Shown here: in pieces, positions 1 to 36,738 of the stretch
Position numbering within the stretch: the first letter of the stretch is position 1
How the letters are laid out: each line of letters starts with the position of its first letter
Assembly (NCBI GenBank): GCA_015232825.1
Contig: JADFYY010000010.1
Location: 1-36,738, forward strand
Origin: Magnetococcales bacterium
Lineage (GTDB): Bacteria > Pseudomonadota > Magnetococcia > Magnetococcales > Magnetaquicoccaceae
DNA length: 36,738 nucleotides
Reading direction: 5' to 3'
Program-made: the position numbers and the translations under genes
The notes under the pieces: generated by a model
Told to the model about the DNA's origin: nothing
Seen by the model: the letters and a program-made list of their open reading frames with translations, nothing else
Database searches by the model: none

Positions 1-58
1 AGTATCCGCAGTGGGTGCAAATCTCTGCGTTTTTAAACTGTTCTTTTAGTTTCTCCAT
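1..58 (-). CDS. N-terminus of a small protein with a CxxC motif, truncated by the window edge
   Basis: Reverse complement from the ATG at 58..56 reads MEKLKEQFKNAEICTHCGY... open to the left edge; it lies just downstream of the kinase gene on the same strand. Confidence 0.4.
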   Translation of the reverse strand, partial: MEKLKEQFKNAEICTHCGY

Positions 59-80
59 CGGCTCGGAGTCATCCTATCGG

Positions 81-2885
81 TTATCGAGTCTGTTCCAGAT
101 AATGGTGGCAAGCGGTTAGCACATCATCTAGATGTTGATTTAAAGGGTGTAGTAGGGATTGGGAGGTGGTTGTATCCCCAGAACGTAACGCCGTTTCCAG
201 TTTATCGGCCACTGCGACAAGTGCCAAGGCTTCGATATTGCCTGCGGCACCTTTGAGCTTGTGGGTCAGAAATGCGGCAGTACTTGTATCATTTTGTCGG
301 ATGGCATCTTGAATCTCTTGGGTGTTTTCTTGAAATTGTTCGACAAAATTGGCCACAAGGCGGACAAAAAGGGGTTGGTTTCCGTCACAACGTGCAATCC
401 CTTGTTCGATGTCAATCGATTGTGGTGACGAGGGGGGCTCTTCAAGGCGGCTCCATTGGATTATTTTGTGTAATAATTGTTTGATTTCAATTGGTTTGGC
501 AATATGGTCGTTCATTCCAGATGCCAGACAGGCCTCTACTTCCTGTTTCATAGCACTGGCCGTCATGGCGAGAATGGGCAGCGATTCCTGGCCGGGTAGG
601 CCCCGAATGATGCGTGTGGCTGTGTGACCATCCATGACCGGCATTTGCACATCCATGAGGACAAGGGCAAAGGGGGTGGGAGTTGAACGCACGGCCTCCA
701 CGGCCTCTTGTCCATTGTGGGCTAGGGTAATGTTAATGCCGCGTTTTTCTAGAATTACTTGGATGAGTTCCAGGTTGTCTGACAGGTCATCCACCAGAAG
801 AATTTTCTTACCGCGCAGACTTGCAATGCCCATGGTTTCTGGTGGGGTCGGCTCTGTCACGCAAGCGCGCTTTGTTTTCTGTCCAAATTGTGTCATCAGG
901 GCGTCATGCAAAGCGGACGGAGTGATTGGTTTGTGAAGAAAGGTCTGAGTGGTCACATCCGTGAGATTCTGCGGGGGAACCATGAAGAGGATTGGAGTTG
1001 TGGCCAAGTCAGGAGTATTTAAGATGTGATGGGCTGCCTCGATTCCATTCATTTCTGGCATGGCCCAGTCCAAGAGGATCAGGTCATAAGGAGACCCTGC
1101 CAGTATAGCCTGTTGCAATGCATGGATGCCGGTTTTTCCTGAATGGACGTCGGTTGCATCCATATGAAAAGAGGTTAGCAGATTTCGCAATATCTTTCTG
1201 GATGAATCATTGTCATCCACGATCAAGACACGTTTGTTGTACAAACTTTCTGGGATGGAAACGCGAAAGGGAGGGGCATTTTTGGGTATTTCAAAGCGGG
1301 CATGGCAGGCAAAGCGACTCCCAAAGCCGGGTTTGCTTTCCACAGTGATGTCGCCACCCATGAGGATGAGCAGATTGCGACAAATCGTCAATCCCAGACC
1401 GCTGCCGCCATATTTGCGTGTGGTGGAGGAGTCTGCTTGTTGGAAAGGATGAAACAGTTTTTCAATTTGTTCTGCCGAAAGGCCGATGCCGGTATCTTGT
1501 ACCGAGATGTTCAAGGTAACCGGGTTGCCCTCTACAGCCGAGTGTTCAACGGTGATAACAATCTCTCCTTGTTCGGTAAATTTAATGGCATTATCACACA
1601 AGTTGGTGAGTACCTGACCCAAACGGGTGGCATCCCCAGTCAGCTTTCGTGGAATGTCGAGAGGAATCGATACGAGGATTTCAACGTTGGCTTTCTTTTG
1701 GGCCTTGGCCATGACCCCATCGATGACTTGATCGAGCAGCAGATAAAAATCGAACGGGGAGTTCTCCAACTCAATTTTTCCCGCATCGATTTTGGACATA
1801 TCCAGGATGTCATTGATGATGCGTAGCAGGTTGGCGGATGCCGTATGGATTTTCTTTAGGTAACTGTGTTGTTCTGGGGAGAGGTCGGTTTGCATGGCCA
1901 GATAACACATGCCCATAATGGCGTTCATGGGACTGCGAATTTCATGACTCATATTGGCCAGAAAGGCATTTTTGGTCTGATTGGCTGATTCCGCCACTTC
2001 TAGCGTGTCACCAAGTGAGCGTAGCAACTGTTTATAGCCGGTGATGTCACGGATAAAACCCGTAAAGAAAACCTCCTGTTGTACTGTCACGGCCACCAGC
2101 TTCATCTCTAGGTCCACCAGACGGCCATCCGCGCAGACACCTGGCATCATCAATCGCCGTTTCAGTTTGGATTGGTCTGATAGATTTTGGCATCGATAAG
2201 CCAAGGCTTGGTGATAGTTGTCGTGCAATTCTGGCGGAATAATAAACTGTGCAAGATCTTGACCGAGGATCTCTTGACGAGAAAAACCAAATAACTTTTC
2301 TGATGATTTATTAAATTTTACTACTTGACCATTTTTATTAATGGTAATAATCGCATCCATGGTCGTGTCGAGTATGGTCTGCATCTCCGCGATTTGCTCT
2401 CTGGATTGCAGATGATACCGGCGTAAAGAGGCTATGGCGGAACAGACAATGAGTTCATCGAGCAGGTAAAACAGGTTGCCGAAAACGACGGATGAACTGA
2501 ATTCAAAGATAAATGAATGAAATGGAGGAATGTAATAATAGGAGGCAATGAAGGAACCCATCATTGCGGCAAACATGCCAGACCAGAATCCACCAAAAAA
2601 TGCGGAGATAGCGGCTGCCGGGAAAAAAGTCAAAAAGGGGAGGCCCATTTCAGCAGAGCCGATTAGAAAGCGCAGTAGAAAAGCTATTAATATAATGATA
2701 ATTGGAATTAATATGCGTTGTACAGTTGACCGTTCTGCGAACAAGAATTGGTTAATAAGTATCTTAATGGCATTACTAAAAATATTATTAATTAATTTCG
2801 TGTGATGCATGGTTACGGCCTTGATTTGAGAAACCATGAAACAAAAAAAGAGTGTCTGAGAGATGAATTTCCCAGATACTCTCAT
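81..2885 (-). CDS. Hybrid sensor histidine kinase (DUF4118-like membrane domain, PAS, HisKA, HATPase_c, two REC domains, HPt)
   Basis: H-box [16 protein letters not shown], ATPase motifs [11 protein letters not shown] and [12 protein letters not shown], receiver motifs [11 protein letters not shown] and [11 protein letters not shown], HPt motif HKLKGAAGN. Confidence 0.93.
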
Positions 2886-2920
2886 TTTTGTTTATGGTCA
2901 AAGTTACCCTACAAACCTTT

Positions 2921-3268
2921 TTACGCCTGAATATCAATCCGTCCAGGCTTGGGTGTGATTTGGGCAGTATCGACACTTTTATCTTTGATTTTGGAAGCTT
3001 GCGCCCCTTTGATTTGCGACATGACCGATGTGGGACGAATGATGCTGGATAGCTGTTTGTTTTCGTTTGATTTTGGCTTTTCCGGGGTGTCTAGGATTTC
3101 TTTGTTTTTGGCAACTTTGGAGACCTGTTCGGTCTTGATCTGTACGATACTCGAAGGACGACTGCTACTGCTGGCAACGGGTACGGCCTTAGCTGGCGTA
3201 GGCTTGTTCGATGGAGGGGCAATGGCATTGGAGTGACTTGGCGTGGCGGATACGGCGGTCAGTGACAT
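2921..3268 (-). CDS. Small low-complexity Ser/Pro/Lys-rich hypothetical protein with a two-copy internal motif
   Basis: 115-aa ORF beginning 6 bp after the stop of the upstream LpoA-like gene on the same strand; RPSSIVQIKTEQVSKVAKNK / RPTSVMSQIKGAQASKIKDK. Confidence 0.5.
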   Translation of the reverse strand: MSLTAVSATPSHSNAIAPPSNKPTPAKAVPVASSSSRPSSIVQIKTEQVSKVAKNKEILDTPEKPKSNENKQLSSIIRPTSVMSQIKGAQASKIKDKSVDTAQITPKPGRIDIQA

Positions 3269-3273
3269 AGTCG

Positions 3274-5022
3274 TTACTCTGTAGTTGAGGGTAATGGAGC
3301 CGTGGCGGAAGCCGCCCCGTTGGATTCGGGTTCATCATCTGTTGATGAGGATTCACCGGGAGTGGGTGTGGATTGTGGATGTTCTTCGGGTGCAGGGGTT
3401 GGAAGCATCTGGATACTGTTAGGATCTTGCGCACCGTTTTGCGGCGGCACAAGAATTGAGACGAATTTTTTCTCTTCGATGCGATAGAGATGATAAAAGC
3501 GTTCACTGATTCCGTTGGGCTGGAAACGGATGAGTCCCGTACTGCCGTGAAATCCGTTTTCTCGGTTAAGCCCCTTCTGCCACTCAACGCCACCGAGTCT
3601 TTGGTCTCGGAGCAGTTGCGCTAAAATGGCAATGCTGTCATAAGTCAGCATGGAGAGGGCTGGAACTGGAGCGACTCCGAGGATTTTTTGATAGATGGCG
3701 TTGAATTGATCTCGTGATGCCAAGTTGCTGTCACAGAAAATGGCACCATTGAGTGCGTCCGCCCCTTCCAGAAGTTCGGGTCGATTCCAGAGCGAGACCC
3801 CTAGCAAAACGGTATTGGGCGCGTGAATGTTGAATGTGACGGCTTGCGGCGCGATCAACCGGGCCTGTTTGGCGGTGACAGGAAGAAAAAGGGCCTCGAA
3901 ATCGACCAGAGGTTCCAGATCTTTTTCCGTGCGGGGCATGGGGCGGTCAAGAGGGTCTAGGAGCGAGGAGGCTCGAGCCGTGGTCAGACGGGTTTTAATG
4001 GCGTCCGGGTCCAGATTGACCAGCATTTTGAGGGCGGTCGAAAAGTCAGTCTCTTGCTCAGGGAAGAGGACTGAGTGGGTGACAATGCCTCCAAGGGCCG
4101 CAATTTCGTTGGCAAAGGTTTGTCCTTGAAGCTTGCCGTAGTCTGAATCGGCTGCCAAAATGGCGAAACGGCGCAGACCGGCCTCATGGATGGCGTGACG
4201 CGCCATGATGCGCGCTTGAGCCTCTGGCTGAAAGGCGTTGAGATAGGTAAAACCACCCGTACCCGCTGTAAGAATCTCGTGTCGGGGATTTAAGGTGATG
4301 ATTGGAATGCGTTTTGCGGCAGCGGATTTTGCAGCGGCCATGGCTTCGGGGTGAAAAACCGGACCGATGATCACCTTGCTGCCTCTGGAGAGGAGATTCT
4401 CCACCGCAAGCCGGGCAGATTCGGCTGTGCCGCCGCTGTCTGCGACCTCCAGGTGAAGATTGACATCCCGATAGTCAGCCAAAGCTTTACGGGCGGCCAT
4501 GACTAGATTATTTCCCATGCCAGCCGATTGACCGCTCATGGGAATCAGCAATCCCACGACAAGAGGATCTTGACCTTGGGAGTCGTTGGCAATGCGTAAC
4601 ATGGCTTCGGCGTTGACAACTGGGGAGAGGGTGGCTTTTTTCCAGAGGGCCTGAGCCTCTTTCTCTTCACCTAAGGTTGCAGCCCGGTCACCCAAAATCA
4701 GGTGCAAAAACGGCAGCAATGGCGAAGATTGCGGTTGCCGGTCAAGTACACTCTTGATTTGTTCCCTTGAGAGAGGCTCTAGGGCTAGAAAGAGTTCTCG
4801 AATTTGTTGCGGTTCTGTGGGAGCCGGAGGAATTTTTTGGATAAAGCTCTTGCTTGTGTCTGGGAGCGGGGTGTTTAAGGTGTTTTTAATCAGCGTTTCC
4901 CAGTATGATTCAGATGGACTGGCAACAGCGGATGTCAGCAACACAAATACCAGAGACGCAAAGGATAGAACTCCATGGCGCAAGATGAGAAGAAAAGCCG
5001 GTTTTTTGATCAAAGCAATCAT
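3274..5022 (-). CDS. Penicillin-binding protein activator, LpoA-like (periplasmic binding protein fold)
   Basis: Signal-like N-terminus; PBP1 fold motifs VGLLIPMSGQSAGMGNNLVMAARKAL, SRGSKVIIGPVFHPEAMAAAKSA, LAADSDYGKLQGQTFANEIAALGG; divergent from rsmI as in the yraLM arrangement. Confidence 0.8.
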   Translation of the reverse strand: MIALIKKPAFLLILRHGVLSFASLVFVLLTSAVASPSESYWETLIKNTLNTPLPDTSKSFIQKIPPAPTEPQQIRELFLALEPLSREQIKSVLDRQPQSSPLLPFLHLILGDRAATLGEEKEAQALWKKATLSPVVNAEAMLRIANDSQGQDPLVVGLLIPMSGQSAGMGNNLVMAARKALADYRDVNLHLEVADSGGTAESARLAVENLLSRGSKVIIGPVFHPEAMAAAKSAAAKRIPIITLNPRHEILTAGTGGFTYLNAFQPEAQARIMARHAIHEAGLRRFAILAADSDYGKLQGQTFANEIAALGGIVTHSVLFPEQETDFSTALKMLVNLDPDAIKTRLTTARASSLLDPLDRPMPRTEKDLEPLVDFEALFLPVTAKQARLIAPQAVTFNIHAPNTVLLGVSLWNRPELLEGADALNGAIFCDSNLASRDQFNAIYQKILGVAPVPALSMLTYDSIAILAQLLRDQRLGGVEWQKGLNRENGFHGSTGLIRFQPNGISERFYHLYRIEEKKFVSILVPPQNGAQDPNSIQMLPTPAPEEHPQSTPTPGESSSTDDEPESNGAASATAPLPSTTE

Positions 5023-5037
5023 TGTGATTCAGAGCCC

Positions 5038-5889
5038 ATGAAAGATCACGCAATTTCAGATGGCAGATTATACATCATTCCCACACCCATCGGCAACCTG
5101 GAAGATATGACATTTCGTGCTGTACGCATTTTGGGGGAGGTGGCGCGGATTTTGGCGGAAGATACGCGGCGCACACGGATTTTATGTGACCGATATGGGG
5201 TGAAGACGCCGGTGGTTCATTTTGATGATCATAATGCCAACCGATTGATTCCAGGGATATTAGCAGAGTTAGCCGCTGGGGCGCGTTTTGCTTTGGTGTC
5301 GGATGCCGGGACGCCTGGCATCAGCGACCCTGGAGTGCCTTTGGTGCGGGCTGCGATTCAGGTGGTGGCTGTGGAGGCGTTGCCAGGGGCTTCGGCGGTG
5401 ACGACGGCCTTATCTGGGAGTGGGTTTGCTTGTGATCGTTTTGTGTTCGAGGGATTTTTGCCGCGCAGAGGTAGCGAGCGACGGCGTCGATTGGACTCTA
5501 TGGCCCAGGAGACGCGGACTGTGGCCTTTTTTGAGTCGCCGCAGCGATTGGCCGCGACCTTGGCGGATCTGGTGGCGGTGGGAGCTGGGGAACGGGCTGT
5601 AGTGGTGGCGCGGGAGTTGAGCAAGGTGTTTGAAACGCTCTATCGGGGATCGGTGGCCGAGTTGGCGGCCCATTTTCATGGCGAAATGGTGCGCGGTGAG
5701 ATTGTGGTGATTTTGAACGGCGGTGTGTTCACCCCTCCTTCAGCAGAGCAAGTTGAGGAACTGTTGGATGCTGCCTTAAATGAAGGCATGAGCATTCGGG
5801 ATGCCACCCGTCATCTGGCATCTAGAACCGGACAATCGGCCTCCGAGCTTTATAAATTGGCCTTGGCCCGGCGACGGGTGGAGGAGTAA
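5038..5889 (+). CDS. rsmI: 16S rRNA (cytidine(1402)-2'-O)-methyltransferase
   Basis: LYIIPTPIGNLEDMTFRAVRIL, DAGTPGISDPGVPLVRAAI, PGASAVTTALSGSGF; the ORF extends upstream to 4975 but homology starts near the ATG at 5038. Confidence 0.93.
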   Translation: MKDHAISDGRLYIIPTPIGNLEDMTFRAVRILGEVARILAEDTRRTRILCDRYGVKTPVVHFDDHNANRLIPGILAELAAGARFALVSDAGTPGISDPGVPLVRAAIQVVAVEALPGASAVTTALSGSGFACDRFVFEGFLPRRGSERRRRLDSMAQETRTVAFFESPQRLAATLADLVAVGAGERAVVVARELSKVFETLYRGSVAELAAHFHGEMVRGEIVVILNGGVFTPPSAEQVEELLDAALNEGMSIRDATRHLASRTGQSASELYKLALARRRVEE

Positions 5890-5920
5890 TGTGGATCTGT
5901 TTGCAATTTTATGATTTTTC

Positions 5921-6214
5921 TCAATCAATCCATGCTTTTTTCAAGTCTCGCGCACTATGGATAATTCTGAAAACCTCAATGCCTGTTTTGAGTGCTTTAT
6001 ACAAAATTAAATAATCCCCGATAGGGTGACCACGGATTCCTATTTGTAACCCTGGATAAACTTTGCCCATTCTGGGTTGACTGGCCAACCGTTCAAGAGT
6101 GCGATCCAATGATAAAACCCAAGCATCTGCATTGTGGATATGATCCATGGCAATATATTGCCAGATCGCTTCAACATCCTTGTAAAATCTGGGCTGGAAA
6201 ACTAAGTGTGACAA
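5921..6214 (-). CDS. ParE/RelE-family toxin
   Basis: 97 aa; RFYKDVEAIWQYIA...RLASQPRMGKVYPGLQIGIRGHPIGDYLILYK...IEVFRIIHSARD is a typical ParE layout. Confidence 0.85.
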   Translation of the reverse strand: MSHLVFQPRFYKDVEAIWQYIAMDHIHNADAWVLSLDRTLERLASQPRMGKVYPGLQIGIRGHPIGDYLILYKALKTGIEVFRIIHSARDLKKAWID

Positions 6215-6405
6215 GGTGTGCCCTGCTTTTTTGCCCAGTCGCTATGTAATCTTTGTTTGATCTCTTGCAAATTCCATTCTAATGGTGGTTCATTATCGGC
6301 TTCCGCTTCTGCTACGGCTTGACGCAGGTATTCTATGTATTCAGGATCATGCATCTCATCTTCAAGGATGATTGACATGGACATGGCGTTACCCCTTATG
6401 AACAA
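6202..6405 (-). CDS. Cognate antitoxin-like small protein upstream of the ParE-like toxin
   Basis: 67-aa acidic ORF overlapping the toxin start by 13 bp; Met8 or Met10 are alternative starts. Confidence 0.6.
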   Translation of the reverse strand: MFIRGNAMSMSIILEDEMHDPEYIEYLRQAVAEAEADNEPPLEWNLQEIKQRLHSDWAKKQGTPCHT

Positions 6406-6432
6406 TTTTGCAAATTGTAATGCAGATCGGTT

Positions 6433-6759
6433 TTACAGCTTTTCAGCCCATTCACCAATCAAGGGGAATTTCCAGGCTCGTCCGACCAGAACCGAGAGGA
6501 TGCCGATGATGGAGAGGATCAGGCAGGCCATGGAGGAAAATTTGAAAAACAGTTTGCCAAAGCCGGGCATGAGCAAGGTGTATACGGCCAAAACCTCCCA
6601 CATCCACAAAATAGCCCCCTGGCGGGCGTGAAAACGGACATAGGTGTCGTCTCGACTGGTCATCATGGGGATCAGGCAAAGCACTCCCATATAGCTAAAC
6701 AAAGCCATGGACCGAGAGAAGAGACCGGCTTTGCGTTGCAGAATAATCGATTGGCTCAT
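6433..6759 (-). CDS. mamF: MamF/MmsF-like (DUF4870/Tic20-like) small membrane protein, candidate magnetosome protein
   Basis: 108 aa; SYMGVLCLIPMMTSRDDTYVRFHARQGAILWMWEVLAVYTLLMPGFGKLFFKFSSMACLILSIIGILSVLVGRAWKFPLIGEWAEKL closely resembles the remembered Magnetospirillum MamF pattern ([33 protein letters not shown]...PGIGKWLFGFSSM); Shine-Dalgarno AAAGGAG upstream. Confidence 0.75.
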   Translation of the reverse strand: MSQSIILQRKAGLFSRSMALFSYMGVLCLIPMMTSRDDTYVRFHARQGAILWMWEVLAVYTLLMPGFGKLFFKFSSMACLILSIIGILSVLVGRAWKFPLIGEWAEKL

Positions 6760-6792
6760 GGCTTATGCATCTCCTTTCGCTTGAGGCTAAGA

Positions 6793-8013
6793 TCAATGGG
6801 TGGTAATTTTAATGGAGCCTGGATTGGTGGATGGACGGGCCACACAGGGGGTAACGCGGGTGATGCATCCAGCCAGTCCGGTCACGATGGTCAATGTGCC
6901 AATGACGATGTCGCCGACTCCTGTGACCACGTTCCTCGCGCTGGCGCGTACCAACGCACCCATTCGGTTGGTCATTTGCGCGGTCTCTTTCATCGGGGTC
7001 GGGTCGGGTGCTGCCACTGACCAAACCGGATGCAAGATGACCTCCACCGCATCGGCTAGCATGTTTATCACACCGGGCAGAAGATTTTCCACGGGGATTG
7101 ACTGGTAAATCTGCACAGCGGTCTCCTCTTGAGGCATGGGAGACTCTACAGACTTAGTGACAACGGCTTCTTCCAGGGGTAAGGATTCTGGCAGAATCTC
7201 ATCGGCCAAAGGGGAAAAATCCATGGGTATGGGTTCTTCAATGGTTGGCGTCTCCAGTGGAGGGGGTTCTAAGGGCTCAGGAGTACCGATTTCTTCATTT
7301 ATTATGAAAGGGTTGATTCTTATGGGTGCGGGTCGCTCTTCTTGAGGTGGTTCTGTGGAAATGGGTTCCTGATCGACAACCGGTTCCTGGAGAATTGGTG
7401 CGGTCTCTTCGGGAATTGGGTCGGGTTCGAGGGTTATCTCTTCTGGGAGGTCGGGAGTCGGTTCATCCAGTGTGTTGATCTCTGGTGCAGGCAGGGCCGG
7501 GAAGGTCTCTTCGCCGAGCAGCCATGGTTGATCGGTTCCAAAGGCACGTTTCACTAGATCCGCATAGACCCGCTGTCTGGCTGCTGGTCGGGATGCCGTG
7601 TTCATGACAGGAGAGAGATCTTCTGGGGCTATTACTGCCGGGAGTTTTTCTTCAACCTTTGCCTCAATCTCGTCTTCAACTTTTTCTTCAGTGATTGCCG
7701 GTAGATCCATTGCAGGTGGCTCTGGTTCTGGCTCAGGCTCTGGATCAGGGTTTGCCTCCTGGATTGGGTCATCGACTAAGCGTGTGGTCTTTTCTGGAAG
7801 GGGAGCCGGGGTAATTCGGTCAAGGGTGGTCCATGGATGGGGTCGATCATCGGATGATGGAAGGATCTCCGTCAGAAAACCGGTCTCCGACCAATTCATG
7901 GGAGGTAGGGAGAGCGGGGCAAACACGGTTGCGGAATTGTCAAACCAGGAAGAGGAAACGTTCCGTCTGGTGGTGGAATTGGTTACTCTCCATGGGTCGG
8001 CCTTTTTGAGCAT
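6793..8013 (-). CDS. Acidic Pro/Glu-rich hypothetical protein with a hydrophobic Gly-containing C-terminal segment
   Basis: 406 aa; PDPEPEPEPEPP and many EEP/PEE repeats; C-terminal VVTGVGDIVIGTLTIVTGLAG; Shine-Dalgarno GAGGAAGGA upstream; ends 33 bp before the mamF-like gene on the same strand. Confidence 0.8.
   Translation of the reverse strand: MLKKADPWRVTNSTTRRNVSSSWFDNSATVFAPLSLPPMNWSETGFLTEILPSSDDRPHPWTTLDRITPAPLPEKTTRLVDDPIQEANPDPEPEPEPEPPAMDLPAITEEKVEDEIEAKVEEKLPAVIAPEDLSPVMNTASRPAARQRVYADLVKRAFGTDQPWLLGEETFPALPAPEINTLDEPTPDLPEEITLEPDPIPEETAPILQEPVVDQEPISTEPPQEERPAPIRINPFIINEEIGTPEPLEPPPLETPTIEEPIPMDFSPLADEILPESLPLEEAVVTKSVESPMPQEETAVQIYQSIPVENLLPGVINMLADAVEVILHPVWSVAAPDPTPMKETAQMTNRMGALVRASARNVVTGVGDIVIGTLTIVTGLAGCITRVTPCVARPSTNPGSIKITTH
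7729..7757 (-). repeat. Short low-complexity tract encoding (PE)n/DPEPEPEPEP
   Basis: ggctctggttctggctcaggctctggatc, approximate 6-bp periodicity inside the Pro/Glu-rich ORF. Confidence 0.6.
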
Positions 8014-8109
8014 TTTTTTGTTCCTTCCTCATGAATATTGCGGATAGTCTATCTTTGCTCGTATAATTGAACGCCATATTGGTTTGTCAGTCAAGCGATT
8101 ACTTGAGAA

Positions 8110-8499
8110 GTGGAGCGATGGGGTATGAATCATGAGGGTCACAAAGCATTAGGCTTTTGGGCTGAAAAAATGGCGGTGGCCTGTTTACAGAAAAAAGGGT
8201 ATCAGATTCTTGACCGAAACGTCCGTTTTCGGAGTGGGGAGCTGGATGTTGTGGCTAAACAGGGGGAGATTCTGGTATTTTGTGAAGTCAAGGCCCGTCG
8301 TGGCCAGGGAACTGGAGGGCCTGGGGAGGCGATTGATCCTCGCAAGCAAACCAAAATGGCTAGGCTGGCAATGGATTATCTGCACTGCCATCCCGACTTG
8401 GTGGATTTGGAGTGTCGTTTCGATGCGGTTTTGTTGTGGCGGGTCGGATTGCGTTGGCAGACTGAGGTGATCGTCGATGCGTTTCGTCCAGGTTGGTAG
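8110..8499 (+). CDS. yraN: YraN family (UPF0102) endonuclease-like protein
   Basis: GFWAEKMAVACLQKKGYQILDRNVRFRSGELDVVAKQGEILVFCEVKARRGQGTGGPGEAIDPRKQTKMARLA; ATG at 8125 is the alternative start. Confidence 0.92.
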   Translation: MERWGMNHEGHKALGFWAEKMAVACLQKKGYQILDRNVRFRSGELDVVAKQGEILVFCEVKARRGQGTGGPGEAIDPRKQTKMARLAMDYLHCHPDLVDLECRFDAVLLWRVGLRWQTEVIVDAFRPGW

Positions 8500-8523
8500 T
8501 CGGTTTTTTTTAAGGGGAGCGGA

Positions 8524-9288
8524 TTGATGACTTGTTTGCGTGTATTGTTGGCGGGAGTTGTGGTGTTGGCGGGGATGCCGGTTTTGTCTGGCTGTGTGCC
8601 GATGGACTCTCCGAATGGCTCCATTAGTTCGGGCTTTTTGGGGGAACGTCGTAGCCCAGATGCTGCCATTGAGGATAATTTGTTGGCCATGAAACTGCGC
8701 AGTTATTACATGCGTAGCGACAAGGTGAGTTTGGCCAATATCAATGTGTCGGTCTATCAGGGGGAGGTGTTACTGACTGGAACGGCGGCCTCGCAAGAAG
8801 AGATAGACACCGCCTTGGATATTGCCAAAAACACGCGCGGTGTGGGGAAGGTCCATTCGGAACTTAAGGTGCAGCATGCCACTCTTGGAGACCACACCAA
8901 GGATGCCTGGTATACCAACGAGGTCAAGGTTCGTCTATTGGCTGACGAGTATGTGCGGGGTCTGGATATTCGGGTCGAGACTACCAAGGGGATCGTCTAT
9001 CTGACGGGTACGGCTCAATCGGTCGCGGAACGGACCCGCGCCATAGAGATTGCCCGACAGGTCAGTGGTGTCAAAGAAGTGGTCTCTTATATCAATGTGG
9101 ATGGCAAATCCCAACCGCTCTCTCCCAAAGCTGAGTCGAAACCGGAGAAGTCTCCGACTGTGGCTCCTGTGCGCATGGGAGATTCCGCGCCAACCGATGT
9201 CCCATTAAAGCGGGGCAATACCGTGACCACCGCGCCCATTCCTTCTGGATCACCCAAACCGGGGGCTTCCATTGACAGCGGTTTCTGA
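8524..9288 (+). CDS. Double BON-domain lipoprotein (YraP/DolP-like)
   Basis: Lipobox LSGC; two BON units: KLRSYYMRSDKVSLANINVSVYQGEVLLTGTAASQEEIDTA and VKVRLLADEYVRGLDIRVETTKGIVYLTGTAQSVAERTRAI. Confidence 0.9.
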   Translation: MMTCLRVLLAGVVVLAGMPVLSGCVPMDSPNGSISSGFLGERRSPDAAIEDNLLAMKLRSYYMRSDKVSLANINVSVYQGEVLLTGTAASQEEIDTALDIAKNTRGVGKVHSELKVQHATLGDHTKDAWYTNEVKVRLLADEYVRGLDIRVETTKGIVYLTGTAQSVAERTRAIEIARQVSGVKEVVSYINVDGKSQPLSPKAESKPEKSPTVAPVRMGDSAPTDVPLKRGNTVTTAPIPSGSPKPGASIDSGF

Positions 9289-10672
9289 TCTGGACGCCAC
9301 ATTTCTGGACGAATTGGCCACGGCGGTTGGGAGTGAACGCCTGCATGTCGGGGCCGCTCAGCGAGAGGCGTATGCTTGGGATAATACGGGGCGTCGGTTT
9401 TTGCCTCAAGCCGTTGTGTTGCCAGAAACGCAAGAGCAGGTTGCCGGGGTGTTGCGTGCGTGTCATCGAGCCCAAGTTCCTGTGGTGCCTCGCGGGGCTG
9501 GCACTGGGTGTGTGGGGGGGGGGTTGGCGGTTCAAGGGGGGGTGATTCTCTCGACGCAACGATTGAACCGCATCTTGATGGTTGCACCAGAAGACCGACT
9601 GGTTGTGGTGGAACCGGGTGTGGTCAATGCCGATTTACAGGCGTTCTTGTTGCCTCATGGACTGTTTTGGCCGCCAGATCCCTCTTCGGCCCGTTCTTGT
9701 ACCATTGGCGGCAATCTGGCCATGTGCGCGGCTGGACCCAATGCGGTGCGGTATGGTGTGACCCGGAATTGGGTGCTGGGTCTTGAGGTGGTTCTTGCTG
9801 ACGGCAGTTTGATGCGTACCGGTGGGTATACGACCAAGGGCGTGGTGGGCTATGACCTGACCCAACTCCTGATTGGTTCGGAAGGTACTTTGGCCGTGGT
9901 GGTAAAGGCCATCTTGAAATTGGCTCCACGACCAGAGGCGCGGCGATTGATGCGAGCCTCGTTTCGCACCATGGCGGCGGCGGCTCAGGCTGTGGCTGGC
10001 GTGATGAGTCGGGGTGATCCGCCAGCGGCGTTGGAGTTTTTGGATCCAGCCGCTTTGGAACTGTTGCGTGGTCAGGAAGTCGGTGTCGGTCATCCTCAGG
10101 CTCAGGCATTGTTGCTGTTGGAGGTGGTCGGATCATCCGAGGATGTGGATGGCAAGGCGCGTGAGATGATGGCCCGTATCGAGCCGTTTGATCCTCTGGA
10201 AACGCTGTTGGCTGCCAATGAGCAGGAGGCTAAACGGGTTTGGGCGGCCCGTTATGCCCTTTCTCCGACGTTGACCAAGATCGCGCCAAGACGGATCAAC
10301 GAGGATGTGGTGGTGCCGGTTTCGCGTTTGGCCAATTTGGTTGATGGATTGGCTGTCATTTCTTTAGAAACCGGGGTTACCATTGTCAGCTTCGGACATG
10401 CGGGCAATGGCAACATTCACGTCAACCTGTTGACCAATCCCGCAGATCCGGAACTTGAAAGGCGTGCCAAACAGGCGTTGGATCGGGTGTTTCGCTTGGT
10501 GCTTGATCTGAATGGAACCCTGTCTGGTGAACATGGGGTCGGCATCATGAAGCGGGATTATATCCATTGGGAGCTGGATCCATCTTCCTTGAAAATGCAT
10601 CAAAAGATCAAAAATCTTTTGGATCCCGTGGGGATTTTGAATCCTGGAAAGGTTTTTGTTGTAAACGATTGA
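9272..10672 (+). CDS. glcD: FAD-linked oxidase, glycolate oxidase subunit GlcD-like
   Basis: VVPRGAGTGCVGGGLAVQGGVILSTQRLNRI, SCTIGGNLAMCAAGPNAVRYGVTRNWVLGLEVVLADGS, FGHAGNGNIHVNLL, LSGEHGVGIMKRDYI; overlaps the end of the BON gene. Confidence 0.92.
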   Translation: MTAVSDLDATFLDELATAVGSERLHVGAAQREAYAWDNTGRRFLPQAVVLPETQEQVAGVLRACHRAQVPVVPRGAGTGCVGGGLAVQGGVILSTQRLNRILMVAPEDRLVVVEPGVVNADLQAFLLPHGLFWPPDPSSARSCTIGGNLAMCAAGPNAVRYGVTRNWVLGLEVVLADGSLMRTGGYTTKGVVGYDLTQLLIGSEGTLAVVVKAILKLAPRPEARRLMRASFRTMAAAAQAVAGVMSRGDPPAALEFLDPAALELLRGQEVGVGHPQAQALLLLEVVGSSEDVDGKAREMMARIEPFDPLETLLAANEQEAKRVWAARYALSPTLTKIAPRRINEDVVVPVSRLANLVDGLAVISLETGVTIVSFGHAGNGNIHVNLLTNPADPELERRAKQALDRVFRLVLDLNGTLSGEHGVGIMKRDYIHWELDPSSLKMHQKIKNLLDPVGILNPGKVFVVND

Positions 10673-10724
10673 CTTTTGCAGGGATATTCAAGTACTGTTT
10701 ACCCGTCTTTACCTGCATGGAGAA

Positions 10725-11177
10725 TTGATTATGAAAATCGCCGACATCCAATTGCCCGAAGGTTACAGACCCTCTGAGGACGAGGAGTTCATGTGTCCAA
10801 ATCAGAGGGCATTTTTCCGTAAACTGTTGCTGGAATGGGCTGAGCAACTACAAGAAGAAGCGGAAAAGACGGTCACCATCATGACCGAGGAGAAGGCCAT
10901 CTTTGCCGATCCAACGGATCGCGCCTCCTTGGAAACCGACCGTAATTTCGAGTTGCGTACCCGTGACCGGGAACGCAAGCTGATCTCCAAAATTAAGCGA
11001 ACCATTGAGGCCATCGAGGAAAATCAATATGGTTACTGCGAAGATTGTGGCGTGGAAATCGGTCTGCGTCGTCTGGAGGCCCGTCCCGTGACCGATCTTT
11101 GCATCACTTGCAAGACCGCTGCAGAACGTCAGGAAAAGGTAACCCGCGTCGTCGAAGATATCAACTTTGATACTTGA
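10725..11177 (+). CDS. dksA: RNA polymerase-binding protein DksA
   Basis: 150 aa; coiled-coil region plus zinc finger YGYCEDCGVEIGLRRLEARPVTDLCITCKT. Confidence 0.95.
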   Translation: MIMKIADIQLPEGYRPSEDEEFMCPNQRAFFRKLLLEWAEQLQEEAEKTVTIMTEEKAIFADPTDRASLETDRNFELRTRDRERKLISKIKRTIEAIEENQYGYCEDCGVEIGLRRLEARPVTDLCITCKTAAERQEKVTRVVEDINFDT

Positions 11178-11201
11178 TATCTCTCAATTTTTGTTGGTTT
11201 G

Positions 11202-11232
11202 TATGGGGTACTAAGAATACCCCATATCTTTT
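11202..11232 (+). terminator. Rho-independent terminator of dksA (possibly bidirectional)
   Basis: TATGGGGTA-ctaagaa-TACCCCATA followed by a T-rich tract. Confidence 0.8.
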
Positions 11233-11235
11233 GTG

Positions 11236-12972
11236 TTACCTCTGTTTCGATTGATCTTTTCCTTGCGAAAATATTTCCCGTGTAATTTCTTCTGAATAGG
11301 CCATCCAAAACGAATCATCGTTTGCCCCCTCCTGCGACGGAATCTTTAAATGGGAGGTGGGTTTTGTTTCGATGATCCATTCTGGGGTCGCCACACCGTC
11401 AGGCGAGATGCTGTTTGGTTGGTTTTTCAAATGGGATTCGGGTTTTGTCTCGATGATCCATTCTGGGGTTGCCACATCCGACGGGATGGAACCGTGTGGT
11501 TTTTTGATCACCCCGTCCTCTGTTATTCCTTGAAACTCTCCTCGGTCCCAAGCCGTCAATCGGGCGGCAATGGTCTGTTCCAAAGCTTGCGTATCCTGCT
11601 CCTCTTGTGGGTCTGCCAACACATCCGAGCCAAGGGTGACAAAAAAGGCTCCGACTGCATTGCGCAATTCCGCATAAGCGACATCCCGCCGTGTCGTGGC
11701 GGTGATCCGTTCAGCCTCCCGATGAATCAAGTCGAGTTCGTTCATCGAGGTCGCTTGCTGTCCAGCCTGAGCATGCTTGTAAGCCCGTTCGTTGACGTCG
11801 CTCAAGGCACGGGCTGTCTCATATTCCTCTTTGGCTTGCAGCAGACGTCGATAACCAACATGAACTTGGGCCAGTACGCTGATGCTTAAGGAGCGTCGCA
11901 TCCACTCTTGGTGTTCTTCCTGAGAACGGGAGACGGCAATCTGGGATGGGGCGGTGATTAGGTTCAATAGATTCCAAACCAGTTTAACGCCGGATTCTGC
12001 CCAGACATGATTGATATAAGCGTCTCCACTGTTATACTCCCGCGAACTCTTGAACTCCACGCCCGGTAGCATGCGCAACATCTCTTTGTAGGTTTCCAGG
12101 GATTGAATTCGAGCCTGATAATCCTTCTCACGCAGTTCGGGTCTTTGCTGCAGAGCCAATCTTTCCAAACGCTCCAAAGATGGAAATTGCTCAAGATCCG
12201 GTAACGGGGACTCCTTGGGTGCGGTTAGCTCAAAGGTGTCGCCTGGATTGATGTTCATCAATTCTGCCAACGTTACCTTGGCTCCTGATAATCCTTTCCA
12301 ACTCTCTTGAATCTGTTGCCAAGTTTTCAACAACATCCTTTGATAATCCAAGAGCTGCATAGGAGGCTGTAGACGTTGACGTTCCGCTTCCCTAGCATTG
12401 TTGAGAGCCATTCGTACCCGGTTTAAGAGCGGATCCATCTGAGATTGCAGATGCTGGGCCGCCCAGGCGCGCCAAAAGGTGGTTTGCACATCCTGGATTA
12501 AATGATGGGCTGCTTTGCGACGCAACTCTTGTGCAATCAACACGCGGTCTGTCTGTTGGCGGGTGTGCAGATAACTGACACCAAAATCCAGGATATTCCA
12601 GGCCACGGAAAGGGAGTTGGAACTCTCAAACAGATTTTGTGACTCTGTGGTGAGTCGGTTCCGTTCTTCATGCTTGGAGGTCAGTGCCAAGGAGGGTAAT
12701 TGATGATACGATGCAACATTGGTCAGACCCTGAGCTAGGGCAACGTCCATGGCCTTGACCCGTGTGGCCAGATGATAACGAATGGCCCGCGCCATCGCTG
12801 TTTCGAGCGTTACCGGGCCAGGAGGAAGGGGAGGGGTGGCAAAAATGGCTTCCTGGTCGGCAACAATGCGCTCTTCTCTCTCCTCGACAGTTAGCGGGAC
12901 GGGCAAAGTTGCACACCCGCCTAAACCGGCGACAAAAAAGAGGATTAATCCCTTAGAATGGAAACAAAACAT
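11236..12972 (-). CDS. TolC family outer membrane protein
   Basis: Lipobox-like GLGGCATLP; TolC-type repeats (VTLETAMARAIRYHLATRVKAMDVALAQGLTNVASYHQLPSLALTSKHEERN; LERLALQQRPELREKDYQARIQSLETYKEMLRMLPGVEF). Confidence 0.85.
   Translation of the reverse strand: MFCFHSKGLILFFVAGLGGCATLPVPLTVEEREERIVADQEAIFATPPLPPGPVTLETAMARAIRYHLATRVKAMDVALAQGLTNVASYHQLPSLALTSKHEERNRLTTESQNLFESSNSLSVAWNILDFGVSYLHTRQQTDRVLIAQELRRKAAHHLIQDVQTTFWRAWAAQHLQSQMDPLLNRVRMALNNAREAERQRLQPPMQLLDYQRMLLKTWQQIQESWKGLSGAKVTLAELMNINPGDTFELTAPKESPLPDLEQFPSLERLERLALQQRPELREKDYQARIQSLETYKEMLRMLPGVEFKSSREYNSGDAYINHVWAESGVKLVWNLLNLITAPSQIAVSRSQEEHQEWMRRSLSISVLAQVHVGYRRLLQAKEEYETARALSDVNERAYKHAQAGQQATSMNELDLIHREAERITATTRRDVAYAELRNAVGAFFVTLGSDVLADPQEEQDTQALEQTIAARLTAWDRGEFQGITEDGVIKKPHGSIPSDVATPEWIIETKPESHLKNQPNSISPDGVATPEWIIETKPTSHLKIPSQEGANDDSFWMAYSEEITREIFSQGKDQSKQR
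11348..11479 (-). repeat. Two-copy in-frame tandem repeat, 81-bp period, in the C-terminus of the TolC-family ORF
   Basis: aaatgggaggtgggttttgtttcgatgatccattctggggtcgccacacc and aaatgggattcgggttttgtctcgatgatccattctggggttgccacatc; encodes VATPEWIIETKP(E/T)SHLK twice. Confidence 0.9.
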
Positions 12973-13070
12973 GCATGATCCTTCGTTTTAGTTTGTCATC
13001 CGTGTCACATTCCATTTGCGACCAGAATTCTCCTGCATTCCAGATGCCATTTTTTTTTACATGGTAAAAT

Positions 13071-13167
13071 AAAATGGACAGTTTAATCAATTCATTGATT
13101 TTTAAGAGGATGCCAGTAAAAACGCCCAATGCATCGATCCTCTGTTTGTTACGAAAATGGACAGTTT
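13071..13167. repeat. Direct repeat AAAATGGACAGTTT, two copies (13071-13084 and 13154-13167), in the intergenic region
   Basis: Exact 14-bp match read by eye, 83-bp spacing. Confidence 0.75.
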
Positions 13168-13291
13168 CATATCCCGAATTGTAAATATTTTAATTTATTG
13201 TTTGAAAAACGCAATGTTACGTATTATTTTTAATTGGCCTTCATATTGCTCTATACTGTCTTAAGTTCAAGAAAAACCTCTTTTATTTGGA

Positions 13292-14062
13292 GTGCGCACC
13301 ATGGATCAAGTCAATCAATTCACTCATTCCCGTCTGCCCAATCGGTTGCGGGCTGCTTTGTGCGTTGGTGCCATTTTGGCTTCCGGGTCATTAGCCCATG
13401 CTGAAAATCTGATTGTTTTTAAGGCCGTTGGCGTTTCCCTGACTGTCGGGCAGTCTCTGGATGGCTCGCAACCTTTGCATCTCAAGGCTGGCGAAAAGGT
13501 GGAGATGATCGCTGCCAATGGCCGTATGATCAAGCTGTCCGGTCCTTATGATCAAGCCCCGGCTCCAGAGGGTTCCAACAAGGGCGAGAGCCTTGCCACC
13601 TCCTTGAAAGCCATGGTCGCTTCCAATGCAGAAGACTCCTCTGGCATGGGAATCACCCGGTCCGCCACTTCGGTTCTGCAATCAGGCGGGAAGGGGTGGA
13701 TCCCAGAACCTTGGCTCATCAATGTCACCCTTTCTGGTAACCACTGTCAGCGGGTGGGACAACCGGTTGTCTTTTGGCGTCCTGAAAGCGAACGGGAGTC
13801 GCAAGTCCGTTTGTCAGTCGATGGGGATTCCTGGATCGCCAAGACCAATTGGCCTGCGGGAGCCGAAAAATTGGCACCACCAGCCTCGATGCCTTTTCAT
13901 GATGGCGGGGTCTATCAGATCACTCTGGATAATGCCGTCAAGAGCGACTTGACCATGACACTGATTCCAGCACAGGTGACGGCCATCCCGGTCATGGCCG
14001 CATGGATGCAAGAGAGCGGATGCCATGCTCAATCCATGGCCTTGCTGCGGACCCTTAAATGA
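13292..14062 (+). CDS. Secreted hypothetical protein upstream of a CHASE2 cyclase
   Basis: N-terminal signal-like LRAALCVGAILASGSLAHAEN; 256 aa; likely same transcription unit as the next gene. Confidence 0.7.
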   Translation: MRTMDQVNQFTHSRLPNRLRAALCVGAILASGSLAHAENLIVFKAVGVSLTVGQSLDGSQPLHLKAGEKVEMIAANGRMIKLSGPYDQAPAPEGSNKGESLATSLKAMVASNAEDSSGMGITRSATSVLQSGGKGWIPEPWLINVTLSGNHCQRVGQPVVFWRPESERESQVRLSVDGDSWIAKTNWPAGAEKLAPPASMPFHDGGVYQITLDNAVKSDLTMTLIPAQVTAIPVMAAWMQESGCHAQSMALLRTLK

Positions 14063-14094
14063 TGCAAACCATTGTCACTCACAAACAGGCCTGA

Positions 14095-16059
14095 ATGCGC
14101 ACCGGGGGGCTGCGGGGGGCCTGGATTCTTGCCGTTTTCGTGACTTTGTCCGCCTTGCTGGGGTGGGGCAGTGTGCAACATTTGGCGATTTTGCGCATGA
14201 TTGAGCAATGGGTTGGCGATTTGCGCATCGCCACCTTGCAGCCCCTTGAACCCCAGCATCCAGAGATCATTGTGGTTGCCATTACCGAAGAGACGCTGGA
14301 ACAGTTCCCATACCGCGCTCCCATTGATCGGAAATTTTTGAGCGACCTCTTGCAGACCTTGGAACAACGTAAAGCCAAGGCCATTTTTTTGGATATCTTG
14401 TTGGATCAACCGACCGAACAAGAAAAAGATACCGCATTGCGTACCACATTGCGCCAAATGCGTATTCCCACAGTGGTCAGTTATATTTATGGCCAAAGTT
14501 TCTTGACGGACAAGCAGACCGAATTTTTGAATGAATTCGTACCGGTTGCTCAACGGGGCATGGCCAATCTGGTCAAGGACCGCTTTGACAACACGGTACG
14601 CTGGATCTATCCAGGCAATGATGGCCCGGATGGGTATTTGCTGGGTGTGGCCGGTCTGCTGGTTAAACATCTGGGAGTTGAGCCCCCACGAGAACAGATC
14701 TCCATGGATTGGCATGGACGACCCGATTTCAACACCGAACCCTTTGTGATTTATCCCGCTCATCTGGTTCCTATGTTGCCTGCAGAGTGGTTTGCTGGCA
14801 AAATTATGATGATCGGCGCGGATCTCTCTCTCACCGACCGCCACCGTACCCCATTTTCAGCTGTGGCCCCCATTGGCACGGGACTCTATCAGTTTGGCAC
14901 CCCTGGTGTGGTAATTCACGCCCATGCCGTAGCCCAGCTTTTGCGTCAACAAGATTCTGTCGCTTTGAGTGGCACAATGCAGAGTGTTTTGATGCTTGGA
15001 GCTGCGACCGTTGGTGTTTTGTGGGCCATTTCCACATTGGCTCTTGTCCCCCGTTTGCTCATGGCATTGGTCACAACGATTTTGTATTGGGTGGCGGGAT
15101 TCCAGATTTTTCATCAAGGTGGTCCGCTTTTACCGTTGCTTGCACCTACCTTGGCTTTTGTCCTGGCTTTGGCATCTGGGGAGTTGTATCTCGGACGGGA
15201 AGATCGGGAACAAAGAAAATTTATCAAAAATGCCTTTAGTCGCTACCTAGCACCAACGGTGGTGGAGCAACTCCTCAACAATCGGGACTCCTTACGTCTC
15301 GGTGGTGAACGGCGGGAGATGACTTTCTTGTTTACAGATGTTGCTGATTTTACTACATTTTCCGAGAAAGTGGATGCTACTGCATTGACCCACTTGTTGA
15401 ATCAGTATTTAAATGGTTTGTGCCAAGTGATTTTGCGTCACGAGGGGACGGTGATCAATTTTATTGGGGATGCGGTGTTCGCCCTGTTCGGCGCGCCAGC
15501 CCGTCAGGCCGATCACCCAGCCAGGGCCATGGCTTGCGCCTTGGAGATGGATCTTTTTGCCCTATCTTTTCAGCAACAGATGCGCCAACAAGGGATTGAT
15601 TTTGGCATCACCCGGATTGGTGTCCATACCGGCTATGCCGCCATTGGCAACATGGGTTCGGAAGATCGTTTTCAGTACACCTCTTTGGGAGACGCGGTCA
15701 ACATTGCCGCTCGTCTGGAGGGATTCAACAAGTATATCGGCAGTCGGGTTGCCGTTTCCGAAGAGACGGCCAGTCGTTGTGTCCATCTGCCCGCCCGTCC
15801 CATAGCGGCGGTGATTTTGAAGGGCAAGACCTTGCCTATCACGGTTTTTGAACCTTTAACCCAAGAGCGGGCCACATCTCCGGCCATTCAACGGTATCGA
15901 GAGGCCTATTCCTTGTTGGAAATGGGTCATCCTGAAGCGTCTATGCCGCTGTTTCAAGAGTTGGCCAACGGGGACACACCAGATCCGTGCGCGGTGTTTC
16001 ATCTTGCCCGTATCGAAGGGGGTGCGCAAAATACCGCTGTGCGTATGGAATCCAAATAA
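14095..16059 (+). CDS. CHASE2 domain-containing class III adenylate/guanylate cyclase
   Basis: CHASE2-like N-terminus with transmembrane segments, then cyclase motifs MTFLFTDVADFTTFSEK, INFIGDAVFALFGAP, RIGVHTGYAAIGNMGSEDRFQYTSLGDAVNIAARLE. Confidence 0.9.
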   Translation: MRTGGLRGAWILAVFVTLSALLGWGSVQHLAILRMIEQWVGDLRIATLQPLEPQHPEIIVVAITEETLEQFPYRAPIDRKFLSDLLQTLEQRKAKAIFLDILLDQPTEQEKDTALRTTLRQMRIPTVVSYIYGQSFLTDKQTEFLNEFVPVAQRGMANLVKDRFDNTVRWIYPGNDGPDGYLLGVAGLLVKHLGVEPPREQISMDWHGRPDFNTEPFVIYPAHLVPMLPAEWFAGKIMMIGADLSLTDRHRTPFSAVAPIGTGLYQFGTPGVVIHAHAVAQLLRQQDSVALSGTMQSVLMLGAATVGVLWAISTLALVPRLLMALVTTILYWVAGFQIFHQGGPLLPLLAPTLAFVLALASGELYLGREDREQRKFIKNAFSRYLAPTVVEQLLNNRDSLRLGGERREMTFLFTDVADFTTFSEKVDATALTHLLNQYLNGLCQVILRHEGTVINFIGDAVFALFGAPARQADHPARAMACALEMDLFALSFQQQMRQQGIDFGITRIGVHTGYAAIGNMGSEDRFQYTSLGDAVNIAARLEGFNKYIGSRVAVSEETASRCVHLPARPIAAVILKGKTLPITVFEPLTQERATSPAIQRYREAYSLLEMGHPEASMPLFQELANGDTPDPCAVFHLARIEGGAQNTAVRMESK

Positions 16060-16252
16060 GACCTTCACCCCTGCCGACTTTTTTTTGACGCCTCTTTGTC
16101 TGCAACCTTTTTGACAATCAAGAACAACGAATTGAAATGATTGAATTATAGAAGCGGCATAGTTATTGCAACTTTCTATAACAGGATTAACAATGGTCAG
16201 CGTGACCTCAATTTTTTCTTGATCGTAAACTTAGAAACATAAGGATGTTGAC

Positions 16253-18604
16253 ATGAGCAAAATAATCGGTATTGATTTGGGCACCACTAATTCTTGCGTG
16301 TCCGTGTTGGAAAATGGCGAAGCCATTGTTCTTGCGAACATGGAAGGTGGACGGACCACCCCTTCCATGGTGGCGTATGCCGCAGATGGGGAGCGTCGGG
16401 TGGGGCAGACTGCCAAACGGCAGATGGTGGTCAACCCGGAAAATACGTTGTTTGCGATCAAACGTCTCATGGGCCGCCGCTTCAATGACCCGATCATTCA
16501 ACGGGAGAAAAAGATGGTCGCCTACAAGATCATCGAATTGGACAACGGTGATGCTGGGGTGGAGGTTTGGGGACAGAAAATGGCTCCTGCGGAGGTGTCG
16601 GCCATTATTTTGCAAAAAATGAAAAAAATCGCCGAGGAGTCTTTAGGTGAAACCGTTCGGGATGCGGTGATCACGGTGCCAGCCTATTTTACTGAGGCCC
16701 AACGGCAAGCCACGCGCGACGCTGGACGCATTGCTGGATTGAATGTGCAACGCATCATTAACGAACCGACCGCCGCTGCATTGGCCTATGGATTGGAAAA
16801 GGATGAGGGTAAAACCATCGCGGTTTTCGATCTGGGCGGAGGCACGTTTGATATCTCTATTCTGGAGATCGGCGAGGGGGTTTTTCAGGTCAAGGCCACC
16901 AACGGGGATACTTTCCTGGGGGGAGAGGATTTTGATCAATGCGTCATCAATTATGTGGCGGAAGAGTTTATGCAGATCCATCATATGGATCCGCGTCTGG
17001 ATAAGGAGGCGTTGCAGCGGATCAAGGAAGCTGTAGAAGTCGCGCGGATCGAGTTATCCACCAGTCTGCGTACCGAGATCAATTTGCCCTTTTTGTGCTT
17101 TGATGCGACCGGTCCCAAAAATTTGCGTCTGACCCTGACACGTTCCAAATTGGAAGAGTTGGTGGATGAGTTGATTCAACGGACCATGCTTCCTTGTGCC
17201 GCAGCACTCAAGGATGCAGGAATCGGCGTGGAGGCCATTGATGAGGTCATTTTGGCGGGTGGCATGACCCGTATGCCCAAGATCCGTCAGGCCGTTGCCA
17301 ATTTCTTTGGCATGGAACCGCGTGTGGGGGTCAATCCCGATGAGATTGTGGCCATGGGAGCCGCTATTCAAGGAGGAGTGCTGGGTGGCGAGATTCGCGA
17401 TGTATTGTTGTTGGATGTCACGCCATTATCCTTTGGTATCGAGACCAAAGGGGGAATTTTCAATGTGTTGATTCCCAAAAATGAAACCATTCCTTGTTTG
17501 TTCACCAAGACCTTTTCCACGGTCATGGACAACCAGAAATTTGCCACGGTGCGGGTGGCTCAGGGAGAGCGAGCGGTTTTTAATGCCAATCATTTCTTGG
17601 GCGAGTTTACCCTGGATGGCATTCCCGCCGCACCACGCGGCACGCCAAGGATTGAGGTCTCTTTTGTTGTCGATGCCGATGGCATGGTCAAGGCCACGGC
17701 CTTTGATAAGGCTACAGGCCGGGAACAATCCATTCGCGTCAAGGTGTCGGGTGGTTTGACAGAGCAAGAGATCCAGAGAATGATCCAAGATGCCAAGCTG
17801 CATGCCGAGGAGGATGCGAAGAAACAACGGATGGTGCAGATGATCAATCAGGCGGATGGCACTTTGTATAAGGTAAAGCAGTTTTTAGCGGCAAATGCGC
17901 CAACCATGGAGGAGTCGTTACGGGAGTCGTTGGTGGCTGGCATGCAGAGATTACAGGTTGCCATGGAGGATGGTGCCAATCTGAATGAAATCTCCGAGGT
18001 ATCCAGGATTCTACTCTCCATGATCACGGTCACGTCTGCCACCCCGGTCAGTGAACCAGAGGTTGTTGAATCTGTTAATACGGAAGCTGTCTCTGCCCCG
18101 ACTGAGGAGATTGTGACTAAAGTCGAGGTTGCCCAAGAAGAGGTTATCCTCACTGAAGAGAGCGTAGAGGAGAGTGTTGCACCAGAGGTGGTCTCTCAAG
18201 AGGCGGAAATCCCAGAGAGCCAGCCATTCAGTTATGCGCATGTGGTTGATATCCAGGAGGAACTCCCAGATGAGTCACGCATCGACGCAGAGGCGGAAAC
18301 CATGGATCGGGCATTTGATGCCATTTCTGACATGGAGGATGATTTTTCCACCATGATGGATTTGGAGATGCCTCTTGGTGAGACGATCTCCGCAGAAGAG
18401 CAGGAAGCTGAAGATTTGCGTCTGTTTGCCAGTTTTGTCGCCAATCCGTTGGAGGCCTTGCCAGAAGATGAGAGGACGACAGAGGCTGAGGTGGTCAGCA
18501 TGGTGCAGATGGCTGAGGAGATTTTGCAGCGTCAACCCATGCCTGTTCTGGCCGCAACCATGGCCGAGGAAGAGGAAGTGGAGTGGATGGCTTTGGCCAG
18601 TTGA
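16253..18604 (+). CDS. dnaK: DnaK/Hsp70 chaperone with an extended acidic C-terminus
   Basis: IIGIDLGTTNSCVSVLENGEAIVLANMEGGRTTPS, VITVPAYFTEAQRQATRDAGRIAGLNVQRIINEPTAAALAYG, FDLGGGTFDISIL; 783 aa with a Glu-rich tail after about residue 600. Confidence 0.92.
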   Translation: MSKIIGIDLGTTNSCVSVLENGEAIVLANMEGGRTTPSMVAYAADGERRVGQTAKRQMVVNPENTLFAIKRLMGRRFNDPIIQREKKMVAYKIIELDNGDAGVEVWGQKMAPAEVSAIILQKMKKIAEESLGETVRDAVITVPAYFTEAQRQATRDAGRIAGLNVQRIINEPTAAALAYGLEKDEGKTIAVFDLGGGTFDISILEIGEGVFQVKATNGDTFLGGEDFDQCVINYVAEEFMQIHHMDPRLDKEALQRIKEAVEVARIELSTSLRTEINLPFLCFDATGPKNLRLTLTRSKLEELVDELIQRTMLPCAAALKDAGIGVEAIDEVILAGGMTRMPKIRQAVANFFGMEPRVGVNPDEIVAMGAAIQGGVLGGEIRDVLLLDVTPLSFGIETKGGIFNVLIPKNETIPCLFTKTFSTVMDNQKFATVRVAQGERAVFNANHFLGEFTLDGIPAAPRGTPRIEVSFVVDADGMVKATAFDKATGREQSIRVKVSGGLTEQEIQRMIQDAKLHAEEDAKKQRMVQMINQADGTLYKVKQFLAANAPTMEESLRESLVAGMQRLQVAMEDGANLNEISEVSRILLSMITVTSATPVSEPEVVESVNTEAVSAPTEEIVTKVEVAQEEVILTEESVEESVAPEVVSQEAEIPESQPFSYAHVVDIQEELPDESRIDAEAETMDRAFDAISDMEDDFSTMMDLEMPLGETISAEEQEAEDLRLFASFVANPLEALPEDERTTEAEVVSMVQMAEEILQRQPMPVLAATMAEEEEVEWMALAS

Positions 18605-18614
18605 TGTTTTTAGG

Positions 18615-18651
18615 GTCCGGGAGAATGAACGTTCTCCCGGACTTTTGGTTT
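18615..18651 (+). terminator. Rho-independent terminator of the dnaK-like gene
   Basis: GTCCGGGAGAA-tgaacg-TTCTCCCGGAC followed by TTTTGGTTT. Confidence 0.9.
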
Positions 18652-18794
18652 ATGTCTTACCAAATGATGAGGTCTGGAGAAACCAGCAACGTGGCCGTAT
18701 ACCCCGCCGCACAAATTGGTTAGTTGAAGCATAACAGCTTGCCACGCTACAAGAAAACATTACATATTCATCTTTTTTTCACATCCAGGGAATT

Positions 18795-19787
18795 ATGGCC
18801 ACTGCTGAACAAATTGTTGCGCTTTTAAAAAGTTACAGCGATAAGGACGATGTCCGTTTCCTTTCCGTAGCCATGCAAATTGCCGCGCACGAGTCACGCC
18901 AGGGCCACAAAACCATGGCAAAAGAGTTAATGGACTTGATTGATCGTGTCAAAGAAAACCGATCTTCTATCCCTGTAAACAACGACCCGATCCCCATCAT
19001 ACGCCCCAAAGGGGAACTGACGGGCTTGTTAACCGCCAATTTCTCCAAGGACCGCATAGGGGATCTGGCCGTTTCTCTGGAACTCAAAAACCGTCTTGCA
19101 CAGATCCTCATTGAGCAACGTCAACGGGATAAAATTCAGGCTTACGGCCTGCTTCCCCGGCACAAAGTTCTTTTGATTGGCCCCCCCGGCACAGGCAAGA
19201 CCCTGACCGCCAGAATTTTGGCTGGTGAACTGCACATCCCCTTATTCACTATTCGTCTGGATACAGTAATTACAAAATTCATGGGAGAAACAGCAGCCAA
19301 GTTGCGTCTTATCTTCGATGCTATTGCCCAGACACGAGGGGTCTACCTATTTGACGAATTTGATGCCATCGGTTCGCATCGTGACTCCAACAACGATGTT
19401 GGTGAAGTGCGACGCATCCTCAACTCTTTTTTGCAATTCATGGAAGAGGATTGTTCCAACAGTGTCATCGTGGCCGCGACCAATCACCCCAACTTGCTAG
19501 ACAGCGCACTCTTCCGCCGATTTGATGATGTTTTGGAATACACCCTACCCGACACAGAAGAAATCACCACTCTTTTAACCTCCCATCTCGCCCGTTTTAA
19601 TACCAAAGACGTGGAATGGTCCACCATCTCGCATAGAGCAGTCGGATTAAGTCATGCTGAAGTCGTTCAGTCTGCCAAGGATGCCGCGAAAAATGCCATC
19701 TTGCAAGACCATGAGTCAATAAAATCGAGCATGGTCATAAATGCCATTGACAACAGGACAAGGAAAAGAAACAATATGAAAAATTAA
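18795..19787 (+). CDS. AAA family ATPase, IetA-like (IetAS system)
   Basis: Walker A LLIGPPGTGKTLTARILAGEL, Walker B GVYLFDEFDAIG, sensor SVIVAATNHPNLLDSALFRRFD; immediately followed by an S8 peptidase. Confidence 0.88.
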   Translation: MATAEQIVALLKSYSDKDDVRFLSVAMQIAAHESRQGHKTMAKELMDLIDRVKENRSSIPVNNDPIPIIRPKGELTGLLTANFSKDRIGDLAVSLELKNRLAQILIEQRQRDKIQAYGLLPRHKVLLIGPPGTGKTLTARILAGELHIPLFTIRLDTVITKFMGETAAKLRLIFDAIAQTRGVYLFDEFDAIGSHRDSNNDVGEVRRILNSFLQFMEEDCSNSVIVAATNHPNLLDSALFRRFDDVLEYTLPDTEEITTLLTSHLARFNTKDVEWSTISHRAVGLSHAEVVQSAKDAAKNAILQDHESIKSSMVINAIDNRTRKRNNMKN

Positions 19788-19810
19788 AAATATAAATAAA
19801 GGATCATATC

Positions 19811-21938
19811 ATGGCACACACACCAGATCAGCAACCTCACCTGAATGTACAAATTTTTGGCGAAAAGAAAATATATGGTTACAAGTCACGCGAAATAAAA
19901 TCATCACAAAAGTGGCCTGTAAGAAATTATAAAGAACATGGAGATAAATTAAAAAAATCTTTTAATTATGCGATATCTAAAACCATAAAACAGTCAAGCA
20001 AACTTTTAAGCGTTCTAGGAACCGCTTACGGATATATTTTACAGATTGAATGCCTTTCATATTTTGATTTCAAGCTGGAATTTTTTGAAAATGAGATACC
20101 TGGAGTTCAATTACTTTCAGTGACGCCAGGAAAGGATGGCTATCAGTTGGCCAGTATTTTTATCCCTTCTGATGCCGAAGACGTTTTCAGGCAATTAATC
20201 AACAGCTACTCAGAAAATATTAGCATTTCAAAGGCTAAGACAAAATTTATTGAAGGCATGGAATCGTTTGAACCTGGAACGTTGTCCCAATTATGGACCG
20301 ATTCCCCCGAACAGATGCCAACCGAAAATCAACTGACTTGGTGGGAAGTATGGATTCTCCCTGACTCTTATCAATCGCTTACCACGGCCATTCAACGACT
20401 CTCCCTTACTCAAGGAAAACCTGTATTTTTTCCTGATCGCACCATCTTTAATTTATTCGCCACATTCGACGATATGCAAATCCTTTGTCTTGGAGTCGGT
20501 GGAGTGGCTGAACTCAGGCAAGCGGGCAATATACCTTCTTTTTTTATGGATCTTTCACCAACAGAACAACAAGAGTGGGCACAAGATTTACTGGACCGTA
20601 CCCAGTCACCCGAATCAACTCGCTCCCATGTTTGCCTTTTAGATACAGGTGTTAACAGAGGACATCGATTGCTTGCCCCCTTCTTGAATGTCCCTGATTG
20701 CCATTCCTTTGGGTCTGGACCTCTTTGGCCCACAAGTGACAATTTGCCCCCCGCAGCACATGGGACACTAATGGCGGGTGTTACTCTTTATGGCGATTTA
20801 GCGGATGCCCTGGCTTCATCCGGTCCGATAACAATCAATCATCGTTTGGAATCTGTCCGAATTTTACCAACATCAAACAACAGTGCTGAAAAAGATTATG
20901 GCCCCATCACGTCTGGGGGTGTCGCCTTGGCTGAGGCTTCCAATCCGCCTCAGGGTCGAATGGGATAAAAAACTTTGGCCCATCAAGCCTGATATTGTGT
21001 TTGAAGGTGGCAATCTTGCTGCTAGTCAAAACAATACAATATGGGACACCCCCGATGATCTGCAACTGTTGACCACGCATCCTCAGGTCACATTATCTGC
21101 TTTTACAACGATAGGCGACACCAGTGCAGCCACGGCCTTGGCCGCTCGTTTTGCGGCTGAATTGCAATATCATTTCCCCGACTATTGGCCAGAAACAATC
21201 CGTGCATTGATGGTACATTCTGCGGAATGGACAGAAACCATGAAAGACAAACTGAGCAAAGCAAAAACCAAAACAGACAAGTTGGCACTGCTCCGTATGT
21301 ATGGTTTTGGCGTTCCCGATATGAACCGCGCCCTTTGGTCTGCCAGGAATCGTTTCAATCTGATTATCCAAGACCAAATTGTTCCATTTGAACTGGGTGG
21401 TGTCATGAAAGACATGCGATTTTATGCCCTTCCATGGCCAAAAATTGTATTGGAATCGATAGGAATTCAGAATGTACGCTTGCGCGTCACACTTTCCTAT
21501 TTCATTGATGGAAATCCCTCTCATCGCGGATACAAAGGAAAATACTCATACGCATCCCATGGCCTACGTTTTCATCTGAAACGCCCATACGAAACTGTCC
21601 AAAATTTTTTAGCACGCATTTCAAAAGCACAACAAAAAGAATCGGACGAAAAGAGTAAATCAATAGGATGGACTTTTGGCGAACAAAGTCACACAAACGG
21701 ATCTTTACATGCAGACATCTGGAACGGCTCAGGACAGGACTTGGCCAACTGCGGATTTATTGCAATCCACCCGACGGTTGGTTGGTGGAAAGAAAGGGAA
21801 ACTTACCAGGGAAAAGAAGTCCGATATGCCTTGATTATTTCATTGGAAACTGATGCAGAAAAAGTGGATCTCTACACCCCGGTTAAACTGTTGGTGGATA
21901 ACAAGATACCCACACCTGTTGCAATCACAACAAGATAA
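19811..21938 (+). pseudogene. IetS-like S8 (subtilisin) peptidase, split into two ORFs (19811..20968 and 20883..21938) by a frameshift with apparent internal deletion
   Basis: ORF1 carries the Asp (CLLDTGVNRGHRLLAP) and His (AAHGTLMAGVTLYGDL) motifs and stops at GRMG*; ORF2 in another frame resumes at VEWDKKLWPIKPDIVFEGGN and carries the Ser motif GDTSAATALAAR. Confidence 0.8.
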
Positions 21939-22044
21939 CCCATAAACATCAATCACCCTCCAATCTTTTTTGTAAGTTTAGAAATTGACATGAGGAGTTC
22001 AGACTACGTCTAACTGCCACCCTCGATTTCCAGGAGTATAGAGC

Positions 22045-22236
22045 ATGCCTTCAAATGTCTTAAAAGACAATCGTTCTCTCAAAGACCAACTGGGGCCTGA
22101 GTGGTCTTTGACAGATGAAGAGCAACTCAAAAAGGGAAAAGAGTTTTTCGATGCCGAAATCTTACCAATCATGAAAAGCTTGGATATTAAACGCATCCGA
22201 AGCTATGAAAAACTGGCTAATGTAACGTTGCGTTAA
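22045..22236 (+). CDS. Small hypothetical protein downstream of the IetAS-like locus
   Basis: 63-aa ORF with an upstream AGGAG (ccaggagtatagagcATG). Confidence 0.5.
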   Translation: MPSNVLKDNRSLKDQLGPEWSLTDEEQLKKGKEFFDAEILPIMKSLDIKRIRSYEKLANVTLR

Positions 22237-22359
22237 ATGTTGGTGCCAAGATTAGTCAATCGGTATCAATTCAAATTTTGGATGTAAACGACGCTTTTTA
22301 GGTGTCAAAAATGGTGATACTGTATTGATTTGTCGCCGCGCATGCTGTAGCGTTTCAGC

Positions 22360-25300
22360 ATGAGATTCATCCTGTTCATACTCTTTTCGCTCGCCCTGTT
22401 CATCGGGACAAAAGGTGCATTGGCGGAACCGGTGATCGTTCATCCCGATTTCGATTTCGCACCTTCCATCAGTCGCGACGGTCGTCTGTTGGCCTTTGTC
22501 TCCAACCGTAGCGGCAATCGGGATATTTGGTTGCAGGATCTGGAAGCTGGCAACGTGGCCGTACCCAGACAACTGACCAACCACCCCGCCGCAGACGAGG
22601 CGCCAGCTTTGAATCAGGATGGCTCCCGTCTGCTCTATGTCTCTCAGGAGAGCGACCCACGAGGGGACATCTACTTGATGGAGGTGAAAAGCGGCGAAAG
22701 AAAAAAATTGACCGACCGCACGTATGGCGAAACCGCTCCACTCTGGAGTCCTGACAATCTCTCCATTCTCTACACACGTCTGCCTACACCCTCTGAACCC
22801 CAAGCCGTCCGGCTCCGATCCTTGGAGACCGAAAAAGAGACCACACTTCTGACGGGTGCCTCCTCTTGTACCTTTGGACCTGCGGATTGGCTCATCTGCT
22901 CTCGCGAAGGAGAGTTGGTTGCTCTGCAGTTGGCCAAGCCACAAGAGATCATCCCACTTGCCACGGGAGTCGAGCTGAACCACGACCCCCACTTTGTCAT
23001 GCCAGACCGCCTCTTTTTTACCCGATCCTCCCCCGAAGACGACACCCGCTCCACCCTATGGATGGCCAGATTTGAGTCAGACAAAGGGTTGATCGACCCC
23101 TATCAATTGACCCCTGATGGCTCCACACATCAACATCCAGTGGCCGTTAATTCATGGGTCTATTATGGTGATATCCAAGATGGGGAGATCTACCGAATCG
23201 ATATCGATTCATTCTTGCAATTTTATGAAAATCCGCTTCAGGCACAAACCCAGGCAGCCCGTTATTTGACCAGTGGACAAACAGACTTAGGATTGATGAT
23301 TCTTGGCAATCTGTCCGCCAACCCAGCACGGATTCCAGCGAATCAAAGATTGTCCAACGATCTGGAATTTTTATATTTTTTGCAAGAAAATAATGCGTTC
23401 CAAAAGGCACGCGCCCTCCTCAATCCGTACCTACGCACCCCAGGAGCAATAGGGGCCTTGGCTTCGATTCATGCCACGGCCCTTGCCATTTACGAAGCAA
23501 CCCCGCGTGTCAGTCTAGATGAATTGCATACCCTAGCACTCGAAGGAGTGGCTTCTATACTGAAAATCATGAAACAATGGCCCAATGAGCAACACGTTTT
23601 CGTCCGTGCTAATCTCGAAATCAGCCGCCTGTTTTTGCTGGCAGGTGACGCCGTTTCTGCCCAAAAACAACTCACCGCCATCGACACAATGGAAAACAAA
23701 GAGTGGCGCGTCCAGGCCCTTTTTGTGCGTGGTCAAATCTATCGGATGCTGGGCGATGAAGCCGGTTTGAAGCGCGTCTCTTTGCAAATCATTCGCACCA
23801 TTGGAGAAAAACACCGTTGGGGGATGCGGGCCATTGCGCAAGCCATTGCCGTCAGCGAAAAGGGGGAGACTTTTCATCTCAAAATTGCATCCCTTCAAAA
23901 AGTAATCCATGAAAATAAAGAATTAAAACATTTAAGAGCCTCCGCATTGCTGCGTATTGCCCAAATTTATCAAGATAACGGTGAAGAGGAAAAAACCGTT
24001 GCCACCCTGGAGGGGATCCCAAAAGGAGACCCAGAATTGGTGGAGGAGAGGAAAAAAAGCCTGTGGTGGGAAGCGGAACGGTTGATTCGGCTGAATGCCA
24101 ACGCACGAGCAGCCACGGCACTGGCCGAATTGTTACAAATAGCAGATCTGACCGATGTAGAGCGTAAACGGGCCAAAACGCTTATGATCCAGCAACGGGT
24201 ACAGGCTGCCATTGAACAACGAGATCTTGGCGACCCCAAGGAGGCAGTCAAGGCTCTTGGTCAGATTATCGCAGACCATCCAGATGCCGTGGAGGCTCAC
24301 CGGGAGTACGTCGCCACTCAGGGGATGCTGGGCAAAGGGGGAGAGATCCTGAGCCATTATCAGAGACTGGCAGAGCAAAATCCCCAGGATCCCTTGCGAC
24401 TTTATACTTATGCCTTGGCCCTCACTTATGAGCCATCCCTGGATTTTCCGGCCATCATTGCCCTTTTGACCAAAGCGGTAGAGCAATCGCCCAATATCTC
24501 CTTTTTTCACCAGACATTGGCCTGGACCCATGAACAATACAAGATCCAGAGTAAAGGAGAGCAAGGAGACCTAGAGCAGGCCGCAGACTCCTATCAGACG
24601 GCTTTGCGGTTGACAGATCGCACCATGGCCCCCCAAATGGAGGCCAATTTGTTGCTTAACCTGGGCAATCTTTTTTTCACCATGAAAAATCACAGCGAGG
24701 CTTATCGTTATTTTACCCGTTGGACTCAACGCAATCGTCCTCTGGCCGATCCTCTTGCCAATGCCTTGCTGCATCGCAAAATGGGAGAGAGTGCTTTCAA
24801 AACCGATCATACTCAGGAGGCCATCTCTTTTTATCGCAAGGCACTGGAGCTTTTGCCAGAGTCTCAACCGGTTCTTCGTCTGGATGTCACCGAACGACTG
24901 GCCCTGGCTCATCAAACTTTGGGGGAGCATGCGCAGGCCGTCACCCATTTTGCTCAGGTGCTAGAGGGAAATCTGGCCTTGAACAAAAGTGACAATCTCG
25001 CCTTGCTGAAAAGAAACATGGGTATCAATCTTTATCAATCCGCGCTCCCTTCAAATCCCGTTGACCGTACTGCCTTGCAAGAGGCTTTAACCTGTTTTTT
25101 AAACAGTCTGACTCTGCTGGAAAAATATGGCAAAAAAGAACGCCCTGCGGATAAGGGATTTTTTAGTTTGGTGCTCTCTCTGGGAGAACACGGTTCGCAA
25201 GCGGCTTTGGGCTTTGATCGCAGTGGTGAGGAAAAATTGCTGTTTAGTTTTGTTGCCAAGGTTTATGAGGCACTGGAGGAACCAGAACTCGCCTTGCGTT

Positions 25301-25929
25301 TTTTGCAAAAAAAACAGGCACTCCTTTCTGACTCTGCCAATACAGGAGATCTGACTGAAAAATCGATACTTTTAAATCAAATTGGCTTGATGCAATTCCG
25401 TCTTGGCCAACGTGCGGCTGCTTTGGAGTCAATCTTTGCTTCGTTGATTTTGACCGAAAAGCTCAATTTGAATTTTGGCAATCGCGTCAATTTGTACAAT
25501 CTTTCCAAAATTGCGGTGGAGATGTTTTTGGCTAGGGAGTCTGTCAATCCTGACAGAATCGCTCATTTAGCCAACCGTCTGGAAGCGTTGGAGTGGGGGA
25601 TGGGTAGCCAAAAAAGTGGCTTCTACACCTTGGCCAACACCGCATTTTTGTTGGCCAATCTGCCAGACACCTCCATTCATGCTGCTGGAGATGAGAAAAA
25701 ACGGTTGACCGAACAGTATCGTCTGTATGAATTAAAAAGCCGTGCCGACTCTCTTTATCGACGCGCTGAGCCGTTATTGACTTCTGATAATGGGTTCACA
25801 AATCAGGAACTGTTCACAAACAAGACTCGCATCAAGCTCAACCGTATTGTGATTGCCAGAGGGGCTGGTAAGCTGGAGGCGGCTGCCCGTTTAACCTCTG
25901 AGGTGGAACAATTGGTTCTTTCAAAATAA
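22360..25929 (+). CDS. Secreted TolB-like beta-propeller (PD40) and TPR-repeat protein
   Basis: Signal peptide LFILFSLALFIGTKGALAEP; propeller repeats FAPSISRDGRLLAFVSNRSGNRDIWLQDL, APALNQDGSRLLYVSQESDPRGDIYLMEV; TPR-like helices through the rest. Confidence 0.85.
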   Translation: MRFILFILFSLALFIGTKGALAEPVIVHPDFDFAPSISRDGRLLAFVSNRSGNRDIWLQDLEAGNVAVPRQLTNHPAADEAPALNQDGSRLLYVSQESDPRGDIYLMEVKSGERKKLTDRTYGETAPLWSPDNLSILYTRLPTPSEPQAVRLRSLETEKETTLLTGASSCTFGPADWLICSREGELVALQLAKPQEIIPLATGVELNHDPHFVMPDRLFFTRSSPEDDTRSTLWMARFESDKGLIDPYQLTPDGSTHQHPVAVNSWVYYGDIQDGEIYRIDIDSFLQFYENPLQAQTQAARYLTSGQTDLGLMILGNLSANPARIPANQRLSNDLEFLYFLQENNAFQKARALLNPYLRTPGAIGALASIHATALAIYEATPRVSLDELHTLALEGVASILKIMKQWPNEQHVFVRANLEISRLFLLAGDAVSAQKQLTAIDTMENKEWRVQALFVRGQIYRMLGDEAGLKRVSLQIIRTIGEKHRWGMRAIAQAIAVSEKGETFHLKIASLQKVIHENKELKHLRASALLRIAQIYQDNGEEEKTVATLEGIPKGDPELVEERKKSLWWEAERLIRLNANARAATALAELLQIADLTDVERKRAKTLMIQQRVQAAIEQRDLGDPKEAVKALGQIIADHPDAVEAHREYVATQGMLGKGGEILSHYQRLAEQNPQDPLRLYTYALALTYEPSLDFPAIIALLTKAVEQSPNISFFHQTLAWTHEQYKIQSKGEQGDLEQAADSYQTALRLTDRTMAPQMEANLLLNLGNLFFTMKNHSEAYRYFTRWTQRNRPLADPLANALLHRKMGESAFKTDHTQEAISFYRKALELLPESQPVLRLDVTERLALAHQTLGEHAQAVTHFAQVLEGNLALNKSDNLALLKRNMGINLYQSALPSNPVDRTALQEALTCFLNSLTLLEKYGKKERPADKGFFSLVLSLGEHGSQAALGFDRSGEEKLLFSFVAKVYEALEEPELALRFLQKKQALLSDSANTGDLTEKSILLNQIGLMQFRLGQRAAALESIFASLILTEKLNLNFGNRVNLYNLSKIAVEMFLARESVNPDRIAHLANRLEALEWGMGSQKSGFYTLANTAFLLANLPDTSIHAAGDEKKRLTEQYRLYELKSRADSLYRRAEPLLTSDNGFTNQELFTNKTRIKLNRIVIARGAGKLEAAARLTSEVEQLVLSK

Positions 25930-25964
25930 AAAAAAATGAAGCCTGTGCAAAACGAACCATGGCA

Positions 25965-26312
25965 TCATGCGGCATGGAGCGGGGTGATTTCCATACGTAA
26001 TCGATCAAGCATCGAATTTTTGGCCATTTCAATATCGTATTGGGTTTGTAACCCTATCCAGTATTCTGGGGAGTGATCGAAAAACAAACCTAGGCGCAAA
26101 GCCATTTCTGCCGTTACTGGGCGATGAGCATGAATGATCTGACCGATTTGTATAGCCGAAATGCCAATCGATTTGGCCAGTTGGTATTGGCTGAGTCCCA
26201 GTTCATCTATGATTTCTTTCAGAAATTCGCCTGGATGTATGGGAGAAATGCGTTCCCCAGTGGTTATATCATCTATGTTGAGATGTTGGATATCTTCCAT
26301 TTGGATGGTCAT
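25965..26312 (-). CDS. higA: HigA family XRE-type antitoxin
   Basis: SPIHPGEFLKEIIDELGLSQYQLAKSIGISAIQIGQIIHAHRPVTAEMALRLGLFFDHSPEYWIGLQTQYDIE. Confidence 0.92.
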   Translation of the reverse strand: MTIQMEDIQHLNIDDITTGERISPIHPGEFLKEIIDELGLSQYQLAKSIGISAIQIGQIIHAHRPVTAEMALRLGLFFDHSPEYWIGLQTQYDIEMAKNSMLDRLRMEITPLHAA

Positions 26313-26321
26313 AGTATCTCC

Positions 26322-26603
26322 TTAATGGTAGTCAACAATTTCCACATCAAAAGCATCTTTATCCATGAATCGGAAGCAAACCCTCCATTGGTCATTAATC
26401 CGAATGCTCCATTGATCTTCTCGTTTCCCCGTTAGTTTTTCCAAACGGTTGGATGGAGGCAGACGAAGATCATCCACTCGCAAAGCATTATGAATTTGGA
26501 TCAGCCGCATTCGGGCGCGTATGACGATTCCTGGTGGTATTTCTTTGACAAACCGGCCAATGAAAACGGCAGCAGTCATCTTGTCGGAGAAGGTCTTGAT
26601 CAT
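26322..26603 (-). CDS. higB: HigB family (RelE/ParE superfamily) toxin
   Basis: MIKTFSDKMTAAVFIGRFVKEIP...ALRVDDLRLPPSNRLEKLTGKREDQWSIRINDQWRVCFRF; the ORF track starts at 26639 but homology starts at the ATG at 26603. Confidence 0.92.
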   Translation of the reverse strand: MIKTFSDKMTAAVFIGRFVKEIPPGIVIRARMRLIQIHNALRVDDLRLPPSNRLEKLTGKREDQWSIRINDQWRVCFRFMDKDAFDVEIVDYH

Positions 26604-26877
26604 GGATGCACGAGGCCGCGTGTCGAAGGTCATCACCAACGCTTTGCCAATCGCTCAACAAAGCAAGAGAATCAAACTCGTCTGCATCTGTGATAGTCAT
26701 CGGTCTGAACGTCGATGCCGTCTGACCTGAAGTGCTGATTTTATTGGTATTGTTATAAAACTTACTATTCTCTATGCTTAAAAAAAAGCTCACTGCGCTA
26801 CTAGCACCAATGATAAAATTTTTTAGGATTGGGTTCATGGAGTCTTCCAAAACAGCCAAGTTTTTAAGTGAATTCAT
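26488..26877 (-). CDS. Possible small hypothetical protein upstream of and overlapping higB (its C-terminal part is probably out-of-frame read-through)
   Basis: MNSLKNLAVLEDSMNPILKNFIIGASSAVSFFLSIENSKFYNNT looks protein-like; the end overlaps higB in another frame. Confidence 0.3.
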   Translation of the reverse strand: MNSLKNLAVLEDSMNPILKNFIIGASSAVSFFLSIENSKFYNNTNKISTSGQTASTFRPMTITDADEFDSLALLSDWQSVGDDLRHAASCIHDQDLLRQDDCCRFHWPVCQRNTTRNRHTRPNAADPNS

Positions 26878-27035
26878 ACGGTCCTATGTCAGTTAAAGAA
26901 AGTCAAATCTTACAATCACTACATGCACAGGACTACCAAATCCAGCATTCAGCACCATGGAACCCAAATAGAGCCATAAATAATTTTTTAATTGAACCAG
27001 AAAGAACGTTCTGTGATGGCTTCATATTATAAACA

Positions 27036-27500
27036 TTAATTTGTTTCACCAGCTAATCTTAATATATCAACATACAGTTCATTTTCAAAGAATTCTCCAT
27101 TCGCCAACATTAAATCTAAATATTTTTTTACTGACTTAATTAGCCCTTTTTTTTTGAAAAACACCAACAATGAGTAGGTTGTTAATGGTATTAAATTATA
27201 CTGCAATGCCTTTTTCGTTGCCTTCTTATCATCCGTACAAATAACAGGGATATTTCTTTCAACAGCAATACTGATAACCTCTAACTCTCCAAGACCAATC
27301 CCAGAAATTTTTAATAATTTAGAAACACAAACAATCTCAAAAAATGATTTATTAAGTTCAATTTTACTAAAATAATCCATGCATTCGTTTTTAACTGCTT
27401 CTGGCACAATAATTTTATCGAATAACCCACCAAGATAATCAATTATCATAGCTTTTCTAAGCTTTATGATAACATTTGTATCGAGTATTGCGATATTCAT
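27036..27500 (-). CDS. PIN domain-like toxin (DUF3368-like)
   Basis: IAILDTNVIIKLRKAMIIDYL...GLGELEVISIAVERNIPVICTDDKKATKKALQYNLIPLTTYSLLV; paired with a UPF0175 gene. Confidence 0.85.
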   Translation of the reverse strand: MNIAILDTNVIIKLRKAMIIDYLGGLFDKIIVPEAVKNECMDYFSKIELNKSFFEIVCVSKLLKISGIGLGELEVISIAVERNIPVICTDDKKATKKALQYNLIPLTTYSLLVFFKKKGLIKSVKKYLDLMLANGEFFENELYVDILRLAGETN

Positions 27501-27503
27501 GGA

Positions 27504-27803
27504 TTATAAATCAAGTCCTAAATTTACAGCAACTTTTGTCATGTTTTCTTTCATTACAGAATCTAGATCACTCCCTAAACTTCTGCTTGTCGGAATACCT
27601 ATACCATGTAAAAATTGTTTAGCTTCCTCTATGTTAAAATTTAAAAGCTCAGAGAGTTTTCCTATACTAATTTGAGAATTCAAATATTTCCAAACAATAT
27701 ATGCTTGTTCAAAATCATTTGATAGATTTTTTGTTTGAACTTGTTCACCTTCAAAAACAATGTCCCTAATAGCAATAGTAACAGTCATCTTTTTGCCCTC
27801 CAA
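27504..27803 (-). CDS. UPF0175 family antitoxin-like protein
   Basis: ISIGKLSELLNFNIEEAKQFLHGIGIPTSR pattern; starts 3 bp after the hisC stop. Confidence 0.75.
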   Translation of the reverse strand: MEGKKMTVTIAIRDIVFEGEQVQTKNLSNDFEQAYIVWKYLNSQISIGKLSELLNFNIEEAKQFLHGIGIPTSRSLGSDLDSVMKENMTKVAVNLGLDL

Positions 27804-27806
27804 TTT

Positions 27807-28889
27807 TCACGGATAAACTCGTTCTTTTAGTTTATTTGTGTAAAGTAAAAATTTTGTTATAAATTTTTCCATCTCCTCCAAAGGCCCCAAAGTCAAACGA
27901 AAGGTCTTGAGCAAGGAAGGGGCGACCATGGGTCTGACCAAGATGCCCTGCTCTTTCATGGCAGCCACAGCTTGGTCGCGGTCTAAGGGTTGAACCAACA
28001 TGAAATTGGCTGAAGCTGGGAAAAATTGGACTCCATGTTCCCGAAAGGCGTTTTCAACAAAGGGTTTTCCCTGAGTCATGACCTCACGCACATACCCTTG
28101 TGATAGGTGCAAGAGGTCCAATTGCGCGGAGGCTACAGCCACGGCACAGGCGTTGACATCAAAGGGGCCGCGCACTTTGTTCAATTCACCAATCATCTCT
28201 GGATGGGCAATGACATAGCCAAGACGCAATCCAGCCATGGCAAACGCCTTGGAAAAGGTGCGAATCACGATTAAATTACTATGGTTGCGTAATAACTCCA
28301 AACAGGTGATCCCGGTAAATTCAAAATAGGCCTCGTCTACCAAAATCGGAAGATTGGGATGTCGAGCCAATACCGTCTGAATGATCTCCATCGGTACGGT
28401 GGAACCCGTCGGATTGTTGGGGTTGATCAATACAACCAGTCGGGTGTTGGCGTTGATGGCTTCCAGAAAGGAGTCCGATGGAAAACTTAAATCCGCATTA
28501 AACGGCACCCCTTGCACTTGGGCACCAATGATCTTGGCCGCATGCGAGAATATGGGAAACTCTGGTTGGGCCACCACCATGCCATCACCAGGATCAAGAA
28601 AGGCGCGTAAGACAATCTCAATGCCCTGATCCGAACCATTGGTCAGGATCAATTGATTTTCATCAACCCCTACATACGCCGCCAGCTTGGGGAGAAATTC
28701 AAGGTATTCGGGATAACGAGAGGCCGCACCACTCTCCCAGAAACGTTCCAAGGCCGGTCGAATCTCTGGGGGAAGCGCGCGGGTGTTCTCATTTAAATCC
28801 AGACGAAGGTAGCGCGTGCGGTCCAGACCAGTCCAGGGTGGGGCATAGGCCGTAAGGGCGTGAATGTTTGGTCGGACACGAATGTTCAT
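27807..28889 (-). CDS. hisC: Histidinol-phosphate aminotransferase
   Basis: LRLDLNENTRALPPEI, LTNGSDQGIEIVLRAFLDPGDGMVVAQPEFPIF, LINPNNPTGSTVP, LVDEAYFEF, IRTFSKAFAMAGLRLGYVIAHPE. Confidence 0.92.
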   Translation of the reverse strand: MNIRVRPNIHALTAYAPPWTGLDRTRYLRLDLNENTRALPPEIRPALERFWESGAASRYPEYLEFLPKLAAYVGVDENQLILTNGSDQGIEIVLRAFLDPGDGMVVAQPEFPIFSHAAKIIGAQVQGVPFNADLSFPSDSFLEAINANTRLVVLINPNNPTGSTVPMEIIQTVLARHPNLPILVDEAYFEFTGITCLELLRNHSNLIVIRTFSKAFAMAGLRLGYVIAHPEMIGELNKVRGPFDVNACAVAVASAQLDLLHLSQGYVREVMTQGKPFVENAFREHGVQFFPASANFMLVQPLDRDQAVAAMKEQGILVRPMVAPSLLKTFRLTLGPLEEMEKFITKFLLYTNKLKERVYP

Positions 28890-28911
28890 GGTTCATCCTT
28901 GGCAGATAAGA

Positions 28912-30843
28912 CTATAACAGCGTCGCTTTGACCCCTGGAGGCATTCCCTTGCGCAACGGGTTGATGGCAAAGGTTTCTTGCAGAGCCAATCCCAGATGGT
29001 TAAAAATCATTGGCCACCCGCTCTCTGGGGATGGAATGGTCTGAAAATGTATGACCAAAGAGGCCGAAAGGCCGCCCACCAACCCATCGAGAAAATCATC
29101 CAGATCCTCAGAACGAATGCCATGCAACACATCGTGCCCCACCAAGAATCGTTTGCGCAAGGTCTCTTGCGAGTCATTGAGCGGAATCAGCGAGAGAAAC
29201 TTTCGTCCTTCAACGCTCAATCCAACCCGTAACGGAAAACGTTCCAAATCCTCAGGGTGCCGAATGCTGCTACCCGCACCATTGACTCCGGTCTCCTCCA
29301 TGCGCACTTTGAGGATCTCTAACAATACCCGTCCCAATAATAATCCAGTATCCTCCAAGACGACATGGCTGGAACTCAATGCCAAGGCATGGCACTCCAC
29401 TTGAAGCGAAAAGCCAGCGGCATCCGCTAGACTCTCCAGCAGATTGGGCAAACTGCCTACCCGGATCGATTCCGCGACGTCAAAAGTGAAGTGATGCCCA
29501 AATTGACCCGAAAAATCGACCGTCACTAAGAGTTCACTTTCAGCCGTGGCGCGTATGGCTTTGCAGCGCGTTGCACTGGTCTCCTCCAAGGTGAAACGGC
29601 CTGTAGTCGGGAGAATGAATTGGATTTGGGATTTAGGTGTTGGGGGAACCAAAACCAACATCCGCTGCAAAGCGATACCCAGCGTGCGAAAAATTCCTTC
29701 CCAAGCATGATGCGGATCTTCCGCCCCGCACAGTCGAACCTCAATGTAACCACCGAGCCCCTGCGCGATACCGGTCATCAGCTCCCACATGGGTCGTCCA
29801 GAGGCGGCCTGCTCACAACGCAGATTTAAAAACCATTCCAAGTCAACCCCGCTTGGCAGCAGGGTCGCACCCGGATGGTCCGTGGTCAAATCAATTAAAA
29901 TTTCCGCGCTGCCATCGTCAATCATGCCCAAAGCCGCAGCCCGTTCCGCATGACGCGGAATGGCAGCCAAACGGAGTCCCAACATCCATCCCAACTCGCC
30001 CCATTGATCGTTGTTCCATTCCAAGTGAATCTCTAGGCCGAGACGCCAAGCAATGTGTTCCACCATGTGGCTGATAAAGTCGTTGGGGGTGATAATCCGT
30101 TTTTTGCGAATATCTCCCGGAAAAATGGATAGCTCCAATGGCGTGAAAGCCGTGTAAACGTGATTGGCCATGCCGCACTCTGTTAGGGTGTCAAAGCGGG
30201 TGCCGCCAGTCGTGACTCCTACCGTGTGACACCCAGCCCTGAAACCCGCTTCCAGTCCCAACAACGAGTCCTCTACCACCAGACACTCCGTCGCAGCTAC
30301 TCCCAACTGTTCTATGGCGTATCGATAACAATCTGGGGCTGGTTTCTTTTGAAATCCTTTTATGTCGTTTCCGACCACTAAGTCAAAGGTGTTGCCAATG
30401 CCAGCATGCTGCAAAATGGTCAACACGTCGCGTGTCAGGTTGTTAGAAACCACTGCCATTTTGATATTCAGGCTATGGGCATCCTCTAGGATCTCCTGAA
30501 TGCCAAGCAGCAGATCAAAAGTGGCCTCCAGGCGCAGGGTTTCGTAGGTTTGTAGCATTTTATCCTGTACTGCTGAATCGCAATGGACCTGATGGTTTTC
30601 GCGAAGATAATCAAAAATGCGTTGCCAGAAAGCCGGAGGATGCAAGGCGAATATGGAACGAATGAACTCATCCGGGATGTGAACGCTCTCCCCAAAAAGG
30701 TCTCCAATCAGTTGATTGCAAACCTTGATGTCTAAACCCAGAGAGTCGATGAGTACGCCATCCATGTCCCACAGAATGGCTTTGATCCCAGAGGGCAGAA
30801 GCAGGCGATTGGCCAGAAGTTGTTTGTTTGGCAAAAAGGGCAT
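28912..30843 (-). CDS. HAD hydrolase (beta-phosphoglucomutase-like subfamily) fused to two degenerate imidazoleglycerol-phosphate dehydratase-like domains
   Basis: HAD: AILWDMDGVLIDS, AVVSNNLTR, VVEDSLLGLEAGFRAG; IGPD-like 1: FISHMVEHIAWRLGLEIHLE...GAEDPHHAWEGIFRTLGIALQRML; IGPD-like 2: LPNLLESLADAAGFSLQVECHALALSSSHVVLEDTGLLLGRVLLE...NPLRKGMPPGVKATL. Confidence 0.78.
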   Translation of the reverse strand: MPFLPNKQLLANRLLLPSGIKAILWDMDGVLIDSLGLDIKVCNQLIGDLFGESVHIPDEFIRSIFALHPPAFWQRIFDYLRENHQVHCDSAVQDKMLQTYETLRLEATFDLLLGIQEILEDAHSLNIKMAVVSNNLTRDVLTILQHAGIGNTFDLVVGNDIKGFQKKPAPDCYRYAIEQLGVAATECLVVEDSLLGLEAGFRAGCHTVGVTTGGTRFDTLTECGMANHVYTAFTPLELSIFPGDIRKKRIITPNDFISHMVEHIAWRLGLEIHLEWNNDQWGELGWMLGLRLAAIPRHAERAAALGMIDDGSAEILIDLTTDHPGATLLPSGVDLEWFLNLRCEQAASGRPMWELMTGIAQGLGGYIEVRLCGAEDPHHAWEGIFRTLGIALQRMLVLVPPTPKSQIQFILPTTGRFTLEETSATRCKAIRATAESELLVTVDFSGQFGHHFTFDVAESIRVGSLPNLLESLADAAGFSLQVECHALALSSSHVVLEDTGLLLGRVLLEILKVRMEETGVNGAGSSIRHPEDLERFPLRVGLSVEGRKFLSLIPLNDSQETLRKRFLVGHDVLHGIRSEDLDDFLDGLVGGLSASLVIHFQTIPSPESGWPMIFNHLGLALQETFAINPLRKGMPPGVKATLL

Positions 30844-30877
30844 TTTAAATCAACCACTTGTTTTTAATGTGAATGGT

Positions 30878-31933
30878 TTAGTCGCAAATTGTCTTTTTGA
30901 TGGAAAGCATAACGTCCATCCCATTAAGCAAGGCCTCAACGACCTGTGGGTCAAAGTGGGAGCCACTCTCCCGGCTAATGAGTGCGATGGTATCTTCGAT
31001 GGACCACGCTGGCTTATAGGGTCGCACAGAGGTCAGAGCATCAAAAACATCCGCCACGGCGCAAATGCGACTCTCGATGGGGATCTCTTCCCCCTTCAGC
31101 CCCTTTGGATAGCCAGTACCATTCCATTTTTCGTGATGGGTGAGGGCGATCAAATGGGCTGTGATCAAGGGTTCCTCATGGTAGCCGGAAAGAATGTTGC
31201 CGCCAATGAGAGTATGGGTTTTGATGACCTCAAACTCCTCTGGATCCAGACGACCTGGCTTGAGAAGAATACGGTCCGGTATGCCAATTTTGCCAACATC
31301 ATGCATGGGAGTGGCATTGAGAATCAGGTCGCAGTGCGTTTCCGGCAAACCCATTTGACGAGCAAGATGAGCGGAAAATTGTCCCATCCTGATCACATGT
31401 TGACCGGTTTCATTGTCACGGTACTCAGCGGCTCGACCCAGACAACGGATTACTTCCAGGCGAGTCTCATGCAATTGTCGGGTTCTTTCGTTGATTTTTT
31501 CTTCCATGCGCTTGTAAAGCAGGCGCACTGTGAGCATGTTGCGAATGCGTGAGAGTACTTCCGATGGGTTGAATGGTTTGTTGAGAAAATCTTGCGCACC
31601 ATGAGCCAAGGCTTCCAGTCGGGTGGTCTCTTCGGTGTTGGCTGTGATAACCAAAATAGGCAGATAAGCGTCAATTTCAATGCGTCCTAACGCCTGCATG
31701 ACCATAATGCCACTCATGTGCGGCATTTCTAAGTCTAAGAGCATTAGATCAAAGCGTTGTTGTTTCCATAAGGGTTCAACTTGGCGTGGATCATCCAGGG
31801 TGACCACATTGCTGTAACCATGCTGTCGCAGTAAGCTTTTAAGAACAATCAGGTTTAATTTCTGATCATCCACAATGAGGATACGCGCTTGAGTGCGTTC
31901 AACGTCTAGGCTGGAATCAATGGAAACGGGCAT
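30878..31933 (-). CDS. Response regulator with HD-GYP domain (predicted c-di-GMP phosphodiesterase)
   Basis: REC ILIVDDQKLNL, LLDLEMPHMSG; HD-GYP MHDVGKIGIPDRILLKPGRL, HHEKWNGTGYPKGLKGEEIP, ICAVADVFDALTSVRPYK. Confidence 0.95.
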   Translation of the reverse strand: MPVSIDSSLDVERTQARILIVDDQKLNLIVLKSLLRQHGYSNVVTLDDPRQVEPLWKQQRFDLMLLDLEMPHMSGIMVMQALGRIEIDAYLPILVITANTEETTRLEALAHGAQDFLNKPFNPSEVLSRIRNMLTVRLLYKRMEEKINERTRQLHETRLEVIRCLGRAAEYRDNETGQHVIRMGQFSAHLARQMGLPETHCDLILNATPMHDVGKIGIPDRILLKPGRLDPEEFEVIKTHTLIGGNILSGYHEEPLITAHLIALTHHEKWNGTGYPKGLKGEEIPIESRICAVADVFDALTSVRPYKPAWSIEDTIALISRESGSHFDPQVVEALLNGMDVMLSIKKTICD

Positions 31934-32044
31934 GGTATAACTTTACCTGAAGGCAAGACAGCATCGGTATGCGAATATTTTTCAAAAATACAGGTTCATT
32001 TGTCAACTATATCGACTGATTTCTATCTGTTCAAGTTTTAATCG

Positions 32045-33157
32045 ATGGAGATTTTCATGGTGAAGATTGATTCTCAATCAGCCGCTTGGCTGGTAGGATT
32101 GCGCGAAGAGGTGGCAGGCTTTATGGCGGGTTTGCGCTACGGGGATCAACCGGGTCGATATCTTCCCTGTTACAGTGGAGCGACAAAGGTTGGACGCACG
32201 GCAGGGTTGGGATTTAGTTGTTTTGCCAATAAAATTGAATATACCATTGGGTTGTGGGATACGCGCTCCCACCAGGAGCAACAGGCTTGGCTCGATTTCA
32301 TTCGATCCTATCAACGCATTTCCGAGGCCGAGGCCCCTTTTATGGATCCGTTTCTCCTGGATGGGATCCCCCTGCCCAAGGAACATTTTTTGGTGCAGAT
32401 GCGGCGGTGGCTATCTGGATTGCCCGCACCTTCTCCCAAACAAGATGCGATTCTGGCAGAGACTAAACAGGCTCTGGCCACCTTGGCACAGCACAACGAA
32501 ACGCCATGGAAACCCTTCAGCGGGTTTCCTTTACAGGAGAAACAACTGAATACCCGATTGCGGCAGCTCGATTGGTCGCAACCTTGGAGTGCCGGTGCCA
32601 AAACAGCACTGCTTGCGGTATTTATCCAGACTCAAGGGATAGAGAGGGCTTTGGCGGCTGTGGTGAGCCGTTTTCTAGATTCTCTGGCTGACCCCAAAAC
32701 CGGTGGATACTTTTTATCCAATCAGGTTCCTTTGCGTGGTCAGTTGATCAATGGGGCGATGAAGGTTCTCAACGCCTTGGATTGGCTTGAAATGCCGATT
32801 CATTATCCAGAGGCATTGATTGATACGTGCTTGTTACAAGGACCGCCACCGGCTGGATGTCATGTGGTGGATTGGGTGTATGTGGTCCATCGTTGTGGGT
32901 TGCAAACCGATCATCGTCTCGGGGAAATTCAAGAGAAATGCAAAGAGATCATTGCGCTGATTCGTACCCATCAGAATCGGGATAAAGGATTTTCCTATGC
33001 CCCTGGCAAGGCGCAAGAGGGGTACTATGGCGCGAAAATCTCCTTGGGACACGATGAAGGGGATATCCATGGAACTTGCTTGTTGACTTGGGCTCTGGCC
33101 ATGATTTTGGAGATTTTGGAGTGGCCTCATTTGGGTTGGAAAGTCATCCGACCATAA
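32045..33157 (+). CDS. Prenyltransferase/squalene-cyclase repeat-like hypothetical protein
   Basis: ADPKTGGYFLSN, NRDKGFSYAPGKAQEGYYGAKISLGHDEGDIHGTCLLTWALAMILEIL suggests alpha/alpha toroid repeats; Met5 may be the real start. Confidence 0.55.
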   Translation: MEIFMVKIDSQSAAWLVGLREEVAGFMAGLRYGDQPGRYLPCYSGATKVGRTAGLGFSCFANKIEYTIGLWDTRSHQEQQAWLDFIRSYQRISEAEAPFMDPFLLDGIPLPKEHFLVQMRRWLSGLPAPSPKQDAILAETKQALATLAQHNETPWKPFSGFPLQEKQLNTRLRQLDWSQPWSAGAKTALLAVFIQTQGIERALAAVVSRFLDSLADPKTGGYFLSNQVPLRGQLINGAMKVLNALDWLEMPIHYPEALIDTCLLQGPPPAGCHVVDWVYVVHRCGLQTDHRLGEIQEKCKEIIALIRTHQNRDKGFSYAPGKAQEGYYGAKISLGHDEGDIHGTCLLTWALAMILEILEWPHLGWKVIRP

Positions 33158-34166
33158 ATCTTTTTAATTCCCTACGCAGTGAAGCCAGGGTTTGCCATTT
33201 ATCATAACGCCACATGGCGATTAATAGAGTTTTTTGGTCACGTAATAAGGGCAGATGGCGTGCTAGACGCCATAAACGATCCAAAAGGCGAGCTTGCAGG
33301 TCAGATAACGTTTTGGGATTGAGCCCCTCCCCAACGGCAAAGGCGGCAAAAAGTTTGAGCAATAATAATGCCGTTTCTACGCTTTCCCCACGGGTCGGCC
33401 AGGAAGATGTGGCCAATGTGCGCATGGCCTTGATCTCTTGCAGGCTCCAGGGCCGATCTGGTACGAGAGAGAGAATGCGTTGACGCATAACACCGAGAGC
33501 GTTTTCAATTTGCTGTGAGTAATGGATTGTGCTGATCCGATTATCATGATGACGGTAATAGACCAAAGGCGCGGCAAGATTGGCTCCTTGGGTTGCTGTC
33601 AATAGACGACCCCACAGTTCAAAATCTTGTCCAAAACGCAACGATTCATCATAAGGGTGTTGTAAGCCTAATTCGCGGCGGAATATCGTCGAGGTGTGAT
33701 AAAAGGGGTTATCATAAAGTAATTGCCATTTGATTTCCGTGTGATCTGTGGGGTTTAGCAGGGTTTGATTGGCAATTTTTCCTTGGGAATCGATCAGGAT
33801 GGATCCGGTTCCCAGTAAGCCAACTTCTGGATGGTTGGCCAAGAAAGCCATTTGTTTTTCCAATCGTTGGGGGAGGGAGATGTCGTCTGCGTCTTGTCGG
33901 GCGATCCATTCGCCGCGTGCTAGGCGAATTCCCTTGTTTAGAGACTTGGTCAGACCCAGATTGGATGGATTGCGTACCAGGACAATGCGGGAATCCCGTC
34001 GCGCCCAGGCGGCCAGTAGTGCGGGAGTTGCGTCTGTGGAAGCGTCATCGATTAGTAAAAATTCGAAATCAGTGAAACTTTGCGCCAGAACGCTTTCAAT
34101 GGCGGCGTCGAGATACAAGGCACCATTGAAAACACTGGTCAATACGGTGATGGGTAACGGGCTCAT
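33144..34166 (-). CDS. Family 2 glycosyltransferase
   Basis: PITVLTSVFNGALYLDAAIESVLAQSFTDFEFLLIDDASTDATPALLAAWARRDSRIVLVRNPSNLGLTKSLNKGIRLARGEWIARQDADDISLPQRLEKQ; the ORF extends to 34331 but homology begins at the ATG at 34166. Confidence 0.93.
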   Translation of the reverse strand: MSPLPITVLTSVFNGALYLDAAIESVLAQSFTDFEFLLIDDASTDATPALLAAWARRDSRIVLVRNPSNLGLTKSLNKGIRLARGEWIARQDADDISLPQRLEKQMAFLANHPEVGLLGTGSILIDSQGKIANQTLLNPTDHTEIKWQLLYDNPFYHTSTIFRRELGLQHPYDESLRFGQDFELWGRLLTATQGANLAAPLVYYRHHDNRISTIHYSQQIENALGVMRQRILSLVPDRPWSLQEIKAMRTLATSSWPTRGESVETALLLLKLFAAFAVGEGLNPKTLSDLQARLLDRLWRLARHLPLLRDQKTLLIAMWRYDKWQTLASLRRELKRFMVG

Positions 34167-34179
34167 GAGAGGGGGAGAG

Positions 34180-34206
34180 AAAAACCCCTGCTGATCGCAG
34201 GGGTTG
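34180..34206 (-). terminator. Rho-independent terminator downstream of hisD
   Basis: Minus strand CCCCTGC-gatca-GCAGGGG followed by TTTTT. Confidence 0.88.
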
Positions 34207-34218
34207 TATACAAGACGA

Positions 34219-35559
34219 TTATGGTGTGCGTTTGCTGATGGCGGCGGCATGTGCGGCAAAGCCTTCATATTGGGCAAAGCGCAAGGCCGTCTCTTTGATT
34301 TGGTTGTAACCGTGTTGATTAAGCCAGCCAATGGAGGAGCGTTTCAGGAAGTCGAATACCGTGACGCAAGAAAAGGTCTTGGCAAATCCGCCAGTTGGCA
34401 AGATGGCATTGACGCCCAAGGCAAAATTGCCGATGGTGATGGGGGTGTGGGCTCCCAGGAGAATCTCGCCAGCGTTGTGAATATCGTTGGCCACGAACAA
34501 GGGATCTTGAGTCATGACTTCCAGATGTTCTGGGGCAAAGTCGTTCACAAAGGCTACAGAGGCCGCCAAGCTAGAGGTCAAGACCACGCCACCATAGTTG
34601 GATAGGACATGTTGGCAGAAATTTCGGCGGTTTTCCGGCAGGTCATTGATCAAGGCGGGGAGAAGCTCCAAAACCCGTTCAGCCAGTTGACGGTCATGGG
34701 TGACCAGCATAGCCGTGGAATCCGTGCCATGTTCCGCTTCGATCAGGAGGTCTAGGGCAGCGGTATGGGGGTTGGCGTGTTCGTCACAGAGAATAATCGA
34801 TTCACTGGGACCGGCGGGGGCTCCTACATCGATTTTGCTGTAGAGCAGTCGTTTGGCGGCGGAGACATAGCTGCTGCCCGGTCCAATGGTTTTGCAGACT
34901 TTGGGTATGGTTTCGGTGCCATAGGCCATGGCGGCAATGGCTTGCGCGCCACCGGTTTTATAGACATCGCGAATGCCACACAATTCGGCTGCGTACAAGG
35001 TGGCGTCGTCGGTTGCACCACCGGGGGCGGGTGGGGTGCAGACGATGATTTTTCCGACACGGGCGATAACCGCTGGCAGTCCCAACATGAGCATGACTGA
35101 AGGAAAGGAGCCCTTGCCGCGTGGTACGTACAGGCCCACAGAAGGGATGGGGCTGATTTTCTCGCCCGCCATGATTCCCGGTTGAATCTCCTTGAACCAC
35201 ATGGCGTCCGGCATTTGGGCTTCATGAAAGGAGCGGATATTGGCGGCGGCCTTCTCGATGACCTTTTTAACGTCGTCTGGGAGATTGCGGCGGGCCTGTT
35301 CAAACTCCTCTTCACTGGCTTTAAGTTGGGAGGTGGACATGACCACTTTGTCGAATTGGCCATTGAAGTCAACCAAAGCCGCATCCCCATCGGTTTTTAC
35401 CCGGTCGATGATGGGTTTTACCAGGGTCAGAAGGTTTTCGATGTCGGTTTCTGAACGGGTCAGAAGATTTTGGATCTGGGAGGGATCCATTTCGTCAAGG
35501 ACGAATAAATTGATCTTCATGGAGGGTTCTTTCTTTGTTGGAATTGATAAAGATTGCAA
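34219..35559 (-). CDS. hisD: Histidinol dehydrogenase
   Basis: SVGLYVPRGKGSFPSVMLMLGLPAVIARVGKIIVCTPP, GGAQAIAAMAYGTETIPKVCKTIGPGSSYVSAAKRLL, DLLIEAEHGTDSTAMLVTHD, FAPEHLEVMTQDP; ATG at 35520 is an alternative start. Confidence 0.95.
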   Translation of the reverse strand: MQSLSIPTKKEPSMKINLFVLDEMDPSQIQNLLTRSETDIENLLTLVKPIIDRVKTDGDAALVDFNGQFDKVVMSTSQLKASEEEFEQARRNLPDDVKKVIEKAAANIRSFHEAQMPDAMWFKEIQPGIMAGEKISPIPSVGLYVPRGKGSFPSVMLMLGLPAVIARVGKIIVCTPPAPGGATDDATLYAAELCGIRDVYKTGGAQAIAAMAYGTETIPKVCKTIGPGSSYVSAAKRLLYSKIDVGAPAGPSESIILCDEHANPHTAALDLLIEAEHGTDSTAMLVTHDRQLAERVLELLPALINDLPENRRNFCQHVLSNYGGVVLTSSLAASVAFVNDFAPEHLEVMTQDPLFVANDIHNAGEILLGAHTPITIGNFALGVNAILPTGGFAKTFSCVTVFDFLKRSSIGWLNQHGYNQIKETALRFAQYEGFAAHAAAISKRTP

Positions 35560-35565
35560 TGAACC

Positions 35566-36123
35566 CTAAATATTTACAAAAATTTCTGCGTCTTGCAAGC
35601 GTTTTCCGTTAGCATCCTTGGTGGCCAGTATGGGTTCGAAGTCGATTGGCCACTGAATGCCGACCTCTGGGTCATTCCAGAGTAGACAACGTTCGTGTTC
35701 AGGATGCCAGTAGTCTGTTGTTTTATAAAGAAATTCAGCAGAGTCGCTGGTCACGACAAACCCATGTGCGAAACCGGGAGGAATCCACAGTTGATGCTTG
35801 TTTTCGGCGGAGAGAATGACTCCATCCCATTTTCCAAAGGTTGGTGAGTTGCGGCGTAAATCTACAGCTACATCAAACACTTCTCCGTGAGTCACCCGAA
35901 CCAATTTTCCTTGGGGATGCTGAATCTGATAATGCAGGCCACGAAGAACGCCTTTACTTGAGCGGCTATGGTTGTCCTGAACAAAGTGACCATCAAGGCC
36001 AGTGGCTTGGGTAAAATCGCGTTGATTGAAGCTTTCAAAAAAAAAGCCGCGACTGTCACCAAAAATTTTGGGATCTAAAACCAACACTTCAGGCAATGAT
36101 GTTGACAAGACGGTGTAAGGCAT
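35566..36123 (-). CDS. rfbC: dTDP-4-dehydrorhamnose 3,5-epimerase
   Basis: DPKIFGDSRGFFFESFNQRDF, FVQDNHSRSSKGVLRGLHYQIQHPQGKLVRVTHGEVFDVAVDLRRNSPTFGKW, QLWIPPGFAHGFVV. Confidence 0.96.
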   Translation of the reverse strand: MPYTVLSTSLPEVLVLDPKIFGDSRGFFFESFNQRDFTQATGLDGHFVQDNHSRSSKGVLRGLHYQIQHPQGKLVRVTHGEVFDVAVDLRRNSPTFGKWDGVILSAENKHQLWIPPGFAHGFVVTSDSAEFLYKTTDYWHPEHERCLLWNDPEVGIQWPIDFEPILATKDANGKRLQDAEIFVNI

Positions 36124-36133
36124 TTTTTTCTCT

Positions 36134-36738
36134 TTATTTAAGCAGACTTAGCAAATATTGCCCGTAGCCGTTTTTGATCAATGGGTACGCCAATTTTTGC
36201 ACCTGATCTGCATCAATCCATTTGTTAGCAAAGGCGATCTCTTCTGGGCAGGCAATCATCAGGCCTTGGCGTTTTTGAAGAGTGGCAATAAAACTCGCAG
36301 CCTCCAAAAGAGAGTCATGAGTACCCGTATCTAGCCAAGCATAGCCGCGTCCCATGATTTCTACATGGAGTTGGTTTTGCTCCAGGTATTGTCTATTCAC
36401 ATCGGTGATTTCCAGCTCACCACGAGCCGATGGTTTGATATTGGCCGCAATGTCGCACACCTGTTCATCATAAAAATAGAGCCCAGTCACCGCATAATGG
36501 CTTTTGGGTTGCTTAGGCTTCTCTTCAATGGAGATGGCTCGCCGATTTTTATCAAAAGAGACGATGCCGTAGCGTTCCGGGTCTTGTACATGATAGGCAA
36601 ATACACTGGCCCCAGTGCTGCGTAAGCTTGCGTGCTTCAATTGCTTTACCAAGTCGTGACCATAGAAAATATTATCACCGAGTATTAAAGTGCTGGGGTG
36701 GCCATTGATGTATTCTTTTCCAATGATAAACGCCTGGG
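36134..36738 (-). CDS. rfbA: Glucose-1-phosphate thymidylyltransferase, truncated by the window edge
   Basis: Frame continues to the window end as [33 protein letters not shown], then [52 protein letters not shown]. Confidence 0.95.

Follow-up and report, generated by a model that had tools for sequence, protein, structure and literature searches.

A candidate satellite magnetosome module that pairs a putative MamJ-type adaptor with a MamF-like protein in a Magnetococcales bacterium

Two adjacent genes of magnetosome type were found in a Magnetococcales bacterium outside the main mam cluster of its genome. One encodes a 108-residue MamF-like protein (MFP), here called P0001, and the other encodes a 406-residue acidic protein, P0002, whose C terminus is homologous to that of proteins encoded just upstream of mamK. 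By analogy with Magnetospirillum gryphiswaldense, we lean toward the view that the two genes form a satellite magnetosome module, wherein P0002 would be a MamJ-type adaptor and P0001 its own inserter. The main interest of the pair lies in the family that it exposes, which offers a candidate MamJ in the cocci, where this protein has been reported missing.

Results

The gene pair and its genomic setting

The window analyzed here, a stretch of 36,738 bp, is the entire contig C11 of a 3.03-Mb genome assembly that comprises 270 contigs and is 77% complete. The features under discussion are as follows.

5921 to 6405, minus strand: ParE/RelE-like toxin (5921 to 6214) and an overlapping small upstream ORF (6202 to 6405)
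6433 to 6759, minus strand: P0001, 108-aa MamF-like protein of the MFP/HOTT (DUF4870) family with a predicted Tic20-like fold, assigned from searches, tree, and predicted fold
6616 to 6657, minus strand: MFP charged loop SRDDTYVRFHARQG, residues 35 to 48 of P0001, the most conserved stretch of the family
6760 to 6792, minus strand: intergenic gap of 33 bp with an AAGGAG ribosome-binding site
6793 to 8013, minus strand: P0002, 406-aa acidic Pro/Glu-rich protein, putative MamJ-type magnetosome adaptor paralogue (C-terminal domain HMM, E = 6e-13)
6859 to 6921, minus strand: motif 2 of P0002, Gly-rich hydrophobic helix GVGDIVIGTLTIVTGLAGCIT, residues 365 to 385, predicted MFP cargo signal and membrane anchor
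7039 to 7098, minus strand: motif 1 of P0002, IPVENLLPGVINMLADAVE, residues 306 to 325, counterpart of the published MamJ C-terminal motif
7114 to 7791, minus strand: acidic Pro/Glu-rich low-complexity arm of P0002, residues 75 to 300 (24% D+E, 19% P, pI 4.05)
7537 to 7587, minus strand: conserved middle block of P0002, residues 143 to 159, PAARQRVYADLVKRAFG
7939 to 8013, minus strand: N-terminal block of P0002, residues 1 to 25, ADPWRVTNS..NVSSSW, with the congener counterpart ADRWRIAKSxxGQNVFSSWLDT

As described in the first-pass annotation, the 108-aa ORF lies 33 bp downstream of the 406-aa ORF on the same strand. Shine-Dalgarno-like sequences precede both (AAGGAG ahead of the 108-aa ORF and AAGGA ahead of the 406-aa ORF), and, judging from the sequence, the two genes are probably co-transcribed. 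Both ORFs were called as coding by a hexamer model trained on long ORFs from the host genome itself, with the start of the 108-aa ORF misplaced by the model. The pair sits between rsmI and yraN, and the ParE/RelE-like toxin gene and its small companion ORF just downstream are outside the pair. Consistent with the initial placement of these genes outside or at the edge of a magnetosome island, a tblastn search with the genome's own mam set found no mam genes in the window besides those for P0001 and P0002. The sole mamK found in the host genome is on contig C234, and P0002 has no mamK adjacent to it.

The main mam cluster of the host genome

The host genome is that of a magnetotactic bacterium because it carries a mam cluster on contig C234 (locus L015), a cluster whose existence elsewhere in the genome the first-pass annotation had presupposed. 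Placed in the rnfH-truA flank, the cluster reads Mms6/MamG-like gene, mamF, mamH, mamI, mamE, mamJ-like gene, mamK, and mamF, followed by mamL, mamQ, mamS, mamT, a mamD-like gene, an 89-aa gene, and mmsF. Note that the names from mamH to mamT were given by sequence features and gene order, with those of mamE, mamT, and the MFPs backed by domain or alignment hits. Magnetochrome domains above the Pfam cut-off occur in the host genome only on C234, and a search with the 108-aa protein recovered three more MamF-like genes, all of which are on this contig.

Within L015 (10031 to 11079), mamL is directly followed by mamQ, and the contig has no mamM, N, O, P, A, or B; in genome G025 these genes stand between mamL and mamQ. 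As the host genome is 77% complete, the gap may reflect loss, relocation, or an assembly error. In addition, the 89-aa protein encoded directly upstream of mmsF (L015, 13278 to 13547) consists almost wholly of motif 2, the Gly-rich part of the MamJ-type domain described below.

P0001 is a MamF-like protein

P0001 belongs to the MFPs of the MamF/HOTT/Tic20 superfamily. With the MamF whose gene adjoins mamK on C234 it shares 66% identity (E = 1.9e-48), and its match to Pfam DUF4870 is weak (E = 6e-4; 20.2 bits, under the cut-off of 25), which upholds the earlier assignment of this ORF as MamF-like rather than as a generic DUF4870 protein. Neither NCBIfam nor Pfam provided a magnetosome model for P0001. 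Its closest relatives are the MFPs encoded beside mamK, and in a tree it falls inside the mamK-adjacent MFP clade (bootstrap/SH-aLRT of 100/99), separate from the MmsF-type copies. Among 399 Pseudomonadota genomes searched, matches to P0001 were found in 46 of the 48 Magnetococcia, a comparison class that includes Ca. Magnetaquicoccus inordinatus UR-1 of the same family, and in 3 of the 351 others. Magnetochrome domains occur in all three of these other genomes and in both Magnetococcia that gave no match, and thus relatives of P0001 are indeed uncommon in non-magnetotactic bacteria.

The AlphaFold model of P0001 (pLDDT 84.7) presents a re-entrant-like helix, a charged loop at about residues 35 to 48, and two long helices, with helices predicted at residues 13 to 21, 25 to 34, 39 to 63, and 68 to 91. 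The best two PDB fold matches are Tic20 from the Chlamydomonas TOC-TIC complex (7vcf_W and 7xzi_B; probabilities of 1.00 and 0.99, E values of only 0.075 and 0.16, and a TM-score of 0.64 over the query), and no meaningful match emerged when PDB sequences were searched with a profile made from the MFP alignment (best E = 0.04). MamF-like proteins have been described as distant Tic20 homologues (PMC11628618), and the predicted fold of P0001 reproduces this kinship.

A recent origin of P0001 as a copy of its own genome's mamF was neither supported nor rejected by the AU test (p = 0.33). That P0001 shares a single origin with the satellite MamFs found in genomes G025 and G026 was weakly rejected (AU p = 0.04), and satellite MamFs therefore probably arose at least twice.

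The C terminus of P0002 matches that of proteins encoded upstream of mamK

P0002 is acidic overall (17% D+E, 16% P, pI 4.2), and its final 106 residues form a basic, hydrophobic stretch (pI 8.05, GRAVY +0.41). No family for P0002 was found in NCBIfam or Pfam, and structure prediction for its C terminus was of low confidence (pLDDT 52). Residues 244 to 393 align with the protein encoded between mamE and mamK in the same genome (31% identity, E = 2.9e-9). In many relatives, the proteins encoded just upstream of mamK carry a two-part C-terminal domain, wherein motif 1 has the consensus PVE-x-L-x-x-G-[IVL]-x-N-x-L-G-D (more loosely, PVExLxxGxxNxLxD) and motif 2 is a Gly-rich hydrophobic stretch. 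We define the domain as motif 1 with the Gly-rich motif 2 behind it, both located no more than about 110 residues from the C terminus. When an HMM was built from 23 C termini encoded upstream of mamK, with the host genome excluded, the C terminus of P0002 scored 50 bits compared to a maximum of 8.3 over about 1,900 composition-preserving shuffles. Each half of the domain also exceeded its own shuffles (15.8 versus 6.4 and 30.4 versus 11.2), and motifs 1 and 2 were matched in the correct order. The Gly-rich helix of P0002, GDIVIGTLTIVTGLAGCIT, has 4 Gly per 19-aa window and a GRAVY of 1.6, a value within the range of 1.3 to 1.6 published for the Gly-rich helices of MamJ, MamD, and Mms5 (PMC11628618), although its Gly share is lower than the 37.9% reported for MamJ.

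Magnetospirillum MamJ proteins carry the motifs VPVEX4GXFX2AXSA near the C terminus and DXWX2LLEXSPWS near the N terminus (PMC2818848). Compared to the former, the P0002 segment IPVENLLPGVINMLADA has P-V-E, G, and the final A correctly spaced, with I in place of V and I in place of F; other Magnetococcia proteins read VPVExLGxGIFNALGD at motif 1. The strict C-terminal pattern was matched by none of the ORFs searched. Relaxing it to PVE-x4-G-x-[FYIVL] gave 29 distinct ORF contexts across the loci analyzed, and nearly all of these are MamJ-type proteins. An alphaproteobacterium (L234) also has the relaxed pattern, in a 227-aa ORF that precedes mamK. The N-terminal motif is absent from P0002 save for D-P-W. 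In the MamJ encoded on C234, E-G-S-P-W is present and the middle block reads ADLVRCAF.

These comparisons indicate that P0002 is related to MamJ by homology that goes beyond composition. The first-pass annotation had regarded P0002 as a compositional analogue of MamJ, and the link to MamJ stands, but the restriction to composition was too cautious given that the C terminus is homologous to proteins encoded upstream of mamK. By its sequence, P0002 is classed as a paralogue with the Magnetococcia MamJ-type C-terminal domain; it is not filed as a strict MamJ because the published N-terminal motif and an adjacent mamK are both absent. Descent shared with Magnetospirillum MamJ, for which the published motif served as a proxy, is suggested by motif 1, the Gly-rich helix, the acidic arm, and the gene position.

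Distribution of the MamJ-type domain

A class-wide profile of nine rows, P0002 and the C234 MamJ among them, detected the domain in 44 of the 48 Magnetococcia and in all 27 near-complete genomes (E = 1.7e-29 for P0002, which the profile contains). The host genome has the domain in P0002, in the C234 MamJ, and in the 89-aa protein beside mmsF. For 59 of the 78 domain matches, mamK lies within 2.5 kb, and the domain is also encoded upstream of mamK in two Thiotrichales genomes (E of about 1e-26). This distribution conflicts with the absence of MamJ from cocci as published in 2010, 2019, and 2023. In these papers, Magnetococcus MC-1 is reported to have no MamJ (PMC2818848), none was found in Ca. 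Etaproteobacteria (PMC6783814), and the protein is described as missing beyond the magnetospirilla before a query confined to the termini brought up a diverged case in MV-1 (PMC10653835). One of these three papers calls the protein that links MamK to magnetosomes in cocci unclear. We found no reports of MamJ in Magnetococcia in the open-licence papers searched.

We see an even chance that MamJ is present in essentially all Magnetococcia as a fast-evolving family recognizable only by the two-part C-terminal domain, encoded mostly between mamE and mamK, and that it has spread to satellite loci as ready-made pairs in which an adaptor comes with its own Tic20-like inserter, the pair in the window included.

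Variants of the domain were also observed. In genus g2 (L058, L061, and L062), the MamJ-type protein encoded upstream of mamK stops right after motif 1 (VPVEKxFSGISNALGDxVGSVVGR) and has no Gly-rich helix, yet MamF is retained beside mamK. Elsewhere, proteins of about 107 to 152 aa with motif 1 alone are encoded near an extra mamK and are possible mini-adaptors (L090, 2671 to 3021; L092, 1104 to 1457; L093, 2621 to 2950; L094, 1047 to 1505; L096, 1069 to 1494; L097, 2837 to 3160; L098, 2067 to 2408).

The rsmI-yraN locus in congeners

Most other genera have no gene between rsmI and yraN. In five other genomes of the host's own genus, an acidic minus-strand gene lies between them in the same place and orientation as the gene for P0002, and the proteins encoded there have N-terminal, middle, and motif-1 blocks homologous to those of P0002. 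The N-terminal part of P0002 is confined to this genus, and a P0002-family profile that includes P0002 matched 6 of 48 genomes, all of the genus. The presence of an acidic gene at the same place in congeners implies that the adaptor-like gene is old at rsmI-yraN. We considered P0002 as a simple inserted copy of its own genome's mamJ and rejected this origin, given that its N-terminal and middle blocks are orthologous to those of the congener gene at the same place.

In the congener proteins, motif 1 is weak, the Gly-rich helix is absent, and no MFP gene is adjacent; G033 retains only an 85-aa remnant. A MamF neighbor and a Gly-rich tail at rsmI-yraN are known only from the host genome. Either an ancestral pair was stripped down in the congeners, or both MamF and the tail were gained in the host lineage.

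The rsmI-yraN interval is also a recurrent insertion site: in the window it contains the ParE/RelE-like toxin gene with its small ORF, and congener G030 has a VapBC-like pair there (L135, 10949 to 11589). At other loci of congeners (L142, 8287 to 15595; also L145, L147, and L149), a second mamK is followed by ZorA1-like, CHAD-domain, and ZorB1-like genes, an arrangement in which an actin-like filament gene adjoins a MotAB-like motor pair. The second mamK is 75 to 82% identical to the mamK of the host's C234 in three of these loci and 67% identical in L149. The ZorA1-like gene encodes about 790 to 1,245 aa (PADLOC E = 5.6e-58), the ZorB1-like gene matches with E = 4e-55, and no other Zorya genes were seen beside the second mamK. 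In L142, L145, and L147, this locus occupies the rnfH-truA site, where the host genome has its mam cluster. Finally, L154 (5861 to 6664; G000:C88) holds an orphan cation-diffusion-facilitator gene with 45% full-length identity to the MamB of G023, located outside a mam cluster among unrelated neighbors.

Recurrence of the pairing

A MamJ-type gene together with an MFP gene, and without a nearby mamK, recurs in genomes G013, G016, G001, G007, and G026. Housekeeping genes flank a MamD-MmsF-MamJ array in G013, and G016 has the order MamD, MamF, a 115-aa protein, and a MamJ domain. The pair is on a small contig in G001 and at the end of the main cluster in G007. In G026, a 370-aa Pro-rich paralogue of the genome's own MamJ, which has motif 1 only and scores under the class-wide threshold, is followed by a MamF copy. 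More generally, a gene encoding a Gly-rich C-terminal helix lies at most two genes upstream of 24 of 47 MFP genes with readable upstream neighbors, as compared to 69 of 752 other genes (odds ratio of 10). Note that the Fisher p of 4e-12 for this enrichment is overstated because related genomes and neighbors within the same cluster were treated as independent. In the host genome, all four MFP genes have such a neighbor.

Discussion

Proposed function of the pair

In M. gryphiswaldense, MFPs are needed to target MamJ, MamD, and Mms5, all of which have Gly-rich C-terminal membrane helices, to the magnetosome membrane, and loss of the three MamF-like proteins depletes this membrane of MamJ 44-fold, of MamD 84-fold, and of Mms5 12-fold (PMC11628618). 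Insertion of MamJ requires its Gly-rich C-terminal helix, and this region interacts with MmsF and MmxF (PMC11628618). The pair in the window matches the two partner types, namely an MFP and a protein with a Gly-rich tail. Extrapolating from these experiments, we propose that P0001, as a small Tic20-like membrane protein, would recognize the Gly-rich hydrophobic tail of P0002 and insert it into the magnetosome membrane, leaving the acidic Pro/Glu-rich arm in the cytosol. The arm or the N-terminal blocks of P0002 may then contact MamK filaments, and magnetosomes would thereby be held to the actin-like skeleton or placed along it. The pair would thus supplement the mamJ-mamK-mamF set of the main cluster with an extra adaptor and its own inserter. 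One caution for P0001 as the inserter is that it sits in the mamK-adjacent MFP group, whereas M. gryphiswaldense MamJ is targeted by MmsF and MmxF and not by MamF itself (PMC11628618).

Alternative explanations

The pair might instead be a satellite duplicate that contributes little or nothing by itself, produced when a mamJ-mamK-mamF fragment was copied, mamK was lost, and the remainder began to diverge or decay. We judge this unlikely, though it is the strongest of the alternatives. The gene order of the main cluster is mamJ-mamK-mamF, lone MamF copies exist on two G025 contigs, and the congener gene at rsmI-yraN is short and lacks the Gly-rich helix, with only the remnant left in G033. However, both frames in the window are intact and have kept their ribosome-binding sites and the conserved residues of the family, and this integrity persists despite divergence to 66% identity for MamF and about 30% for the MamJ-type protein. 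The acidic gene has moreover been retained in at least six genomes of the genus, and loss of mamK alone leaves unexplained why the same pairing is found in other genera, in one case with MamD added.

Rather less probable is a role for P0002 in crystal shaping, with its acidic arm inside the magnetosome on the mineral and P0001 targeting it as MFPs target MamD and Mms5. The first-pass annotation had likewise raised mineral binding, for which we found no support. Acidic composition would suit such a protein, the crystal-size proteins MamD and Mms5 are MFP targets (PMC11628618), and some of the other satellite pairs come with MamD-type genes; but the C terminus of P0002 matches proteins encoded next to mamK rather than MamD or Mms6, and the acidic region of MamJ is dispensable for chain formation (PMC12748827). 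Least probable, and to us quite doubtful, is that P0002 is a genus-specific acidic protein unconnected with magnetosomes, whose Gly-rich tail arose by convergence and whose MamF neighbor is there by chance. The genus-restricted N-terminal part and the congener gene, which has neither the Gly-rich helix nor an adjoining MFP gene, would fit this account. It is countered by the correct order of both C-terminal motifs and their scores above shuffles of the same composition, and by the resemblance of motif 1 both in the congener proteins (VEALLPGVxxALADAL) and in P0002 (VENLLPGVINMLADAV) to VENLLPGVVNLLGDMV, which belongs to a 71-aa G013 protein detected by the MamJ model with E = 9e-9. Chance adjacency to an MFP gene is also unlikely at about three copies per genome, and it would need repeating.

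Read as a satellite module, the pair adds to the evidence that magnetosome genes may work outside the main cluster, and the adjacency of a putative adaptor gene and a Tic20-like gene offers a small natural test case for MFP insertion via a Gly-rich tail. The domain itself supplies one named candidate for the MamK-magnetosome linker per coccus genome.

Comparison with known systems

P0001 resembles MamF, MmsF, and MmxF of M. gryphiswaldense (PMC11628618), to which it was likened via published descriptions, in length, in the charged loop SRDDxYVxFHARQG, in helix order, in the predicted Tic20-like fold, and in restriction to magnetotactic bacteria. It differs in the setting of its gene, which is not part of the main mam cluster and follows an adaptor-like gene after 33 bp. 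P0002 shares with Magnetospirillum MamJ (along with LimJ and the MamJ-like protein of AMB-1, and Mg-1g50 of MV-1) an acidic repetitive arm, the C-terminal [IV]PVE-x4-G motif, and a Gly-rich hydrophobic C-terminal helix, and its paralogue in the same genome is encoded between mamE and mamK, where Magnetospirillum has mamJ. It differs from MamJ in having no adjacent mamK and no N-terminal SPWS motif, in its low similarity beyond the C-terminal domain, and in its distance from the main cluster.

The magnetotaxis islet of M. magneticum AMB-1 (PMC2818848) likewise holds extra mamJ-like and mamF-like paralogues outside the magnetosome island. However, the islet extends over some 22 kb, in which seven mam-like genes, mamK, mamE, mamL, mamQ, and mamD among them, are scattered together with many transposases, whereas the window has two adjacent mam-type genes between housekeeping genes on a 36.7-kb contig. 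A further counterpart within the family is maq1 of Ca. Magnetaquicoccus inordinatus UR-1, a gene between mamE and mamK that its authors proposed as a candidate for the role of MamJ from position alone (PMC6783814). On the UR-1 contig (L198), the ORF at the place of maq1 carries the two-part C-terminal domain. That gene resides in the main cluster beside mamK, whereas P0002 is encoded by a separate copy beside an MFP gene.
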